From assembly GCF_003149145.1 (NCBI RefSeq), contig NZ_QGDQ01000021.1:1-64000 (forward strand): a DNA stretch of 64,000 nt, given 5' to 3'. A model generated the notes under the pieces. It was given only the letters and a program-made list of their open reading frames with translations. It made no database searches and was not told the origin of the DNA. Below are positions 1-64,000 of the stretch, piece after piece (position 1 is the stretch's first letter; every line of letters begins with the position of its first letter). The translations under genes and the position numbers were made by a program. The stretch is from Quadrisphaera granulorum. Its GTDB lineage: Bacteria; Actinomycetota; Actinomycetes; Actinomycetales; Quadrisphaeraceae.

Positions 1-1748
1 TCCGCCGGCCCCCGCAGCTGCAACCCCGCCTGCCCATCAGCCTCACTCCAGCGCGACGTGGAGCACCCCGCCCGCGCCTTGGCCGCACGAGCCTGAGCAG
101 CATCAGGGTCGATGCGGTGCACCGCGGTGTTCAACCGCTTGGTCCACGCCCGCCGGTTCGGACCCAACCCCGCCCCCGCACTCGGTCGTGACCCCGCCGC
201 ATCAGGAGATGGCGACGACGGGGAGGGCCCCTGGGCACCAGCATCGTCAGCGTCATCAGGCCCAGCAGGTGAACCGTCAGCCGAACCGTCGGTCGAGCTG
301 TCGGCCGGGCCAGCAGCTGAACCGTCAGCCGAACCGTCGGTCGAACCGTCGGTCGAACCGTCGGTCGAGCTGTCGGCAGGGCCAGCAGGTGAACCGTCAG
401 CCGGGCTGTCGGTGGGCCAGGTGTCGGACCCGGTAGCTTTGCCCAGCAACTCCCGCCGCACCGCAGCGGCCACCCGCTCGGCATGCTCGCGCGCTGCGAC
501 TTCGGCCTCAGCATCGAGCGCTTGGCGGTCCGCAGCCGACCTTGCCCGCAGCTCCTCCTGGGTCAGCGGCGCCTGCCCGGCCTCGGCACGCACCTCGTCC
601 TGAACAGCACGCGCCTGCCTGAGGGCCTCCTCGCGGATGGCGGTCTCCCGCTCCAGCGCGCTCAGGTAGGCGGTGGCACCCACCGCCGTCAGCTGCTCCA
701 ACATCCACGTGCCCGCACCCGCGGTGAGCGCCCCGGCGGCCATCGCCGCCGCCACCTCCCGGTGAGCTCCCAAAGCTGCCAGTCCCCGCTCCACCAGAGC
801 ATCAGCAGCCGCCGAACCGATCCCCAACCGGGCACACAACTCCGAGGCCGCCGTCGAACGCACCTGCCTGGCCCACGGACGACCCTTGCCATCGCGGGCG
901 GTGGCAGCGCGGGCATCAGCGACGTCCTGCTCAGCCTCCGCCTGCCGGCGAGCAGCGAAGACCCCCGCCAGCTGGTCACGGCGAGCAGCCAACGCCGCCA
1001 ACTGCCGCTCACACGCCGCGACCGCCTCCACCAACTCCGCATCCGAGACCCCCGCCGACACCCCATCTGAGGCTGCAGCCGGATCCGCCGGGTCCGCCCC
1101 CGGCGCGGTCGGGGCCGCCTCAGCATCGACGTCGACACATTCAGCGTCGGCCCGCCCGGTCGACTCGGGATCGTCAGCGAGCCGTTCAGCGGCTTGCGCG
1201 TCGCTGGTGGACGCTTCCGAGGCGCCATCGACGCCGAAGTCCTCTGCAGCAGTCTCGTCAGCTGCAGCGGTGCTCGAGCTCGTGGTGGTACCGGTGCTCG
1301 CGCCGGTGGCGGGGTCGGCAGCCGCGAGGTCGGGAGCTGGGAGCGCGGAGTCGATAGGCCGGCACGCAGCATCCAGATCCACGGACAACTCGCCCCACAG
1401 CGCCTCCACCGCCTGCACCAACCACGACCCCGGAGCCAGGCCAGCCCACGACAACGCCCCACGGTCGCGTACCCCCACCAGGCACGCCTCCGGCGCCAAC
1501 CCCGGCAACGCACCCCGCGGCCCTGGCAGCGCGGGCGCCACGAGCCGCGCGTCGTCGTCGTCCTCATCAGCAACGGTGACGGGCCGCGGGTCAGTGAACA
1601 GCAGCGCCGGCACCCTCAGCGGCTGGCTGAACTGGCCCACCACCCCAGCCGGCGGGTCGATCTCGTAGCCGTGCGGGTGGGCTCCGGCGCGCTGCCGCAG
1701 GAGCACCGCGAGGTGATCCTCCAGCACCGAAACCGACGTCGAACCCAT
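1..1748 (-). CDS. DUF222-domain protein of the HNH endonuclease family, C-terminus beyond window
   Basis: The frame stays open from an ATG to the window edge, about 582 codons, so the C-terminal part (where the HNH nuclease usually sits) is not visible. Residues from about 220 to 400 look like DUF222: a helical region beginning ELVEAVAACERQLAAL, then an arginine/alanine-rich stretch and the segment GALTAGAGTWMLEQL. Two low-complexity linkers interrupt it, a Thr/Ser/Ala-rich one near residues 140-220 and an Asp-Gly-Ser repeat near residues 440-500. An in-frame GTG lies two codons upstream of the chosen ATG and no strong ribosome site decides between them. DUF222/HNH proteins are multicopy in many actinobacteria; their biological role is not established. 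Family assignment is by recognition of the pattern. Confidence 0.8.
   Translation of the reverse strand, partial: MGSTSVSVLEDHLAVLLRQRAGAHPHGYEIDPPAGVVGQFSQPLRVPALLFTDPRPVTVADEDDDDARLVAPALPGPRGALPGLAPEACLVGVRDRGALSWAGLAPGSWLVQAVEALWGELSVDLDAACRPIDSALPAPDLAAADPATGASTGTTTSSSTAAADETAAEDFGVDGASEASTSDAQAAERLADDPESTGRADAECVDVDAEAAPTAPGADPADPAAASDGVSAGVSDAELVEAVAACERQLAALAARRDQLAGVFAARRQAEAEQDVADARAATARDGKGRPWARQVRSTAASELCARLGIGSAAADALVERGLAALGAHREVAAAMAAGALTAGAGTWMLEQLTAVGATAYLSALERETAIREEALRQARAVQDEVRAEAGQAPLTQEELRARSAADRQALDAEAEVAAREHAERVAAAVRRELLGKATGSDTWPTDSPADGSPAGPADSSTDGSTDGSTDGSADGSAAGPADSSTDGSADGSPAGPDDADDAGAQGPSPSSPSPDAAGSRPSAGAGLGPNRRAWTKRLNTAVHRIDPDAAQARAAKARAGCSTSRWSEADGQAGLQLRGPA
261..415 (-). 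repeat. Degenerate 12-base coding repeat (Ser/Thr-Asp-Gly units)
   Basis: Twelve-base units related to GGTTCGACCGAC and GGTTCGGCTGAC are arranged imperfectly in tandem and within two larger copies. They encode a hydrophilic linker of the type ADSSTDGSTDGSTDGSADG in the DUF222 protein. The length keeps frame, so copy number could vary without breaking the gene. Confidence 0.85.
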
Positions 1749-1852
1749 GTCCACATCACAGCACCCACCACCGACAACAGGCACTGACCAGCACTTTTGT
1801 CAGACGGCCCGACAGCGGTGCCGGCTCTCCACCCGCACCAGCCGGTGAACGG

Positions 1853-2644
1853 TCACGCCGTCCGTCGTTGCTGCCTCGCCAGACCCACGACGTGCCCCAC
1901 CGCAGCGGCCAGCGCGGTTCCCCCGGTGAGACCGACAGTCAGCATCATGGCCCCCACGAGGTAGAGCCCCGTGGAGTCGGTGGCCGCCGCCTGCGTGGTC
2001 CAGCACACGAGGAACCCGACCGACACACCAGCAGCCACTGCCAGCGGCGACCATCGCGACGCCAGCACGCCCGTCAGCAGCCCCACGGTGACCGCACACC
2101 CGGCCACCTGCAGCGTCACGTACGGGTACTGGGTGGTGCCCGTCATGATGTCGAAGCTGGCCGTCCGGTCCCACCCGAGCCACGCGCCCCACACCAGCGC
2201 ACCGAGCGCGATCGCCAGCCCGAACTGCGCGGACCGACTGGCGGGCCACCGCCGCACGGCGGGCTGGTCGTCGCGAGCCTGCAGCGCCTCACCAGTGGCC
2301 GTGCGCCGACGCACCACCCTCAGCAGCAGCACGTGCAGCACCAGGTTCACCAGCACCGGAACGCCCTGCACGACCCAGCTCGGTACGTCGGAAGCCCCCA
2401 GCAGGGCGAGCGGGCCGACGACCAGCCACCACGGCGCACCCAGCAAAAGCCGCGTCGCGTCCACCGCACCAGCAACGAGACCCGGCCCCGCAGCAGCAGC
2501 GACGCTGACCGGGAGCATCGGCGCCACCACCAGGACGACGACGGCGAGCGTCGCGTGAGCGATCAGCAGCGGCGACCGCCAGCGCGTCCGTCGTCGTCCT
2601 GAGGGGTCGTCCGGGATGCTCACCGATCGAGCATGACGCAGCAC
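1853..2644 (-). CDS. Multi-pass membrane protein of unknown function
   Basis: The 263-residue product has about six hydrophobic segments, the clearest near residues 27-50, 62-85, 90-112, 140-160, 172-195 and 215-250. A basic loop containing RVVRRRTATGE follows the third. I do not recognise a family. The N-terminal MLRHARSVSIPDDPSGRRRTRWRS is basic and likely cytoplasmic. The gene lies downstream of a strong hairpin that probably ends the dehydrogenase transcript, so it should have its own promoter. Coding direction is supported by the coherent membrane pattern; the opposite strand frames give only low-complexity Arg/Pro-rich products. Confidence 0.6.
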   Translation of the reverse strand: MLRHARSVSIPDDPSGRRRTRWRSPLLIAHATLAVVVLVVAPMLPVSVAAAAGPGLVAGAVDATRLLLGAPWWLVVGPLALLGASDVPSWVVQGVPVLVNLVLHVLLLRVVRRRTATGEALQARDDQPAVRRWPASRSAQFGLAIALGALVWGAWLGWDRTASFDIMTGTTQYPYVTLQVAGCAVTVGLLTGVLASRWSPLAVAAGVSVGFLVCWTTQAAATDSTGLYLVGAMMLTVGLTGGTALAAAVGHVVGLARQQRRTA

Positions 2645-2667
2645 CGGCCGGCCACCGAGCTCCCGCG

Positions 2668-2723
2668 CCCAAGATCAGACCTTGGGAGCACGTCCCCTCC
2701 TCCCCGGGGAGGAGGGGACGTGC
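2668..2723 (-). terminator. Two adjacent hairpins, one a 36-base perfect palindrome
   Basis: Positions 2688-2723 form a perfect inverted repeat with 18-base arms and no loop bases beyond the CCCC/GGGG centre. Immediately beside it CCCAAG (2668-2673) pairs with CTTGGG (2681-2686) across a 7-base loop. On the minus strand the structure lies 31 bases after the stop codon of the dehydrogenase gene. There is no T tract, which is common for high-GC actinobacterial terminators. A long palindromic protein-binding site is the alternative. Confidence 0.6.
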
Positions 2724-2753
2724 CCGCACGCCCTCGTCGTGCGTCGAGGCGGC

Positions 2754-3716
2754 TCAGGTGAGCACGCGCACGGGCGCCCCCGCGAGCCATGCGACGACGT
2801 CCTCGAGCGCCTCCCCGTAGAACGTCCGGTACGTCGTCTCCGTGACGTATCCGACGTGCGGGGTGAGCACAGTGCGAGGCGCGGTGCGCAGCGGGTGGTC
2901 GTGGGGGAGAGGTTCTTCATCGAACACGTCGAGTCCCGCGCCGCCGAGGTGCCCCGAGTGCAGTGCCTCCAGCAGCGCAGCCTCGTCGACGAGCGGCCCC
3001 CGCGAGGTGTTGACGAGCAGCGCCCCGGGCTTCATGAGCGCCAGCTCCCGCGCACCGATGATCCCGCGAGACCGCTCCGACAGCTTGAGGTGCAGCGTCA
3101 CGGCGTCGGAGCGGGCCAGCAGGTCGTCCTTGGTGGTGGGCTCGACGCCGAGGCTGCGGGCCAGGTCGGGGTCGAGGTGCTGGGACCACGCGATCACGTG
3201 CATGTCGAACGCCTGCGCCACGCGCGCCACCCGCTGACCGAGCTTGCCCAACCCGACGACACCGAGGACGCCGCCCGCCAGGTCACCCCCGATGCCGGAC
3301 GCCCGTTCCAGCCGTTGCTGCCACGCCCCCGCGCGCACGCCCGCGTCCAGGCGCGGCACCTGCTTCACGAGTGCGAGCAGCAGCGCCCACGTGAGTTCCG
3401 CCGTCCCCGGCTCCACCATCCCGGTGCCGCAGACGACGACGCCGCGGGCGCGGCAGGCGTCGAGGTCGATGGCGGCGTTGCCCATCGCCGTCGTCACCAG
3501 CAGGCGTAGGTCGGGCAGGTCGGCGAGGAGGGCCGCGTCGAAGGGGGTGCGCTCGCGCATCGCCACCACCACGGTGGCCCCGGCGAGCGCGCCCCGCAGC
3601 GCGGAGCCGGTGAGGTGCTGGTGGACGACGTCGACGTCGACGTCGTCTGGCAGCGAGCCCCAGTCCGCGCAGTCGAGCGCGACGTGCTGGTAGTCGTCGA
3701 GAAGAACGATCCTCAC
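2754..3716 (-). CDS. D-2-hydroxyacid dehydrogenase family protein (NAD-binding)
   Basis: The 320-residue protein has the D-isomer-specific 2-hydroxyacid dehydrogenase layout: a split catalytic domain at both ends and a Rossmann domain near residues 100-285. GVVGLGKLGQRVARV is the dinucleotide-binding motif, and LVNTSRGPLVDEAALLEAL and LDVFDEEPLPHDHPL are family signatures; LTPHVGY contains the likely catalytic histidine. Substrate cannot be told from sequence; glyoxylate/hydroxypyruvate or phosphoglycerate-like acids are typical. The GTG start lies 6 bases after a TAGCGT hexamer, which supports a leaderless mRNA and fixes the start. Confidence 0.88.
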   Translation of the reverse strand: MRIVLLDDYQHVALDCADWGSLPDDVDVDVVHQHLTGSALRGALAGATVVVAMRERTPFDAALLADLPDLRLLVTTAMGNAAIDLDACRARGVVVCGTGMVEPGTAELTWALLLALVKQVPRLDAGVRAGAWQQRLERASGIGGDLAGGVLGVVGLGKLGQRVARVAQAFDMHVIAWSQHLDPDLARSLGVEPTTKDDLLARSDAVTLHLKLSERSRGIIGARELALMKPGALLVNTSRGPLVDEAALLEALHSGHLGGAGLDVFDEEPLPHDHPLRTAPRTVLTPHVGYVTETTYRTFYGEALEDVVAWLAGAPVRVLT

Positions 3717-3728
3717 GCATCGACGCTA
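3717..3728 (-). promoter_or_regulatory. Candidate -10 box for leaderless dehydrogenase mRNA
   Basis: TAGCGT on the minus strand, then 6 bases (CGATGC), then the GTG start. The spacing would place the transcription start on the start codon. No clear -35 box is visible. Confidence 0.5.
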
Positions 3729-3777
3729 CGCGGCGACGGTGCCGCGCAGCGCCCCGGCGACGTGCCGGGAGGCGGGA

Positions 3778-3957
3778 TCAGCGAGAGGCGCTGACCGCGG
3801 GGAAGCCGGGGGAGGTCCAGGAGACGCCGCCCTCGTCGAAGCACCCCGCGCACTCGCAAGCGGGCCAGCTAAGGCCGTCCTTGTGGCTGCGCGGCTGCGG
3901 GACGAGGCCCGGCTCGACGGCGTGCAGGTCCAGGGCGAAGGCGTGATGTCTGTCCAC
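3778..3957 (-). CDS. Possible small hypothetical protein with a Cys-Glu-Cys motif
   Basis: This 59-residue frame reads protein-like, with DGLSWPACECAGCFDEGGVSW near its end and three cysteines in CECAGC. AGGAGG lies 11 bases before the GTG used here; a longer in-frame ATG exists upstream at 4056 but its extension is low in quality. It sits between the 2-hydroxyacid dehydrogenase and a membrane gene, all on the same strand. I cannot name a family, and overlapping plus-strand frames are also open, so this is tentative. Confidence 0.3.
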   Translation of the reverse strand: MDRHHAFALDLHAVEPGLVPQPRSHKDGLSWPACECAGCFDEGGVSWTSPGFPAVSASR

Positions 3958-4137
3958 AGGTCCAGCATCCTCCTCTCGGAGGCCCCTCGCTGGCGTTCCG
4001 GACGCTCTCCAGACGCTGTCCAGTCGACGTGCAGACACCCGTCGGTCTTCTGTCATCTCCGCGGGGCATCGACCCGTAGCCCTGGACGGATCGACCGGCG
4101 AGTGAGAGCGGACGTGCAGACCAGCGGCGCGAGGCCG

Positions 4138-4578
4138 TTAGTCGAGCCACCAGCTGGCGATCGGGCTGAGCGCGGCGCAGCCGGCGAGCATCGCCACCGC
4201 CAGGAGGACCACGGCAGCTGACGGCACCATCTCGCGCGGTGACCGGTGATCGTGCACCGACTGCAGCACATCGGCCCCGGAGACCATCAGCGCCGAGAAC
4301 CCCGCCAGCGGTGCGGTGGCGATCGCCAGGTAGCCGAGCACCTGGCTCAGCGTGGACGGCGGGTCGGGCAGGTCACGGGGGTCGTAAGCGCCATTGCTGA
4401 TCTGATCCACCGGCACCTGCAGCAGACCATTGGCCAGGTATCCGTGCAGAACGGTCACAGCGAACAGCCCCGCGCAAGCGATGACGGTGCCGGTGATCAG
4501 GAGGAGCTGGCGCGGGCGGAGGGGACCCAAGGGGCCCTCGACGAGGTCAGCGCTGACCGCGTCGTCGGAGACGCTCAT
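4138..4578 (-). CDS. Small membrane protein of unknown function
   Basis: The protein is 146 residues from the chosen ATG (MSVSDDAVSADLVEG). Three hydrophobic segments are visible: LLLITGTVIACAGLFAVTVL near 25-45, LGYLAIATAPLAGFSALMV near 80-100 and AAVVLLAVAMLAGCAALSP near 118-138. An upstream ATG would add 14 residues of low-complexity sequence, so I used the internal one. No conserved domain is recognised. Confidence 0.6.
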   Translation of the reverse strand: MSVSDDAVSADLVEGPLGPLRPRQLLLITGTVIACAGLFAVTVLHGYLANGLLQVPVDQISNGAYDPRDLPDPPSTLSQVLGYLAIATAPLAGFSALMVSGADVLQSVHDHRSPREMVPSAAVVLLAVAMLAGCAALSPIASWWLD

Positions 4579-4660
4579 GCCCGGATGGTGGAACGGCGGC
4601 GGCCCGCGGCGCAAGCACAACGCGCGGGGAGAGCCCCGACAGGGCGCTCCTCGGCGCGAA

Positions 4661-5165
4661 CTAGCAGTTGCGCGCCGGGCCCGGCATCGCGCCGAGGCGC
4701 TCGGCGATGTCGACGAGCACCCGGAGGTGTTCGTCGTCCAGGGGCGCGAGCACGTGCGTGCGCACGGCCTCCACGTGGCCCGGAGCCGCGGCGGCGACGA
4801 CGTCCCACCCGGCGTCCGTCAGTGTCGCCACGGTGAACCGGCCGTCGTCCGGGTCGGGGGAGCGGTGCACGAGCCCGCGGTCTTCGAGTTTCTTCACCAC
4901 GTTCGACAGGCGTGACAGCGACCCGCTGGCCAACCGCGCCAGGGAACTCATCCGGGCGCTGCGGCCGGGCAGCATCGACAACGAGCTGAGAACCATGTAC
5001 TCGAAGAGGCTCAGTCGGGAGTCGCGCTGCAGCTGTGCGTCGAGCGGGCCGGGCAGTAGCGACGCCAGGCCGACGACGGCCTTCCATGCCTCCTGCTGCT
5101 CCGCGGAGAGCCACCCGCCGGCGGGGGCGTCATCGCTCGTGGGAGTGCTGGCGACGGCGCTGCGT
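4661..5165 (-). pseudogene. marR-type regulator that has lost its start codon
   Basis: The translated frame is a good MarR-family winged-helix protein: LFEYMVLSSLSMLPGRSARMSSLARL (helices before recognition), GSLSRLSNVVKKLEDRGLV (recognition helix) and DPDDGRFTVATLTDAG (wing). The frame continues upstream through GWLSAEQQEAWKAVVGLASLLPG, the usual first helix, yet contains no ATG, GTG or TTG before position 5165 and for roughly 100 bases beyond. The first usable start is the ATG at 4996, which would remove about 45 residues of the dimerisation domain. The break coincides with a truncated azoreductase on the other strand. Confidence 0.65.
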
Positions 5166-5184
5166 CGTCGTCCTCCCTCGTCGA

Positions 5185-5442
5185 GGGCTCGCCGCCGTCC
5201 GCGGCGGCAACTACAGCGCCGGCACCCCGCGGGAGGGCTGGGACCACTCCACCGCGTACCTGCGCCGGATCCTCGCCGACGTGTGGGGCGCCGAGCTCAC
5301 CGTGGTCGAGCGCGACTTCACCCTCGTGGGTGTCAACCCCGCGCTCGACGCGTTCACCGAGCAGGCGAAGGTGCTGCACGCCGAAGCGCTGTCCGCGGCG
5401 CGCGAGGCCGGGCGCGCGCTCGGCGCCGTCCCCGTCGGCTGA
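5185..5442 (+). pseudogene. C-terminal fragment of an FMN-dependent NADH-azoreductase
   Basis: About 80 residues match the end of the AzoR flavodoxin-like family: RGGNYSAGTPREGWDHSTAYL followed by an ILADVWGAELTVVERDF-type strand-helix segment and a terminal helix AEALSAAREAGRALG. The first roughly two thirds of the enzyme, including the FMN-phosphate site, are missing. Upstream in this frame the translation is arginine-rich noise that is antisense to the marR frame. MarR and azoreductase genes are often divergent neighbours, so a deletion that removed the shared promoter region and the 5' part of azoR explains both broken genes. Confidence 0.7.
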
Positions 5443-5448
5443 GCTTCG

Positions 5449-5949
5449 TCAGCCCCGCCGCCGCAGGGGGCGCGAGCGCCACACGACGTCGTGCTCGCGC
5501 CGCCCTGACGGCGCCGGCTCGACGCGGTCCACGGTGAAGCCCTCTCGCTCGTAGAACGCCGCCGCGCGCACGTTGCCGGCGAAGTGCTCGAGCAGGAGGC
5601 GCTCGTCGTCGTCGTCGACCAGCTCCTCCACCGCCGCGAGTAGACGCGGGCCGAGCCCGGCGCCGCGGTGGTCGGGGTGCACGTAGAGCTTCCACACCAC
5701 GGGCGCCCCCTCCCAGCGACCCAGCTCCGCGACCCCCACCACCTTGCCGAGAGTCTCAGCGACGACGACGAGCCCCGCGGCGGTCGCCGTGGTCATGGCC
5801 GCGTCCGTCCACCACTGCCGAACCTGCCCGGCCGCGGCCGCCGCCCCGAGGATCGGCGTGTAGTGGCGCGCGACGTGGGCGCGCCCGAAGTGCGTGATCT
5901 GGGACACGTCGTCCAGCTCGGCCTTTCGTACTGCCAGCTCGTCCGTCAC
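5449..5949 (-). CDS. GNAT-family N-acetyltransferase
   Basis: A 166-residue single-domain GNAT. VVWKLYVHPDHRGAGLGPRLLAAVEEL holds the acetyl-CoA pyrophosphate-binding motif (R/Q-x-x-G-x-G/A as HRGAGLG), and HFAGNVRAAAFYEREGFTVDRVE is the usual C-terminal motif B. The substrate is unknown. It starts at GTG; the gene is convergent with the azoreductase fragment, whose stop is 7 bases away. Confidence 0.85.
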   Translation of the reverse strand: MTDELAVRKAELDDVSQITHFGRAHVARHYTPILGAAAAAGQVRQWWTDAAMTTATAAGLVVVAETLGKVVGVAELGRWEGAPVVWKLYVHPDHRGAGLGPRLLAAVEELVDDDDERLLLEHFAGNVRAAAFYEREGFTVDRVEPAPSGRREHDVVWRSRPLRRRG

Positions 5950-6028
5950 GGGATCAACCTGCCGAATGACGACCGCGGGCGCTGAGGACCCCTAGCGTGA
6001 TCACTCCGTCACGCTGAAGGAGTCACCC

Positions 6029-6490
6029 GTGCATCCCATGCCGTCTGCACGCGCCCTGTTCGGCGTGGGTGTCCTCGCCCTCGGCCTGGTCCTCTCCGGG
6101 TGCGGGGGCAGCGCCAGTGCCTCCGCGCCTCCCGAAGACGCATCACCGCCGCAGGTGGTGCGCGCTTACCTCGACGCGATCCAGGCCGGGGACGACGACG
6201 CAGCCGCCGCGGTGAGCACCCCGGGCTACGCCGACTCGGACCCGTGGCAGCACGGGTCGGACCCGCGGCTGCGCGACGTCAGCGTGTCGGCCGATTCCAC
6301 TCCGTACGACACCGCCTCGAGCCCACCGGCGCTCCAGGCATGGGAGCAGGTCCGGTACGTCACGGTGACCTTAACGGTGACCGGAGACGGCTCCGGCTTC
6401 TCGACGGACGTCCCCAGCGGCTGGGGGTACGTGCTCGTCCGCCACACCGACGCTGACCCTTGGCGTATCGCCGAGGCCGGGGTGGGCTGA
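6029..6490 (+). CDS. Secreted lipoprotein of unknown function
   Basis: The first 24 residues form a lipoprotein signal peptide: a hydrophobic stretch LFGVGVLALGLVLSGCGG with the lipobox LSGC. The mature part of about 130 residues starts with a Ser/Ala/Pro linker, then PPQVVRAYLDAIQAGDDDAAAAVS, which resembles the first helix of NTF2-like or DUF4878-type domains. GAAGGAG lies 6 bases before the GTG start, a good ribosome site. It is divergent from the GNAT gene. Confidence 0.72.
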   Translation: MHPMPSARALFGVGVLALGLVLSGCGGSASASAPPEDASPPQVVRAYLDAIQAGDDDAAAAVSTPGYADSDPWQHGSDPRLRDVSVSADSTPYDTASSPPALQAWEQVRYVTVTLTVTGDGSGFSTDVPSGWGYVLVRHTDADPWRIAEAGVG

Positions 6491-6547
6491 GCACGGCCGC
6501 GTGGCGAGGGCCGGCCGCGAGGGTGCCAGCGGACAGGTGTGGGGCGC

Positions 6548-8380
6548 CTACGGGGCCGGCTCAGCGGCCGGGCGGTCTGTGGCGTGCCCGGACGCGCGGT
6601 AGTGCTCGGCGAGCACCGCCGCCGTCGCCGGCCGGGCGAAGTGGTAGCCCTGCGCGAGCGGGCAGTCGAGCTCGACGAGGAGCTGGGCCTGTTCAAGCGT
6701 CTCGACGCCCTCCGCGATGACCACGAGGCCGATGGCCCGGCTCATCGCCAGCATGCCTGCCATCACCGCGCGTCGGCGGGGGCTCGTGAGGAGTTCGCCG
6801 ATGAAGCCGGAGTCCAGCTTGAGGAAGTCGACGGGGAGCTCGTCGAGGCGGCTCAGGCACGAGTAGCCCGTGCCGAAGTCGTCGATGGCGACCTGGATGC
6901 CGCACCAGCGCAGATCCTCCAGCGCCTCGCGTGCGACGGCGGAACTGGCATCGACGACGCTCTCGGTCACCTCGACGACCAGCTGCTTCGGGTTCCACCC
7001 ACTCCCGACCAGCGCGTCGACCACGCTGTTCACGAAGCCGGGGTGCACGAGCTGCTTGCCCGAGACGTTGAAGGTGAGCAGGAAGTCGTGCCCGATCTCC
7101 TCGCGCAGGGCCTCGGCCTCCGCCAGGGCTCGGCGGAGGATCACTGCGCCCAGGTCGACGACCAGGCCGTGCTCCTCGGCGAGCTGGATGAACTCCGCTG
7201 GCGAGACGAACCCGCGCTCCGGGTGGATCCACCGGGCCAGCGCCTCGACGCCGAGCAGTCGGCCATCGCTCGGGTCGACCAGGGGCTGCAGCGCCACGGA
7301 GATGGCGTTGGCGCTGATGGCCGTAGTGAGGTCCTGGATGAGCTGCAGATCGTCGCTCGTCGACGCGAGGATGCGCCCGCGTCCGGATGACTTCGCCTGG
7401 TGCAGCGCAGCTGCGGCCCGACGGGTGACCCGGGGGGCGTCCTCGCCGGGGACCAGTTGCGCGACGCCCGCCGAGACGCCCACCGGCGCCGCCACCGAGC
7501 GCAGCCGTTCGGCCAGCTCCAGGGCGGCCTGGACGGTGCAGCCGCGGGCGATGACGGCGAACTCGTCCCCGCCCAGGCGCGCCAGCGTGGCGTGCGGGGC
7601 TGTGGTGCGCAGCTCGTGCGCCAGGTCCGCCGCGAGGTGGGCGAGCACGGTGTCTCCCGCCGCGCTGCCCTGCGTCGCGTTGATCTCCTTGAAGTCGTCG
7701 ACGTCGAGCAGCACCACCGACAGTGGCTCGCCCTTGCGCCCCGCCACCTGCACCCAGCGCTCCAGGAGTCCATCGAAGGCGCGGCGGTCCGCGAGCCCGG
7801 TGAGGTCGTCGACCTGGGCGCTGGTTGCCCCGCGGAGGCGCAGGCCGATGACCGCGACCATCCCCAGCTCGACCAGCACGAGGGCCGCCACCGCGCTCGG
7901 GTGCACGTCGCGCCACAGGAGGGCGCCACCGATCGGCACGAGCAGGGCCGCGCTGCGCAGGAGCGCTCGCCGCAGCGTGTGGAAGAAGACATGGTCGACG
8001 GCGCAGAAGGTGAAGATGCCCGCGGTCGCCAGAGCAGCGGCGTTCGACTCGCTGCACACGACAGCGACAGCGATCATCAGCCCTGCCTGGCCCACGAGCA
8101 CGTGCAGCGACCAGCGCGGCAGCAGCGCCCCCCACCGCAGCGTGCCCACACCGCACACGGCTGCCAGCGCGGAGAGGACGAGGACCACTGCTGTGCCGCT
8201 CGTAGGCGACGCCCATGTCGGGAGGGTGGTGATTCCGGCTGCCACACCGCCGACGACATTGCCCCACCCGGCGGTACGCCCCACCCGCCAGGGCGCGGAG
8301 GCGGACGGTGCCGCGGGCGGGGTGGAACTCATGGTCCGGGTTTCGGTCGCAGGGCGGCGGTCCTTGATGGAGCTGATCAT
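6548..8380 (-). CDS. Membrane-bound GGDEF-EAL protein (cyclic-di-GMP turnover)
   Basis: The 610-residue protein has an N-terminal membrane region of several helices (about residues 35-185), a GGDEF diguanylate cyclase domain (about 190-345) and an EAL phosphodiesterase domain (about 355-600). The GGDEF motif is intact (ARLGGDEFAV, residues 270-274). The EAL domain keeps VEALARW, DDFGTGYSCLS, LKLDSGFI and VIAEGVET, so both activities are possible. No GAF or PAS sensor is seen, so the membrane part may sense the signal. GGAGG is 6 bases before the ATG chosen. It is divergent from the STAS gene, 207 bases apart. Confidence 0.93.
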   Translation of the reverse strand: MISSIKDRRPATETRTMSSTPPAAPSASAPWRVGRTAGWGNVVGGVAAGITTLPTWASPTSGTAVVLVLSALAAVCGVGTLRWGALLPRWSLHVLVGQAGLMIAVAVVCSESNAAALATAGIFTFCAVDHVFFHTLRRALLRSAALLVPIGGALLWRDVHPSAVAALVLVELGMVAVIGLRLRGATSAQVDDLTGLADRRAFDGLLERWVQVAGRKGEPLSVVLLDVDDFKEINATQGSAAGDTVLAHLAADLAHELRTTAPHATLARLGGDEFAVIARGCTVQAALELAERLRSVAAPVGVSAGVAQLVPGEDAPRVTRRAAAALHQAKSSGRGRILASTSDDLQLIQDLTTAISANAISVALQPLVDPSDGRLLGVEALARWIHPERGFVSPAEFIQLAEEHGLVVDLGAVILRRALAEAEALREEIGHDFLLTFNVSGKQLVHPGFVNSVVDALVGSGWNPKQLVVEVTESVVDASSAVAREALEDLRWCGIQVAIDDFGTGYSCLSRLDELPVDFLKLDSGFIGELLTSPRRRAVMAGMLAMSRAIGLVVIAEGVETLEQAQLLVELDCPLAQGYHFARPATAAVLAEHYRASGHATDRPAAEPAP

Positions 8381-8502
8381 GATTGTCCTCCAGATGGGGG
8401 GCCGGGTGTGCGTCCTCCCTGACGTCGGGCCGCGGCCCTGGCGGAAGGGCCTGCGTCAGGGCTCGGCGGGCGAGACCAGGAGCGGTGCGAGATCCTCTGC
8501 GG

Positions 8503-8523
8503 GTGCACCGGCAGATGCCGGTG
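8503..8523. promoter_or_regulatory. Short inverted repeat in the GGDEF-EAL / STAS divergent region
   Basis: GCACCGGCA and its complement TGCCGGTGC flank a short loop in the 207-base region between two divergent genes. It could be an operator or a leader hairpin of the STAS operon. No further evidence is visible; the rest of this intergenic region shows no recognisable promoter. Confidence 0.3.
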
Positions 8524-8587
8524 CCAGCCGCTGTCAGCGTGAGCGCAGACCGCGGCTGACACCCGCCAACCGTGGAACGAGGCCCCC

Positions 8588-8980
8588 GTGCGCCGCCCGC
8601 TCGACGTCGACCTCCACCGCAACGATGAGAACGATGAGGTGGAGGTCCTCCACCTCATCGGAGACCTCGACCTCCAGTCGGCTCCCGAGCTGCGCGGGTG
8701 GTCCTCGGAGCTGCTGGCGGAGCCCGCGGACGGCGGTGAGCGGGCCACCGTCGTCGTCGTCGACCTCACCGATGTGCCCTTCGTCGACTCCACCGGTGTC
8801 GGTGCCCTGCTGTCGGTACGGCGCGAAGTGCGCGCCCGCGGCGGCGAGCTGGTGCTGGCCGGGCCCAGCCCGGAACTGCGCCACCTGCTGGGGTCGCTGG
8901 GGCTGCCCGCGGTGCTGCGCGTCTACGACACCCGCGACGACGCCGTCGCCCACTTACGCCAGCCGGACGTGTCCTCGTGA
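8588..8980 (+). CDS. STAS-domain anti-sigma factor antagonist
   Basis: A 130-residue STAS protein of the RsbV/SpoIIAA class. The core VVVVDLTDVPFVDSTGVGALLSV contains the conserved D-S-T/S-G motif, in which the serine is phosphorylated by an anti-sigma kinase and dephosphorylated by a PP2C enzyme. The next gene encodes such a phosphatase and overlaps its stop codon (GTGA), so the two are translationally coupled. The likely partner kinase class (RsbW-like HATPase) is encoded about 13 kb away at 21514-22086. Sigma-factor target unknown. Confidence 0.9.
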   Translation: MRRPLDVDLHRNDENDEVEVLHLIGDLDLQSAPELRGWSSELLAEPADGGERATVVVVDLTDVPFVDSTGVGALLSVRREVRARGGELVLAGPSPELRHLLGSLGLPAVLRVYDTRDDAVAHLRQPDVSS

Positions 8981-11529
8981 CCGCCGACGGACAGGACCCG
9001 CTGCGCCAGGCCTCCCTCGGGCTGGAGCTGGGCGGTGGCGCCCGGCTGATGCTGCCCCGAGGGGTCGCGCAGGTGCGCCCGGATGCCCCCGCCGCGGTGC
9101 TCGTGGTCGACCTGGCCGCGCGCCGGGTGCTGTACGCCAACGAGGTTGCGGCACAGCTGGCCCCCGGGCTGACGCTCCCGGTGACCGTCGAAGACTGGTC
9201 GGCAGCCGCTGACCTGCGTGACCTCGACGGAGAGCAGCTCGACGAGACCGCGCACCCGCTCTGGCGCATCGCGCGGTTCGAGCCGGTGGCCGGGCAGGGG
9301 GTCTCCGCTGCCCGGCACTCGGACATGGGCCGCAGCCGCGAACCGCTGTGGGTGGTGGCGCTGCCACTGGACGACGCCCCCGACCTGCAGGGACGCGCCC
9401 TGGTCGTGTTCCTGCCGGTGCGCGACCGCGAGGAGATGCAGCAGCGCGCACAGGAGGCGCACGCTGCCGCGTCCCCTGGCCCTGGTGGGGCGGCCGGCCG
9501 GCCGGGCGCGGCGGGCTCATCGGGCCAGTCGGTCTCCCTGGTGCCAGTGGTGCCACTGGTCCCACTGACCCCGTCGGGTGCGCAGGACGACGACGGCGGG
9601 GTGCTGCTGCGAGAAGCCGCCGTGCTGGCCACCGGCCTGTCGTTCACGGTTGCCGACGCCCACGCGCCGGACCTGCCGCTGGTGTGGGTGAACCCCGCGT
9701 TCACCGCGGTCACCGGGTACACCTTCGAGCAGGCGGTAGGCCGCAACTGTCGGTTCCTCCAGGGGCCGGGATCCGACCCCGCGAGCGCGTTGCGGATGCG
9801 TGAGGCCCTGGAGACGGGCCGGTCCATCACGGAGGTGCTGCTCAACTACCGCGCCGACGGCACGGCGTTCTGGAACCAGGTGGCGATGAGCCCCGTCGTC
9901 GACGCGAACGGTGAGGTCACGCACTACGTCGGTATCCAGACCGACGTGTCGGGCCGGATCGCCGCCGACGCCGAGCGTGACCGCGCGCTCGCGGCGGAGC
10001 AGGCGGCGCGAGCTGAGGTGGAGGTCGCCAACGCGCGGCTGCGGCTGCTGGCGGAGGTGACCCGCCAGCTGTCGGAGGTCACCGACGCGCGGGTGGCTGT
10101 GGACAGGCTGGCGCACCTCGTCGTCCCCGACCTGGCCGACTTCGCGATGATCGCCGTGGTGGGTGACGACACGTCGGCCACCTCCCTGCCCGATCTGCGG
10201 TACGCCGATGTCGATGACGAGCCGGACGCGCCCGACGAGGCGGCTGGGGACGGCGACGGCGACGCGGGTGGCGCGTCGCAGCGTGCGTCGTCGTCGGATC
10301 CTGCCGCGCCCGCGCGTCCCCCGCGCCGGCGTCGGGGTCTGCGCGACGTGGCGTGGTGGCATCACGACGCTGACCGCCGCACGCTGGTCCGGGAGATCGC
10401 GACCCGGCGGCTGTCCGAGCTCAACGAGGCGGGCAACCAGCTCCTGCTGTCGCTGCTCGGCCCCGATGCTGTCGCCGTGGCTGCCCCGGGCACACCTCCC
10501 GACGGGAGGTCGGTGGCTGAAGACCTCGCCCGCATGATGCGTCCCGGCCGAGCCCGCGACGCGCTGCTGGCGCTGAACCCCTCGTCGATGGCGACGTGGT
10601 CGCTGCGCAGCGGCGGTCGCACGCTGGGGCTGCTCACCGTAGGCACCGACCGTGAGCGGGAGCCGCTCACGCAGCACGACGTGGACCTGGGTTCCGACAT
10701 CGCCGCCCGCGCCGGGCTGGCCCTGGACCGTTCCCGCCTGTACCGCCAGCAACGCGACCTCGCGGAGGGACTCCAGCGGTCGCTGCTCACGCTTTCGCCC
10801 GGGGCCGTTCCGAGTCACGTCGACGTCGCCGTGCGGTACGTCGCCGCAGCGGAAGCCGCACGCGTGGGTGGCGACTTCTACGACGTCTTCACCCAGCCCG
10901 GCGGGGCTGCCGTCGCCGTCATCGGCGACGTCATGGGCCACGACACCGACGCCGCCGCCTCGATGGCGCAGCTGCGCTCGACCGTCCGCACGCTGGGGAT
11001 GCTCACCGACGACGGGCCCGCCGAGGTGCTGCGCCGCGCCGACGCGCTGATGCGCGCCTCGGGGATGGACACGACGGCGACGTCGGCCGTCGTGCGCCTC
11101 GCGGCGCCCGGCGATGTCAGCAGCCCAGTGCCTGCTCATGGTGATGAGGCCCCCGCGGTGCTCGTGGAGTGGTCCAACGCGGGCCACCCGCCGCCGCTCG
11201 TCCTCGCCAAGGACGGCGTGGTGCGGCTCCTCACCGCGCCGTCCACGGACCTCCTGCTCGGTGTCGACCCAGCCACCCGGCGCCGTCAGACGAAGCTCTC
11301 TCTGGGCGTGGGCGCCACGCTGCTGCTCTACACCGACGGCCTCGTGGAGCGGCGTGATCAGCCTCTGCTCCAGGGCATTCGGCGGTTGCAGCAGGTGGTG
11401 AAGCGGGTGGCGCCGCAGGCGGCCGACCTGCACCAGCTCCTGGACCTCGTGCTCGAGGAGATGCTCCCGCCGGTGGTCACCGACGACGTCGCCGTCGTCG
11501 CCCTCCGCCTGACCTGCCCCCCACCGTGA
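8977..11529 (+). CDS. LOV/PAS-GAF-PP2C phosphatase, probable blue-light regulator of partner switching
   Basis: The 850-residue protein has an N-terminal region with weak PAS character (1-190), a LOV-type PAS domain (about 205-325), a GAF-like region with an acidic insert (about 350-605) and a C-terminal SpoIIE/RsbU-type PP2C domain (about 610-850). The LOV signature GRNCRFLQ is present; the cysteine at residue 258 is the one that forms the photoadduct with flavin in LOV proteins. NYRADGTAFWNQVAMSPV and THYVGIQTDVS are also LOV-like. The phosphatase domain keeps GGDFYDVF, VIGDVMGHD and LLLYTDGLVERR. It should dephosphorylate the STAS protein encoded just upstream. The GTG start overlaps the STAS stop codon. 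Confidence 0.9.
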   Translation: MTADGQDPLRQASLGLELGGGARLMLPRGVAQVRPDAPAAVLVVDLAARRVLYANEVAAQLAPGLTLPVTVEDWSAAADLRDLDGEQLDETAHPLWRIARFEPVAGQGVSAARHSDMGRSREPLWVVALPLDDAPDLQGRALVVFLPVRDREEMQQRAQEAHAAASPGPGGAAGRPGAAGSSGQSVSLVPVVPLVPLTPSGAQDDDGGVLLREAAVLATGLSFTVADAHAPDLPLVWVNPAFTAVTGYTFEQAVGRNCRFLQGPGSDPASALRMREALETGRSITEVLLNYRADGTAFWNQVAMSPVVDANGEVTHYVGIQTDVSGRIAADAERDRALAAEQAARAEVEVANARLRLLAEVTRQLSEVTDARVAVDRLAHLVVPDLADFAMIAVVGDDTSATSLPDLRYADVDDEPDAPDEAAGDGDGDAGGASQRASSSDPAAPARPPRRRRGLRDVAWWHHDADRRTLVREIATRRLSELNEAGNQLLLSLLGPDAVAVAAPGTPPDGRSVAEDLARMMRPGRARDALLALNPSSMATWSLRSGGRTLGLLTVGTDREREPLTQHDVDLGSDIAARAGLALDRSRLYRQQRDLAEGLQRSLLTLSPGAVPSHVDVAVRYVAAAEAARVGGDFYDVFTQPGGAAVAVIGDVMGHDTDAAASMAQLRSTVRTLGMLTDDGPAEVLRRADALMRASGMDTTATSAVVRLAAPGDVSSPVPAHGDEAPAVLVEWSNAGHPPPLVLAKDGVVRLLTAPSTDLLLGVDPATRRRQTKLSLGVGATLLLYTDGLVERRDQPLLQGIRRLQQVVKRVAPQAADLHQLLDLVLEEMLPPVVTDDVAVVALRLTCPPP

Positions 11530-11546
11530 TCATGGACGTTGTGCAC
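11526..11546. repeat. Half-copy of a dispersed GATCAWGGACGTTGTGCAC element
   Basis: GATCATGGACGTTGTGCAC matches one arm of the hairpin at 49453-49515 with one difference, but no second arm lies nearby. It sits in the 20-base gap between convergent genes. Confidence 0.5.
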
Positions 11547-11549
11547 GCT

Positions 11550-12365
11550 TCAGAGGCCGAGGACCGACTGGGGGCCTGACAGGCGCAGCTGCACGTCGAC
11601 CTCGGAGAAGCCGAGGCGCTCGTAGAGCCTCATCGCTGCCGAGTCGCGCTCCGCGACGATGACCAGTCGCTGCGCCCCCAGCGCGTCGAGGGCCCAGCGC
11701 CCCGCCGCAGCGAGCATCGCCGACGCGACGCCGCGCCTGCGCCAGTCCGGGTGGGTGTCCACGGACTGGTAGCGCGCGTCGGGGCCCCCGTCGCTGAAGA
11801 CGCCGAGCCCGCCCACTAGGGCTTCGCCGACGAACGCGCCGAACCACCGCCCGCTACCGCGCTCGACCGCCCCGCGGTAGGCGGCCAGCTGCTGGGTGAG
11901 GAAGTCGACGTCGGCGTCGTCCTCGTAGCCGTTGTTCACGCGCTGCAGCTCGAAGGCGGCGGCCCAGTCGCCGTCGTCCTCCAGCGCCCTGACCGTCATC
12001 CCGTCGGGGACGGGGGCGGACGGAGCCGCATCAGAGACCAGGGCCACGTCGCCCTCGAGGTCAAGCCGGGCGATGTAGCCGGGAAGCACGATCATGGGTG
12101 GGCTGGGGGCGATGCCGAACCTCACGGTCGTCTCACCGGGGAAGGCACTGCGGAAGAGGCCGAGCGCCTCGAACCAGTCCGCACCGTCGTCCGAGTCGTC
12201 GACCAGCACGAAGTTGCCCCACCGGTAGGTGGGGTTGCTCGGCGTCCTCACGAGCGTGAGCGGACCGTGTTCGGTGATGTCGCTGCCGGTCAGTCGCAGC
12301 ACCACCAGATCGGTGCGGTGTCCGAGGCTCATCGACGGCGATCCGGTGATGCCGGTGAGAGGCAT
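11550..12365 (-). CDS. GNAT-family N-acetyltransferase, two-part protein
   Basis: The C-terminal half is a GNAT domain: ARYQSVDTHPDWRRRGVASAMLAAAGRWAL gives the acetyl-CoA-binding motif (RRRGVA) and VIVAERDSAAMRLYERLGFSE is motif B. The N-terminal half (about 120 residues) has a sensor-like beta segment, TYRWGNFVLVDDSDDGADWFEA, found in GNATs with a tandem degenerate domain. I chose the ATG of MPLTGITGSP because GGAG lies 6 bases upstream; an ATG 33 bases downstream is possible, and the longer open frame to 12866 adds low-quality sequence. Confidence 0.78.
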   Translation of the reverse strand: MPLTGITGSPSMSLGHRTDLVVLRLTGSDITEHGPLTLVRTPSNPTYRWGNFVLVDDSDDGADWFEALGLFRSAFPGETTVRFGIAPSPPMIVLPGYIARLDLEGDVALVSDAAPSAPVPDGMTVRALEDDGDWAAAFELQRVNNGYEDDADVDFLTQQLAAYRGAVERGSGRWFGAFVGEALVGGLGVFSDGGPDARYQSVDTHPDWRRRGVASAMLAAAGRWALDALGAQRLVIVAERDSAAMRLYERLGFSEVDVQLRLSGPQSVLGL

Positions 12366-12563
12366 GCGCGACTCCAGGTCACTCGACGGGGTGCTCGGGC
12401 GGAAGAGATCATCACCTTCCCATGTGGCCCCGGCAGCCACCGGGCGGACCTCGGCACGATCAAGCGTCTGCGCGCCACATCGGCGGCCTTCACCGAAGGG
12501 GTGGAGCGGTTTGCTCCGCGACGGGAGTGGACCGGGTAGGCCTCGGAGGCCACACTCCGTGGC

Positions 12564-12872
12564 GTGCAGGAGGACCTCGGGACAGGTGCCGCCCTCGACG
12601 TCGTCGTCGACCTCGTACGAGCGGCCGTTCATGACCGCTTGCTCGACGACGTCGGCTCGCTCACCGGCGGGCTGTCCGCCCGGGGGTGGCGGCGCCACCG
12701 GCGCGGTGGCGTGTGGGAGCTGGCCCACCCGGTGGCCCTGTCCGCGTGGACGTCGGTGACCCCGCCCACCGTCTCGGTCCGCTTGGACTACGAGGACGAC
12801 GATGACCCGCTCGTCGTCCGCGCCGTCCGCGGACACGCGCACGTCCGCGCCTTCGTCGCAGGTCAACGCTGA
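12564..12872 (+). CDS. Hypothetical 102-residue protein
   Basis: It starts at a GTG followed by GAGGAC-rich sequence and encodes a mixed protein, with ALDVVVDLVRAAVHDRLLDDV early and TPPTVSVRLDYEDDDDPLVVRAVRG late, suggesting a small alpha/beta fold. Its TGA overlaps the ATG of the next small ORF (TGATG), which hints at a coupled pair. I do not recognise a family. The 198 bases upstream, back to the acetyltransferase start, show no other gene. Confidence 0.4.
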   Translation: MQEDLGTGAALDVVVDLVRAAVHDRLLDDVGSLTGGLSARGWRRHRRGGVWELAHPVALSAWTSVTPPTVSVRLDYEDDDDPLVVRAVRGHAHVRAFVAGQR

Positions 12873-13030
12873 TGGGGCCGTGCGGCGCCCAGCTGCTGGG
12901 CCCTGGAGGCCTCCGAGGTTCCTACGCCGACGCCTTCGCCGAGTGGGACGCCTCCGGCGAGGGCGAGTCGTGGGAGACAGCCACTGCCGACGGTCTCGAC
13001 GAAGAACTCATGCCGCATCCAGTGCTCTGA
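12872..13030 (+). CDS. Small ORF with a tail like that of ribbon-helix-helix antitoxins
   Basis: The 52-residue product contains GSYADAFAEWDASGEGESWE followed by TATADGLDEEL, which resembles the acidic, neutralising C-terminal tails of small antitoxins. The N-terminal residues (MGPCGAQLLGPGGLR) carry no DNA-binding motif, so if it derives from an antitoxin the DNA-binding half is gone. It is coupled to the preceding ORF and overlaps the 3' end of the SnoaL-like relic on the other strand by 23 bases. Tentative. Confidence 0.3.
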   Translation: MGPCGAQLLGPGGLRGSYADAFAEWDASGEGESWETATADGLDEELMPHPVL

Positions 13031-13190
13031 GCGCGTCGCGGACCACGGGGAACAGGTCGCCCCAGACGCCGACGATCTTGCCTCCCACCACCCGGTAGAA
13101 GACCAGCTCCTGCGTGCGCACGGTCCGCCCGGTCGGGGCGATTCCCTCGAAGACGCCCGTGTGCGTGCCCTGCCCGACCAGCCGGGCGGG
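13008..13190 (-). pseudogene. C-terminal remnant of a SnoaL-like ester cyclase
   Basis: About 58 residues, GTHTGVFEGIAPTGRTVRTQ then ELVFYRVVGGKIVGVWGDLF, match the second half of the SnoaL/NTF2-like polyketide-cyclase family (pattern G-x-x-P-T-G-R followed by Y-R-x-x-x-G-K-I). The first half of the roughly 130-residue fold is absent; upstream in frame is Arg/Cys-rich noise and then the promoter side of a sigma-factor gene. I read it as a gene truncated by deletion. Confidence 0.6.
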
Positions 13191-13300
13191 GCATCGGAGA
13201 GCGCGACGGCATGCGTGACGCTCGCACCGCGGGGCCGTGGTCACCACACGGGTGCGAGAACCGCGATCGCTCGCCGTGCGTCAGAGGGAGTGTGAGGAGC

Positions 13301-13879
13301 GTGGACCCGGCGGCCGCCGACGACGCGGCGCTGCTGCGCGCCAGCGCCCGCGGTGACGCGGCGGCGTTCGGGGAGCTCTACGACCGGCTCGCGCCGATGG
13401 TGCTCGTGCGGCTGCGCCGCCGCTGCTCGGACGACGACGTCGTCGTCGACGTCCTCCAGGAGGCGTTCAGCTCCGCCTGGCGCGCGGCCGGCACGTGGGA
13501 CGGGCGCGGTGACGTGGCCGCCTGGGTGTGGACGATCGCCGCGCGCCGGTTGGTCGACGCGTTCCGGCGGCGGGCGGTCCGGGAGAAGACGGCCGCCGTG
13601 GCCCATCACGGCCACGTGGAGCTCGAGCACCTGCACGCGACATCGGGGGCCCGGGCCTGGGTCCCCTCGGCGGAGGAGGACGTGGTGGACGGACTGCTGA
13701 CCGGGCCGCTGGCCGCGGCGGTGGAGGGACTGTCGCCGGAGCTGCGCGCCGTGCTGCAGGCCACGGTGCTCGACGGGCTAAGCACCCGCGAGGCTGCGGT
13801 GCTGCTCGGGGTGCCCGAGGGCACGGTGAAAACGCGAGCCATGCGCGCCCGTGCCCAGGTCCGGGCGGCCCTCGCATGA
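13301..13879 (+). CDS. ECF-type RNA polymerase sigma factor
   Basis: The 192-residue protein has sigma region 2 (FGELYDRLAPMVLVRLRRRC through VLQEAFSSAWRAAGTWD and AAWVWTIAARRLVDAFRRR) and region 4 (LSPELRAVLQATVLDGLSTREAAVLL then GVPEGTVKTRAMRARAQVRAAL). I chose the GTG preceded by GAGGGAG at 10 bases; a longer frame to 13211 adds non-conserved residues. The stop overlaps the ATG of the anti-sigma-like gene. With the following four genes it forms a five-gene operon linked by 4-base overlaps. Confidence 0.88.
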   Translation: MDPAAADDAALLRASARGDAAAFGELYDRLAPMVLVRLRRRCSDDDVVVDVLQEAFSSAWRAAGTWDGRGDVAAWVWTIAARRLVDAFRRRAVREKTAAVAHHGHVELEHLHATSGARAWVPSAEEDVVDGLLTGPLAAAVEGLSPELRAVLQATVLDGLSTREAAVLLGVPEGTVKTRAMRARAQVRAALA

Positions 13880-14961
13880 GCGCGCCCCAGCCCCAGCCTC
13901 AGTCCCAGCCCAGCGCGTCCCCGCAGCCGTGGCACGCGAGTCCGGCGCTGCTGGTCGCCTACACCCTCGGGCGGCTCAGCGCCGCCGACGCCTGGAGCGC
14001 GGAAGCGCACCTGGTCTCCTGCCCCTCGTGCCGCGCCGAGCTGGGGCGGATCGTGGACGACGTCGACGACACCCGCGACGTGCTCGCGCTCGCACGGACC
14101 CGCGTGCTCTCCCAGCCCCCGCCGGCTCCAGCTGCCCAGCGGCTCGGGCAGCGTGCGGCCAGCGCCGGACTGCGCCGGGCGATCGTCCGGGTCGGCGCTC
14201 GCTCAGGCGCTCCGTGGCACCTGCGGTGGGTGGTGCGACCGGCGTCCCTGGGGGCTGTGGCCCTGGCGGTGGCCGCGGCGACGGCGTTCGCGGGGATCTC
14301 CCACGTCGTCGTCGGTGCCACCAACAGCCCGACCAGCGGCACCGCCTGGCTGCTGTGGTTGCTGGCGCCCGCCGTGCCCGTGGCGGGAGTGGCCCTCAGC
14401 GGCCTCGGTGCTGGCGACGAGCTCGAGCTCGAACTGGCCACACCGTCCGCCGGATGGCGGCTCGTGCTGTGGCGCGCGCTCGCCGTGGTCGTCACGGCGG
14501 TGCCGCTTGCCCTGCTCGCCGGCTGGGTGACCGCGTCGCTCACCGGACCGGCCCCGCCCGGGCTGGTGCCGCCGGGTACGTCGGGGGTCAGCGGGGCGTG
14601 GCTGCCCGTCCTGTGGCTGCTGCCGGCGCTCGCGCTCACCGCGACCGCGCTGGCGCTCGGCACCTGGCTGGTGCTCTGGCAGGCGGCGGCGGTGGTCGGG
14701 GTTGTCTGGCTGCTGGTGGTCGGGGTGCCGTCGCTGGTCCTCCGGACGCCGTCGTCCTCGGCCGTGGGCAGCGCGCTCGACAGCTCCGCAACCCCCTTCG
14801 CGTCCGCCTGGGTGGTGCACCTCATCAGCGGGTGGGCGCAGCCGGTGTGGCTGCTCGTGCTGGCCGCCGCGGTGGTCGTGGTGGTGGTGCGGCGTGACGC
14901 GTTCGGAACGGTCAAGCCGTCGCTGACCGCGCGGTGGACAACGGGAGGTGGCGAGGCGTGA
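13876..14961 (+). CDS. Zinc-finger anti-sigma domain fused to a multi-pass membrane protein
   Basis: Residues 15-60 carry an anti-sigma zinc-binding pattern, with H and the pair C-P-S-C in AEAHLVSCPSCRAEL. The remaining 270 residues contain about six membrane segments (near 115-140, 150-175, 200-225, 245-275, 280-300 and 330-350). Such proteins hold the cognate ECF sigma factor at the membrane. The gene overlaps both neighbours (ATGA with the sigma factor, GTGA with the ABC ATPase), so the sigma, anti-sigma and transporter are made together; the membrane part may sense or belong to the transporter. Function inferred. Confidence 0.75.
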   Translation: MSAPQPQPQSQPSASPQPWHASPALLVAYTLGRLSAADAWSAEAHLVSCPSCRAELGRIVDDVDDTRDVLALARTRVLSQPPPAPAAQRLGQRAASAGLRRAIVRVGARSGAPWHLRWVVRPASLGAVALAVAAATAFAGISHVVVGATNSPTSGTAWLLWLLAPAVPVAGVALSGLGAGDELELELATPSAGWRLVLWRALAVVVTAVPLALLAGWVTASLTGPAPPGLVPPGTSGVSGAWLPVLWLLPALALTATALALGTWLVLWQAAAVVGVVWLLVVGVPSLVLRTPSSSAVGSALDSSATPFASAWVVHLISGWAQPVWLLVLAAAVVVVVVRRDAFGTVKPSLTARWTTGGGEA

Positions 14962-15860
14962 GCGAGCAGGTGCTGGTCGAGGTGTCCGACCTGGCGGTGG
15001 TCCTAGGGCGGGGGAAGAAGCAGCGGCGGGCCGTGGACGGGCTGGACCTGCGGCTCGGTGCGGGCGTGCACGGGCTGCTCGGCCCGAACGGCGCGGGCAA
15101 GACGACGCTCGTGCGGGTGCTCGCCACCGTGCTGCCACCCAGCAGCGGTGACATCAGCCTGCTCGGCGTGGACGTCCGCGACGTCCGCCGACGCCGCGAG
15201 CTGCGTCGCCAGATCGGCTACCTGCCCCAGGCGTTCGGCTACTACCCGCGGTTCACCGTGCGCGAGTTCGTCGAGTACTTCGCCTGGCTCAAGGAGGTGC
15301 CGGCCGCGCGCGCCGGAGTCGCCGTCGACACCGCGCTGGAGCGCGTGGGCCTCGCCGATCGGGCCGGTGACCGCATGAAGTCGCTGTCCGGCGGCATGCT
15401 GCGGCGCGCGGGCGTGGCGCAGGCGCTGGTCAACGACCCCCGCGTGCTGCTGCTCGACGAGCCCACCGCCGGCCTCGACCCCGAACAGCGCGTGGCGTTC
15501 CGTTCGCTGCTGCGCGAGCTGGCGCTCGACGCCGCCGTCGTCGTCTCCACCCACCTCGTCGAGGACGTCGCCGGTGCCTGCACCCACGTGGTGCTCATGG
15601 AGGCGGGCCGCGTGGTGGCCACCGGAACCCCGGCGGGGCTCGCCGAGGCAGGTCGGCGCGGGCTGGTTCACGACGGCGACGGTGTCTGCGGTCTGGTGGG
15701 TTCTGGCTCCGCCGATGACGGGCTCGCCTCTGCGATCGAGCGCGGCTACACCGGCGTGCTGCGCGCGGCGCGGGTCAGCGGGCCGGGCGCGGCGCCCGTC
15801 GTCCTGCCCGAGCCGGCGGCGAGCACCTCCGGAGCCCCGACCTCGGCGGCCGGCGCATGA
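14958..15860 (+). CDS. ABC transporter ATP-binding protein
   Basis: A 300-residue ATPase with Walker A (GPNGAGKTTL), Q-loop (YLPQAFGYYPRFTV), ABC signature (LSGGMLRRAGVAQAL), Walker B (VLLLDEPTAGLD) and switch histidine (STHLVEDV). The sequence is of the exporter (ABC-2) type. The last 70 residues are Ala/Gly/Pro-rich and not conserved. It pairs with the membrane proteins encoded on both sides. Substrate unknown. Confidence 0.9.
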   Translation: MSEQVLVEVSDLAVVLGRGKKQRRAVDGLDLRLGAGVHGLLGPNGAGKTTLVRVLATVLPPSSGDISLLGVDVRDVRRRRELRRQIGYLPQAFGYYPRFTVREFVEYFAWLKEVPAARAGVAVDTALERVGLADRAGDRMKSLSGGMLRRAGVAQALVNDPRVLLLDEPTAGLDPEQRVAFRSLLRELALDAAVVVSTHLVEDVAGACTHVVLMEAGRVVATGTPAGLAEAGRRGLVHDGDGVCGLVGSGSADDGLASAIERGYTGVLRAARVSGPGAAPVVLPEPAASTSGAPTSAAGA

Positions 15861-17197
15861 CCTGGCGGGGCGTGGGCGCCCTGGAGTGGCGGCGCACCGG
15901 TGGCGCGTTCGTCGCCGTGGCGCTGGCCCTCACGGGGGTGGTCCTCTTCGCGGCCAAGCAGCGGCCTTTCAACACCTGGTCGACCTGGTCATCGACGGTG
16001 GCCGACGCCCTGGAGTTCGTCTCGTCGTCCGGAATCGTGCTCGGGCCGGTGGTCGCGACGGTGGCTGCGTGGGTCGCTGGGCGCGAGCGCCGCCGTCGCA
16101 TGGGCGACCTCCTGGCCAGCACCGCACGCCCGTCGTGGCAGCGGCGGCTCGCCACGTCGGGCGCCGTCTCGGCCGCGCTGCTGCTCGGCTGGCTCATCCA
16201 GACCGCCGTGGTCGTGGGCGGGGTGTTTCCTTCGGTCTCGTACTGGGGCGGACGGTGGTGGGCGACGCTGCTGTTGATGGCGCTCGGCATGCTGCTCTGC
16301 GCCGCCGTGGGATCGGCCTTCGGCCGGTGGGTACCGGGTCGGCTCGTCCCCCCGGCGCTGGGCATCGTGCTCTACGTCCTCACGGCCATCCCCGTCTACC
16401 TCGATGCCCGCTGGATCCAGCTGGTGCCCGTGGGCAACCTCGCCGTCTTCGACGGCGAGCAGCTGGAGGCCCGGGTCATCCCGCTGGCTGCGGCCTGGAC
16501 GGGATCCCTCGTGGTGATGATCGGCGTGGTGGCACTGGGCCGACGACGCCACTGGCGCGTGGCGGCGGCCGCCGCCGGGGTGGCTGTCGTCTGTGCGGCG
16601 GCCCTGCAGGTGGCGCCCCACCTCGGGCGCGACGGCGCTCCCGGCGTCGAGCCCGTGCAGCGCTCCTGGGTGGAAGCTGACCCGGCCGCCGTCGTCCCGG
16701 TGTGCACCGACGACGCCCCCGTCGTCTGCGTGCAGCGCATTCACGCCGGGTTCCTCCGCGACGTGGCGCCCGTCGCTCGACAGCAGCTGCAGGTGGTGGG
16801 CCGCTACCTGCCTGTCGACCGCGCCGAGGAGCTCGACTGGGGCGTCACCGGTGCCGCTGACGTGTTCCCGCTCATCCCCCTCTCGGGGATGGGGCAGCCC
16901 TACCGCTCAGGGGCTGACCCTGACGCCCTGCAGCAGTGGGCCGGCAGCAACCTCAGCTCGCTGACCGCCTTCTACTGCCCCGAGATGGAGCACACGTCCC
17001 CGGCCTGGGCCGTCACCGTGAGCGACACTGCTGACCTACTGCTCGGACAGCAGGCGTTCGCCCAGGACGAGCGCGGCGCGGCCCTCGCTGCGCGGCTGGA
17101 GGCCGACCCGGCGCAGGCCCGTGCGTGGATGGCCTCCTTCCTCACCGCGTCACGGTCCTGTGACGTGCCCGAGCTCGAGCGGCTGGCCGCCTGGTGA
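15857..17197 (+). CDS. ABC transporter membrane protein with extracytoplasmic C-terminal region
   Basis: The first 240 residues hold about six membrane helices (near 15-35, 50-75, 95-120, 130-150, 165-185 and 210-235), with the last at about 240-260. A soluble stretch of about 180 residues follows, with cysteines in VVPVCTDDAPVVCVQRIHAG and further ones at FYCPEM and SRSCDVPEL, suggesting disulfides outside the membrane. It overlaps the ATPase gene by 4 bases and the next gene by 4 bases. The role as permease is inferred from context and topology. Confidence 0.72.
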   Translation: MTWRGVGALEWRRTGGAFVAVALALTGVVLFAAKQRPFNTWSTWSSTVADALEFVSSSGIVLGPVVATVAAWVAGRERRRRMGDLLASTARPSWQRRLATSGAVSAALLLGWLIQTAVVVGGVFPSVSYWGGRWWATLLLMALGMLLCAAVGSAFGRWVPGRLVPPALGIVLYVLTAIPVYLDARWIQLVPVGNLAVFDGEQLEARVIPLAAAWTGSLVVMIGVVALGRRRHWRVAAAAAGVAVVCAAALQVAPHLGRDGAPGVEPVQRSWVEADPAAVVPVCTDDAPVVCVQRIHAGFLRDVAPVARQQLQVVGRYLPVDRAEELDWGVTGAADVFPLIPLSGMGQPYRSGADPDALQQWAGSNLSSLTAFYCPEMEHTSPAWAVTVSDTADLLLGQQAFAQDERGAALAARLEADPAQARAWMASFLTASRSCDVPELERLAAW

Positions 17198-17817
17198 GAG
17201 GCATCTGGCTCCACGCCCGCGCGCGGCACGTGCCGGAGGCGCTGGTGGCGCTCGTCGTCGTCGTCCTCGTGGGAGCGTGGTGCGCTGACGCGCTGAGCAG
17301 CAGCCCCCGCTTCGGCGGACGGTTCGCCCGGCCTCCGGTGGTGGTGGGCGCGGCGCTCGCGGGGGCGCTGCTGGTACTGGCGACCCTCGCAGGCGCCGAC
17401 ACCTCCCTCGAGCGCAGCGCGGCCCGGACCACCGCGCGGTGGCGGGCTACCCACGCGGTGCTCGCCGTGGCGCTGGCCGTGGGGGCGCTCGTCCTGGCGG
17501 TGCTACCCGACCCGTGGCACTTCGGTGCTGTGGCGATGGCCCGCAACACCGCGGGCTTCGCCGGCATCGCGCTGGCCTCGGCGGCTCTGCTGCCGGCGCG
17601 TGCGGCGTGGGCGCCGGTGTTCGGGTACGGCACGGTCGTCTACCTCGCCGCGCCCAAGCCGACGATCGACGGGGCAGGCTGGTGGGCGTGGCCCACGGTC
17701 TCCGGCGTCCCTGCTGACTCAGGCCCGGCTGTGGTCTCGGCGCTCGCGGCGCTCGTGGTGGGCGTTGTGCTGTACGCGGTGCGGGGGCCGGTGCCGGTGG
17801 CGCCCGAGGTGGTCTGA
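17194..17817 (+). CDS. Membrane protein, last gene of the sigma/ABC operon
   Basis: This 207-residue protein has about five hydrophobic segments (residues 14-32, 48-68, 86-106, 115-137 and 178-200) with short loops. It is translationally coupled to the permease-like gene (GTGA overlap) and likely completes the transporter. No family is recognised. Confidence 0.65.
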   Translation: MRGIWLHARARHVPEALVALVVVVLVGAWCADALSSSPRFGGRFARPPVVVGAALAGALLVLATLAGADTSLERSAARTTARWRATHAVLAVALAVGALVLAVLPDPWHFGAVAMARNTAGFAGIALASAALLPARAAWAPVFGYGTVVYLAAPKPTIDGAGWWAWPTVSGVPADSGPAVVSALAALVVGVVLYAVRGPVPVAPEVV

Positions 17818-17906
17818 GAAATGTGGAGCGGCGGTGGACGTTTCGCGCCGTCCCGGACACGTAGAGGTGCGCGCATGTCCTGACACCACCTTCCCGAGGA
17901 GCCACC

Positions 17907-18632
17907 ATGGCGACCCACCTCCTGCCGCCGCCGCGAGACCACGACGACGACGGCCTCGACCTGCTACTCACGCGCACCGCGCCGCCCGTCGTCAACGGGC
18001 CGGAGGTCGACGCGCAGGTGCAGGCGCTGCTGCAGGCAGCCCGGCCGGGCACGGTGACACCGATCACGGGCGGTCGGCGCCAGAAGCTGAGGAGGCGCCT
18101 CCTGCTGGGCGCAGGGGCGGTGGTGCTGGCGGCGTCCGGTGCGTCGATGGCTGCCGCCAACGACGACAGCCCCCAGAGCTTCCGGGCAGAGACCGCCGGC
18201 TGGACGATGTCATCGGTCACGGACCACATGGAGCCGGGACGCTGCGCTGCGGTCGGGCTCGACCTCGACCTCGACACCGACCGCGGAGGCGTCGACGGGC
18301 CCGCGTTCCAGGCGGCCCTCGCCTACCTGGCGTCCCTGTCCGTGGAGGACGTCGATCCGACGGCGGAGTTCTTGAAGAAGCGCGAGGAGCTGGTGACCGA
18401 GGTCGACGCTGACGGGAACGACCTCCGCACCGTCCCGGCCAAGGAGCTCTACACCGACGAGCAGATGCTGGCCGACGCTTACCAGACCACGGTCTGGAAC
18501 ATGATGGAGGCCCACGTCGCCGCTCAGGGGATGGAGGTCGGCCCGTGGTCGGGGGTCAGCGTGGCGCGCCTCTGCCAGGCCCCGGCAGGCACCGCGGCGG
18601 ACTCGACGACCGAGACCGGGGCCTCGCGATGA
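17907..18632 (+). CDS. Single-pass membrane protein, candidate anti-sigma partner
   Basis: The 241-residue protein has a 65-residue cytoplasmic N-terminus, one membrane segment (RRRLLLGAGAVVLAASGASM, about 68-88) and an extracytoplasmic C-terminus. GAGGAG lies 8 bases before the ATG. The following gene, overlapping by ATGA, encodes a sigma-70-family protein, so by position and topology it may control that sigma factor. It lacks the zinc-finger motif. The order anti-sigma-like first, sigma second is less usual. Inference only. Confidence 0.6.
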   Translation: MATHLLPPPRDHDDDGLDLLLTRTAPPVVNGPEVDAQVQALLQAARPGTVTPITGGRRQKLRRRLLLGAGAVVLAASGASMAAANDDSPQSFRAETAGWTMSSVTDHMEPGRCAAVGLDLDLDTDRGGVDGPAFQAALAYLASLSVEDVDPTAEFLKKREELVTEVDADGNDLRTVPAKELYTDEQMLADAYQTTVWNMMEAHVAAQGMEVGPWSGVSVARLCQAPAGTAADSTTETGASR

Positions 18633-19189
18633 GCCGCACCACTCGGGCTGTTGCTGATGGTCCCTCCGAGCGGCTCACCGCGGCGGTCCAGGCGCACGGC
18701 TCCGACGTGCTCGCCTACCTCCAGCGCCGCGTCCGACCCACCGAAGACGCCGCCGACCTGCTCTCGGAGGTCTTCGTGATCGCCTGGCGCAAGGTCGACC
18801 ACCTGCCCGCAGCCGACGAGCCGCTGCGCATGTGGCTGTTCGTCACCGCCCGCAACGTGCTGGCCAACCACGTCCGCGGCACGCGGCGCGCCGACGACCT
18901 CGCCGCCGCGCTGCGCACGCAGCTCGCGGAGCAGCTGCGGACTCAACCGGCCGCAGCGTCGCCGTCGTCGTCCTCGGTGAGCGTCGAGGAAGCTCTCGAC
19001 GCGCTCCCGGACGCCCAGCGGGAGCTCGTGCGCCTCGTGCACTGGGAGGGCTTCAGCATCGCCGAGGCGGCGCAGATGACCGACGTCACTGCGTCCACGG
19101 CCCGCAGCCGGTACGCCGCGGCCCGTGCGACGCTCGCTGCGCGGCTGAAGCCCGCGCGCCCGCCGGTCGTGGTGGCCGTGGGGCCGTGA
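18629..19189 (+). CDS. Sigma-70-family (ECF-like) sigma factor
   Basis: The 186-residue product shows sigma region 2 (VLAYLQRRVRPTEDAADLLSE with VFVIAWRKVDHLP and MWLFVTARNVLANHVRG) and region 4 (ALDALPDAQRELVRLVHWEG with FSIAEAAQMTDVTASTARSR). A Ser-rich linker (ASPSSSSVS) separates them. The ATG overlaps the stop of the preceding membrane protein gene. The stop lies 12 bases from the convergent SDR gene. Confidence 0.85.
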   Translation: MSRTTRAVADGPSERLTAAVQAHGSDVLAYLQRRVRPTEDAADLLSEVFVIAWRKVDHLPAADEPLRMWLFVTARNVLANHVRGTRRADDLAAALRTQLAEQLRTQPAAASPSSSSVSVEEALDALPDAQRELVRLVHWEGFSIAEAAQMTDVTASTARSRYAAARATLAARLKPARPPVVVAVGP

Positions 19190-19201
19190 GCCGCTGACGC
19201 G

Positions 19202-19924
19202 TCACCAGGCGACGGGCCGCCCGTCCCGGTCGATGAACTGCAGGCCGGGCCGCCCCTTCTGCGCCTCCACCGCGTCGAGCAGTGGCGGCACGGCCTCCTC
19301 GACGGTGGACCCCGCCTGCGGGCCGCCGAGGTCGGTGCGGACCCACCCGGGCGCCAGCAGGAGCAGCGTGTGCTGCCCCTGCAGGCGCGCCGCGTAGCTG
19401 CGCATGAGCTGGTTGAGCGCCGCCTTGCTCGCCCGGTACACCTCCCAGCCGCCGCCGTGGTTGCCCGAGACGCTGCCCTGGCCGGAGGACATGACGGCGA
19501 TCGTCCCCGCCGGTGCGACCAGGTGGCTGAGCTGCTCGACCACCCTCATGGGCGACAGGGCGTTGGTGACGAGCACCCGCGAGAACTCCTCGGCGCTCAT
19601 CGTCGCGGCGGTGAGCTGCTGGTCGTGCGTGACGCCGGCGCTGACGAGCAGGAGGTCGAAGGTCCATTGCGCCAACCGGTCGCGCAGGGCGCTGACCTGC
19701 ACCGGGTCGGTGATGTCGAGCCGTTCGACCAGCAGCCGTCCGGCTGCGCCGTCGGCCAGCTCGTGGAGCGCGGCCGGCACGACACCGCGGACGGTGGCCA
19801 CCACCCGGGTGCCGCGCCGGAGCAGCTCGGCGGTGATCCCCAGCCCGAGTCCCCGGGAGGCGCCGATGACGAGCGCGGAAGCCGGGTGCGCCGCTCCGGC
19901 GCTGCTGGACGTGCTGTCGCTCAT
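19202..19924 (-). CDS. Short-chain dehydrogenase/reductase (SDR)
   Basis: A 240-residue classical SDR: cofactor motif IGASRGLGLGI (T/S-G-x3-G-x-G class), NALSP after the central sheet, catalytic serine in MSSGQGS and the Y-x3-K pair in YRASKAALNQL. The N-terminal glycine motif and the following R suggest NADP preference. GAGGAG lies 6 bases before the ATG. Substrate unknown; the loop GNHGGGWEVYRASKAAL resembles small cytoplasmic SDRs that act on aldehydes or ketones. Confidence 0.88.
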   Translation of the reverse strand: MSDSTSSSAGAAHPASALVIGASRGLGLGITAELLRRGTRVVATVRGVVPAALHELADGAAGRLLVERLDITDPVQVSALRDRLAQWTFDLLLVSAGVTHDQQLTAATMSAEEFSRVLVTNALSPMRVVEQLSHLVAPAGTIAVMSSGQGSVSGNHGGGWEVYRASKAALNQLMRSYAARLQGQHTLLLLAPGWVRTDLGGPQAGSTVEEAVPPLLDAVEAQKGRPGLQFIDRDGRPVAW

Positions 19925-19979
19925 GGCTGCTCCTCAGGTTCGGTGGACCCGCCGCCCCAGGGTGCGACACCGTGGTCCC

Positions 19980-20774
19980 GTGCGAGATCCGCTGGAGGGC
20001 GTCGACGGCGACGGCTGCATCCGCACCGGCGCCGACAGGTCGCGGGTGCCTGCGGTCTACGAGCCGGTCCTCGGAGCGCTGCTCGCCGCCTTCGCGCCGT
20101 CCGCGCCGTCGTCGCTGCTGCTCTACGGCTCGGTGGCCACCGGACAGGCCCGGCCGCCGACCTCAGACGTCGACGCAGTGGTGCTCGGCGTACCGCCTGC
20201 AGCGCCCGAGCCGGTGGCGCAGGAGCTCTCCACGCGCTTCGCCGACCTGTGCCGCGAGGTGGCCGTTGGAGCCGGGCAGGTGCAGGACTCCGAGGGCGAC
20301 GACGAGGCGCACGGCAACCGCGTCTTCCTCAAGCACTACTGCGTGCTGCTCGCAGGCGACGACGTCGCCGCGCGCTGGCGCCCGTTCCCCGCGGACGCCC
20401 GGGCCGCCCGGGGCTTCAACGGAGACATCGCGCTGCACCTGGACCGGTGGCGCGACGCCGTCCGCACCCGCGCGGGGCGGGACACGCCCTCGTCGGCGCT
20501 GGGCCGTCGCCTCGCGCGCAAGACGCTCCTGGCGGCAGCCGGTCTCGTCAGCGTCCACGACAGCACCTGGACCACCGACCGGGCCACCGGCGCCCGGCGG
20601 TGGGGAGAGGTCGACACCGTCGTCGCCGACGACCTGCAGCTGCTGCTCGCGTGGGCCGACGGCGACGCGGCGGCCAGCGCCAGCGACGTCCTCCGGGTCC
20701 TGGCGCCCGGCGGCGCCGTGCAGCGGGTGGTCGATGCGTTCCGCGACGAGGTCGGGCTCTGGAGCGTCAGCTGA
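19980..20774 (+). CDS. Nucleotidyltransferase-fold protein
   Basis: LLLYGSVATGQARPPTSDVDAVVLG is the signature of the DNA polymerase beta-like nucleotidyltransferase fold: G-S, a ten-residue spacer and D-x-D for metal binding. The remaining 180 residues are helical, with LARKTLLAAAGLVSVHDSTWTTDR, like the helical partner domain in aminoglycoside- or protein-modifying members. The target is unknown. The start is uncertain: in-frame GTG codons at 19962, 19980 and 20046 are possible and none has a convincing ribosome site. The 3' end overlaps the convergent next gene by 8 bases. Confidence 0.7.
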   Translation: MRDPLEGVDGDGCIRTGADRSRVPAVYEPVLGALLAAFAPSAPSSLLLYGSVATGQARPPTSDVDAVVLGVPPAAPEPVAQELSTRFADLCREVAVGAGQVQDSEGDDEAHGNRVFLKHYCVLLAGDDVAARWRPFPADARAARGFNGDIALHLDRWRDAVRTRAGRDTPSSALGRRLARKTLLAAAGLVSVHDSTWTTDRATGARRWGEVDTVVADDLQLLLAWADGDAAASASDVLRVLAPGGAVQRVVDAFRDEVGLWSVS

Positions 20775-21504
20775 GCGCGACGCGGTGCACCAGCGCCGAC
20801 TTCGGGTAGTTGCTCGCCGGCCCGGGAAGCGCGGTCTCGAAGAGGTCCACCATGAGCTGCAGCGGGTAGAGCAAGCGCTGCGTCGAGCTGTAGACCAGCT
20901 GCCCGCCGCAGGCGACGCGCACACCGTCCTCGTCCCACGCAGCGGTCCAGGTGTGCTGCTCGCCGCGTCCCACGGGCACCACCACCTCCGTCATGTCGGT
21001 GACGAGGCGCGGGTCGTGGTGGGCCTTCACCCCGACGCGCGCGGTGGTGGTCCGCTCGCCCACGGCCTCGGCGTCGATCTCGAAGACGCATACCTCGCCG
21101 CTGTCGCGCGCGTCGAGGTGCTCGGTGCCGACGAGCCACACCGCGAGCATGCAGCCGGGGTCGGTGCTCGCCGTCACGGTGACGTCCACCCGCCCGCTGG
21201 CCGGTGCCCACAGCAGGCGCTCGGTCACCGCTGTCCGCACCACCAGGCCGTCGGTGCGGTGGCGGTGCGTGCCGCGCTCCGACCCGAGCGGGCCGGAGAA
21301 CGTCGCCGTCTGCAGGTTGGACACCCGCAGCGGTGCGTCTTCGGGACGCCAGTCGAGCTGGTCGGCGTCGATGCGCAGCCTCAGCCCGGCACCGGTGAGG
21401 TCGTAGCGCGCCACCGACCGCTCGGACGTGGTCCACTGCGGCAGGTAGTGGTCCACCCACAGCCCGGGGTCCAACCGCTCTCCGCCGAAGTCGTCGACGA
21501 CCAC
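20767..21504 (-). CDS. Concanavalin-like (GH16-related) domain protein
   Basis: The 245-residue protein reads as a beta-jelly-roll of the GH16/laminarinase-like group: WVDHYLPQWTTSERSVARYD, then LRVSNLQTATFSGPLGS, SGRVDVTVTASTDPGCMLAV and GEVCVFEIDAEAVG, ending with YPLQLMVDLFE. In true GH16 enzymes the catalytic site is E-x-D-x-x-E; here the corresponding segment is E-V-C-V-F-E, so the central Asp is absent and activity is doubtful. No signal peptide, so it is cytoplasmic. Starts at GTG, 6 bases after TAGCGT. Confidence 0.65.
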   Translation of the reverse strand: MVVDDFGGERLDPGLWVDHYLPQWTTSERSVARYDLTGAGLRLRIDADQLDWRPEDAPLRVSNLQTATFSGPLGSERGTHRHRTDGLVVRTAVTERLLWAPASGRVDVTVTASTDPGCMLAVWLVGTEHLDARDSGEVCVFEIDAEAVGERTTTARVGVKAHHDPRLVTDMTEVVVPVGRGEQHTWTAAWDEDGVRVACGGQLVYSSTQRLLYPLQLMVDLFETALPGPASNYPKSALVHRVALS

Positions 21505-21516
21505 CGGCGCACGCTA
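21505..21516 (-). promoter_or_regulatory. Candidate -10 box for leaderless GH16-like mRNA
   Basis: TAGCGT, then GCGCCG (6 bases), then GTG on the minus strand. The box overlaps the stop codon of the upstream HATPase gene. Confidence 0.5.
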
Positions 21517-22086
21517 CCCGGCTGCTGCGACCCTCGGCGCCGCGTGGAGGGCGGCGAACCCCGGAGCGCCCGTGGTCCGCTGCCCGGAGGTCGCCACCGG
21601 CTGGGCGCGCGTGCGGCGCTCGCGCCGCGCGGCCCGCGTCAGCGGCTGCGCGCTGTGGGCCAGGGTGAACCAGACGACGTGGCGCTCGCCGCACGCGTCG
21701 CTGTCGCGGGCGCTGTCGTCGACCTTCTCCAGCTGGCTGCCCCACCCGTCGGACAGGAGCCCGAACAGCGGCAGCCCCCGCCCACCGAGGTGGCAGGTGG
21801 AGGGCATGCGACTGTCCTGGCAGTGCAGCGGCGGCAGGGGCGAGGTACCGCCGTCGACCACCTCGATGCCCAGCTGCTCGTCGTCGTCGGCGATGCGGAC
21901 CAGCACGGGCGCGGCGGGCGCGTGGCGCACCGCGTTGGTGACCGCTTCCGTGGCCAGCAGCAGCGCGGCGTGCAGCACCTGCGGGTTCCACGCGGCACCG
22001 ACCTCGGCGAGGTGGGCGCGCACGGTCCGGGCGGCGCCGTCGTCGTGGGGGAGGGCGAGGAACGACCTCGCGCACTCTGAGCCCAT
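21514..22086 (-). CDS. RsbW-like anti-sigma/HATPase kinase
   Basis: A 190-residue GHKL-fold protein with the N box ATEAVTNAVRHAP, G1 box GIEVVDGG and G2-like GGRGLPLFGLLSDGWG, typical of serine kinases that phosphorylate STAS proteins and hold sigma factors. I used the ATG of MGSECARSFLALPHDDGAARTVRAHLAE because the conserved domain begins there; upstream frame sequence is arginine-rich. About 40 residues after the domain are basic and unconserved. It may act with the STAS and PP2C proteins encoded at 8588-11529, but it is not adjacent to them. Confidence 0.82.
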   Translation of the reverse strand: MGSECARSFLALPHDDGAARTVRAHLAEVGAAWNPQVLHAALLLATEAVTNAVRHAPAAPVLVRIADDDEQLGIEVVDGGTSPLPPLHCQDSRMPSTCHLGGRGLPLFGLLSDGWGSQLEKVDDSARDSDACGERHVVWFTLAHSAQPLTRAARRERRTRAQPVATSGQRTTGAPGFAALHAAPRVAAAG

Positions 22087-22139
22087 GGCGACCGCCCCCG
22101 CTGCTGCAGCTGTCTCTCCGTCGAGGATGCTCGCTGTCC

Positions 22140-22346
22140 GTGACGCAGACCACTCGAAACGCCCCCTTCGTCCGTAAGGCGACAGAGGTCGCCCCCTGCA
22201 CCCCGGTCGATGACGACGACGCACCACCGGGTCTGTACCTGACGGGCCTGCTGGTCGACCCGGCCTGGCGACGCCAGGGCCCCGGCGAGCCCTTCACCGG
22301 TGGCGTCGGGGTGCTGGTGCGGTGGGATCCCTCTGGAGCGCCGTGA
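22140..22346 (+). pseudogene. Fragment of a GNAT acetyltransferase
   Basis: Inside this 68-codon frame, PPGLYLTGLLVDPAWRRQGPGEPFT matches the central strand and acetyl-CoA loop of GNAT enzymes such as AAC(6')-like proteins (G-x-Y-L-x-G-x-x-V-x-P-x-W-R-R-x-G). The first half and last third of the domain are missing, and the residues after this stretch do not continue the fold. Read as a relic rather than a functional small protein. Confidence 0.5.
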
Positions 22347-22378
22347 TGTGTCCGACGGCTCCAGCGGTCGGCGTCCCC

Positions 22379-23226
22379 TCACCGCGGAGGGGGTGACAGG
22401 GCCCAGCGGAGGGCGTCGGGGAGCAGGACGCCCTCGTGGTTGGGGTTGTGGCCCCCGTCTCCGACGACGAGCCGCAGGTCGTAGCCGGCCTCGGCCAGGG
22501 CCGCGGCGGTGCGCAGGTTCTCCGCCAGCCAGTTCCTGGTCGGGCGGTCCCAGCCGAGGTCGCGCGCTCCCGACTGGAGGAAGAAGCGCACGGGCTTGCG
22601 CTCGGTGCGCGGGACCAGAGACGGGTAGGGGTTGCCGCCGGGCATCTGCGCGAAGCTCGACAGGAAGCACAGGGCGGCGCCGAAGCGGTCCGGGCGCATC
22701 CACGCCGCGGTGAACGCGGCGTTCCCGCCGCTGCTCCCACCGCACACCACCCAGCGGGCGGGGTCGTCCACCAGGGTGCACCGCTCGGCGACGAAAGGGA
22801 CCACCTCGGTGAGCAGGAAGGTCACGTACCGGTCGTCGAAAGTGTCGTACTCGACGTTGCGGTTCTTCGGCTGCTCCGCCCCCGGGAAGACACCGGGGTC
22901 GACGAAGACGCCGACCGTCGGCGGGACCTCACCCCGGTGGACCAGATTGTCGAGGACGACGGCGCCGCGAACCTCGCCCTGCGGATCGAGCGTCCACCAC
23001 CCGTCGTTGAGGACGACGACGCCAGCTGGTTCCTCGCGCCGCACGGCGGCCGGGACGTGGATCCATATCTCCGTGACGTGCCCGGGTAGACCGAGCTGCT
23101 GTCCCAGACCAGCTCCTCCGTGTACCCCACCGGCACGTCTGGGCTGCGGACGGAATCGGGTCCGTGCTCGTAGCGGACATCGTCGAGGTCGCGGGGGAGC
23201 GGCCGGTACGGAACGTGGGCCGTCAC
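22379..23226 (-). pseudogene. Esterase (enterochelin-esterase/EstA-like alpha/beta hydrolase) with one frameshift
   Basis: Two frames together give one enzyme. The first frame (from a GTG that overlaps the Nudix stop codon) reads MTAHVPYRPLPRDLDDVRYE to DSSSVYPGTSRRY. The second reads WIHVPAAVRREEPAGVVVLN through VVCGGSSGGNAAFTAAWMRP (nucleophile elbow G-G-S-S-G-G) to GDGGHNPNHEG (catalytic His). A single missing T between 23064 and 23065 would restore continuity (R-R-Y-W-I-H-V-P). The 279-residue restored protein has family length. Either a real loss-of-function mutation or a sequencing error. Confidence 0.75.
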
Positions 23227-23726
23227 GCTGCGGGGCCGCCGTCGTCGTCCAACTCCGCGAGGTCACCGGTCGCGAGCGCGGCCACTGCGGCACGGATGCG
23301 GCGTGCGAGCCGGTCTCCGCAGCGCTGATCCAGCAGGTCGAGGGGCGTGAAGCGGGCGGACGCCAGCTCAGCGGGCGGCAGGTGCAGGGCGGACAGGTCG
23401 TCGAGGACCCCGCCGTCGTAGATGAGCCGCAGCGCGGGGGCCGCGGGTGAGCTGTCGGTCCAGTCGAAGCACAGCAGCCGGCCCACCCGCACGCCCGTGT
23501 CAGCGAGACCGCCGGGGGTGAGGCCCAGCTCCTCGACGATCTCCCGGCGGCACGCGGCGGCCGGTGACTCTCCGGGCTCGACGAGCCCGCCGGGGATCTC
23601 CCAGGTCGGCTTGTACGTCGGCTCGACGAGCAGCACCTCGCCGACCGGGCTGAGCACCAGCGCCCCGGCGGCGGTGACGGGGCGGGCGGCTGACGCGAGC
23701 CACGGCGGCAGGTCCACGCGGGTCAT
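23223..23726 (-). CDS. Nudix hydrolase
   Basis: The 167-residue protein carries a full Nudix box: GGLVEPGESPAAACRREIVE followed by ELGL (G-x5-E-x7-R-E-U-x-E-E-x-G-U). It hydrolyses a nucleoside diphosphate linked to some moiety; specificity is not visible. GGLVEPGE and WEIPGG fit the ADP-ribose/NADH-type group. The stop overlaps the GTG of the esterase gene, so the two are one operon. Confidence 0.9.
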   Translation of the reverse strand: MTRVDLPPWLASAARPVTAAGALVLSPVGEVLLVEPTYKPTWEIPGGLVEPGESPAAACRREIVEELGLTPGGLADTGVRVGRLLCFDWTDSSPAAPALRLIYDGGVLDDLSALHLPPAELASARFTPLDLLDQRCGDRLARRIRAAVAALATGDLAELDDDGGPAA

Positions 23727-23776
23727 CCTGGCGCCAGCGCGGTCGGGGCCCTCCGCCGACCTGTGATCATCGTTGC

Positions 23777-24385
23777 GTGGACGACCTCACCAGCACCGAC
23801 GGCGCCCGCTCGTACGCGGCGGGCCTGCTCGTCGGAGAGCTCGTGCAGCTGCGACCCCTCGCCGACGGCGACCTCCCGCTGCTCGACGCCTGGTGGCAGC
23901 GCAGCGAGGACAAGGCGCTGCAGGCCGCCGTCGTCGTCCCCCGTCCTGCTGGATCTGCGACCGAGCAGTTCCGCAGCTGGAGCGCCAACGACGGCAGGAC
24001 CGCCGACGTCGGCTTCAGCGTGGTCGAGCGGGCCACGGACGAGCTGGCCGGGCACGTGACCCTCTGGGGCGCCACCTGGTGGGACCGCTCCGCGGAACTG
24101 GCGATCATCCTCGGCCCGGACCACCAGGGTCGAGGGCTCGGCCCCGACGCCGTGGCCGTGCTGCTCCGGTACGCCTTCGACGAGCTGGGCCTGCACCGCG
24201 TCGCGCTCAAGGTGTGGGCGTACAACGACCGAGCGCTCGCCGCCTACCGCCGCGCGGGCTTCACCGAGGAGGGCCGGCTGCGCGAGGTCGCCTTCCACGC
24301 CGGCACCTGGCACGACCACGTGATCATGTCGGTGCTCGAGCACGAATGGCGCGCCCGGCGCCAAGCCTCGATCAGCGCGCCGTGA
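23777..24385 (+). CDS. GNAT-family acetyltransferase (RimJ/RimL-like)
   Basis: The 202-residue protein resembles the RimJ/RimL branch: LVQLRPLADGDLPLLDAWWQ, then AELAIILGPDHQGRGLGPDA (acetyl-CoA motif Q-G-R-G-L-G) and GLHRVALKVWAYNDRALAAY with RRAGFTEEGRLRE. That group acetylates N-termini or small amines; the target here is unknown. It is divergent from the Nudix gene; only 50 bases separate the starts. Confidence 0.88.
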   Translation: MDDLTSTDGARSYAAGLLVGELVQLRPLADGDLPLLDAWWQRSEDKALQAAVVVPRPAGSATEQFRSWSANDGRTADVGFSVVERATDELAGHVTLWGATWWDRSAELAIILGPDHQGRGLGPDAVAVLLRYAFDELGLHRVALKVWAYNDRALAAYRRAGFTEEGRLREVAFHAGTWHDHVIMSVLEHEWRARRQASISAP

Positions 24386-24554
24386 CGACGCGCCGGAGAG
24401 GGACGACCACGGTGGACACCCGACCGCGCTTGTGCTGATCAGGTGTGGTGAGGTGCTCCCCACGCCCAGGGTCCGCTCCGGTCGAGCTGGAAGGCCCCGG
24501 TGAGGCAGATGAGGCACCGCATCCGAGGGGCCTGAGGCCGACGTGCGGTGATCC

Positions 24555-24971
24555 TCAGGACGAAGGAGCGGAGAGCAGCTTCGCGCGGGCCTCGGTGCGC
24601 TCCTGCTGGCTGATGACGCCCCGCGCGGCAAGGTCGTCGAGCTCAGCCAGGCGCTCTTCGAGGGACTTCGCTGGGGCCGTCGGAGGGGCTGCAGGGGGCG
24701 GGGTCGCGTTGAGTTTCTGGTGCAGGTCCACCGCCAGCTGAGACTCCGCCGTCATCGGGTCGAGGCCACCGCGCTTCATGACGGCGTAGTTGCGGGCAGC
24801 GCTGATGATCGTGAACACCACGACACCGATGAACACCACCACGATCAGAGCCATGAACGTCCCGAATCCTCCAGCTGCCGAGGGCTCGGGGAACCCTGGG
24901 TCGGGGAAGCTCTGGTCGGGGAGGCCCGGGTTCGTGACGCCGACGTTGACGCTCGACAGCAGTGCGTACAC
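24555..24971 (-). CDS. SHOCT-domain single-pass membrane protein
   Basis: Residues 38-62 form one membrane helix (FMALIVVVFIGVVVFTIISA). The last 30 residues, SLEERLAELDDLAARGVISQ followed by QERTEARAKLL, are a typical SHOCT (short C-terminal) domain. GGAGGAGGAG lies just upstream of the GTG start. The function of SHOCT proteins is not well defined. The 169 bases between it and the GNAT gene hold nothing I recognise. Confidence 0.78.
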   Translation of the reverse strand: MYALLSSVNVGVTNPGLPDQSFPDPGFPEPSAAGGFGTFMALIVVVFIGVVVFTIISAARNYAVMKRGGLDPMTAESQLAVDLHQKLNATPPPAAPPTAPAKSLEERLAELDDLAARGVISQQERTEARAKLLSAPSS

Positions 24972-25191
24972 AGCTCCTCCTCCACCAGGGAATGCCCCGT
25001 GGAGCGCACGCTAGACGCCTGAGATCGTCAGCGGCGTGAGGTGAACCCCGAACTGGTCGGGCGTCATGGCACTCGGGGGCGGTGACAGCGGCACTCAACC
25101 TGCCGACCTGGGCGGACGACGTGGCGCGAAGGTGCTTGATCGTCGTCGTGAGGGGGGCGGCGGCGTCCAGCTCTAGAGTGCTCAGGCCCGA

Positions 25192-25545
25192 TCAGTCGCA
25201 GACGAAGCAGAAGACGTTGCCCTCGGGATCGCGCACCACCTGGTAGGCGCCCGCGTCGTCCCGGACCGGGGTCCCCACCCGCTGACCGCCCAGCGCCTCG
25301 GCGCGAGCCAACGCCGCCTGCAGGGCGTCGTCGTCGTCGACCTCGATGTCGAGGTGGAGCCGGTTCTTGCCTGCCACCGGCTCCGGGACAGGTTGGAAGG
25401 AGAGCTTGGGGAAGCCGGGCGGCTTCACGTGCGACCAGCCGCGGGCGCGGTCGACGGGCTCGCCGCCGAGCAGCCCCGCGTAGAAGCGGACGAGCTGCTG
25501 CGGGTCGACGGCGTCGATGACGACCTGATCCAGGGAGAAGCGCAC
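25192..25545 (-). CDS. VOC-superfamily (glyoxalase-like) protein
   Basis: The 117-residue protein is a single glyoxalase/VOC unit: SLDQVVIDAVDPQQLVRFYAG then LLGGEP, and NRLHLDIEVDDDDALQAALA, ending with YQVVRDPEGNVFCFV. It would dimerise or pair to form a metal site (H in LHLDIE, E-G-N region). Such proteins cover dioxygenases, lyases and resistance proteins; no specific role can be given. The GTG start is 7 bases after TACTCT. Confidence 0.85.
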   Translation of the reverse strand: MRFSLDQVVIDAVDPQQLVRFYAGLLGGEPVDRARGWSHVKPPGFPKLSFQPVPEPVAGKNRLHLDIEVDDDDALQAALARAEALGGQRVGTPVRDDAGAYQVVRDPEGNVFCFVCD

Positions 25546-25558
25546 GGCGCGGAGAGTA
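25546..25558 (-). promoter_or_regulatory. Candidate promoter for leaderless VOC mRNA
   Basis: TACTCT, then CCGCGCC (7 bases), then GTG. A GTGACC sequence 18 bases upstream of the hexamer could serve as a -35 element, one of the few visible in this set. Confidence 0.5.
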
Positions 25559-25616
25559 GGCGCCCGCTCGGCGCAGGGTCACCCTGGCGACCGGGGCACT
25601 GATCAGGACGACGACG

Positions 25617-26039
25617 TCAGGCGGCGTCATCCGGCTCGTACCCGATGAGCCAGGTGACGCCGTGCGCGTCGCGGACCTGGCCATCGCTGGCGCCCCAGGG
25701 GCGCTGCTGCAGGGGGTCGAGCACGGTGCCGCCCTCGCTCAGCGCGTCGAACCAGCGGTGCAGCTCCTCCGGCGCTGCAGCCCCCAGCAGGGACAGCAGC
25801 AGCCCGGAGCATCGGAATGGCTCCTCTGACCCGTGGGCGTCCGCGGCGAACAGTGACACCGACCCGCGCAGCTGGCCGTGGGCGATGAGGTCTGGTGGCC
25901 CGTCAGATCTACCGAAGTCCGCGTAGCTGTGGAACTGCAGCTCCCCGCCGAACACCTCCTGGTAGCGGACGAGGGCGGCGCGCGCGATGCCGGGCAGCAG
26001 CAGGTACGGGACGGGCGCTAGGGCATTCTCGCTGCTCAT
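25617..26039 (-). CDS. PhnB-like VOC-family protein
   Basis: A 140-residue VOC protein of the PhnB/3-demethylubiquinone-methyltransferase-like type: PYLLLPGIARAALVRYQEVFG with GELQFHSYADFG, then LLSLLGAAAPEELHRWFDAL and WGASDGQVRDAHGVTWLI. Both VOC genes here have candidate leaderless starts; the ATG is 6 bases after TAGCCT. Function unknown. Confidence 0.83.
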   Translation of the reverse strand: MSSENALAPVPYLLLPGIARAALVRYQEVFGGELQFHSYADFGRSDGPPDLIAHGQLRGSVSLFAADAHGSEEPFRCSGLLLSLLGAAAPEELHRWFDALSEGGTVLDPLQQRPWGASDGQVRDAHGVTWLIGYEPDDAA

Positions 26040-26051
26040 GGCGGCAGGCTA
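26040..26051 (-). promoter_or_regulatory. Candidate -10 box for leaderless PhnB-like mRNA
   Basis: TAGCCT, then GCCGCC (6 bases), then ATG on the minus strand. No clear -35 is visible. Confidence 0.5.
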
Positions 26052-26128
26052 GGCCGAGGTGCCGACAACGGTGGCCGGTGGAAAGACCGGTTGCCGGTGG
26101 AAAGCTCGGCGGCCGACGGGAGGCGGCG

Positions 26129-26974
26129 TCAGCTGACGCGCGCGGCGAAGTCACGCACGCCGGGGAAAGCGAACGCGCGGTGCCGGGCGGTGAACACGTC
26201 GACCGAGCGTGTCGCCGGCCAGTCCTCGCCCATGTACTGCGGCGGCAGACGGGGATCCACACGCAGCAGCGCAAGCCAGTCGGCGACCAGCAGCACGTGA
26301 CGTGTGAGCGCGGGTAGCCCGGCCGCCGCGTCCGGGTGCTCCCAGGCCGCGATGAACTCTTCGTGAGCACGGCGGATCCCCGCGACGTCCCACGCGACGC
26401 GCACCGCGTCGGCCATCGGGTAACCGGGAAGCTCCGACGCGGCGAACGCCGTCACCGCGCCCGGGGGCAGCTCGTCCTCGACGTCGTCGAGCACAGCCGC
26501 GAGATCGACGGCCCCAGGCGCGATCCACAGACCGTCGCGCAGTGCGGCGAACCCGGCCCACGTGAGCGCTGCCCGCAGGCGGTGGCGCAGCGCGCGCTGG
26601 TCCTCCGGCAGCGTGAAGGCGACCACCGTCCACCCCTCGCCCTGCGGCGCGAAGGGCTCCGCGCCCTTGACGCGCTCCGACGCGCCCCGCAGGACGTCGA
26701 CACCGCTCGCGGTGAGCTCGAACCCCACCTCGCGGCCGAGCCTGCGGCGCGCGAGCATCCCGCTCTCGACCATGCGGTCGAGGCTCGTCCGCACGGCGGG
26801 AGCCGCGAAGCCCGCAGGTTCCAAGGCGCCGATGAGCACCGACGTGCGCAGTGGTTCGAAGTACTGATCGCACACGTACTCGCCGAACAGTGCGAGCAGC
26901 AGCTGCCGCGGCTTGCGGGCGAGGACCGAGCCTTCGACCACGGCCGGCCGGACGGCCTCCAGGGCGCTGGTCAC
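26129..26974 (-). CDS. PaaX-family transcriptional repressor
   Basis: The 281-residue protein fits PaaX: KPRQLLLALFGEYVCDQ at the N-terminus, a winged helix with GFAAPAVRTSLDRMVESGML and ARRRLGREVGFELTASG, then a central ferredoxin-like region (GWTVVAFTLPEDQRALRHRL) and the helical C-terminus (LRVDPRLPPQYMGEDWPA, as L-P-x-x-L-x-P-x-x-W-P). PaaX represses phenylacetate catabolism and binds phenylacetyl-CoA in the known case. Here it is the last gene of an importer operon (ATGA overlap with the ATPase), so it more likely senses a transported compound or product. No paa catabolic genes are in the window. Confidence 0.85.
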   Translation of the reverse strand: MTSALEAVRPAVVEGSVLARKPRQLLLALFGEYVCDQYFEPLRTSVLIGALEPAGFAAPAVRTSLDRMVESGMLARRRLGREVGFELTASGVDVLRGASERVKGAEPFAPQGEGWTVVAFTLPEDQRALRHRLRAALTWAGFAALRDGLWIAPGAVDLAAVLDDVEDELPPGAVTAFAASELPGYPMADAVRVAWDVAGIRRAHEEFIAAWEHPDAAAGLPALTRHVLLVADWLALLRVDPRLPPQYMGEDWPATRSVDVFTARHRAFAFPGVRDFAARVS

Positions 26975-27780
26975 GCCACGGGTGCCGGAGGACGGACCGC
27001 CTCACCGCGCTTGGCGCGCTGGATCTGCTCATACACGTGGGTACGCAGCGCCGTGAACCTCGGCAGCGCGCGCGTGGTGATCTGGTCGCGGTCGTCGGGC
27101 AGGTCCACGTGCACATCCTCTTGCACCCACGTCGGCGACTTCGATAGCACGACCACGCGCTCGCCCAGGTACACGGACTCGTCGATGTCGTGCGTGACGA
27201 ACAGGATCGACATGCCCCGCTCGCGGTGCAGCGCACGCACGAGGTCTTCGAGGTCGGCGCGGGTCTGCGCGTCGACGGCGGCGAACGGTTCGTCCATGAT
27301 CAGCACCTCGGGCTGGTACGCAACGGCGCGCGCGATCGCCACGCGCTGCTGCATACCACCCGACAGCTGCCACGGGTAGCTGGCAGCGGCGTGGTCGAGC
27401 CCTACAGCACGCAGCGCATCCTCGACGAGACGGCCACGCTCGGAGCGCGACGGGTACTTGTGCTTGAGCGGCAGCTCGACGTTGCCGCGCACCGTGAGCC
27501 ACGGGTACAGGCTGCGGCCGTACTCCTGGAAGACGAGCGCCATGTTCGGCGGCGGGGAGGTCACCGGCCGACCGCGCAGCTCGACGCTGCCCGACGTCGG
27601 CTTGAGCAGCCCCGAGATGCACTTGAGCAGGGTCGTCTTGCCGCACCCGGACGGTCCGACGATGCAGACCAGTTCGCCTGCGTCCATGCGGAACGTGATG
27701 TCGCCGATCGCCTCGACGCTGCCGGTCGACGAGTCGTAAACCTTCCGCAGTCCCGTGACGGTGAGCAGGTTGTCAGGCAC
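26971..27780 (-). CDS. ABC transporter ATPase, NitT/TauT (SsuB/TauB) family
   Basis: A 269-residue import ATPase with Walker A (GPSGCGKTTLLKCISGLL), Q-loop (LVFQEYGRSLYPW), signature (LSGGMQQRVAIARA) and Walker B (VLIMDEPFAAVD), then THDIDESVYLGERVVVLS. The motifs VFQEYGRSLYPWLTV and MDEPFAAVDAQTR are characteristic of the nitrate/sulfonate/taurine/thiamine-precursor importers. It overlaps the PaaX-like gene (4 bases) and the upstream permease gene (8 bases). Confidence 0.9.
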   Translation of the reverse strand: MPDNLLTVTGLRKVYDSSTGSVEAIGDITFRMDAGELVCIVGPSGCGKTTLLKCISGLLKPTSGSVELRGRPVTSPPPNMALVFQEYGRSLYPWLTVRGNVELPLKHKYPSRSERGRLVEDALRAVGLDHAAASYPWQLSGGMQQRVAIARAVAYQPEVLIMDEPFAAVDAQTRADLEDLVRALHRERGMSILFVTHDIDESVYLGERVVVLSKSPTWVQEDVHVDLPDDRDQITTRALPRFTALRTHVYEQIQRAKRGEAVRPPAPVA

Positions 27781-28597
27781 GTGCCACCTCCTTGGTTCCG
27801 TGGTACCACCGCAGTACGCGCCGCTCGACGAGCGAGAAGACGACGGCGAGCAGCACGCCGATGAGTCCGAGCAGGACGATGCCGCCCCACATCTGATCGA
27901 TGAGGTAGTTCCGCTGGAAGTACACGATGCGGTACCCCAGGCCGGAGGACGAGAAGAACATCTCCGAGATGACCATGAGGATGAGCGCGATGGACAGCGC
28001 CTGCCGCACCCCCGTCATGATGCGCGGGCTCGCCGCCGGGAGCACGAGGTAGCGCAGGCGCTCGGTGCGCGTGAGGGAGAACGACCGTGCCGTCTCCGTC
28101 ATCACGGCGTCGGTGGCGCGCACGCCGTCGATCGTGTTGAGCAGCACCGGCCACAACGAGCCAGCCACGATCACCGTGATCTTCATCGCGTCGGTCGGCC
28201 CCAGGAGCACGGCGACGATGGGGATGAGCACGGGCGGCGGGATCGCGCGGAGGAACTCCAGGAGGGGTTCCAGCAGGTCACCGAGCCAGCGCACGAGGCC
28301 GATGACCGTTCCGAGGACGACGCCGAGCAGGATCGACAGCGCCGCACCGACGGCCAGGCGCGCGAGGCTCGGCAGTACGTCCTGCAGGAACGACGGGCCG
28401 ACCCACGTGCTCACGAACGCGTCGCCGATGACGAGCGGGCTCGGGAAGAAGGGCGATACCGCGAAGGACGCCCAGATGCCCCACACCAGCAGCAGGACGA
28501 CGGGCAGTCCCAGCGCGAACCCCGCGCCGCCCACGAGGCGCTGCCACGTGCGGTGGCGCGGGCGGGACCTGGCGACCGCGCCGCTCGATGTCGTCAC
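27773..28597 (-). CDS. ABC transporter permease, NitT/TauT family
   Basis: The product of about 274 residues has six membrane helices and the cytoplasmic EAA-like loop LPAASPRIMTGVRQALSIALI, which contacts the ATPase. I used the GTG start preceded by AGGAGG at 5 bases; it overlaps the stop of the upstream permease (GTGA). Together with the second permease it forms a heterodimeric channel. Confidence 0.88.
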   Translation of the reverse strand: MTTSSGAVARSRPRHRTWQRLVGGAGFALGLPVVLLLVWGIWASFAVSPFFPSPLVIGDAFVSTWVGPSFLQDVLPSLARLAVGAALSILLGVVLGTVIGLVRWLGDLLEPLLEFLRAIPPPVLIPIVAVLLGPTDAMKITVIVAGSLWPVLLNTIDGVRATDAVMTETARSFSLTRTERLRYLVLPAASPRIMTGVRQALSIALILMVISEMFFSSSGLGYRIVYFQRNYLIDQMWGGIVLLGLIGVLLAVVFSLVERRVLRWYHGTKEVARA

Positions 28598-29463
28598 GGC
28601 ACCTCCTCCCCGCGCACCGACTGGTGCCACGACAGCGCCCGGCGCTCGACGAGGCGGAACACGAGGTTCACGCCCAGCCCGAGCAGACCTGTCGCGATGA
28701 CCAGCGCGTACACCTGCGGGTAGTCGCCGGCGGACTGCGCGAAGATCAAGGCACGTCCGAGCCCCGGGTTGCCGATGAACATCTCCGCGGTGATGGCGAG
28801 GATCAGCGCCACCGCCGCAGCGAGCCGGACGCCCGTCATCAGGTAGGGCAGCGCCGTCGGCAGCACGAGGTGCCGTACGCGCGACCAGCGGCCGAGCCCG
28901 AAGCTACGGGCGGTGTCGCGCGCGACGGAGTCGACGTCGGCCACGCCGTACAGCACCTGTACGAACACCTGCCAGAACGACGCGAACACGATGATCACCA
29001 GCGCCGCCTGCGGCTGGATCCCGAAGACGAGGACGCACAGCGGGATGAGCGCGACCGACGGGATGGGACGGAGGAACTCCACCGTGGTGTGCGTGGCGCT
29101 GCGCAGGAACGGCACGAGCCCGATGACCGTGGCCAGCACCGTCGCAGCGGACGTGGCGACGACCAGGCCGATCGCCCAGGTCGACATGGTGCGCCGAATG
29201 TTGCGCCAGAACTCCAGGTCGCCGAGGTCGGTCGCCAGGCGGGGGAGCACCGCCGTCGGCGGCGGGAAGTAGCGGCCGTCGAGCAGACCCGCGGTGGGGA
29301 CCAGCTGCCACACCCCGACGAACAGGACGATGCCGAGCGCGCCGAGCCCGGCGCGGCGCGCCGCGCGGCGCCGTCCCCGTCCGCGTCGGGGAGAGGAGGA
29401 CGACGACGGCGCGGGCGTGCTCGCTCGAGCGACGGCCGCTGGCGCGAGAGCGGACGGTTGCAT
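28594..29463 (-). CDS. ABC transporter permease, NitT/TauT family (second subunit)
   Basis: The 289-residue protein starts with an Ala/Pro/Ser-rich tail (TPAPSSSSSPRRGRGRR), then six membrane helices, and the EAA-like loop LPTALPYLMTGVRLAAAVAL. It is homologous to the other permease of this operon. The Ser-rich tail contains one copy of the GGACGACGACGG word. Gene order is binding protein, permease, permease, ATPase, regulator. Confidence 0.88.
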   Translation of the reverse strand: MQPSALAPAAVARASTPAPSSSSSPRRGRGRRRAARRAGLGALGIVLFVGVWQLVPTAGLLDGRYFPPPTAVLPRLATDLGDLEFWRNIRRTMSTWAIGLVVATSAATVLATVIGLVPFLRSATHTTVEFLRPIPSVALIPLCVLVFGIQPQAALVIIVFASFWQVFVQVLYGVADVDSVARDTARSFGLGRWSRVRHLVLPTALPYLMTGVRLAAAVALILAITAEMFIGNPGLGRALIFAQSAGDYPQVYALVIATGLLGLGVNLVFRLVERRALSWHQSVRGEEVP

Positions 29464-29491
29464 GGGAGGCCTCGCTTCCGGGGGAGGCGAA

Positions 29492-30478
29492 CTACTGCTG
29501 CTTCACGAGGCGGTCGAAGTCGGGTGCCTTGTCGAGCACCGTGAACTCCACGGCCGTGTCGGCGAGCTTCTGGAGGTTCTGGGTGTCGAGCTGCCACCTG
29601 AAGGTGGGCAGCGTGATGCCGGCGGCGGCGTCGGCGGGGATCTTCAGGTTCGTCGCGATCGCGTCGCGGACGGCCGGTTCGTTGTCTGCAGCCCACGTCA
29701 GCGCCTCCTCCATGGCGGCGGAGTAGTCGGCGACGAGCTGCGGGTCCTGATCGAGCGTCTTCTGCGTGGTGATGTTCGTCAGCACCGGCAGCCCGGGGAT
29801 TGTCGCCTGGTACGGCGACACGACCTTGGTGCCTCCCGCCGCGATGACCTTCGACATGAACGGGTCGGGCACCCAGGCGGCGTCGATGCTCCCGGCGTCG
29901 AGTTGGGCCGGTGCATCCGGGAAGGCCACCTCGACGAACTGGATGCTCGCGGGGTCACCGCCGGCGTCCTGCACGGCCTTCATGATCGTCACGTCGCCCG
30001 CTGCGCCGAGGCTGTTGACCGACACGCGCTTGCCGGCGAGGTCGGCGGGGCCGGTGATGCCGGATCCCGCGGGTGCCACGACGGCGTTGACGTCGGGCCC
30101 TTCCGTGTTGCTGTCGGCGTAGTCGCCGATCATCACGATGCCGAGGTTCTGCAGGTCGGCGCGGAAGGGGCCGAAAGGCTGGCCGATCGCGAACTGGATA
30201 TCGCCGCTGAGCAGCGCGGGGATCGCCTGGGCGCCACCCTGGGCGGGCACGACCTCGACGTCCAGGTTGTGCTTGGTGAAGATGCCGGCGTCGATCGCGG
30301 CCCACAGGGCACCTGTCTCGGCGATCGGGAGGGCGGCGACCCGGACCTGCCGCACCTCGCCCGTGGCACTGCCGCTGCCGCTCGGAGCGGCAGCGGTCGG
30401 GGCGGCGGAGTCGGTGCACGCGCTCAGCGCGAGAGCGGCGGCGGCCAGCAGGGCGAGCCGGGAAAGCCTCTTCATCAT
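29492..30478 (-). CDS. ABC transporter substrate-binding lipoprotein (SsuA/ThiY/NMT1-like)
   Basis: The signal peptide RLSRLALLAAAALALSACTD has lipobox LSAC. The mature protein follows the NMT1/SsuA-type periplasmic fold: VAALPIAETGALWAAIDAGI with FTKHNLDVEVVPAQGGAQA and IPALLSGDIQFAIGQPFGPF, then DLAGKRVSVNSLGAAGD and IDAAWVPDPFMSKVI. The ligand could be an aromatic or aliphatic sulfonate, nitrate, or a pyrimidine; the sequence does not decide. I used the first of two ATGs at MMKRL; GAAGG is 8 bases upstream. Confidence 0.87.
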   Translation of the reverse strand: MMKRLSRLALLAAAALALSACTDSAAPTAAAPSGSGSATGEVRQVRVAALPIAETGALWAAIDAGIFTKHNLDVEVVPAQGGAQAIPALLSGDIQFAIGQPFGPFRADLQNLGIVMIGDYADSNTEGPDVNAVVAPAGSGITGPADLAGKRVSVNSLGAAGDVTIMKAVQDAGGDPASIQFVEVAFPDAPAQLDAGSIDAAWVPDPFMSKVIAAGGTKVVSPYQATIPGLPVLTNITTQKTLDQDPQLVADYSAAMEEALTWAADNEPAVRDAIATNLKIPADAAAGITLPTFRWQLDTQNLQKLADTAVEFTVLDKAPDFDRLVKQQ

Positions 30479-30600
30479 CGGAGGGCCCTTCGTGACGGCG
30501 GACTGGACCTCCGGCAACGCGGGCGCCCTCTGCGACGGTGCTCACGGCCCCTAGCGACGCTGCTGGAGGGAAGCCGATCGTGGCCCCGGTGCTCAGTGAA

Positions 30601-30644
30601 TGTCAAGCATTCTTCGACGACCGTCAGATTTCTGTCGAATGACA
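30601..30644. promoter_or_regulatory. Imperfect inverted repeat upstream of the importer operon
   Basis: TGTCAAGCATTC and TTCGAC on one side face TGTCGAATGACA on the other, giving the consensus TGTCA-N-CATTC-N-CGAC in both arms. It lies 123 bases upstream of the substrate-binding gene, in the AT-richest stretch of this region. A site for the PaaX-like repressor is possible. Confidence 0.4.
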
Positions 30645-30730
30645 ATCGGGTCCGCATCGGCGACTGGTGCCCGCCATGACTCCGCCACTGCGGCTCGTTG
30701 ACAGTTCGCGCACGGCTTGGCGGGCATGGG

Positions 30731-30749
30731 TGCATGCAATATGCATGCA
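30731..30749 (+). promoter_or_regulatory. Palindromic TGCATGCA pair, candidate antitoxin operator
   Basis: Two copies of the self-complementary TGCATGCA are separated by three bases, the second ending on the A of the antitoxin start codon. Such sites upstream of vapB-like genes are typical places for autorepression by the antitoxin-toxin complex. TATGCA inside it could be a -10 element. Confidence 0.5.
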
Positions 30750-30991
30750 TGGTCGCTCTGCAGATCCGCGACGTCCCCGACGACGTCCGCGACGAGCTCG
30801 CCCGTCGCGCCGAGGCTGCCGGCCAGTCCCTGCAGGCCTTCCTGTTGACCCTCGTGACGGCTGAGGCGCAGCGCTCACGGAACGCGACCCTGCCGCGGAC
30901 CTTCGAGGGCAGGTCTGATGGCGCTCGGCTCTCCGCCGACGACGTCCTGGCAGAGCTGGACGCCGGGAGGCGCAGCAGAGACGTTCCGTGA
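30749..30991 (+). CDS. VapB/FitA-like antitoxin (ribbon-helix-helix)
   Basis: The 80-residue protein MVALQIRDVPDDVRDELARR then AEAAGQSLQAFLLTLVTAEA is a ribbon-helix-helix (FitA/VapB type), followed by an acidic, flexible tail with RTFEGRSDGARLSADDVLAELDAG that should bind the toxin. In-frame upstream starts exist (adding MQYAC), but the ATG used here begins the conserved strand. It overlaps the toxin gene (GTGA). Confidence 0.82.
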   Translation: MVALQIRDVPDDVRDELARRAEAAGQSLQAFLLTLVTAEAQRSRNATLPRTFEGRSDGARLSADDVLAELDAGRRSRDVP

Positions 30992-31389
30992 TCGTCCTCG
31001 ACGTGTCCGTCCTCACCAGCGCCCTGACCGACGACGGGCCCCTCGGCGTAGCGGCCCGTGCTGAACTGTCGCGGGACCTGCGCTGGGCGGCCCCGGCCCA
31101 CCTCGTCGTCGAGGTCTTCTCGGCGGTGCGGGGGCGCCGCGCCGGCGGACACATCACGGAAGAACGAGCCCTCGACGCGATCGCCGCTCTGGCTGCGGCG
31201 GTCATCGAGCCAGTGGCCACCAGCCCGCTCCTGCGGCGGATGTGGGAGCTGCGCGGACACGTGACCGGCAACGACGCGGCGTACGCGGTGGCCGCGGAGT
31301 CGCTCGGCTGTCCTCTGGTGACCGCGGACCTGCGGCTGGCGCGAGCGGCTGGTCTGCGGTGCGAGGTGCGCGTCGTGCGTCCCGAGTGA
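30988..31389 (+). CDS. VapC-like PIN-domain toxin
   Basis: The 133-residue PIN protein has acidic residues at the usual places: D5 in MIVLDVSVLTSAL, E42 in HLVVEVFSAVRG, D96 in VTGNDAAYAVAAESL and D113 in LVTADLRLARAAG. VapC toxins are Mg-dependent RNases that cut tRNA or rRNA. GTG start overlaps the antitoxin stop. Confidence 0.85.
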   Translation: MIVLDVSVLTSALTDDGPLGVAARAELSRDLRWAAPAHLVVEVFSAVRGRRAGGHITEERALDAIAALAAAVIEPVATSPLLRRMWELRGHVTGNDAAYAVAAESLGCPLVTADLRLARAAGLRCEVRVVRPE

Positions 31390-31474
31390 CAGTGCGCCTG
31401 CGTCTGCGCCTGGGCCTGCGTAGGTCTGGGGTGGGACGGCGAGGGTTGTCGGTGGCGGCTGACACAGTGGAGGC

Positions 31475-33769
31475 GTGGCAGCCGAGGCGGACGGAGCGGG
31501 CGAACTCGCCCTCGACGTGGCCGTTCCCGCCCAGGCCCGCGCGAAGGTCGCAGCGAAGGGCGGCAAGCGCGCACCGAAACCGCCCGAGCCCGTGGCCGAG
31601 GTCGCGCCGGTGGCGCGCGTCGTCGTCGACGTCCCCCTGCCCCACCTCGACAGGGTCTTCGAGTACGCCGTGCCCGCTTCCATGGCCGAGACCGCGCAGC
31701 CGGGCGTGCGCGTGCGCGTGCGGTTCGCGGGCCAAGACGTCGAGGCATTCCTGCTGAGCCGCGAGCAGGTGGCGGAGCACACCGGCCGGCTCGCACCGCT
31801 GCGGGCGGTGGTCTCGCCGGAGCCCGTGCTCGACGTGGAGCTGCTCGGCACGTGCCGCGCCGTCGCCGACCGGTGGGCGGGAACCCTCGCCGACGTGCTG
31901 CGGCTCGCCGTGCCGAGGCGCCACGCCACCACCGAGAAGACGACGGCGGAGCGCGTCGCCGCACGTGACGAAGCCGCTGCCGCCGAGGGGAGCGCCCCCG
32001 CGCGGCCGGAGCTGCCCGCCGCACCCGACCCCCACGACCCTGCCGGCCCGTGGGCGCCCTACCCCGCCGGCCCCGCGCTGCTGGAGCGGCTGGCCGCGCC
32101 GGCTGCCACCACGGCTGCCACCACGGCTGCCACCGCGGGTGTCCGTGCGGTGTGGACGGCTCTGCCGTCGCCGGAGCCGACCCAGGACTGGCCGGCAGCC
32201 CTGGCCGCAGCGGCGCAGGCGGCGCTGTCTGCGGGCAGGGGTGCGCTCATCGTCGTCCCCGACCACCGCGACGTCACCCGTGTCGACGCTGCCCTGACGG
32301 CCGCGCTGGGGAGCACCCGCTCCGCGCCCCGGCACGTGCGACTCACCGCCGACCAGGGTCCCGCCGCCCGCTACGCCGCCTGGCTCGCGCTGCGCCGCGG
32401 GCACGTCCGCGTAGCGGTCGGAACCCGGGCGGCGGCGCTCGCGCCGGTCGTCGATCCGGGGCTCTTCGCCATCTGGGACGACGGCGACGACCTCCACGCC
32501 GAACCTCACGCCCCCTACCCGCACGTCCGGGAGGTGCTGGCGCTGCGCGCCGACCGCACCGGCGCAGCGTTGCTGGTGGGCGGGCACAGCCGTACCGCCG
32601 AGGGGCAGCGCTGGGTCGAGTCGGGCTGGGCCCGCGCGGTCGAGGCCCCCCGCGAGCTGGTGCGCACCGCTTCTCCCCGGGTGCTGCTCCCCGGCGACGA
32701 CATCGAGGCCGAGCGCGATGCCGCCGCCCGCTCCGCCCGGCTGCCGTCGCTGGCGTTCCGGACGGCGCAGGCCGCGCTCGCGGGGCGTCTGCCGAGCCAG
32801 TCACGCCCCGGGCCGGTGCTCGTGCAGGTGCCGCGCCGCGGTTACCTGCTGACACTGCGGTGCGAGCACTGCCGGGCACGTGCTCGCTGCCGCCGGTGCG
32901 CCGGCCCGCTGCAGCTGACCGGTGCCGACCAGCACCCCGCCTGCCGCTGGTGCAGCACGGACGACCCGACGTGGACCTGCCCGCAGTGCCGTGGTGACCG
33001 GCTGCGTTCGGCGGTGGTCGGTGCCCGGCGTACCGCCGAGGAGCTGGGACGGGCCTTCCCCGGCGTGCCTGTGAAGACCTCCGGCGGGGGAGCGGGCGTG
33101 CTGGAGGCTGTCGACGGCGAACCTGCGCTCGTCATCAGCACGCCCGGCGCGGAGCCCGTCGCCGAGGGCGGGTACGCCGCGGCGCTGCTGCTGGACGGCT
33201 GGGCGATGCTCGAGCGCGAAGAGCTGCGTGCCGCCGAGGAGGCGCTGCGGCGCTGGGCCGCGGCCGCCGCACTCGTGCGACCGCAGTCAGCCGGCGGCGC
33301 GGTGGTGCTGCTGGCACCGGCCGGCGTGCCGCCGGTGGAGGCGCTCGTGCGGTGGGACCCGGCCTGGCACGCCTCCCGCGAGCTGGCCGAGCGCCGCGAG
33401 CTGGGGTTGCCGCCAGGGGCGGCGTTCGCCCGGCTCGACGGCCCCGCTGTCGCCGTCGACGGCCTCCTGGCCGCGCTGCAGCGCACCGACGACGACCGGG
33501 CCGCGTTGCCCCCGCATGCCGAGGTCTTGGGCCCGACTCCGCTGGAACCCGACCGCTACCCCCGTGGAGGCAGCGGAGGTCGCCCGTCTGGCAGCGGCGG
33601 GGGGGACGACGGCGGGACGCCGGTCCCGCGCGCGTTCGCCCTGGTCCGCGTGCCGCTCGCCGAGCGGGCGGCACTGGCGAAGGCGCTGCAGGGCGCCGTC
33701 GCCGTCCGCAGCGCCCGCAAGGAACCCGGGTCGGTGAGGGTGCAGCTCGACCCCGAGCACGTCGTCTGA
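31475..33769 (+). CDS. priA: Primosome protein PriA, motor-deficient actinobacterial type
   Basis: The 764-residue protein keeps the PriA DNA-binding N-terminal domain (VARVVVDVPLPHLDRVFEYA then PGVRVRVRFAGQDVEAFLLSR), the zinc-binding insert (CEHCRARARCRRCAGPLQLT, ACRWC, CPQC) and the C-terminal domain with ELAERRELGLPPGAAFARL. Walker A and the DEAH-box are absent (the latter position reads WDDGDDLHAE), as known for actinobacterial PriA. It most likely acts in loading replication machinery after fork collapse without helicase activity. A 12-base tandem repeat lies in its linker. The neighbouring fmt-rsmB-rpe order supports the assignment. Confidence 0.88.
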   Translation: MAAEADGAGELALDVAVPAQARAKVAAKGGKRAPKPPEPVAEVAPVARVVVDVPLPHLDRVFEYAVPASMAETAQPGVRVRVRFAGQDVEAFLLSREQVAEHTGRLAPLRAVVSPEPVLDVELLGTCRAVADRWAGTLADVLRLAVPRRHATTEKTTAERVAARDEAAAAEGSAPARPELPAAPDPHDPAGPWAPYPAGPALLERLAAPAATTAATTAATAGVRAVWTALPSPEPTQDWPAALAAAAQAALSAGRGALIVVPDHRDVTRVDAALTAALGSTRSAPRHVRLTADQGPAARYAAWLALRRGHVRVAVGTRAAALAPVVDPGLFAIWDDGDDLHAEPHAPYPHVREVLALRADRTGAALLVGGHSRTAEGQRWVESGWARAVEAPRELVRTASPRVLLPGDDIEAERDAAARSARLPSLAFRTAQAALAGRLPSQSRPGPVLVQVPRRGYLLTLRCEHCRARARCRRCAGPLQLTGADQHPACRWCSTDDPTWTCPQCRGDRLRSAVVGARRTAEELGRAFPGVPVKTSGGGAGVLEAVDGEPALVISTPGAEPVAEGGYAAALLLDGWAMLEREELRAAEEALRRWAAAAALVRPQSAGGAVVLLAPAGVPPVEALVRWDPAWHASRELAERRELGLPPGAAFARLDGPAVAVDGLLAALQRTDDDRAALPPHAEVLGPTPLEPDRYPRGGSGGRPSGSGGGDDGGTPVPRAFALVRVPLAERAALAKALQGAVAVRSARKEPGSVRVQLDPEHVV
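32101..32136 (+). repeat. Three 12-base tandem copies in priA linker
   Basis: GGCTGCCACCAC is repeated three times (last copy with one difference), encoding an Ala-Ala-Thr-Thr run between PriA domains. The repeat keeps frame. Confidence 0.85.
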
Positions 33770-33777
33770 GGGAGCGG

Positions 33778-33910
33778 CTACCTGCCGAAGGCGCTGGCCA
33801 TCGAGGCCGACGACGTCTGGATGCCACCGATCCGCTGCGCCACCCGCTCGGTGGCTTCGGCGGTGACGTGCGCGAGCTCTGTGCCTCGTCGGCCACCACA
33901 CCGACCAGTC
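33778..33910 (-). pseudogene. Relic of a methyl-accepting chemotaxis protein signalling helix
   Basis: VVADEA in one frame is followed in another by TELAHVTAEATERVAQRIGG and IQTSSASMASAFGR before a TAG stop. This matches the strongly conserved chemoreceptor stretch (VVADEV-x-x-LA-x-x-T/S-AEAT-x-x-I-x-x-x-I-x-x-IQ). The two parts are out of frame by one base at about 33880-33888. No other part of a chemoreceptor is visible. With the next 160 bases it makes up the roughly 300-base gap between priA and the FHA gene; the rest of that gap shows only a possible TAGCCT -10 element at 33958-33963. Confidence 0.6.
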
Positions 33911-34070
33911 CTTCTTGAAGGGACAAGCACCCCCTGTCGGACACAGCGGATCTTCCCTAGCCTCCGACCGCTGCCCGACGACCGCCGCATCCGGCTCGTG
34001 CGGGGTGTGGCGAGAGGAGAACCGTGCGCCGCCTCCGCCATCTCTGCGTGCCGAGTCCCGAGGCACGAGC

Positions 34071-35264
34071 ATGAGCCTCACCTACCGCCCGGGCGCATGG
34101 CTCGTGGTCGCCTCGGAGCAAGCCCTGGTCGCCGTGCTCCCCGGACCGCAGCTCGAGGTGCACGAGCTGCTGGATCGCCTGTGGCCATCGGTCGACACGG
34201 GGGCTGACCTCGGCGAGCTGCTGGAGGCCGTGCTCGCCGGGGGCTGGGCCCGCGCTCCGCACTTCGTGCTCGTCCAGCGGATCGTCGGGCAGCAGGTGGC
34301 GGTGGTGGTGAGGGGCCCGGCGCGGGTCGTCGGGGAGGCGACCGGGCAGCCCGTCGAACTCACCGGGGACGGCGTGCTCACGTGGGCGGAGCAGCGCATC
34401 GACGCACTCACCGCGGTGCACCTGCCCAGCGCTGACAGCTCGCCGGACGGTCCGGTGCTTCCGCTGCGCGCGGGGGCGGTCATGGCCGCCGAGGTGCGGT
34501 GGGTCGACCAGAACACGGTCGACCAGAACACGAAGGACGAGGACGAGGACGACGACGGCGGCGTCGAGGGCGGCAATCCCGCGCTCGATGCCGCTCCCGA
34601 GCCTTCGGGCGGTCCGGTGACTGCGGCCGGGCCGGTTCCTGCTGCCTCGCCAGTCGCCGACCCGAGCCTTGACCCGACTTCTGACACGAGTCCTGACCCG
34701 ACTTCTGCCCCGAGCCCTGACCCGCCGCAGGTCGTGGAGGAACCCGCGCCGGCGGTGCCGCCCGTCGCTCCAGTCCCCGCGCCGGCGCAGGTGGTCGTGC
34801 GCAACTCCGACCACGACGGGCAGACGGTCTCGGCAGCCGTCTCCGACGTGCCCTGGCCGCGTCCGCAGCCACCTACATCACAGCCGCCTGGGGGAGGGAC
34901 GGCGCCGTCGAGCGCACCGCTCTGGCTGTTGCGTTTGTCCAACGGGCAGGAGGTGACCGTGCGCGGTCGGGTGCTCGTCGGTCGAGACCCCAGCGCCGAA
35001 CGCGTGCCCGGCCCCGACGTCCCCCAGCTGGTGTCCGTCGACAGCCCGCCGGGTGAGGTCTCACGTACCCACCTCGAGCTGCGTGTCGACGACTCGGGGA
35101 CGTTGCTCGCCCGCGATCTCCACTCGACCAACGGCACCTCCCTGCGCTCGGTTGACGGGCCGTCGAAGACGCTGGCGCCGGGGGTGAGCTCCACGGTGGT
35201 CGAGGGATCCGTCCTCGACCTGGGCGGCGGAGTCACCATCACCGTCGGTCGCCAGGGCTCGTGA
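34071..35264 (+). CDS. FHA-domain protein with a long proline/aspartate-rich linker
   Basis: The 397-residue protein has an unassigned N-terminal domain of about 140 residues, a Pro/Asp/Ser-rich linker with repeats of D-P-T-S and S-P-D-P (about 150-260), and a C-terminal FHA domain (about 285-395) with GRDPSAE, SRTHLEL (phosphothreonine-binding S/R-x-x-H) and STNGTSL. FHA domains bind phosphothreonine, usually made by Ser/Thr kinases, but none is encoded in the window. The ATG at MSLTYRPGAW is used because the conserved pattern begins there. Confidence 0.75.
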   Translation: MSLTYRPGAWLVVASEQALVAVLPGPQLEVHELLDRLWPSVDTGADLGELLEAVLAGGWARAPHFVLVQRIVGQQVAVVVRGPARVVGEATGQPVELTGDGVLTWAEQRIDALTAVHLPSADSSPDGPVLPLRAGAVMAAEVRWVDQNTVDQNTKDEDEDDDGGVEGGNPALDAAPEPSGGPVTAAGPVPAASPVADPSLDPTSDTSPDPTSAPSPDPPQVVEEPAPAVPPVAPVPAPAQVVVRNSDHDGQTVSAAVSDVPWPRPQPPTSQPPGGGTAPSSAPLWLLRLSNGQEVTVRGRVLVGRDPSAERVPGPDVPQLVSVDSPPGEVSRTHLELRVDDSGTLLARDLHSTNGTSLRSVDGPSKTLAPGVSSTVVEGSVLDLGGGVTITVGRQGS

Positions 35265-35391
35265 TGTCCGTGGCCGGACACCCCTCCCCGGTCCTGGCGG
35301 TGCGCGCCACCAGTCCTCGCCGCCGACGAAGGATGCTGCGCCCCGGCGTCGTCCTCTCCGAGCGGTCCACGATCGCGTTCTCGGAGGTGTC

Positions 35392-36588
35392 GTGATGTCG
35401 TACGGTCCCCATCCGTCCCGTCTGGTACCCGCGCCGCTGGGGCGCCGCCTCGGCGCCTACGCCATCAACGCGGCCATCTCGACGGCCGCGAGCCTGGTGT
35501 TCTTCCTCGTCGGGGGGCTGCTCGTCACCCTGGGGGCGCAGCTCCCTGGCGACGCCGTCGTCCGCCTGGGTCTGCTCCTCTTGGCCTTCTGGCCCGTCGG
35601 GGCTCTGGCGGGGGCCGCGGCGTGGGTCGTCATGGAGTCGCGCAGCGCCAGCCTCGGCAAGCGGGTCATGGGTCTGCGCGTCGCGAACCTCGACAGCGGC
35701 GAGAACCTCACCCTCGGACCGATCATCGGCCGGATGCTCGTGCTCGGGGCGCTCAACGGCTTCACCTTCGGCATCGGCACGATCATCATGATCGTCATCG
35801 TGACGCGGGAGCCGAACAACGACGGCCGGATGTGGCACGACCAGATCTTCGGCAGCATCGTCATCGACGAGCGCGCCAGCCCGATCTCGACGCCCGCGCC
35901 CCGGCCTGTCGATCGCCCCGTGGCTGGGCCGCCGCCTCCCGCGCCCGTCCCGTACCGGCCGATGGCGGCCAAGGCCCCCGGCGCGGTGGCCGAACCACCC
36001 TCACGATTCGGGCCGCCCGCGCCGTTCGCGCCTCGGGACCCCGCTCCGCAGCCCCCCGCTCAACAGCCCCCCGCTCAACAGCCTCGGGCTCCGCAGCCGC
36101 CGGTTCCGCCGCCTGCTCCAGTTGCTTCGGCTGCACCTGTTCCTTCGGCTGCACCTGCCGCACCCGCTGCAGCGCCGGCGCCGGCTGCAGGAGTGGCCTC
36201 CCAGGAAGCGGACGAAGCCACCCAGGTCTCGCTACGTCCCGGTCCCGCGCCGGCGGCTCCTGCCTGGACGGTGACGCTCGCCGACGGCGCTCGCGTCGTC
36301 GTCGACAAGCCCACCCTGCTCGGGCGTGACCCCGAACCGAGAGACGGCGAGCAGGGCACCACGGCGGTGCGGGTACCCGACGGAGACCGCCTCGTGTCCA
36401 AGACGCACCTGCTGCTCCGCCTCGAGGGCGGTGCCTTGTGGGCGGTCGACCGTGGCTCCACCAACGGCACCGAGCTGGTGCGGCCCGGGCGGCCGCCCCA
36501 GGAGCTCGTCGCCGACGTGTCCGTGGAGCTTCACGAGGGTGACCAGCTGTCTCTCGGCGGCGTCGTCGTCTCCGTCCGTCGATCGTGA
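35392..36588 (+). CDS. RDD-family membrane protein with a C-terminal FHA domain
   Basis: Residues 15-155 form an RDD domain: PAPLGRRLGAYAINAAIST, three to four membrane helices, and SASLGKRVMGLRVANLDSGE with RMWHDQIFGSIVI, the characteristic end. A long Pro/Ala/Gln-rich linker (about 165-275) contains repeats of APQPPAQQP. The FHA domain (about 285-398) has LLGRDPEPRDGE, SKTHLLLRLEG and STNGTEL. GGAGG lies upstream of the overlapping GTG/ATG start. It probably works with the preceding FHA protein; a role in phospho-dependent signalling at the membrane is inferred. Confidence 0.8.
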   Translation: MMSYGPHPSRLVPAPLGRRLGAYAINAAISTAASLVFFLVGGLLVTLGAQLPGDAVVRLGLLLLAFWPVGALAGAAAWVVMESRSASLGKRVMGLRVANLDSGENLTLGPIIGRMLVLGALNGFTFGIGTIIMIVIVTREPNNDGRMWHDQIFGSIVIDERASPISTPAPRPVDRPVAGPPPPAPVPYRPMAAKAPGAVAEPPSRFGPPAPFAPRDPAPQPPAQQPPAQQPRAPQPPVPPPAPVASAAPVPSAAPAAPAAAPAPAAGVASQEADEATQVSLRPGPAPAAPAWTVTLADGARVVVDKPTLLGRDPEPRDGEQGTTAVRVPDGDRLVSKTHLLLRLEGGALWAVDRGSTNGTELVRPGRPPQELVADVSVELHEGDQLSLGGVVVSVRRS

Positions 36589-36657
36589 GGTGGCAGTCGG
36601 GACAGCAGCCGCTGACCCGCGGCCGCGTGTGGCTCCTGATGGAGCGTGAGACCGGCG

Positions 36658-36671
36658 GTATGCTGGCATAC
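36658..36671 (+). promoter_or_regulatory. Palindrome and -10 box before the second antitoxin
   Basis: GTATGC, two bases, GCATAC form a perfect inverted repeat. It contains TATGCT (36659-36664), followed by 7 bases and then GTG, so binding of the antitoxin to this palindrome would block transcription start. This fits autoregulated toxin-antitoxin promoters and a leaderless mRNA. Confidence 0.5.
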
Positions 36672-36905
36672 GTGCGGCGGACCACGCTGAAGCTTTCTGA
36701 CGAGCTAGATGCTCGCTTGCGCTATGAGGCACAACGCCGGGGTGTGACGATCGCCGAGGTGACGCGAGAAGCGCTCGAGGCGCACCTCGGAGGCCCGACG
36801 CGGCGTCTCGGCGCGGCAGCAGCAGGTCGAAGTGGTCGCGATGACGTCTCAGAGCGGATCGAAGAGATCCTCGCTACCGAGTTCCCCACGCCATCGCCGC
36901 GCTGA
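36672..36905 (+). CDS. VapB-like antitoxin (CopG/ribbon-helix-helix)
   Basis: The 77-residue protein MRRTTLKLSDELDARLRYEA followed by QRRGVTIAEVTREALEAHLG is a ribbon-helix-helix antitoxin of CopG type; the tail GRDDVSERIEEILATEF may bind the toxin. I used the GTG that follows the -10 box at 7 bases; an in-frame ATG at 36660 lies inside the palindrome. Its stop codon overlaps the toxin reading frame. Confidence 0.8.
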   Translation: MRRTTLKLSDELDARLRYEAQRRGVTIAEVTREALEAHLGGPTRRLGAAAAGRSGRDDVSERIEEILATEFPTPSPR

Positions 36906-37309
36906 TCGTCGACGCGGGCCCTCTGTACGCCTACGTCGATGCTGATGACCGGCATCACGAGGCCAGTCTCGAGCTGCTGACCCACCACCCCGGTCCGCTG
37001 ATCGTCCCAACGCTCGTGGTGACCGAGGTCTGCTACCTGCTCTCGACGCGCCTCAGCGCGAAGGCGGAGGTGCGCTTCCTCGGTGACATCGCCTCGGGGT
37101 CCTTCACCGTCGAGCCCGTGCACGCCTCGGACTGGATGCGGATCGCGACGCTGGTTGCCCGGTACTCCGACCTGCCGCTGGGTGCCGTCGACGCCTCGGT
37201 CGTCGCTGCTGCGGAGCGGCTGGGCATCGTCGAGGTCGCGACCGTCGACCGCCGGCACTTCTCGGTGGTGCGTCCCCGTCACACCGAGGCCCTCGCGCTG
37301 CTGCCCTGA
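36902..37309 (+). CDS. VapC-like PIN-domain toxin with a CTG start
   Basis: The protein [20 protein letters not shown] then [20 protein letters not shown] and [11 protein letters not shown] is a PIN nuclease; acidic residues are D4, E near 41, D near 99 ([15 protein letters not shown]) and D near 117 (ATVDRRHF). The frame has no ATG, GTG or TTG at the expected position. A CTG overlaps the antitoxin TGA (CTGA), the same geometry as the ATGA and GTGA couplings seen elsewhere here. The first canonical start, GTG at 37016, would remove 38 residues including the first catalytic Asp. Confidence 0.72.
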
Positions 37310-37344
37310 GGCACCGGCCCGAGGGGGCCGCTCGGTCTGGTCGG

Positions 37345-37356
37345 TACCGTGACCTG
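37345..37356 (+). promoter_or_regulatory. Candidate -10 box for leaderless fmt mRNA
   Basis: TACCGT, then GACCTG (6 bases), then the GTG of fmt. No -35 is recognised. Confidence 0.5.
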
Positions 37357-38331
37357 GTGCGCATCGTCTTTGCCGGCACGCCCGCCGTCGCCGAGACGGC
37401 GCTGGAAGCGCTGCTCGCGTCCGACCACGAGGTGGTCGGCGTCGTCTCGCGTCCCGACACCGTCGCCGGTCGTGGCCGCCGTGCCCTGCAGAGCCCCGTG
37501 GTGGTGCGTGCGCTCGCCGCGGGCCTGCCGGTGCTGCAGCCGACCCGCGCCTCCGACCCCGACTTCCTCGCGGGCCTGGCCGCGCTCGAACCCGACTGCT
37601 GCCCCGTGGTCGCCTACGGCGCGCTGCTCCCGCGGCCGGTCCTCGACGTACCCCGCCTCGGCTGGGTGAACCTGCACTTCTCGCTGCTGCCGGCCTGGCG
37701 TGGCGCTGCCCCGGTGCAGCGCGCCGTCATGGCCGGTGACGACGTCACCGGCACCACCACCTTCCTCCTGGAGGAGGGCATGGACACCGGACCGGTCCTG
37801 GGGACGACGACGACGTCCATCGGCCCCCGGGAGACCTCCGGCGAACTGCTCGCCCGTCTCGCTGTGGACGGCGCCAAGCTGCTGGTCGCCACGCTCGACG
37901 GCCTCGAGGCCGGTGCGCTGGTGCCCGTGCCGCAGCCCGCCGAGGGCGTCAGCCTGGCCCCGAAGGTCACCGTCGAGGACGCCCGCGTCCGCTGGGACGA
38001 GCCCGCCTTCGCCGTCGATCGGCGTGTTCGCGGCGTCACTCCCGCACCGGGGGCGTGGACCACGGTCGCGCGGCCCGGCGCCGAGCCCGGCGAGGTGGTG
38101 GAACGGCTCAAGATCGGCCCTGTCGAGCCACTGCCTCCGGTGGCCCTGGCGACGGCGTCCGCGCCCCGCCTCGCGCCGGGGGAGCTGCTGGTGCAGGGGC
38201 AGGAGGTGCTTGTCGGCACCGCGACCGTGCCCGTGCGTCTCGGTGAGGTGCAGCCCGCCGGTAAGCGGGCCATGCCCGCTGCGGCGTGGGCGCGCGGTGC
38301 GCGCCTGGGCGCCGGGGAGGTGCTGGCATGA
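37357..38331 (+). CDS. fmt: Methionyl-tRNA formyltransferase
   Basis: The 324-residue enzyme formylates initiator Met-tRNA using 10-formyl-tetrahydrofolate. [20 protein letters not shown] starts the formyl-transfer domain; [20 protein letters not shown] has the catalytic Asn and His plus the S-L-L-P loop, and MDTGPVL has the Asp. The C-terminal OB-like tRNA-binding domain starts near residue 205. The stop overlaps rsmB (ATGA). Confidence 0.95.
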
Positions 38332-39893
38332 GCGCGTCGCAGCCGCCGGAGCGCCGTCCGCAGCGGGGGCCCCAGCGGGGTGGTCCGCAGCGAGGTGGGC
38401 CCCAGCGTGGCGGTCCCCGCGGCACCCCGGGCGGTCCGGGCAGGTCGTGGACGACGACGGCGCCCTCCGCGCGACCGCGCAGCGGCGACCCCGCCCGCCG
38501 GGTCGCCTTCGACGTCCTGCGCGCCGTCGAGGAGCAGGACGCCTACGCCAACCTCGTGCTGCCGCGTCTTCTTCGTGCCGCCCGGCTCGACGGGCGTGAC
38601 GCGGCGTTTGCCACCGAGCTCGCGTACGGCGCGCTGCGGGGACGTGGCACCTACGACGCGGTGCTCGCCGCCTGTGTCGACAGGCCGCTGACCCAGCTCG
38701 ACCCGCCTGTCCTCGACGCGCTGCGCCTCGGCGCCCACCAGCTGCTCGCTACTCGCGTCGCCGCTCACGCTGCGGTGAGCGAGACGGTCGCGCTGGTGCG
38801 CGGCGCCATCGGCGCCGGCCCCTCGGGCTTCGTCAACGCTGTGCTGCGGCGTGTCTCCGAGCACGACCTGCCGACCTGGCTCGACAAGGTGGCCCCGCCG
38901 CTGGAAGGTCCCGGAGCCGACGTCGTCGCCGCACTGGCCGTCCGTGAGAGCCACCCGGCGTGGATCGTGCGCGCACTGCGCGAGGCGCTGGTCCTCGCGG
39001 GCCGCCCCGCATCGGAGCTGCCGGATCTGCTCGCCGCCGACAACGCCCGCCCCCTCGTGGCGCTCGCCGCCCTGCCGGGGCTGACGGAGCCGTCCGAGCT
39101 CCACGCTGCCGGTGCGGAGCCGGGGCGCTGGTCGCCGCTGGCCGCGGTCATGCCCGACGGTGACCCTGGCGACCTGCCCGCCGTCCGTGAGGCCCGCGCT
39201 CGCGTCCAGGACGAGGGCAGCCAGCTCGCCGCGCTTGCGCTGCTCGCCGCTCCCTTGGCGGGCGAGGACGCCGATGCGCGCTGGGCCGACCTGTGCGCCG
39301 GCCCCGGCGGCAAAGCTGCGCTGCTTGCGGCGAGCGCCGCCCAGCGGGGCGCCCGGCTGCTGGCCGTCGAGGTGGCGCCGCACCGCGCGCAGCTCGTCCA
39401 GCAGGCGCTCGCCGCCGTCGTGTCCGAGCGACCCGGGGCTGTCGAGGTGGTCACCGGAGACGGCCGCACAGTCGGGTACGACAGGCCCGGCGAGTTCGAC
39501 AGGGTGCTCGTCGACGCGCCCTGCACGGGCCTGGGTGCGCTGCGCCGCCGCCCGGAGGCGCGCTGGCGCCGCAGCCCCGCTGACCTCACCGCTCTTGCAC
39601 CCCTGCAGCGCGAGCTGCTCTCCTCGGCGCTCGACGCGGTGCGCCCCGGCGGCGTCGTCGCGTACGTCACCTGCAGCCCGCACCCCGCGGAGACGCAGGC
39701 CGTGGTCGACGACGTCGTCCGCCGCCACACCAAGGACGGCGAGCCCGTGGAGGTGCTCGACGCCCCCGCGGTGCTGCGTGAGGTCGCCGGCGTCGACGCG
39801 GGCACGGGCAGCGGCTCGTTGCGAGCGCAGCTGTGGCCCCACCTGCACGGCACGGACGCGATGAGCATCAGCCTGCTCCGCCGTCCCCTCTGA
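38328..39893 (+). CDS. rsmB: 16S rRNA m5C967 methyltransferase RsmB (NusB-fused)
   Basis: The 521-residue protein has a basic, repetitive N-tail (repeats of G-G-P-Q-R), a NusB-like RNA-binding domain ([20 protein letters not shown] to [11 protein letters not shown], about 55-190) and a methyltransferase domain. SAM-binding motif [13 protein letters not shown], catalytic motif [18 protein letters not shown] and [13 protein letters not shown] are all present, including both expected cysteines. Methylates C967 of 16S rRNA. Coupled to fmt. Confidence 0.95.
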
Positions 39894-39934
39894 CCTCCGC
39901 CGGGTGGCGCGGATCGGCATGATCGTGCGGGGGC

Positions 39935-39999
39935 TGTGGCGCTCAGCCGCATGATCGTCGACGACCTGGTCCGCGACGATCATGCGAGATTGCGCCACA
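39935..39999. terminator. Hairpin after rsmB (dispersed family B)
   Basis: Inner arms CGCATGATCGTCG and CGACGATCATGCG are perfectly complementary across a 13-base loop. Outer arms TGTGGCGC and GCGCCACA also pair, with five unpaired bases between inner and outer parts on each side. The same left-arm sequence recurs in the hairpin at 52625-52712. It lies 42 bases after the rsmB stop, between rsmB and rpe. Confidence 0.7.
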
Positions 40000-40046
40000 T
40001 CGATGCTGCCGGCGTCGCCGCCCGACCGGTGGGACGGGCGGCTGGG

Positions 40047-40059
40047 TAGGTTGCCGGAC
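40047..40059 (+). promoter_or_regulatory. Candidate -10 box for leaderless rpe mRNA
   Basis: TAGGTT, then 7 bases, then the GTG start. It supports that GTG over the more upstream ATG at 39982, which lies inside the hairpin. Confidence 0.5.
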
Positions 40060-40713
40060 GTGGCCGTGACCATCGCCCCGAGCATCCTGTCCGCAGACTT
40101 CGCCAACCTCGAGGCTGAGCTCGGGCGCATCGCGACCGCCGACTGGGCCCACGTCGACGTCATGGACGCGCATTTCGTGCCCAACCTCACCCTGGGCCTG
40201 CCCGTGGTGCAGCGCCTGGCGCAGGTCAGCCCGGTGCCGCTCGACTGCCACCTGATGATCGCCGACCCCGACCGGTGGGCACCCTCGTACGCCGAGGCCG
40301 GCGCACACTCCGTGACCTTTCACGCCGAGGCCGTCGCGGCACCGATCCGCCTCGCTCGTGAGCTGCGCGACCGCGGGGCCCGTGCCGGCCTCGCGCTGAG
40401 CCCCGGTACCCCCGCCGAGCCGTTCCTCGACTGGCTGAGCGAGTTCGACATGGTGCTCGTCATGACCGTCGAGCCCGGCTTCGGCGGCCAGAGCTTCCTC
40501 GAGGGGTGCCTGCCCAAGCTGCGCCGCCTGCGCTCCGCCGTCGACGAGCACGGCCTGGAGGTGCGGCTGCAGGTGGACGGCGGCGTCTCTGCCGAGACTA
40601 TCGAGCGGTGCGCGGAGAACGGCGCGGACGTCTTCGTCGCCGGTTCCGCGGTGTACGGCGCCGCCGACCCGGCCGCCGCCATCGCGCAGCTGCGTGCGCT
40701 GGCCGGAGGGTGA
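40060..40713 (+). CDS. rpe: Ribulose-phosphate 3-epimerase
   Basis: A 217-residue TIM-barrel enzyme of the pentose phosphate pathway that interconverts ribulose 5-phosphate and xylulose 5-phosphate. [32 protein letters not shown] (metal/catalytic Asp), CHLMI (His), [12 protein letters not shown] (catalytic Glu/Pro loop) and [14 protein letters not shown] are family motifs. The start is the GTG of VAVTIAPSI, the correct domain beginning. Confidence 0.94.
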
Positions 40714-40732
40714 GTGCTGGCCGGAGGGTGAG
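40698..40732 (+). repeat. 17-base direct repeat across the rpe stop codon
   Basis: GCTGGCCGGAGGGTGAG occurs twice with one base between copies; the first copy contains the rpe stop. It looks like a recent slip duplication without effect on the protein. Confidence 0.8.
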
Positions 40733-40788
40733 GCCCCCTCGCGGGTGAACCCACCTGCGGGCTGACTCGCCCGCCGAGAGCGTCGCCC

Positions 40789-40801
40789 TAGGGTCGAGCG
40801 C
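40789..40801 (+). promoter_or_regulatory. Candidate -10 box for leaderless flotillin mRNA
   Basis: TAGGGT, then CGAGCGC (7 bases), then GTG. A TGACTC about 20 bases further upstream is a weak -35 candidate. Confidence 0.5.
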
Positions 40802-42367
40802 GTGGACCTGACATCGGCGCTCGTTCCCATCGTCGCGATCGGCGTCGTCATCGTCGTCGTCCTGGCGGTGGTCTTCGCTCTCGCCCGGCGCTACAAGATC
40901 GCCAGCCCGTCGGAGGCGTTCATCGTCACCGGCCGCAAGGGCAAAGCGGTGACCAATCCCGAGACGGGGCAAGTCTCCACCGACCTGTCGGGCCAGCGCG
41001 TGGTCATGGGCGGCGGTGTCTTCGTCAAGCCGCTGGTCGAGCGCGTGCACGTGTTGTCGCTGAGCAGCCGCCGGATCTCGGTGAAGATCGGCGGGGCCGT
41101 CTCCAAGCAGGGCATCCGCCTGAATCTCGACGCCGTCGCCATCGTCAAGGTGGGTGGCTCCGAGGACAACGTGCGCGCCGCTGCGCAGCGCTTCCTGCAC
41201 CAGCAGGACGAGATCGAGTCGTTCACGCAGGAGGTGCTCGCCGGTTCGCTGCGGTCCATCGTCGGAACGCTCACCGTCGACGAGATCATCCGTGACCGCG
41301 CCGCCTTCGCCACGCAGGTGGCCGAGGAGTCGATCTCCTCGCTGAGCAACCAGGGTCTGGTGCTTGACACCTTCCAGATCCAGGACGTCTCCGACGACAC
41401 CAACTACCTTCGCGACCTGGGCCGCCCCGAGGCCGCCGCCGCGGCCCGCAACGCCGCCATCGCCGAGGCCGCCGCCCGCCGCGAGGCGAGCCAGGCCCAG
41501 GCCAAGGCCGACGAGGCCATCGCCGAGTCCCAGCGCGACCTCGACCTGCGTCGCTCCGCGTTCAAGGCCGACACCGACAGGGCCGCCGCCGACGCCGAGG
41601 CCGCCGGCTCCCTGGCCAAGGCCGAGCGCGACCAGGAGGTGCTCACCAGCCAGGAGCGCGTGGCCGAGCGGCAGGCGGCCCTCACCGAGCGCCAGCTCGA
41701 CACGCAGGTCCGTAAGCCCGCCGACGCCGCCCGCTACCAGGCCGAGCAGGAGGCCCAGGGCCGCCGCAACGCGGAGATCTTCCAGGCCGAGGGCGCCAAG
41801 GCCACCGCCATCGCCGAGGCCGAGGCGGAAGCCGAGCGCACCCGCCTGGCCACCGCCGCGAACGCCGAGCGGGCCACCACGTTCGCCAAGGCCGACGCCG
41901 ACGCCGCCCGCGTCGCCGCTGCAGCCGCCGCCGAGAAGGTGCGGCTGGAGGGTGAGGCCGAGCTGGCCCGCCGCACCGCCATCGCCAACGCCGTCCGCGC
42001 CGAGGGTGAGGCGGAGGCCGCCGCCATCCGCGCGAAGGGCGAGGCGGAGGCCGAGACGCAGCGCCTGCGCGCCGAGGCGTTCGAGCGGTACGGCCAGGCC
42101 GCCACCACGCAGATGGTGGTCGAGGCGCTGCCCAAGGTCGCGCGCGAGCTCGCTGCGCCGATGGCCGCCATCAGCGACCTCACGGTCATCTCCACCGACG
42201 GCGCGAGCGCCCTGTCCAAGGGCGTCGCCACCAACCTCACCGAGACCCTCGAGCTGGTGCGGCGCACCACGGGCGTGGACGTCGGTGCCCTCCTGCGCCG
42301 CAGCGCCGCGGGAGCCGGCGGCGACAGCACCACCCGCACCCCGGCCGACGCCGACGCCGACGCCTGA
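40802..42367 (+). CDS. Flotillin/SPFH-domain membrane protein
   Basis: The 521-residue protein has an N-terminal membrane segment (VAIGVVIVVVLAVVFALARR, about 11-30), an SPFH/band-7 domain (about 35-210, with VFVKPLVERVHVLSLSSRRI and IVGTLTVDEIIRDRAAFATQ), and a long Ala/Glu-rich coiled coil (about 215-430) with the A-E-A-E-A-E repeats of flotillins. It should form oligomeric membrane microdomain scaffolds. The C-terminal 60 residues include the flotillin end LPKVARELAAPMAAISDLTV. It starts the cluster that runs to the DUF350 gene. Confidence 0.92.
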   Translation: MDLTSALVPIVAIGVVIVVVLAVVFALARRYKIASPSEAFIVTGRKGKAVTNPETGQVSTDLSGQRVVMGGGVFVKPLVERVHVLSLSSRRISVKIGGAVSKQGIRLNLDAVAIVKVGGSEDNVRAAAQRFLHQQDEIESFTQEVLAGSLRSIVGTLTVDEIIRDRAAFATQVAEESISSLSNQGLVLDTFQIQDVSDDTNYLRDLGRPEAAAAARNAAIAEAAARREASQAQAKADEAIAESQRDLDLRRSAFKADTDRAAADAEAAGSLAKAERDQEVLTSQERVAERQAALTERQLDTQVRKPADAARYQAEQEAQGRRNAEIFQAEGAKATAIAEAEAEAERTRLATAANAERATTFAKADADAARVAAAAAAEKVRLEGEAELARRTAIANAVRAEGEAEAAAIRAKGEAEAETQRLRAEAFERYGQAATTQMVVEALPKVARELAAPMAAISDLTVISTDGASALSKGVATNLTETLELVRRTTGVDVGALLRRSAAGAGGDSTTRTPADADADA

Positions 42368-42382
42368 GGTCCGACGGCTCTG

Positions 42383-43285
42383 GTGGGCGTGAGGCTCCCG
42401 CTCCGCCCGCAGGGTGGAGGGCTGGTGGAGGTGGCCAGTCCCTTCACGCCGGGCATGCTCTCGCTGTTGCGACGCGGGGTCCGCGTGGTGCAGCTCGCGA
42501 CGCCGCTGACCGACCGCGATCACCGCAGGCTCGGCTCCTGGTTCCAGGAGCACCCGCAGGCCGCGCTGCGCGTCTGCGCCGGGGGGCTCGGGGACGGCGC
42601 TGACCTGTCCTTCCTCCGGCACTACCCCCGGCTCACCGGCCTGAGCATCGACTCACTCGACCATGAGGTCGTGCTCGGCCCTCAGAGTCTGGATCACCTG
42701 CCGACGCCGCTGCGCGACCTCCGCCTGGAAGCACGGGCCCGCGATCTCAGACCCCTGGCCGGGGTCACCCAGCTCGAGCACCTGAAGCTCCGATCGGTCA
42801 CGGCTGACCTCGCGCCCCTGACGGCGCTGACCCGGCTGCGCACGCTGGAGATCCGCCTCGGAGGGATCACCGACCTCAGCGTCGTCCCCGAGATCGGCCG
42901 GATCACCTACCTCGAGCTGTGGCTGGTCCGCGGCCTCGCCGACGTGAGCTTCCTCGCCGATATGGGCCACCTCGAGCACCTGTTCCTGCAAGCTCTCCGG
43001 AACGTCCGCGCACTGCCGGACCTCTCTCGGTGCACGGCGCTCGAGCGGGTCCACCTGGAGACGATGAAGGGGCTGGTCGACCTCTCAGCCCTCGCTACCG
43101 CCCCCGCCCTGCGGCAGCTCTCGTTGGTCGACGTCGGTCACCTGTGCCCAGAGGATCTGCTGCCGCTGAAGACCTGTGGCGCACTGGAGGAGCTGGGCGT
43201 CGGCTTGAACAGCGACCGCAAGAACCTGGCGGCGCGAGCGCTCCTGCAGATCCCCGGCTCCTACGGTGGTCACGACTGGCCGTAG
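42383..43285 (+). CDS. Leucine-rich-repeat-like protein
   Basis: The 300-residue protein contains about eight regularly spaced repeats with leucines at the positions of bacterial LRRs: LRDLRLEARARDLRPLAGVT, QLEHLKLRSVTADLAPLTAL, RLRTLEIRLGGITDLSVVPE, ITYLELWLVRGLADVSFLAD, HLEHLFLQALRNVRALPDLS and further ones. No signal peptide, so the curved repeat likely binds a protein partner in the cytoplasm. It lies 15 bases after the flotillin stop on the same strand, so it is probably in the same transcript. Function unknown. Confidence 0.72.
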   Translation: MGVRLPLRPQGGGLVEVASPFTPGMLSLLRRGVRVVQLATPLTDRDHRRLGSWFQEHPQAALRVCAGGLGDGADLSFLRHYPRLTGLSIDSLDHEVVLGPQSLDHLPTPLRDLRLEARARDLRPLAGVTQLEHLKLRSVTADLAPLTALTRLRTLEIRLGGITDLSVVPEIGRITYLELWLVRGLADVSFLADMGHLEHLFLQALRNVRALPDLSRCTALERVHLETMKGLVDLSALATAPALRQLSLVDVGHLCPEDLLPLKTCGALEELGVGLNSDRKNLAARALLQIPGSYGGHDWP

Positions 43286-43317
43286 CCTCAGCGCTTCCGA
43301 TCGTGTGGGAGGAACGG

Positions 43318-43839
43318 GTGAGGAAGTCGGCAGCGGTGCCGCTCATCATCACGTCGTCGTTGGCGCTGGCCCTGTCCGGATGCTCGGGCAGCACGGACAA
43401 CGGCTCCGGCAGTTCTGACGGCTCCGACGCGGAGTACCAGGGGGTCTGCGTCAACCAGACGACCGGCCAGCGCGCCGATGACGACGACTGCGGCGAGGAC
43501 GACGGCCACGGCGGCACGGGCGGCTCCGGCGGCGGCCACTACTGGTACTACGGCGGTCGCGGCGCCCGGATCCCCGCGGTCGGCTCGGCCATGCCGACTG
43601 GCGGCGGCAGCAGCAGCACCGGGGGCTCGGGCAGCCAGAACGGGCAGTACGCGGGCTTCGACCGCAGCGTGCCGGACGGCTCGACCTTCGTGTCGGGAGG
43701 AGCCGACCGCGCCGGAGGCACCGTCAGCGACGACAGCCTGCGCACGGCGTCGTCGTCCAGCGGCCGGGTGCTCAGCGTGACGGAGTCGGGAAGCACCGTG
43801 CGCGGCGGACTCGGCGGCGGCTCGAAGGCCGGCAGCTGA
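43318..43839 (+). CDS. YgiB-like glycine/serine-rich lipoprotein
   Basis: GGGAGG lies 5 bases before the GTG start. The signal peptide RKSAAVPLIITSSLALALSG ends in lipobox LSGC. The mature 150 residues are Gly/Ser-rich, with YQGVCVNQTTGQRADDDDCG (two cysteines), HYWYYGGRGARIP and a C-terminal SGSTVRGGLGGGSKAGS, which resembles the end of the enterobacterial YgiB (DUF1190) lipoprotein. YgiB and its paralogue lie beside an ATP-grasp glutathionylspermidine synthase-like gene in E. coli, and here the next gene encodes one. Assignment rests on tail, context and size. Confidence 0.65.
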   Translation: MRKSAAVPLIITSSLALALSGCSGSTDNGSGSSDGSDAEYQGVCVNQTTGQRADDDDCGEDDGHGGTGGSGGGHYWYYGGRGARIPAVGSAMPTGGGSSSTGGSGSQNGQYAGFDRSVPDGSTFVSGGADRAGGTVSDDSLRTASSSSGRVLSVTESGSTVRGGLGGGSKAGS

Positions 43840-43850
43840 GTGACCGCCCG

Positions 43851-45065
43851 GTGAAGAGGATCCGCACCACACCGCGCCCGGGGTGGCGCGAGACGGTCGT
43901 GTCGCAGGGGCTCGTCTACCCGATGACGCCGTCGCGCAACGGTCTCGGCGAGCAGGAGTACTGGTTCGAGCGGGCCTGCTACGTGCTGAGCAGCGACGAG
44001 GTGGACCACCTCGAGACCGTCACCGAGCGCGTCCACACGATGTGCGTCGAGGCCGCCCGCTACCTGTGCAGCGGTGAGCTGGGAGACCTCGGACTGCCGC
44101 CGGGTGCGCTGGAGGCGGCTCGCGTCTCCTTCGACGCCGCGCCGCCATCGTTGTACGGCAGGTTCGACCTGCGCTTCGACGGCCGCGACGACGCTCCCGC
44201 CAAGGTCCTCGAGTACAACGCCGACACTCCCACCGGGCTCGTCGAGGCGAGCGTCGCCCAGTGGTACTGGTTGCAGGACGTCGCCCCCGAGCTCGACCAG
44301 TGGAACTCCCTGCACGAGCGCCTGGTCGAGGCCTGGCGCGGCATCCGCCAGCGCACGGGCCTCGGCGTGCTGCACCTGGCGCACCTCGGCGCGGAGAAGA
44401 GCGGCGAGGAGGAGATGACCGTCGGCTACCTGCGCGACTGCGCCGACCAAGCCGGCTGGTCCACGTGCCAGCTCCAGGTGGAGCAGCTGGGGTGGAACCC
44501 CGACGTCCAGCGGTTCATCGGGCTGGACGACGACGTCATCGACGTCCTCTTCAAGCTCTACCCCTGGGAGGACGTGCTCTGGGAAGACTTCGGCGCGCAC
44601 GCCCTGAGCACCCTGGAGCAAGGCGCGACGGTCTGGCTGGAGCCGCTGTGGAAGGTGGTGCTGTCCAACAAGGCGCTGCTCGTGGCGCTGTGGCGGTGCT
44701 TCCCGGGCCACGAGAACCTCCTGCCCGCGTCGATGGGCGAGCCCAACGGCATGACCGAGTGGGTGAAGAAGCCCTTGCACGGGCGCGAGGGCGACAACAT
44801 CGAGGTCTCCTCCCGCGACCTCTCCCTGGTCCAGCCGGGGGAGTACGGCGAGGAGGGCTTCGTCTACCAGCAGTACGTGCGGATGCCCGACTTCGAGGGC
44901 AACAAGGCTGTGGTCGGTAGCTGGATCGTGGACGGCAAGGCAGCCGGGTGCGGGATCCGCGAGAGCGACTCCCCGGTCACCGACTACTACGCGCGCTTCG
45001 TGCCGCACCACATCGACGGGCCGGCACCGAGCCCGCAGCAGCGGGCCGCGTGGCTCGCCGAGTGA
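43851..45065 (+). CDS. Glutathionylspermidine synthase-like ATP-grasp ligase (YgiC/YjfC family)
   Basis: The 404-residue protein matches the synthetase domain of glutathionylspermidine synthase: RPGWRETVVSQGLVYPMTPS, GRFDLRFDGRDDAPAKVLEYN with ADTPTGLVEASVAQW, LPASMGEPNGMTEWVKKPLHG and YVRMPDFEGNKAVVGSWIVDG with GIRESDSPVTDYYARFVPH. It lacks the amidase domain of E. coli GspS, as do YgiC and YjfC. The family joins a peptide or amino acid carboxylate to an amine using ATP; actinobacteria use mycothiol rather than glutathione, so the true substrate is unlikely to be glutathionylspermidine. GTG start 11 bases after the lipoprotein gene. Confidence 0.92.
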   Translation: MKRIRTTPRPGWRETVVSQGLVYPMTPSRNGLGEQEYWFERACYVLSSDEVDHLETVTERVHTMCVEAARYLCSGELGDLGLPPGALEAARVSFDAAPPSLYGRFDLRFDGRDDAPAKVLEYNADTPTGLVEASVAQWYWLQDVAPELDQWNSLHERLVEAWRGIRQRTGLGVLHLAHLGAEKSGEEEMTVGYLRDCADQAGWSTCQLQVEQLGWNPDVQRFIGLDDDVIDVLFKLYPWEDVLWEDFGAHALSTLEQGATVWLEPLWKVVLSNKALLVALWRCFPGHENLLPASMGEPNGMTEWVKKPLHGREGDNIEVSSRDLSLVQPGEYGEEGFVYQQYVRMPDFEGNKAVVGSWIVDGKAAGCGIRESDSPVTDYYARFVPHHIDGPAPSPQQRAAWLAE

Positions 45066-45114
45066 CCGACGGCTGTCGAGCAGAGATCGACCAGGGATCG
45101 AGCAGGAGGTCCGC

Positions 45115-45552
45115 GTGGACGGGTTGGCGATGGCGGTCGGTGCTGCCGCGGTGTACACGGCGGTGGGGCTCGGGCTGCTGCTCGTGGGCTTCTACGCCCT
45201 CGACCTCATCGTGCCGGGCAAGCTGGCCACACGGGTGTTCCGCGACGCCGAGCCCGGCGCGGCGCTGGTCACCGCCGCCGGTGCCCTCGGTGTCGGGCTG
45301 ATCACCTTCACCACCATCTGGCGCAACGCCGACGCCGGCTTCGGGCCGGCGCTGCTGTGGACGATCGTCTTCGGACTGGTCGGCATCGTCATGCAGGCCG
45401 TGGCGCTCTTCGTGCTCGACCTGCTGACACCCGGCAAGCTCGGTGACCTCGTGTGCACCCATCTGCCCACCGGAGCGATGCACCCCGCCGCCTGGGTGAC
45501 CTCGGCGTTCCAGCTGGCCATGGCCGGCGTCGTCGTCGCCTCGGTGGCCTGA
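45115..45552 (+). CDS. DUF350 membrane protein
   Basis: The 145-residue protein has four membrane helices (about 8-30, 45-68, 78-102, 120-143) in two similar halves, each with a P-G-K-L motif ([12 protein letters not shown] and [12 protein letters not shown]), the DUF350 pattern. DUF350 proteins (YjfL type) occur beside YjfM lipoprotein and YjfC ligase in E. coli. AGGAGG lies 6 bases before the GTG start. It ends the proposed cluster, 71 bases before hisE. Confidence 0.88.
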
Positions 45553-45609
45553 CGGGGTCTTCTGGGCCGTCCGGGTCGCCCGGGGGCGAAGCTCCCCGGC
45601 GATCGCCCG

Positions 45610-45623
45610 TAGGCTGGCCGCTC
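45610..45623 (+). promoter_or_regulatory. Candidate -10 box for leaderless hisE mRNA
   Basis: TAGGCT, then 8 bases, then the GTG. It makes hisE-hisG a separate transcript from the upstream cluster. Confidence 0.5.
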
Positions 45624-45887
45624 GTGAAGTCGTTCGAGCAGCTCTTCGTCGAGCTGTCCGCCAAAGCCGCCGAGCGTCCCGCCGGCTCCCGCACCGTGGC
45701 CGAGCTCGACGCCGGCGTCCACGCCATCGGCAAGAAGCTGGTGGAGGAGGCCGCTGAGTCGTGGATGGCCGCCGAGCATGAGACGCCCCAGCGCGCCGCC
45801 GAGGAGATCTCGCAGCTGCTGTACCACGCGCAGGTGCTGATGATCGCCAGCGGTCTGTCCCTCGACGACGTCTACGAGCACCTGTGA
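45624..45887 (+). CDS. hisE: Phosphoribosyl-ATP pyrophosphatase
   Basis: The 87-residue enzyme performs the second step of histidine biosynthesis. [20 protein letters not shown], then [17 protein letters not shown] (acidic metal-binding helix) and [20 protein letters not shown] are family motifs. Length is typical. The stop overlaps hisG (GTGA). Confidence 0.93.
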
Positions 45888-46825
45888 GCAGCACGATGAC
45901 CAGCCCCCTGCCCCACGCCGCCAGCTCCGCGGCGAGCGCAGCAGCCACCGCGCCGCTGCGGATCGCCGTCCCCAACAAGGGATCGCTGTCCGAGCCGGCG
46001 GCGCAGCTCCTGCGCGAAGCCGGGTACGCCACCCGCCGTGAGGGCCGCGAGCTCGTGCTCGCCGACCCCGAGAACGGGGCCGAGTTCTTCTTCCTGCGCC
46101 CGCGCGACATCGCCGTGTACGTCGGCTCGGGCACCCTCGACGTCGGCATCACCGGCCGCGACCTGCTGCTCGACTCCCGCGCGGAGGCCGAGGAGGTCAT
46201 GCAGCTGGGCTTCGGCGCGTCCACGTTCCGCTTCGCGGGGCCGGCGTCGCAGGTGGCCGGCGGGCTCGACGTCGCCGGCCTGCAGGGTCAGCGCGTGGCC
46301 ACCAGCTACCCCGGTCTCGTGGCCGACCACCTCGCGGCGGCCGGCGTCAGCGCGTCGGTGGTGCGGCTAGACGGCGCCGTCGAGACCGCGGTGCAGCTGG
46401 GCGTGGCCGACGCCATCGCCGACGTCGTCGAGACCGGCTCCACGCTGCGCTCGGCAGGCCTGGCCGTCTTCGGCGAGCCGATCCTGCGCTCGGAGGCCGT
46501 CGTCATCACGCGCCGCTCGATCGAGGCCGGCGGAGGGCCGGTGCGCCCCGCCGGGCTCGACGTGCTGCTGCGGCGCATCCAGGGCGTGCTCGTGGCCCGG
46601 CAGTACGTCATGGTCGACTACGACGTCCCGCGCGAGCACCTCGACGCCGCCTGCGCGCTGACCCCCGGGCTCGAGTCACCGACGGTGGCACCCCTGGCGG
46701 ACCCGGCGTGGGCCGCGGTGCGCGCCATGGTGCCTCGGGCGACCACCAACAGGGTCATGGACGAGCTGTACGACCTCGGCGCCCGCGCCATCCTCGTCAC
46801 GACGATCCACGCCTGCCGGCTGTGA
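45884..46825 (+). CDS. hisG: ATP phosphoribosyltransferase (long form)
   Basis: The 313-residue enzyme catalyses the first step of histidine biosynthesis. [20 protein letters not shown] and [20 protein letters not shown] belong to the catalytic domain; [20 protein letters not shown] is the phosphate-binding loop; [20 protein letters not shown] lies in the C-terminal ACT-like domain that binds histidine for feedback control. The C-terminal domain shows the HisZ-independent long form. An N-terminal tail of about 25 residues (Ala/Ser-rich) is not conserved. Overlaps the PH-domain gene (GTGA). Confidence 0.95.
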
Positions 46826-47292
46826 CGCCGCCCTCGGCGTCGTCGTCCTCTTCGTCGTTCGACGACGACGACGTCGCGCGGCTGCATGCGCCGTTCCGCC
46901 CCGTGCGGGGCCGGCTGGTGGCCCGGGTGCTCGGCGTGGTCGCGGTGGTGCTGTTCACGGTGCTGGCGCTGTTCGTCGTCGGGCAGACGCTGTGGGACCG
47001 GGTCGCGTTCGTCGTCACGGGGTTGCTCGTCATGGCGTTCTGCGAGATGCAGGCCCGCGTGGTCGCCATCCCGGACGAGCGCGGCCTGTACGTGCGCAAC
47101 CTCGTGAACCGTCGGCGGCTGGAGTGGGCGGAGGTCGTGGGGGTCTCCTTCGGAGGGGGGCGCCCGTGGGTGCAGCTCGACCTCGCCGACGGCGACACGC
47201 TCGCCGTCATGGGCGTCCAGCGGTCCGACGGCGAGCGCGGCCGGGTCGAAGCGGATCGTCTCGCCACCCTCGTTGCCCTGCACAGCCGCTGA
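46822..47292 (+). CDS. PH-domain (bPH6-like) membrane protein
   Basis: The 156-residue protein has two membrane helices (LVARVLGVVAVVLFTVLALFVVG and DRVAFVVTGLLVMAFCEMQA) and a short beta-rich C-terminal domain (VAIPDERGLYVRNLVNRRRLE, then WAEVVGVSFGGGRPWVQLDL), as in the bacterial PH-like proteins that commonly follow hisG in actinobacteria. Its N-terminus is a Ser/Asp run (SASSSSSSFDDDD). Coupled to hisG; role unknown. Confidence 0.82.
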   Translation: MTPPSASSSSSSFDDDDVARLHAPFRPVRGRLVARVLGVVAVVLFTVLALFVVGQTLWDRVAFVVTGLLVMAFCEMQARVVAIPDERGLYVRNLVNRRRLEWAEVVGVSFGGGRPWVQLDLADGDTLAVMGVQRSDGERGRVEADRLATLVALHSR

Positions 47293-47480
47293 CGAGCCCG
47301 CTGCGGTGACGCAGGGGTTGCGCTGACAGGGCGAAACACCGCGTGGTCCGGTGTCCGGTGGCAACCGGTGTTGGGCAACCGGGCCCGCGTGAGGTCACGT
47401 CGGTCTAGCGTCGGCGATCTCCCAGCGGTGGCTGCGGCGGTCCGCCGCAGTCACCGCTCCAGCCTGTCCGAAGGAGTGCG

Positions 47481-49436
47481 GTGCGCATATCGGAGCTCGC
47501 CCCCCGGCGGTGGACGACCAGAGCGGCAGCGGTCACTGCCGTCCTCCTCACCATCGCCCTGACCGGCCTCTCGACCGGCTTCGTCGCCGGGCCCGCCCAG
47601 GCCGCTGACCGCACGGCGTTCCCCGACGCGAAGCCCGCGTGGGCCACCGCGGCCTCGGACGCCGGTGCTGCACCGGCCGACACATCGGTGGAGGGCTACC
47701 TGGCGCTGCCGCTCCGGGACGCCGCCGGTGCCCGCGCCCTCGCCGTCGCCGTGTCGACACCGACTTCCGCCCGGTACGGCCAGTTCGTCTCGGCCCAGCA
47801 GTGGATCTCGACCTATGCACCGACGCAGACCACCGTCGACGTCGTGACGGCGCTCCTGCGGGCCTACGGGATGACCGTCACCGCGGTGCCCGCCAGCCGT
47901 ACCTACGTCGTCTTCCGCGGCCCCGCCGACAAGGTCAACCGGTTGTTCGGCACGTCGCTGCGGCAGTACCGCGTCGACGGCGACACGGTGACCGCACCCT
48001 CCAGCACCCCGTCGCTGCCATCCTCCGTCGGCGCGCTCGTGAGCTCGGTGAGCCTGTCCGGTGGCGCGCTGAAGGCCCGGCCGGGTGCCCTGTCACCGGG
48101 GCGGGAGAAGCCGGCATCGTTCGCGCGAGCCGGGCAGGCGGCGCCCGCGCAGCAGGTGCCCTGCTCGGACTTCTGGGGCCAGCGGTCCTTCACCGCTCCG
48201 CGGGCCTACGGGCGCACGTCGTTCCCGACCAACATCTGCGGGTACACCGCGGCCCAGATGCGGGCGGTGTCCGGAACCGTCCCCGGGGACGGCGCCGGCC
48301 AGACCGTGGCCATCGTCGACGCGTACGCCTCGCCGACCGTCGTCGCCGACAGCAACAAGCTGTTCGCCGCGCAGGGCGAGCCCGGCATCAGCGGGCTGTA
48401 CTCGGAGATCGGCGTCGACAGGTCGACCTTCACCGACCAGGAGGCCTGCCAGGGGGAGGAGGCGTGGCAGGGGGAGCAGTCCCTCGACGTCCAGGCCGTC
48501 CACGCGGTCGCGCCGAAGGCGCGCATCGTCTACTCCGCCGGCGCGAACTGCGGCGCTGGGCTGTACATCGCCGTCTCGCGGGTGCTCGACACCCAGGCGG
48601 CGTCGGTGATCTCGAACAGCTGGGGCATCCCGGAGCAGTACCTCGTGTCCGCTGACCGGGCCATCTACGACTACCAGGGCTGGCAGGCCGCCGCCCAGGG
48701 CATCGGTCTGTACGCCTCCAGCGGTGACGACGGCGACGAGACCATCAACGACATCCCCAAGCAGGTCGGCTTCCCTGCGGCGCACCCGTTCTGGACGGCC
48801 GTGGGCGGCACCTCGGTGGGCGTCGACGCCTCAGGGCGTATCGCCGTCGAGACCGGCTGGGGCAACGCGCGGTCCGTCATCACGGGGACGGCCTATGACC
48901 CGGCGCCGCCCGGCGACTTCTACGCCGGTGCCGGTGGCGGCACCGGGACGATCTACCGCGAGCCCGACTGGCAGCGCGGCGTGGTGCCCGACGCCATCTC
49001 GCGCGGCTACCGCGCGGTACCGGACATCGCCAACATCGCCGACCCGTACACGGGCTTCCTCACCGGGTACACCCCGATCCTCGAGGACGGGTCGACCGCC
49101 ACGGGGGAGTACGAGGCCTATCCCACCGGGGGGACGTCCCTGGCGTCGCCGATGGTCGCCGCCCAGGTCGCCGCGGTGCAGGGGCGTATCGGCGCGCGCG
49201 TCGGGTTCGCCAGCCCCGCGATCTACCAGCTTGCCAAGGTGGCTCCCTCCGTGGTCCGCGACGTCAAGGCGCCTGCGGGCACGCTCGCGCTGGCGTCGTT
49301 CTCGCCCAGCAAGCAGGCCAACGTCCTGGTCACCCTCGACCGCGACTCCTCCCTGCGGACGACGAACGGCTGGGACGCGGTGACGGGTCTCGGGGTGCTG
49401 CCGCTGGACTCCTGGCAGCGCCTCGCGCAGCGGTAA
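47481..49436 (+). CDS. Secreted S53 (sedolisin/kumamolisin-like) acid protease
   Basis: The 651-residue protein has a signal peptide (about 1-42, ending GPAQAAD), an activation propeptide (about 55-215, with AVAVSTPTSARYGQFVSAQQ, the pro-kumamolisin pattern) and the S53 catalytic domain. The catalytic Glu/Asp pair is in EQSLD (E-x3-D), the oxyanion Asp in SSGDDGDET and the catalytic Ser in GGTSLASPM. The usual end NGWDAVTGLGVLP is present. AAGGAG is 6 bases before the GTG. The 188 bases upstream carry two CAACCGG-containing repeats of unclear meaning. Confidence 0.93.
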   Translation: MRISELAPRRWTTRAAAVTAVLLTIALTGLSTGFVAGPAQAADRTAFPDAKPAWATAASDAGAAPADTSVEGYLALPLRDAAGARALAVAVSTPTSARYGQFVSAQQWISTYAPTQTTVDVVTALLRAYGMTVTAVPASRTYVVFRGPADKVNRLFGTSLRQYRVDGDTVTAPSSTPSLPSSVGALVSSVSLSGGALKARPGALSPGREKPASFARAGQAAPAQQVPCSDFWGQRSFTAPRAYGRTSFPTNICGYTAAQMRAVSGTVPGDGAGQTVAIVDAYASPTVVADSNKLFAAQGEPGISGLYSEIGVDRSTFTDQEACQGEEAWQGEQSLDVQAVHAVAPKARIVYSAGANCGAGLYIAVSRVLDTQAASVISNSWGIPEQYLVSADRAIYDYQGWQAAAQGIGLYASSGDDGDETINDIPKQVGFPAAHPFWTAVGGTSVGVDASGRIAVETGWGNARSVITGTAYDPAPPGDFYAGAGGGTGTIYREPDWQRGVVPDAISRGYRAVPDIANIADPYTGFLTGYTPILEDGSTATGEYEAYPTGGTSLASPMVAAQVAAVQGRIGARVGFASPAIYQLAKVAPSVVRDVKAPAGTLALASFSPSKQANVLVTLDRDSSLRTTNGWDAVTGLGVLPLDSWQRLAQR

Positions 49437-49452
49437 CCGCTCACCCCTCCGT

Positions 49453-49515
49453 GACGATCAAGGACGTTGTGCACGGTCACTGTCACGGTCACTGTGCACA
49501 ACGTCCTTGATCGTC
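49453..49515. terminator. Perfect 22-base-arm hairpin after the protease gene (family C)
   Basis: Arms run 49453-49474 and 49494-49515, exact complements containing GATCAAGGACGTTGTGCAC. The 19-base loop carries part of a CACGGTCACTGT direct repeat. It begins 17 bases after the protease stop and ends 43 bases before the next start. A one-arm relative lies at 11526-11546. Confidence 0.8.
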
Positions 49516-49545
49516 GCGAGGGGGGCGGCTGTCAGGGACGGCACG

Positions 49546-49557
49546 TACGGTGGCTAG
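49546..49557 (+). promoter_or_regulatory. Candidate -10 box for leaderless LolA-like mRNA
   Basis: TACGGT, then GGCTAG (6 bases), then GTG. It sits just after the hairpin. Confidence 0.5.
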
Positions 49558-50784
49558 GTGCCCGCTGCTCCTCACCGCCGGGCCGCGGGGCTGCGATGGG
49601 TCGTCGTCGTCCTGGGGACGGTGCTGCTCGTGACGGCAGCGCTCGTCGGACGACCGGCGTGGAGCGCCGGTGGTGGCGACGGCCCTGAGGGAGGCGATGC
49701 GGGTGGGGACGGCGTCACCCGGGTCCTCGCCCGGGCCGCCGCATCGGCGTCCGTCCCGTTCACCGGCACCGCCACGAGCAGCGGCGCCCTCGGCCTGCCC
49801 GACTTGCCGCGCCTCGGCGATGTCGCCGCGCTGGTGGGAGAGAGCACCCGCACCCGGACGTGGTGGGCCGGCGAGGGGACGTGGCGCACCGATGTCCTGA
49901 CGGCCACCGGCGAGCGCGGCCAGTACGCCTCCGGCGGGCAGCTGACCGGGTGGGACTACGAGCGAGACGCGATCACGGTGGACGCCCCGCTGTCGGGCGC
50001 CCGACTGCCGCGCGCCTCCGACCTGTTGCCGCCGACGCTGGCGCGTTCGCTCCTGGCCGGCGCCACCCCTGAGCAGCTCGTCGAGCAGGGCGCCACCGAC
50101 ATCGGGGAGCGGGTGGTCGCCGGGCGCCTCGCCGACGGCGTCCGGCTGCGCACGACCCCCACCGCGGAGCAGCCGGATGCGTCCCGCCTCTCCACGCTCG
50201 ACCACGCCGACGTCTGGGTCGACCGGGCCACCGGGCTGCCGCTCGCCGTCGACGTGGTCGACATCGTCGGGGGTCCGGTCGTCTCGGCGGCCTTCGACGA
50301 CGTCGCCCTCGGCGCGCCCAACCCCGCCGCCCTCGTCGTCCCCGACCCTCCGGGCGCCAGCGTCCGGACCGCCGAGGTCGACGTCGCCGCCGGCGCCGCG
50401 ACCGCCGCGCCCTGGGCACTGCCCGACCAGCTGGCCGGGCTGCCCGCCCTGCAGGACCCACTCAGCACGGGAGCCGTCGCCTACGGCACGGGGCTGCTGC
50501 GGCTGGCGGTGGTGTCGCTGCCCGCCGAGCAGGGCCGGCAGGCGCTGTTCGCCGCGGAGGCGGCCGGCGCGGACCCCCTCGACCCAGCAGACGACGCCTC
50601 CACCCCCGCCGCCCGGACCGCGCTCGTGCGGGCGGGAGCGCTGAGCGCCGCGATCGTCGTCGTCCCCGATGGGGAGGGTCGGCGGGAGAGGCGGGCCTAC
50701 CTCGTCTCCGGCGCGGTGCAGCCCGAGCTGCTTACCCGCGCCGCCGCCCAGCTGGTCACCGAGCCCCCGGAGCGCCGCCCGTGA
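49558..50784 (+). CDS. LolA/RseB-like secreted or anchored protein
   Basis: The 408-residue protein has one N-terminal hydrophobic segment (WVVVVLGTVLLVTAALVGRP). The following region, FTGTATSSGALGLPDLPRLG then TRTRTWWAGEGTWRTDVLTA and DHADVWVDRATGLPLAVDVV, is an open half-barrel of the LolA/LppX/RseB type. Such genes are often placed before ABC exporter genes in actinobacteria. The product lies outside the membrane and may hand a lipid or peptide to or from the ABC transporter encoded next. Inferred from fold and context. Confidence 0.68.
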   Translation: MPAAPHRRAAGLRWVVVVLGTVLLVTAALVGRPAWSAGGGDGPEGGDAGGDGVTRVLARAAASASVPFTGTATSSGALGLPDLPRLGDVAALVGESTRTRTWWAGEGTWRTDVLTATGERGQYASGGQLTGWDYERDAITVDAPLSGARLPRASDLLPPTLARSLLAGATPEQLVEQGATDIGERVVAGRLADGVRLRTTPTAEQPDASRLSTLDHADVWVDRATGLPLAVDVVDIVGGPVVSAAFDDVALGAPNPAALVVPDPPGASVRTAEVDVAAGAATAAPWALPDQLAGLPALQDPLSTGAVAYGTGLLRLAVVSLPAEQGRQALFAAEAAGADPLDPADDASTPAARTALVRAGALSAAIVVVPDGEGRRERRAYLVSGAVQPELLTRAAAQLVTEPPERRP

Positions 50785-50806
50785 CGCACCCAGGAGCGAT
50801 CCACCC

Positions 50807-51781
50807 GTGAGCGACCTCGCCGTCCAGACGCAAGGCCTGACCAAGCGCTTCGGCCGGGTCCAGGCCGTCACCGACGTCGACCTTCGCGTCACCGAGGGAG
50901 ACCGGTACGGCTTCCTCGGGCCCAACGGCTCCGGCAAGACGGCCACCGTCCGGATGCTGCTCGGCCTCGTGCTCCCCACGGCCGGGCGCGTGCGCGTGCT
51001 CGGCGGACGGGTCCCGCAGGACGCCGCCCGCGTGCTGCCGCAGGTCGGTGCCATGGTGGAGGGGCCAGCAGCTATCGGGCACCTGAGCGGGCGCGCCAAC
51101 CTGCGGCTGCTCGACGCCGCCGTCCCCACCCCGGGCGGGCGTCGCACCCGGCGCCGCCGCGTGGAGGACGCGCTGGAGGCCCTCGGTCTGGCGCAGGTGG
51201 GCCGCCGGCCGGTCCGCGCCTACTCCCTCGGGATGCGCCAGCGGCTGGGCATCGCCTCCGCGCTGGTGCGCCGCCCGCGCCTGCTCGTCCTCGACGAGCC
51301 GACCAACGGCCTCGACCCGCAGGGCATCGCCCTCGTCACCGACCTGCTGCTGCAGCTTTCCGCGCAGGGCACCACGCTGCTCGTCTCCAGCCACCTGCTC
51401 TCCGAGGTCGAGCACCTGTGCACGCGCGTGGGGGTCATGGACCGGGGCCACCTCGTGGTCCAGGACGACGTCGACGCCCTGCGCGCCCCCACCGGCAGGC
51501 TGCTCGTGACCCTGGCCGTCAGAGATCAGGACGACGACGACGGCGCGCGGGCCGCTGCGCTGGCCGGTCAGCTGCTCGGGTCCCGCCTGCTGGAGAGCCC
51601 CGTCCCCGCGCCCGACCCCGGGGCGGCCGGCGTGCGGCTCGTGGTCGCTGACGCCGGAGACGTCGTCGGTGACCTGGTGCGCGGCGGCCTCGCCGTCCGC
51701 GAGGCCGTGGTGGAGCGGCGCACGCTCACCGATGTCGTCCTGTCCCGCACCACGGCGGTCGGAGAAGGGATGGGCGCGTGA
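50807..51781 (+). CDS. ABC exporter ATP-binding protein
   Basis: The 324-residue protein has Walker A (GPNGSGKTATVRMLLGLVLP), signature (YSLGMRQRLGIASALV) and Walker B (LLVLDEPTNGLD), then VSSHLLSEVEHLCTRV with the switch His. AGGAG lies 10 bases before the GTG used. The signature starts S-L-G rather than S-G-G, and Walker A lacks the second T (GKTATV), both tolerated in the ABC-2 type group. Coupled to the permease (GTGA overlap). Confidence 0.88.
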   Translation: MSDLAVQTQGLTKRFGRVQAVTDVDLRVTEGDRYGFLGPNGSGKTATVRMLLGLVLPTAGRVRVLGGRVPQDAARVLPQVGAMVEGPAAIGHLSGRANLRLLDAAVPTPGGRRTRRRRVEDALEALGLAQVGRRPVRAYSLGMRQRLGIASALVRRPRLLVLDEPTNGLDPQGIALVTDLLLQLSAQGTTLLVSSHLLSEVEHLCTRVGVMDRGHLVVQDDVDALRAPTGRLLVTLAVRDQDDDDGARAAALAGQLLGSRLLESPVPAPDPGAAGVRLVVADAGDVVGDLVRGGLAVREAVVERRTLTDVVLSRTTAVGEGMGA

Positions 51782-52614
51782 GGCTGGCAGCGCTGACCGG
51801 CGTCGAGCTGCGCAAGCTCGCCCTGCGGCCCCGCACGTGGGTCTCGGTGGGGCTGCTGTGCGCGCTGCCCGTGGTGGTTGCGGCATTTCTCGGTACGAGC
51901 GAGCTGGCGCCCCGGCCCGGGCAGGGTCCGGCGTTCCTGTCGGCGGTGCTCGGCAACGGCCAGCTGTACCCGGCGGCGGCGCTGGGCATCGTCGTCCCGA
52001 TCTTTCTGCCGGTGGCGGTCTGCGTGGTCGCCGGAGACGCCATCGCGGGGGAGGCGCAGGCCGGCACGCTGCGCTACCTGCTCGTGCGGCCCGTCGGCCG
52101 GACCCGCCTGCTCGTGGCGAAGCTGTTCGCGGTGCTCGCCTTCACGCTGGGCGCCGTCGTCGCCGTCGCCCTGGTGTCCTTCGTGGCGGGTACCCAGCTC
52201 CTGGGCACCCGTCCCGATGCCCTCGGCACGACGACGGCGTCGCTGTCCGGGACGTCGCTGTCCCCGCAGGAGCTGCTCGTGCGGACGCTGCTGGTGATGG
52301 CGTACGTGTCGGTGTCGATGCTCGGGGTGGCAGCGCTGGCGCTGCTGCTCTCGACGCTCGTTGACTCACCGCTGGTCGCGGCGCTGGGTGGCCTGGCGCT
52401 CCTCGTCGCGAGCACGGTGCTCGTGGGGCTGGATGCGGCGTCGGCGATCCACGACCTGCTGCCCACGCGGTACTGGCTGGCGTGGGTGGACCTGTTCAGG
52501 GACCCGATCCTGTGGACCGACGTGCGGCGCGGCGTGCTCATGCAGCTCGGGTGGGCGGGCGTGCTGCTCGCGGCGGCGTGGGCGTCGTTCACCACCCGCG
52601 ACATCACCAGCTGA
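51778..52614 (+). CDS. ABC-2 type exporter permease
   Basis: The 278-residue protein has six membrane helices, with ELRKLALRPRTWVSVGLLCA at the start and GEAQAGTLRYLLVRPVGRTR, the typical E-x-x-x-G-T-L loop of ABC-2 permeases. It pairs with the preceding ATPase. Substrate unknown. Confidence 0.87.
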   Translation: MRLAALTGVELRKLALRPRTWVSVGLLCALPVVVAAFLGTSELAPRPGQGPAFLSAVLGNGQLYPAAALGIVVPIFLPVAVCVVAGDAIAGEAQAGTLRYLLVRPVGRTRLLVAKLFAVLAFTLGAVVAVALVSFVAGTQLLGTRPDALGTTTASLSGTSLSPQELLVRTLLVMAYVSVSMLGVAALALLLSTLVDSPLVAALGGLALLVASTVLVGLDAASAIHDLLPTRYWLAWVDLFRDPILWTDVRRGVLMQLGWAGVLLAAAWASFTTRDITS

Positions 52615-52624
52615 CCTCTGGATG

Positions 52625-52712
52625 GTGGCGCTCATTCGCATGATCGTCGGGGACGGTCCAGTGCCGACGCCACGCCCCACCCCTCCCCGACGATCATGCG
52701 GCTGAGCGCCAC
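52625..52712. terminator. Long hairpin between convergent genes (family B)
   Basis: Arms of 29 bases (52625-52653 and 52684-52712) pair with two mismatches and contain CGCATGATCGTCGGGGA. The 30-base loop is GC-rich. It lies just after the permease stop, and its right end touches the stop codon of the opposing lipase gene, so it can end transcripts from both sides. Confidence 0.78.
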
Positions 52713-53578
52713 TACTGGGTGAGGAGGGCGCGCCCGCGGGTGGTGAGGGCGTCGCAGTCCGACGAGGACGGCGCCCCCTCGAGCACCGCCCCGTCGAGCG
52801 CCGCGTCTACCACGCCCACCGCCAGCGGATCCCTCACGAGGCCACCGTGGTCGACGCGCGCTCCCGAGCACACCCGCTGCAACTCGATGCCGACGGCGCC
52901 CCGTAGCGAGGAAGCATCCGCCGGCGGCACCACCACCTGGTCCGAGGTCGACCACACGCTCGTCCAGCGGGTGCCGTCACCGGGGATCTCCGGAAGTGTC
53001 CGGAGCAAGCTGCTGCCGGGCGACAACTGCTGGCACGCCTCCGGGCAGTCCTGCGGGGCGTTCACCGCCGCGAAGCGCGCCAGGTCCGTTCCCTGGTGCG
53101 GGCTGCCGAGCGTCACCACTCGGCGCACCGGCTCGTCAGCTCCGTCGCCGGCCAGCCACAGCCGCGCCACCACACCACCGGCCGAGTAGCCGACCACGTC
53201 CACCGACGGCGCCCCCGCCTCCAGCGCCTCGGTCGCCGCCCGCTGCAGGGCGTCGGCCTGGTCGGCGAGGTCACCGGTGCCGTCACCGACCGCCGCAACC
53301 ACCTGCACCTGACGCCCCGCGCGCTCCAGGGCCCCGGCGAGCACCTGCACCCCGCTCGTGCTCCCGCCGTACCCGGGCACGAGCAGCACCGTGCCCGGTA
53401 CCGACTGGTCGGCCGGTCCGGCGGAGCCGCTCGCGCCGCGCCCGCGCCCGCCGTCGTCGTCGTCCCCGAGAATCCCGGCGAGGGAGGCGGGGCCGCCCAG
53501 CAGCAGCGCCCCGGCCCCCAGCACGACGACGACGAGGAGCCCGAGCAGGGTCATCATCAGTCGGCGTTGAGGTGCCAT
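52712..53578 (-). CDS. Membrane-anchored or secreted triacylglycerol lipase-like hydrolase
   Basis: The 288-residue protein has an N-terminal hydrophobic segment (MMTLLGLLVVVVLGAGALLL), a Gly/Asp-rich linker, then an alpha/beta hydrolase: TVLLVPGYGGSTSGVQVLAG (oxyanion His/Gly loop), VDVVGYSAGGVVARLWL (nucleophile elbow G-Y-S-A-G) and VTLGSPHQGTDL. ARVDHGGLVRDP likely gives the catalytic His. Cysteines DCPEACQQL suggest extracellular disulfides. A GTG five codons upstream is an alternative start. Confidence 0.82.
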   Translation of the reverse strand: MAPQRRLMMTLLGLLVVVVLGAGALLLGGPASLAGILGDDDDGGRGRGASGSAGPADQSVPGTVLLVPGYGGSTSGVQVLAGALERAGRQVQVVAAVGDGTGDLADQADALQRAATEALEAGAPSVDVVGYSAGGVVARLWLAGDGADEPVRRVVTLGSPHQGTDLARFAAVNAPQDCPEACQQLSPGSSLLRTLPEIPGDGTRWTSVWSTSDQVVVPPADASSLRGAVGIELQRVCSGARVDHGGLVRDPLAVGVVDAALDGAVLEGAPSSSDCDALTTRGRALLTQ

Positions 53579-53667
53579 CCAGCGAGCGTGCACGACAGCG
53601 GGGTCTTCTGCGACAGTGGATGCACCGCCTGCACCACCCGCCCCAGACCTGGAGGCCCCCGCCAGTC

Positions 53668-55137
53668 ATGCCCAACGTCTTCGACTTCCTCGCCCCCCTC
53701 TTCATCGGCGACGGCGCCGCTGGGACCACCCCCCTCACCGGGTTCCAAGCGCTGCAGCTCGTCGCCATCGCGGCGGGCGCGGCGATCGGGGCGCTGGTGC
53801 TGGGCATGGTCATCCACGCCGTCGTGCTGCGCATCGGCAACACGTCCATGGTGGCGCGCACGCTCGCCGCGCGGCTCAAGGGACCGTTCCGCTGGATCCT
53901 CGTGACGCTGGCCGCGCAGCAGGTGTTCGTGCGCTCCACCGGCAACGACGGCTGGCTCTCCGCGGTCCGGACCGTGCTGCTGCTCGCCGTCATCGCCTGC
54001 GTCGGCTGGCTGCTGGCCAAGGTCGTGCTGGTCATCGAGGACCTGCTCCTCGAGAAGTTCCGGGTGGACGTGGCCGACAACCGCCACGCGCGCCGGATCC
54101 GCACCCAGATCATCTTCCTGCGGCGGATCGCGCTGCTGGTCATCGCGCTGCTCACCGTCGGCGCGATGCTCTGGACCTTCCCCGAGGCCCGCGTGGTCGG
54201 CACCGGCATCTTCGCCTCCGCGGGCCTGCTGTCCGTGGTCGCGGGCCTGGCCGCGCAGAGCTCGCTGAGCAACGTCTTCGCGGGGCTCCAGCTGGCGTTC
54301 ACCGACGCGCTGCGCGTCGACGACGTCGTCGTGGTCGAGGGGGAGTGGGGGCGCATCGAGGAGATCACCCTCACCTACGTCGTCGTCCACATCTGGGACG
54401 ACCGCCGCCTCGTGCTCCCCTCGACATACTTCACCTCCACCCCGTTCCAGCACTGGACCCGCAAGGACTCCCAACTGCTCGGGGTGGTGCTGTTCGAGGT
54501 CGACTGGCGTACCGACTTCGACGCCATGCGCGAAGAGATGCACCGCGTGGTCGAGGCCGACGAGCTGTGGGACCGCCGCGTGGCGGTGCTGCAGGTCACC
54601 GATGCCGTGGGCAGCTTCGTGCAGGTGCGCATCCTCGTCTCGGCGCAGGACGGGCCGACCGCCTTCGACCTGCGCTGCCACGTGCGGGAGGCGATGGTCC
54701 GCTGGCTCGTCGCGTACAACCCCGAGGGGCTGCCCCGCGTGCGGCTCACCGGCGTCGGCGCGGAGGAGGCCGCGCAGGCGGCGCTGGTCTCGGGCGCCGA
54801 GGAGCGCGTCCCCGCGAAGGGCGCGCACGACCCGAAGGCCCCGCGCCGCGTGCCCGGGCCGGCGACCCCCGCCACCGTCGTCCTGCCGCCGGTGCAGGTG
54901 CCGGACCGGCGCGACGACTCCCTCTTCACCGGCTCGATGGAGGCCATCGAGCGGTCGAAGGCGTTCGCGGGGCCGAGCGAGGCTGAGCAGGCCGACCGCG
55001 TCGAGCGCCTCCTGCGCGAGGAGCGCGAGCGCATCGAGGCCGAGGAGCGCGACGCGATCCGGCGCCGGTTCCGCGAGGAGCCGGACCCGTCGCTGACCAC
55101 GTCCGTGCTGCCCGCCGTCCCCGAGAAGCGCCGCTGA
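53668..55137 (+). CDS. MscS-family mechanosensitive channel
   Basis: The 489-residue protein has four to five membrane helices: LVAIAAGAAIGALVLGMVIH (about 29-48), TVLLLAVIACVGWLLAKVVL (near 103), IALLVIALLTVGAMLWTF (near 155) and the pore helix GIFASAGLLSVVAGLAAQSS with LSNVFAGLQLAF. The beta-domain VVVVEGEWGRIEEITLTYVV and YFTSTPFQHWTRK follow. The last 120 residues (Pro-rich, then an RLLREERERIEAEERDAIRR helix) are an unusual cytoplasmic tail. It may release solutes in hypo-osmotic shock. Confidence 0.92.
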   Translation: MPNVFDFLAPLFIGDGAAGTTPLTGFQALQLVAIAAGAAIGALVLGMVIHAVVLRIGNTSMVARTLAARLKGPFRWILVTLAAQQVFVRSTGNDGWLSAVRTVLLLAVIACVGWLLAKVVLVIEDLLLEKFRVDVADNRHARRIRTQIIFLRRIALLVIALLTVGAMLWTFPEARVVGTGIFASAGLLSVVAGLAAQSSLSNVFAGLQLAFTDALRVDDVVVVEGEWGRIEEITLTYVVVHIWDDRRLVLPSTYFTSTPFQHWTRKDSQLLGVVLFEVDWRTDFDAMREEMHRVVEADELWDRRVAVLQVTDAVGSFVQVRILVSAQDGPTAFDLRCHVREAMVRWLVAYNPEGLPRVRLTGVGAEEAAQAALVSGAEERVPAKGAHDPKAPRRVPGPATPATVVLPPVQVPDRRDDSLFTGSMEAIERSKAFAGPSEAEQADRVERLLREERERIEAEERDAIRRRFREEPDPSLTTSVLPAVPEKRR

Positions 55138-55148
55138 CCCCCTCCCGC

Positions 55149-55197
55149 CGTGATCATGGACGTCCGCCACCCTCCGGTCGTGATCATGGGCTTCCGG
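55149..55197 (+). repeat. Direct pair of the CGTGATCATGG element (family A)
   Basis: CGTGATCATGGACGTCCG and CGTGATCATGGGCTTCCG follow each other in the same direction, 12 bases apart. The same element forms inverted pairs at 62841-62906 and 63725-63784. This stretch and the next 125 bases, to the lipoprotein start, contain no gene. Confidence 0.7.
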
Positions 55198-55322
55198 AAC
55201 GGCCCGGCGTCGGCGTTGCAAGACGATGACGGCGCGCCGCCGCCCTGCAACGCCGAGCGCTGCGGCAGCGTCTGACCGGTGATCGCCGCGACGCGCGGCG
55301 GCGACCGGAGGGTGTGGTGCAC
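55198..55322 (+). promoter_or_regulatory. Upstream region duplicated before both lipoprotein genes (first copy)
   Basis: This segment closely resembles 56405-56518. Shared parts are GACGGCGCG, GCCGCCCTGCAACGCCG, GCGCTGCGGCAGCGTCTGAC, the hairpin CGCCGCG-ACG-CGCGGCG (55284-55300) and GGAGGG 10 bases before the GTG. Conservation of non-coding sequence suggests a promoter or leader that came with the duplication. Confidence 0.6.
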
Positions 55323-56414
55323 GTGTGGCGTTCCAGGGCAGGGGCGGTCGGGCTCGCGGCAGCGACGGCACTGACAGCGGTGGTGCTCGCGGGGTGCGGA
55401 GGAACCCCGCTGGCGCAGCCCGCGCCGGACGCCGGCAGCGGCTCGCCGTCGTCGTCCTCGTCACCCGAGCAGAGCGCACCGCTGTGGCCCGATGCGGCAC
55501 GCACCGTGGCGATCACCCCGAAGGGCGAGCGCCCGCCGATGCCCGCACCGGACGAGGCCGAGCTGCAGGACCTCACCTCCTTCGCGGCCCAGGAGGGGAT
55601 GACCGTGGAGGCGATGGTCCGGGAACAGCAGGACGTCAGGGCGTTCCACGACTGGGTGGCCTCGACCGTGAGGCCGATCCTCGGTGACAGGTACTCCGAG
55701 GCCCGCCCGGAGATGGAGGGCGACCCGGCGTGGATCGGGTTCACCGGTGACGTGCCGCCCGAGCTCGTCGCGGCCGCGGAGGCCTTCTACCTGCCGATGG
55801 AACTGCGCGGCGGAGCGCTGCTGACGGAGGCGGAAGCTGACCGGGTGCGGTCCGTCGGCACCGACGCCTTCGCCGCGGCAGCGCCGAAGGGCTTCGGGTG
55901 GAGCGGGAGCCTCGACACCCCCACTGCGACGTTCACCTACAGCGGCATCCCCGCCGAGCAGTGGCAGGGCGGTGACGAGGTGAAGGCCGCCGTGGTCGCA
56001 GCAGCCGCGAAGGCGCTGGGCCGCGACGCGCCGTTCCGCGTCGAGGTCGAGCTGGACGACCGCGACCCGAAGACCACCGAGCCGGCTTTCTGGTACCTAC
56101 CCGCAGGCTGGACCGCCGACCCGACGGCCACGAGCATCGAAGTGACCGTCGACTCCCCGCAGTGTGCGAGCGGGGTCAACCCCGGGGAGCGGATGGCTCC
56201 ACCGCAGGTGGAGGTCACGGACACCCAGGTTCGGATCGCCGTGTCGACGTACATCCTCAAGGGACCGCAAACCTGTCCCGGGCACGGCACGGCCCCGCTC
56301 GTGGTCGAGCTCGGTCAGCCGCTGGGCGACCGGACGCTCGTGGACGTCAACGGGGCCTTGCGCGAGGGCCGGTCCGCTCCGAGCGACGGCCTCGTGGCAC
56401 CTGCAGCCGGTTGA
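55323..56414 (+). CDS. Secreted lipoprotein, first of a tandem paralogous pair
   Basis: The signal peptide SRAGAVGLAAATALTAVVLA ends in lipobox LAGC, then a Ser-rich linker (GSPSSSSSPEQ). The mature protein contains ELRGGALLTEAEADRVRSVG, DDRDPKTTEPAFWYLPAGWT and TDTQVRIAVSTYILKGPQTC followed by PGHGTAPLVVELGQPLGDRT. Two cysteines (QCASG and TCPGHG) may pair. The start matches the equivalent GTG of the paralogue, with GGAGGG 10 bases upstream in both. No family is recognised. Confidence 0.75.
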   Translation: MWRSRAGAVGLAAATALTAVVLAGCGGTPLAQPAPDAGSGSPSSSSSPEQSAPLWPDAARTVAITPKGERPPMPAPDEAELQDLTSFAAQEGMTVEAMVREQQDVRAFHDWVASTVRPILGDRYSEARPEMEGDPAWIGFTGDVPPELVAAAEAFYLPMELRGGALLTEAEADRVRSVGTDAFAAAAPKGFGWSGSLDTPTATFTYSGIPAEQWQGGDEVKAAVVAAAAKALGRDAPFRVEVELDDRDPKTTEPAFWYLPAGWTADPTATSIEVTVDSPQCASGVNPGERMAPPQVEVTDTQVRIAVSTYILKGPQTCPGHGTAPLVVELGQPLGDRTLVDVNGALREGRSAPSDGLVAPAAG

Positions 56415-56518
56415 GGACGACGACGGCGCGGCGCCGCCCTGCAACGCCGGGCGCTGCGGCAGCGTCTGACGAGTGATCGCCGCGACGCGCGGCGGCGAGC
56501 GCGGAGGGCGGTGGCCAG
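56405..56518 (+). promoter_or_regulatory. Upstream region duplicated before both lipoprotein genes (second copy)
   Basis: This is the second copy of the leader described at 55198-55322. It contains the hairpin CGCCGCG-ACG-CGCGGCG (56478-56494) and one exact GGACGACGACGG word (56415-56426), which in the first copy reads AGACGATGACGG. Confidence 0.6.
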
Positions 56519-57628
56519 GTGCGGCACTTCAGGGCGCGGACGGTGGGGTTGGCGGCTGGAGCGGCGCTGGTGGCGGTCCTGCTGGCCGGCTGCGGGGGCG
56601 CGACGCAGCCAGCTCCACCTGGTGGGTCGCCGTCGTCGTCCTCCTCCTCTGCGGGACAGGTCGAAGCAGGCCAGGTGGCCGCGGTCTGGCCCGTCGCTGA
56701 ACTGACGCTGGTCACCACGCCGAAGGGCGTGCGGGCACCGGTGACGCAGGCCTCCATCGACCAGCGTCCCGACCTCGCCTGGTGGGTCGAGCACGAGGGG
56801 ATGACCCTCGAGGAAGCCGCCCGGGAGTCGATGGACCAGGACGCTTTCAACCCCTTCGCGGAGCAGGCGCCGCAGCTTCTCGGAGACCGCTACTCCGCGC
56901 TGGCCTACGGCGACCCCGAGGACGACGCCGTCTTGCCGTGGGTCGCGTATACCGGTGAGGAGCCGCCACCTGCGGAGCTCGTCGCGCTCGCGGAGCAGCT
57001 GCCGTACCCGGTGGAGCTGCGGGGTGGCGCCGTCATGTCCGAGGCCGAGCGCGAGCGTGCCCAGTCGGCTGGTCTCGACGCGTTCGCAGCCGACGTCGGT
57101 GCGGACAACTGGGGCGGCGGGCTGGACGCCCCGACGGGCCACTACGCGATCAGCTACGTACCCGACGGCGCGAAGAAGCGCGCCGACGATGCCACGGCGG
57201 CCGCCATGGTCGCGGCCACGCTGGAGGTGCTGGGGCGGCGGGCACCGATCACCGTCGAGTTCGGTGCGGACGACCGAGACCCGAAGACCACCGAACCGGC
57301 CACGTGGTTCCTGCCGGCGGGGTTCGTGCCCGATCCCGCGGCCACGAGCGTCGAGGTGCTCGTCGAGGAGCGGGGCTGCACCAGCGGGCAGGGTGCCGCG
57401 GGGAACATGGCAGAGCCGCAGGTCGAGGTGACGGCCACCCAGGTGCGGATCGCGGTGTCGACGTACATCCGCAAGGGCAACCAGAGTTGCCCCGGCCACC
57501 CGCTGGCGCCGCTGGTGGTCGAGCTCGGGCAGCCGCTGCGGGACCGCCAGCTGGTGGACGTCAACGGCCGCATCGACGACGACATCACCGGGCCGGGCGC
57601 AGACGTCGTGGCGCCACCTGCCGGCTGA
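56519..57628 (+). CDS. Secreted lipoprotein, second of a tandem paralogous pair
   Basis: The 369-residue protein parallels the preceding one along its whole length: RARTVGLAAGAALVAVLLAG then lipobox LAGC, PVELRGGAVMSEAERERAQS, GADDRDPKTTEPATWFLPAG, TATQVRIAVSTYIRKGNQSC and PGHPLAPLVVELGQPLRDRQ. The middle of the two proteins is more divergent. They most likely arose by a tandem duplication that included the promoter. Confidence 0.76.
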   Translation: MRHFRARTVGLAAGAALVAVLLAGCGGATQPAPPGGSPSSSSSSAGQVEAGQVAAVWPVAELTLVTTPKGVRAPVTQASIDQRPDLAWWVEHEGMTLEEAARESMDQDAFNPFAEQAPQLLGDRYSALAYGDPEDDAVLPWVAYTGEEPPPAELVALAEQLPYPVELRGGAVMSEAERERAQSAGLDAFAADVGADNWGGGLDAPTGHYAISYVPDGAKKRADDATAAAMVAATLEVLGRRAPITVEFGADDRDPKTTEPATWFLPAGFVPDPAATSVEVLVEERGCTSGQGAAGNMAEPQVEVTATQVRIAVSTYIRKGNQSCPGHPLAPLVVELGQPLRDRQLVDVNGRIDDDITGPGADVVAPPAG

Positions 57629-57659
57629 GGGCCACGACGGGGGCGGGAGCCCGTGACGT

Positions 57660-57722
57660 CGGACGTGCAGAACCCGGCTCCAGGGCAGCATCTGGGCCTG
57701 TCAGCGGACTTCTGCACGTCCG
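57660..57722. terminator. Hairpin between convergent lipoprotein and Fic genes (family D)
   Basis: Perfect 13-base arms CGGACGTGCAGAA (57660-57672) and TTCTGCACGTCCG (57710-57722) enclose a 37-base loop. It lies 31 bases after the lipoprotein stop and 34 bases before the Fic stop. Confidence 0.7.
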
Positions 57723-57756
57723 TCTGCACACCCGGCTGTCACGCCCCGCGGCCCTG

Positions 57757-58995
57757 TCAGCTGGCGGAGCGCCGCCCGGCCCGGGCAGCGAACGCGTCCA
57801 GCGCCGCCAGCACCTCGTCGGCCTGCCACAGCCGGCCCCGGTCACGTCCGGTCGTCTCCCGCACCACTCCCGCTTCCACCAGCGGCGCGAGCGGGCGGGC
57901 GGCGTTGGCAGGGGAAAGGCCCAGCTCGCGGGCGATGGTGGCGCTGTCGACCACTGGCTGCCGCAGCAGCAGGTCGGCCAGGCGCCACGCCGCGGAGTCG
58001 CGGCGGGCCACCACCACGTCGTCCCACCGCGCCCGCACCGACCGCAGCTCGGCGGCCAGCTGCCGCCCGTTCACCACGGCCGCCAGCGCACTCCGGGACA
58101 TCACCTCGACGATCGGGTCGACCTCGCCGCCGCGGTACGCCGTCAGCGCGTCGAAGTACCCGCCCACGTCCGTGAGCAGCCCCGCGGACACGGGCACCGT
58201 CACCCGTCGCGCCAGCCCCCGCCGCCGGAGGAGCGCGTGCACGAGCGCCCGCCCGGTGCGGCCGTTGCCGTCCGCGAACGGGTGGACGGTCTCGAACTGC
58301 GCATGCGCCAGCGCCGTGTGCACGAGCACCTGCACGTCGCCGCGGGCGCTGAACGCGACCAGGTCGTCGATGAGCGCCGGCACGTCCTCGTGGTGCGGTG
58401 GCACGAACTCCGCGCCGTGCGGTCCGTACGTGTCTCCGCCGATCCACACCTGCTCGCTGCGCCACCGCCCCGCGATCGACGGCGCGCTGGCCTCCAGCAG
58501 CGCCCGCTGCATCGCCAGCAGCGCGTCAGCGGTGAGGTCGTCGGCCAGCGCCAACGCCGCCTGCATCGACCTGACGTTCCCCAGGACCAGCTCGGCGTTC
58601 CGCGTCGCTCCACCGCCCAGCTCGGCCACGGCGATCGCCCGCGCCCCCGACGTCAACCCCTCGATCTGCGACGACGACGCCGACTCGCTGCGCAGCAGCA
58701 GGAACGGCAGTGGCCCCGACCCGTCGTCGTCGTCCGGTCCCGCCGCGCCCACCGCCTGCTCCGCGTCGAAGCGCGCGACCTCCGCGGCCGCCTCCTCCGC
58801 CAGCGCCGCCGCGCCCGACGAGACCGCAGGCGTGGCCTCCGCGATGAACGGCACCACCGCTGCTGCGTACGGACCCTGGTGAAGCTCGCGGATCGAGCGC
58901 GGCACGAGGTCGGGCGGCAGGGTCGGCGTCCACGGCACCTCGCGGCTGCCCAGCTTCGGCCAGGCCACCGCGCTCGCGGCTCGATCTGACGGCAC
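57757..58995 (-). CDS. Fic-family AMP-transferase with N-terminal inhibitory motif
   Basis: The 412-residue protein has a Fic N-terminal domain, an inhibitory helix containing SSSQIEG (the S/T-x-x-x-E-G/N motif, residues about 108-114), the catalytic loop HPFADGNGRTGR (H-P-F-x-D/E-G-N-G-R-x-x-R; residues about 231-242) and a C-terminal winged-helix DNA-binding-like region (SATIARELGLSPANAARPLA followed by PLVEAGVV). Fic enzymes usually transfer AMP to a Tyr, Thr or Ser in a target protein; the inhibitory Glu should hold it inactive until released. The GTG lies 6 bases after TAACGT. Confidence 0.9.
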   Translation of the reverse strand: MPSDRAASAVAWPKLGSREVPWTPTLPPDLVPRSIRELHQGPYAAAVVPFIAEATPAVSSGAAALAEEAAAEVARFDAEQAVGAAGPDDDDGSGPLPFLLLRSESASSSQIEGLTSGARAIAVAELGGGATRNAELVLGNVRSMQAALALADDLTADALLAMQRALLEASAPSIAGRWRSEQVWIGGDTYGPHGAEFVPPHHEDVPALIDDLVAFSARGDVQVLVHTALAHAQFETVHPFADGNGRTGRALVHALLRRRGLARRVTVPVSAGLLTDVGGYFDALTAYRGGEVDPIVEVMSRSALAAVVNGRQLAAELRSVRARWDDVVVARRDSAAWRLADLLLRQPVVDSATIARELGLSPANAARPLAPLVEAGVVRETTGRDRGRLWQADEVLAALDAFAARAGRRSAS

Positions 58996-59007
58996 GTTCG
59001 GACGTTA
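58996..59007 (-). promoter_or_regulatory. Candidate -10 box for leaderless fic mRNA
   Basis: TAACGT, then CCGAAC (6 bases), then GTG on the minus strand. Confidence 0.5.
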
Positions 59008-59010
59008 CCT

Positions 59011-59030
59011 TCACTTCCACTGCTAAGTGA
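59011..59030. promoter_or_regulatory. Inverted repeat upstream of fic
   Basis: TCACTT and AAGTGA are perfect complements separated by 8 bases. The repeat lies 4 to 23 bases upstream of the candidate -10 box, so a protein bound there could block the promoter. The winged-helix part of the Fic protein is a possible binder (inference). Confidence 0.45.
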
Positions 59031-59061
59031 TGGTTGCGGCGCGGTGTGTCATCACTTCACC

Positions 59062-59106
59062 GACCAGACCGACCAGACCGACCAGACCGACCAGACCGAC
59101 CAGACC
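59062..59106. repeat. Five 9-base tandem copies of GACCAGACC
   Basis: Five perfect copies lie between the fic start and the stop of the FUSC-type gene on the same strand, in non-coding sequence. It may be a slip-prone microsatellite. Confidence 0.85.
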
Positions 59107-59117
59107 GAAGGGCTGCG

Positions 59118-60233
59118 TCAGCCGAAGTTCTCCCCCACCCGGACCGGCACCCTCTCGCGCGCGGCCGCGTTGTCGAGTCCGGCGACCATGAGCAGGTCGA
59201 CCACCACCGAGCGCACCTGGGCCAGCACCACGTCACTGGACAGCGACGAGCGCGGCACCAGCACAGACGCTTGACCCACCGCCGAGAGCGCCTCCACCGC
59301 CCCCTCCCGAGACCGGCCGGGCGCGAGGTCCTCGGCGAGGCGCAGCGAGGCGGCCGCCAGCTGGTCGACCAGGTCCAGCAGCTCCTCGGGCACCACCTCG
59401 AGCCTGTCGGTGGCCACCCACAGCCGCCGGGCGAGCACACGGACGTTGCGCAGGGCGCGGTCGAGGGGCACGGCCATGGCGCTGACCGAACGGGTCTGGG
59501 CGGTGTGCCGGCGGCGGAACGGCGACAGCCGTGCGGCGTCGAGGCCCTCCGCGGCGGCGGCGCGCAGCCCGTCGAGCCGCTCCTGGGTGCCCCGAGCGTG
59601 GGTGAGGGCGTCGCGGGCGCGGTCGGCGTCGCCGTCGCGAGCCGCTGCCGAGGCCTCCAGCAGCAGGTCCGCCAGGGTGCTCACCAGTTCCCGGGCGAGC
59701 TTGAGCGGACGCTGCAGCTGCCGGGTGGGTACGAGCGTCGCGAGGGCCAGCGCCACCGCGCCACCCACGACGGCGTCGAGCCACCTGTCGACGATCGCGC
59801 CCGTCGTCGGCGGGTGCACCAGCGTCACGAACACGCCCTGCACCGCGATCTGGTTGATCATGAGGGTGCCGGCACGCAGGACGATCGCCACCGCCATCCC
59901 CAACCCGATGACCAGCGCCACCTGCCACGGACCGGAGCCGAACACGCGGACCAGCAGGTCGCCGACGGCCACCCCGATGGCCACGCCAACCACCACCTCG
60001 CCGACGCGGCGGATGCGGTTGCCGTAGGAGACGCCCAGGCCGAGCACCGCAGCGATCGGCGCGAAGATCGGCTGCGTGTGGCCCAGCACCTGCGAAGCGA
60101 TGAACAGCGCGGTGGCAGCGCCGAAGGCGCACAGCGCGATGTGGGGCGCGTGCACCCGCAGCCGCTGCAGGCGGCTCCCCGCCTCGGCGCGCAGGCTCTT
60201 GCCCAGACCGGTGCTCTCGCCCACGCGGTCCAT
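59118..60233 (-). CDS. FUSC/aromatic-acid-exporter-like membrane protein
   Basis: The 371-residue protein has four to six membrane helices near the N-terminus (IALCAFGAATALFIASQVLG; APIAAVLGLGVSYGNRIRRV; VGEVVVGVAIGVAVGDLLVR; VALVIGLGMAVAIVLRAGTL; MINQIAVQGVFVTLVHPPTT; AVVGGAVALALATLVPTRQL) followed by a long helical cytoplasmic domain rich in Ala, Arg and Asp. This is the FUSC type, related to p-hydroxybenzoate efflux subunit AaeB and YccS. The substrate is unknown; only part of the usual double repeat is present. Confidence 0.8.
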   Translation of the reverse strand: MDRVGESTGLGKSLRAEAGSRLQRLRVHAPHIALCAFGAATALFIASQVLGHTQPIFAPIAAVLGLGVSYGNRIRRVGEVVVGVAIGVAVGDLLVRVFGSGPWQVALVIGLGMAVAIVLRAGTLMINQIAVQGVFVTLVHPPTTGAIVDRWLDAVVGGAVALALATLVPTRQLQRPLKLARELVSTLADLLLEASAAARDGDADRARDALTHARGTQERLDGLRAAAAEGLDAARLSPFRRRHTAQTRSVSAMAVPLDRALRNVRVLARRLWVATDRLEVVPEELLDLVDQLAAASLRLAEDLAPGRSREGAVEALSAVGQASVLVPRSSLSSDVVLAQVRSVVVDLLMVAGLDNAAARERVPVRVGENFG

Positions 60234-60246
60234 CCTGCCGGGCGGG

Positions 60247-60825
60247 TCAGGTCCGCAGCAGGAGGTCCGCGCGCTCCCGCGTGCCCTCCGCGGCGAACAG
60301 CACCCGCTCCTGCGCCGCCCACCGTTCCCAGTGCGGCCGGTACGCCTCGCCGTCGCGCTCGATGCCGCGTCGCATGCGCTCGTCGTCGTCGGCCTCCACC
60401 CACACCAGGGCGGTCAGGTGAGGTGCGCACGGACGCGACCCGCATCCCACCCCTTCGAGGACGACGACGGCGGCCGCGGGCACCGGCACCTGCTCCGCCC
60501 ACGTGTGCGCCACCCAGTCCCAGCGGCGGAACGCGGCCGGCGTGCCGGCGGTCAGGGGTTCGAGCACCTGGGCGGTCACCAGGCCCACGGACTCGGCGAG
60601 CCCGTCCCAGCCCGGGTAGAGGTCGTCCATGTGCACCTCGGTGGTGCTGACTCCACGCGCCCGCAGCGCTGTCGCCACCACTCCGGCAAGCGTCGTCTTG
60701 CCCGACCCGCTGGGGCCGTCGATGGCCAGGACGCGCACCCCGCCCGGCCCGGCGGGTCGCCCCAGCACCAGCTCCACGACCCGCTCGGCGATGTCCGCGG
60801 CGGCCGGGTCGGTGAGCTCGGGCAC
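60247..60825 (-). CDS. Uridine-kinase-like P-loop protein
   Basis: The 192-residue protein has Walker A in AIDGPSGSGKTTLAGVVATA, a metal-binding DD pair in HMDDLYPGWDGLAESVG and a strand VPAAAVVVLEGVGCGSR, then RMRRGIERDGEAYRPHWERW. It is of the nucleoside/uridine kinase-like family common in actinobacteria; the phosphate acceptor is unknown. GTG start 6 bases after TAGCGT. Confidence 0.83.
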   Translation of the reverse strand: MPELTDPAAADIAERVVELVLGRPAGPGGVRVLAIDGPSGSGKTTLAGVVATALRARGVSTTEVHMDDLYPGWDGLAESVGLVTAQVLEPLTAGTPAAFRRWDWVAHTWAEQVPVPAAAVVVLEGVGCGSRPCAPHLTALVWVEADDDERMRRGIERDGEAYRPHWERWAAQERVLFAAEGTRERADLLLRT

Positions 60826-60837
60826 CCGGTCACGCTA
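60826..60837 (-). promoter_or_regulatory. Candidate -10 box for leaderless kinase mRNA
   Basis: TAGCGT, then GACCGG (6 bases), then the GTG on the minus strand. A copy of repeat family A lies 18 bases further upstream, overlapping the expected -35 region. Confidence 0.5.
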
Positions 60838-60855
60838 GCCACCCCACCCTCTCTC

Positions 60856-60903
60856 CGTGATCATGGGCCTCCGCCACCTTCCGGCCGTGATCGTGGGCGT
60901 CCG
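60856..60903 (+). repeat. Direct pair of the CGTGATCATGG element (family A), divergent promoter region
   Basis: CGTGATCATGGGCCTCCG and CGTGATCGTGGGCGTCCG lie 12 bases apart in the same direction, between divergent kinase and sigma genes. This is the same arrangement as at 55149-55197. No hairpin can form between direct copies, so the role here is not termination. Confidence 0.65.
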
Positions 60904-60973
60904 AAGGACAACGCCCTGTAAGAACGCCCCGCGGGACGGAACTACCCGGGTGTCCCCGACGAGAGGAACCCCG

Positions 60974-61612
60974 GTGCACGTCCCTCCTGGCGCCAGCCCA
61001 CCCGACCCCGCCGAGCGTCTCACCCGGCTCTACCGGGAGCACGCCCCGCGGGTGCTCGGCTTCCTGCTGCGCCGCGGAGCCGCTGACGCGGCACCGGATC
61101 TGCTCAGCGAGGTCTTCGCGACGGCGTGGCGACGCGTGCACGACGTCCCCGAGCCAGCCCTGCCGTGGCTGCTGGGTGTGGCCCGCAACACCCTCGCGCA
61201 CCACTGGCGCTCCCAGGGGCAGCAGGCGGCCCTCGCGCTGAGCGCCGCGCACGCGGCAGCCGGTGACCACCGCCTCCACCGCGGCGGGGACGGCCGAGCC
61301 GACGTCTCTGACACCGTCGCCGAGCGCAGCGCCGTCGTCACGGCCCTCGCCGGCCTCAGCGACGAAGACCGCGAGGTGCTCCTCCTCGTCGGCTGGGACG
61401 GACTCAGCTCGTCAGAGGCGGCAGCGGTGTTCGGCTGCGCACCCGGAGCGTTCGCCGTCCGCCTCCACCGGGCCCGGCGCCGGCTGGAGCGAGCACTTGA
61501 CCCACCCGCCTGGTCAGCACCGCCGCCACCACCGCGTCCCCGTCACGCCGCCGCGCCTGCCCACACGACCACCCGCACCCCTGCCCGCCCGCTCGCCCTC
61601 GAGGAGTCCTGA
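60974..61612 (+). CDS. ECF-type sigma factor
   Basis: The 212-residue protein has sigma region 2 (LTRLYREHAPRVLGFLLRRG, APDLLSEVFATAWRRVHDVP and WLLGVARNTLAHHWRSQ) and region 4 (LAGLSDEDREVLLLVGWDGL followed by SSSEAAAVFGCAPGAFAVRL and HRARRRLERAL). The C-terminal 45 residues are Pro/Ala/His-rich. GAGAGG is 7 bases before the chosen GTG; the longer frame extends into the repeat element. The stop TGA overlaps the next ATG. Confidence 0.86.
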   Translation: MHVPPGASPPDPAERLTRLYREHAPRVLGFLLRRGAADAAPDLLSEVFATAWRRVHDVPEPALPWLLGVARNTLAHHWRSQGQQAALALSAAHAAAGDHRLHRGGDGRADVSDTVAERSAVVTALAGLSDEDREVLLLVGWDGLSSSEAAAVFGCAPGAFAVRLHRARRRLERALDPPAWSAPPPPPRPRHAAAPAHTTTRTPARPLALEES

Positions 61613-62799
61613 TGTCCGCGCCCACCCCGCTGCCCTCCGACCACCTCGACCCGCACGACCCCGTGCTGCTGCGCCTCCGGTCTGCTCGTCCTGATGTCGA
61701 CGACGACGTCGCCGCGCTGCTGGCCGAGGACGGCGACGCGCTGCTCGCCGCCGTCTTCGCAGGTCACGGGCCCGAGACGTCGACCGCCGAGCAGCAGCCC
61801 GCCCCGCGCCTGCGCCCCCGCTTACGGCGCGCCCCGTTGAAGAGGGCGCCCAGGAGCCGCCGCACCCTGGCCATGGCGCTGGCGCTCGCGGCGGTCACCG
61901 CCACGGGCGTGGTGCTGGCCGCGGAGGCACTGCGCCCGGCGCCGAGCGGTTCGATGGCCGTCAGCCCGCCGTCGTCGTCCTCTCCGGTGTTGAGCGAGGG
62001 CGAGGGCACCGTCCCGGTGACCACCGACACCCGCGCCGCCGCGACCGCGCCGGCCGGTGCGGTGCTGCTCGAGCTCGCCTCGGTGGCCCTGGCGCAGCCG
62101 GGGGCCACCACTGGAGGCCAGGTCGTCTACACGGACACGACCTCGCAGGTGCGGGTAGGTCAGAACGGGGAGCTCCTCGGCACGCAGCGGAGCCAGCTGT
62201 GGTGGGCTCCCGACGGGGCCGGCAAGGAGATCCTCACCAGCACCGGCGGTGACCTCAGCAACGGCACCACGACCTGGCGCGCGGGGGAGCGCCCCGAGGG
62301 GGAGCAGCAGACGGTCCTGGACGAGCTGGGCGGACCCGCCGGCGTCCCCACCGACCCGACTGCCCTGGCGCGCCAGGTGGCCGGGGCCGCAGCCACGATG
62401 CCGTTGATGGTCGGCAACGACGGTGAGGGCACCGTCACCGACACCGAGATGCGCCTCCTGACGGGACTCCTGCGGTCTCCCCAGCTGAGCGCCGAGCAGA
62501 GGTCGACGGTATTCACGGCCATGGCGGCGCGTTCCGACGTCGGGCTGCTCGGCGAGCACACCGACCCGCAGGGGCGTACGGGCACTGCGATCGAGTTCAC
62601 CCTGCACAACGGCGGGGTGTGGCGGGAGACGCTGACCTTCGACCCGCAGCGGGCGGTGCTGCTGGCGTGGGAGAGCACCCTGGTGGACCGAGGCACGATG
62701 GCGGAGTCGCTGGCTCGGATCCCGCTCGGCCCTTGGACGAGTGAGGTCTACTCCGCTACCGGGATGGTCGCGGACGTCGGTGACATCCCTGCCCACTGA
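61612..62799 (+). CDS. CU044_5270-family membrane protein, probable anti-sigma partner
   Basis: The 395-residue protein has a cytoplasmic N-terminus of about 80 residues, one membrane helix (TLAMALALAAVTATGVVLAA, about 84-104) and a large outside domain with GQVVYTDTTSQVRVGQNGEL, QLWWAPDGAGKEILTSTGGD and RTGTAIEFTLHNGGVWRETL, as in CU044_5270-type proteins. These often follow ECF sigma genes in actinobacteria, which suggests control of that sigma factor. The start codon overlaps the sigma stop (TGATG). Regulatory role inferred from context. Confidence 0.78.
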   Translation: MSAPTPLPSDHLDPHDPVLLRLRSARPDVDDDVAALLAEDGDALLAAVFAGHGPETSTAEQQPAPRLRPRLRRAPLKRAPRSRRTLAMALALAAVTATGVVLAAEALRPAPSGSMAVSPPSSSSPVLSEGEGTVPVTTDTRAAATAPAGAVLLELASVALAQPGATTGGQVVYTDTTSQVRVGQNGELLGTQRSQLWWAPDGAGKEILTSTGGDLSNGTTTWRAGERPEGEQQTVLDELGGPAGVPTDPTALARQVAGAAATMPLMVGNDGEGTVTDTEMRLLTGLLRSPQLSAEQRSTVFTAMAARSDVGLLGEHTDPQGRTGTAIEFTLHNGGVWRETLTFDPQRAVLLAWESTLVDRGTMAESLARIPLGPWTSEVYSATGMVADVGDIPAH

Positions 62800-62840
62800 C
62801 CCGGTGAGCGCCGTCCAGGCGGGAGACCTCCGCCACCCTC

Positions 62841-62906
62841 CTCCGTGATCATGGACGTCCGCCACCCGGTGGGCCGTAGAGGTGGCGGATGTCCATGATC
62901 ACGGAG
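62841..62906. terminator. Long hairpin before hisF (family A)
   Basis: Arms of 26 bases (62841-62866 and 62881-62906) pair with one mismatch across a 14-base loop; each contains CCGTGATCATGGAC-like sequence. It lies 41 bases after the stop of the CU044_5270-type gene and 10 bases before the candidate hisF -10 box. It likely ends the sigma operon. Confidence 0.8.
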
Positions 62907-62916
62907 AGTGGGGACC

Positions 62917-62930
62917 TAGGCTGGGCCGAC
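62917..62930 (+). promoter_or_regulatory. Candidate -10 box for leaderless hisF mRNA
   Basis: TAGGCT, then 8 bases, then the GTG. It supports this start over an in-frame ATG at 62889 inside the hairpin. Confidence 0.5.
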
Positions 62931-63713
62931 GTGAGCCTGGCCGTGCGCGTGATCCCCTGCCTCGATGTCGACGCCGGCCGCGTCGTCAAGGGCGTCAACT
63001 TCCGCGAACTGCGCGACGCCGGAGACCCCGTGGAGCTGGCCGCTCGCTACGACGCCCAAGGCGCCGACGAGCTGGTCTTCCTCGACGTCACAGCCTCCTC
63101 CGGTGACCGCGAGACGACGTACGACGTCGTGCGTCGCACCGCAGAGCAGGTCTTCATCCCGCTCACCGTGGGCGGCGGGGTCCGCAGCCCCGAGGACGTC
63201 GACAGGCTGCTCCGTGCCGGTGCTGACAAGGTCGGCGTCAACACCGCCGCCATCGCCCGCCCGGAGCTGGTCCGCGAGATCGCGGAGCGGTTCGGGAGCC
63301 AGGTGCTCGTCGTCTCGCTCGACGCGCGACGTGTTCCTCAGGGCTCGCAGCCGGCTGGTTCACCAGCGTCAGGCTACGAAGTCACCACGCATGGCGGCCG
63401 CCGCGGCACCGGCATCGACGCCGTCGAGTGGGCCGAGCGGGTCGCGGAACTGGGCGCAGGGGAGCTGCTGCTCAACTCCATGGACGCCGACGGCACCAAG
63501 GCGGGGTTCGACCTGGAGATGCTCACCGCCGTGCGCGCCCGCGTCGGCGTGCCGGTGATCGCCAGCGGCGGCGCCGGGGCCGTGGAGCACTTCGCGCCCG
63601 CGGTGGCCGCCGGGGCCGACGCGGTGCTGGCGGCGAGCGTCTTCCACTTCGGGCAGATGACCATCGGCGACGTCAAGGCGTCGCTGGCGGAGGCTGGCCA
63701 CCCCGTCCGCTGA
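62931..63713 (+). CDS. hisF: Imidazole glycerol phosphate synthase cyclase subunit
   Basis: The 260-residue TIM barrel has [20 protein letters not shown] (catalytic Asp in C-L-D), [59 protein letters not shown] (second catalytic Asp) and [19 protein letters not shown]. With HisH it converts PRFAR to imidazole glycerol phosphate and AICAR. A 15-residue Gln/Ser/Pro-rich insert ([20 protein letters not shown]) lies in the middle. The hisE and hisG genes are about 16 kb away. Confidence 0.94.
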
Positions 63714-63724
63714 CCCCCCCCGAG

Positions 63725-63784
63725 CGTGATCATGGGAGTCCGCCACCCTCCGAGCTCGCAGGGTGGCGGAGGCCCATGATCACG
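63725..63784. terminator. Bidirectional hairpin after hisF (family A)
   Basis: Arms of 25 bases (63725-63749 and 63760-63784) pair with two mismatches; each holds CGTGATCATGGG and CGCCACCCT. It lies between the convergent hisF and TIGR03085 genes, 11 and 5 bases from their stops. Confidence 0.8.
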
Positions 63785-63789
63785 GAGGG

Positions 63790-64000
63790 TCAGAGCTGCT
63801 GGACCACGGCGGAGAACTCGGCGACGGCGTCCGTCGGGCCGCTGATCTCCACCTGCGCCGCCCCGCGGCGGCCGGTGGCGTGCAGCACCAGCTCCTCCAC
63901 CTCACCGGTGAGCACCACCTGGCGGTCTCGTCGCACCGCCACGACCTGCGGCCCGGCCGGCACCACGAGCGCGACGCCTACGGGTGAGCGGCGGTAGGCC
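63790..64000 (-). CDS. TIGR03085-family protein, C-terminal part (5' end beyond window)
   Basis: The last 70 residues read YRRSPVGVALVVPAGPQVVA, VVLTGEVEELVLHATGRRGA and AQVEISGPTDAVAEFSAVVQ. This pattern of a small sterol-carrier-like domain is typical of the C-terminus of TIGR03085 proteins, relatives of mycothiol-dependent maleylpyruvate isomerase and DinB-like enzymes. The N-terminal metal-binding helical bundle would lie outside the window. Its position beside hisF is common in actinobacteria. Confidence 0.68.
   Translation of the reverse strand, partial: AYRRSPVGVALVVPAGPQVVAVRRDRQVVLTGEVEELVLHATGRRGAAQVEISGPTDAVAEFSAVVQQL

Follow-up and report, generated by a model that had tools for sequence, protein, structure and literature searches.

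A row of five genes in Quadrisphaera granulorum raises two questions: what does its ATP-grasp ligase, a relative of glutathionylspermidine synthetase (GspS), act on, and which of the neighbouring genes act with it? The row lies in a 64,000-nucleotide stretch of contig NZ_QGDQ01000021.1 that was analysed as a whole (the window). All five genes are on the plus strand between 40802 and 45552 (Table 1), where the first-pass annotation had located them, and the families it had named are correct, as judged by Pfam for the flotillin, the leucine-rich repeat (LRR) protein, the ligase and the DUF350 protein. The last of these passes the PF03994 cut-off comfortably (67 bits vs 26). The flotillin carries the Band_7 and Flot domains of the FloT type (Pfam) and matches the NCBIfam FloT model at E 6.5e-85, yet with 286 of the 700 bits of the equivalog cut-off, which it misses.

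Table 1. Positions of the row genes and of the lipoprotein tail in the window.
Feature	Position	Strand	Evidence or remark
Flotillin, FloT-like	40802..42367	+	Pfam Band_7 E 2.8e-25, Flot E 1.5e-9
Leucine-rich repeat protein, no signal peptide seen	42389..43285	+	Pfam LRR_4 E 7.2e-7
Lipoprotein, lipobox LSGC, glycine-rich C-terminal tail	43318..43839	+	YgiB/YjfM positional counterpart; no Pfam matches
Lipoprotein C-terminal tail TVRGGLGGGSKAGS	43795..43836	+	Proposed ligase substrate or docking site
ATP-grasp ligase, YgiC/YjfC type	43851..45065	+	PF03738 GSP_synth E 4.6e-130, 371/371 positions
DUF350 (YjfL-like) membrane protein	45115..45552	+	PF03994 E 1.9e-18

The intergenic gaps along the row are 21, 32, 11 and 49 bases, with the LRR start set at the GTG at 42389 because a relative (L032) has an ATG at the matching point. 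The genes fmt, rsmB and rpe lie upstream and hisE and hisG downstream, all co-directional with the row; 88 bases separate rpe from the flotillin gene and 71 separate the DUF350 gene from hisE. A consensus scan for promoters and terminators at the row found none, and an Rfam scan gave no match. With that scan empty and co-directional genes on both flanks, the single upstream promoter proposed for the row is not borne out. Four of the five genes are kept in four other members of the genus, and dN/dS between the window genome and a congener (G007) is 0.10–0.31 across the flotillin, lipoprotein, ligase and DUF350 genes (flotillin 0.10, ligase 0.15). This conservation, together with these values, indicates that the genes are more than a product of chance. 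The LRR gene evolves faster than its neighbours, with a dN/dS of 0.40 in the same comparison. Elsewhere in the window, an inverted repeat at 49444–49524 (40-base arms, 85% complementary, 1-base spacer) lies just 3′ of a kumamolisin-type protease gene (47481–49436) and is possibly a bidirectional terminator.

The distribution of the row genes inside and outside the genus indicates that the flotillin is separable from the cassette of lipoprotein, ligase and DUF350 genes, and that the LRR gene is accessory. The genus sample comprised six genomes, including the window genome. The flotillin sits between rpe and hisE in all six, and the lipoprotein, ligase and DUF350 genes follow it in five. All three are missing from the sixth (G087; L071, 9611–9816), whose retained flotillin gene stops some 200 bases short of hisE. 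In a tree built from the flanking genes, G087 clusters with two trio-bearing genomes (G143 and G129), so that the absence is more simply explained as a loss. The loss is clean, which makes G087 a natural deletion strain for comparison. The LRR gene is found in the window genome and G007 only; in the flanking-gene tree the window genome pairs with G101 (support 0.90), which has no LRR gene. Since the two carriers are not sisters, the gene was either gained and lost or gained twice. The two LRR proteins show an internal length difference of 44 residues, and internalin-type LRR chains in the PDB match the LRR protein by sequence. Full-length relatives, at 37–43% identity, occur in Cellulomonas, in MAGs of Ilumatobacter, Odyssella and Planctomycetaceae, and in two genomes of the order. 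In the stretches read around those outside the genus, none of the other four row genes was found. The first-pass annotation had named LRR homologues at random positions as a result that would refute its reading, and this is the result obtained: the relatives occur on their own, with no flotillin, ligase or DUF350 gene beside them. Present in two of the six genus genomes and with relatives so placed, the LRR protein was rejected as a specific partner.

Beyond the genus, no flotillin was found near the ligase cassette within about 8 kb on each side in the order. One genome (G073) carries the cassette with no flotillin nearby, and five family genomes of other genera (G026, G043, G059, G115 and G157) have a flotillin and no ligase. 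The other-genus flotillins of the family are 68–78% identical, and none of the window's neighbours adjoins them. All 57 genomes searched had Band_7 proteins among the matches listed, which makes flotillin-like proteins common with or without the ligase. These patterns bear on the idea of a single five-gene flotillin microdomain module whose ligase would act, at a flotillin site, on a metabolite or peptide. The shared strand and tight spacing of the genes and the adjacency of flotillin and trio in most of the genus speak for it, as does the description of a band-7 variant of the operon (PMC11237479). The flotillin nevertheless persists without the trio in G087, flotillin and cassette occur apart in other genera of the family, and the LRR gene comes and goes and has its relatives elsewhere. 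A module of this kind is very improbable, and the flotillin was rejected as a member of it. The presence and absence of genes across genus and family do not support the part that the first-pass annotation had given to the flotillin and the LRR protein. The flotillin is probably a neighbour rather than an obligate component; both are genus-level neighbours, local extras of the cassette.

The functional unit is then the lipoprotein, the YgiC-type ATP-grasp ligase and the DUF350 protein, a Gram-positive version of E. coli yjfM-yjfC-yjfL; loss of the trio as one unit in G087 counts in its favour. The ligase is present in 29 of 198 genomes of the order. In these the lipoprotein gene directly precedes the ligase gene nearly always, and DUF350 adjoins the ligase in 12 and is entirely absent from 14. 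All-against-all ORF clustering of the neighbourhoods yielded mostly opposite-strand shadow ORFs of high-GC DNA and was useful only for the ligase and the lipoprotein. The lipoprotein body contains a conserved VCVxxxTxxRxxDDxC motif. In an alignment of 26 homologues (A1), Cys44, Thr49, Arg52, Asp55 and Cys58 are invariant, as are Gly163, Gly164 and Gly166 of the tail. The lipoprotein and the ligase co-occur almost perfectly: a profile of A1 gave matches below 1e-18 in 26 of the order's 29 ligase genomes, always adjoining the ligase. Among the 169 ligase-less genomes of the order there was no such match; four gave weak partial ones (1e-4 to 1e-3). No match was found in G087, from which the ligase has been lost. 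Hits in the genomes of origin are expected, because the profile was built from them, and the informative part is the absence elsewhere. By Pfam, the window lipoprotein has no match to PF06693 (DUF1190), and 4 of the 26 homologues match it (best E 0.026); YgiB and YjfM do so at E 2.9e-55 and 2.9e-17. One genome (G015) holds two ligases (L052 and L053), each with its own tailed partner gene. In another (G050:C4:237872-240889), a strong spermidine-synthase-family gene has a DUF350 gene close by, at a site separate from the ligase locus; DUF350 is therefore also paired with polyamine genes independently of the ligase.

GspS couples spermidine to glutathione through the C-terminal glycine of the tripeptide, and the first-pass annotation had argued that the substrate of the window ligase must differ. 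The ligase has a full GSP_synth domain, lacks the amidase domain and is closest to YgiC and YjfC, which RefSeq names peptide-spermidine ligases. Its nearest solved chains are YgiC (7uk8, E 1e-75) and YjfC (7uk6, E 1.5e-65), with glutathionylspermidine and trypanothione synthetases (TryS) as far weaker matches (E 1e-17 to 1e-22). The catalytic residues are intact. Arg104, Asp106, Glu121, Asn123 and Arg370 align with Arg316, Asp318, Glu330, Asn332 and Arg598 of E. coli GspS, which we take to be the ATP/Mg and catalytic residues identified from the GspS structure, and the five are conserved in 58 of 59 ligases compared. For such residues, PMC2702004 supports conservation within the family and no more than that. 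The window ligase thus has the ATP/Mg residues of the YgiC/YjfC class, and it shares the motif NAD-TPT with the YgiC group, where GspS and TryS have NAD-SAS. Published activity of YgiC/YjfC is on peptides and spermidine (Pederick 2023, as cited in PMC12568646), and YgiC is described as being without GspS activity (Sui 2012, in the passage citing it in PMC12506659). Glutathionylspermidine synthetase activity is therefore unlikely for the window ligase, in agreement with the first-pass annotation.

The gene adjoining the ligase encodes a protein with a conserved C-terminal tail. Its consensus is approximately RGG[F/L/Y]G-x(7-14)-G[G/S]-COOH. The 65 ligase loci compared come from the order and the wider phylum, from plasmids belonging to other phyla, and from E. 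coli K-12. The tail is carried by the gene adjoining the ligase at 58 of the 65, compared with 3 of 2607 other ORFs, a ratio that is approximate because the background ORFs come from other positions of the same loci and many are non-genes. The pattern behind these counts was widened after misses had been seen and was applied to directly adjacent genes only. A stricter pattern, chosen first, gave 51 of 65 loci against 4 of 6458 ORFs; three of the 51 involve spurious matches such as those at L125 and L131 (the second hit of L057 aside). Tailed loci span Actinomycetota, Deinococcota and both alpha- and gamma-Proteobacteria. The last residue is Gly in 44 of the 58 tails and Ser in the other 14, an end that the tail script preferred without requiring; 43 tails end in Gly-Gly, and in nearly all of the 58 the motif lies 7–14 residues before the C-terminus. 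The window lipoprotein ends in ...GSTVRGGLGGGSKAGS, of which TVRGGLGGGSKAGS is the tail element. It has the RGG[FY]G of the DUF1190 (YgiB/YjfM) proteins, with Leu for Phe. The lipoprotein of L037 ends in ...GGTVSRGGFGSSSKGGSTGG, and E. coli YjfM ends in STVSRGGYGRSSSARGHWGG (longer stretch ...ASTVSRGGYGRSSSARGHWGG); the end of YgiB carries the tail too (31 residues, not printed here). The Pfam DUF1190 model itself extends over the tail, and the YjfM match reaches model position 159 of 159. Proteobacterial and actinobacterial partner bodies align only in the signal peptide (hhalign), so the tail was kept while the body was not.

Seven loci were scored as tail-less. The miss at L050 is a contig edge, and in Paracoccus the tail is present on the gene downstream of the ligase, which the position rule of the script passed over. 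L131, L133 and L134 have divergent ligases that lack NADTPT and a tailed neighbour. The two that remain, L054 and L125, have NADTPT ligases without a tailed neighbour. L125 is a Photobacterium plasmid (ligase at 2980–4164), and the ligase's partner may be encoded at another site of the genome. On a Deinococcus ficus plasmid (L126, 2352–5008), a partner with a degenerate tail, SRGGLTSTARGALSSGG, precedes a YgiC-type ligase and a gene for an ion transporter, an arrangement that recalls the potassium-channel variants of PMC11237479. As DUF350 is missing from 14 of the order's 29 ligase genomes, the tail goes with the ligase and not with DUF350. The ligase column that differs most with the tail end, position 333, is Gly in 93% of the partners of Ser-ending tails and 27% of those of Gly-ending tails, figures uncorrected for kinship in groups that follow phylogeny. 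The differing columns track phylogeny, and we make no claim of coevolution between the last tail residue and the ligase. A literature search that stopped short of the likeliest primary papers found none linking the tail to the ligase.

The tail could instead serve glycine-rich lipoproteins in general as a surface or sorting signal and lie near the ligase only through a shared envelope-stress operon. The tails are of low complexity and rich in Gly and Ser, and the partner is an exported protein, as this explanation would have it. It is improbable all the same, for the RGGFG core is common to Gram-negative and Gram-positive envelopes, and no strong A1 match lies away from a ligase in the 198 genomes.

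Our leading reading, put forward tentatively, is that the ligase activates the C-terminal carboxylate of the tail and joins an amine to it. The tail C-terminus is proposed as the substrate because YgiC and YjfC are peptide-spermidine ligases and GspS uses a peptide ending in glycine. In this scheme, the ligase would use ATP to activate the partner tail (TVRGGLGGGSKAGS-COOH), and the amine would be joined to the C-terminus much as GspS links spermidine to the terminal glycine of glutathione. The RGGFG element would be what the ligase recognises, and the amine would be attached at the G[G/S] end. Modification would precede or accompany export, since the ligase has no signal peptide and the tail is expected to face the outside. 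The DUF350 protein may act in the membrane on the product or on its delivery. Several observations count against the tail as substrate. The ligase is cytosolic, while the partner has a lipobox or an N-terminal anchor that places the tail outside after export; the tail of the window genus ends in Ser rather than Gly and has Leu for Phe; the NADTPT ligases of L054 and L125 have no tailed neighbour; and a recognition tail could be a docking site without being modified.

Docking is the next best reading after the tail as substrate. Here, the ligase would make small diffusible peptide-amine conjugates, and the tail would only hold the ligase or its product at the membrane. The association between tail and ligase fits docking as well as it fits catalysis, and the lipoprotein is exported. 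However, docking would not require the Gly or Ser found at the extreme C-terminus in 58 of 58 tails, and GspS-type enzymes act on a C-terminal glycine. We regard docking alone as rather unlikely, even though the published activity concerns peptides and spermidine (as cited in PMC12568646).

The amine joined to the tail, if the tail is the substrate, need not be spermidine. The host lacks SpeD (PF02675), as do 197 of the order's 198 genomes, and its single match to the spermidine-synthase family is weak and partial, which makes spermidine by the usual route unlikely. In a SpeD-less host, spermidine would otherwise have to be imported or replaced. The name 'peptide-spermidine ligase' should for this reason be carried to SpeD-less organisms with caution, if at all. 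It is possible, although we hold this loosely, that a widespread system exists in Gram-negative and Gram-positive bacteria, in which YgiC-type ligases join an amine to the RGGFG...G[G/S] C-terminus of a dedicated membrane-anchored partner, with the amine in SpeD-less actinomycetes not coming from the usual spermidine route. The conserved tail offers a direct handle on the in-cell substrate of YgiC and YjfC, in E. coli K-12 and in actinomycetes alike. It could also link two long-uncharacterised gene pairs and several DUFs in one defined pathway of protein modification.

The parallel with E. coli yjfL-yjfM-yjfC and ygiB-ygiC drawn by the first-pass annotation is correct, and it extends to a partner gene followed by a ligase gene, the same catalytic residues, a DUF350 neighbour and the same partner tail. 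The window differs in that its partner body is not DUF1190 by the Pfam cut-off, PspA, YjfI and YjfK are missing from the row, the host order lacks SpeD, and a flotillin precedes the cassette in the genus. Compared with GspS/amidase and trypanothione synthetase, the window ligase shares the GSP_synth ATP-grasp fold and the ATP/Mg residues but has no amidase domain and has NAD-TPT for NAD-SAS. Operons of ligase, DUF350 and lipoprotein genes have been described with PspA, or with a band-7 protein replacing PspA (PMC11237479, mSystems 2024), and their ligase is termed an ATP-grasp peptide ligase related to glutathionylspermidine synthetase. The window has the same GspS-like ATP-grasp ligase, DUF350 and lipoprotein, and no PspA family gene was found by Pfam among the five row genes. 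Because a band-7 variant was already described, the novelty claimed for a flotillin in such a row is weakened. The published variant has a band-7-2TM-SHOCT protein and polyamine genes, whereas in the window the protein is a FloT-like flotillin, with no polyamine gene seen next to it. The lipoprotein–ligase(–DUF350) cassette is therefore of a known kind, and the conserved tail beside the ligases is the part that goes beyond it.
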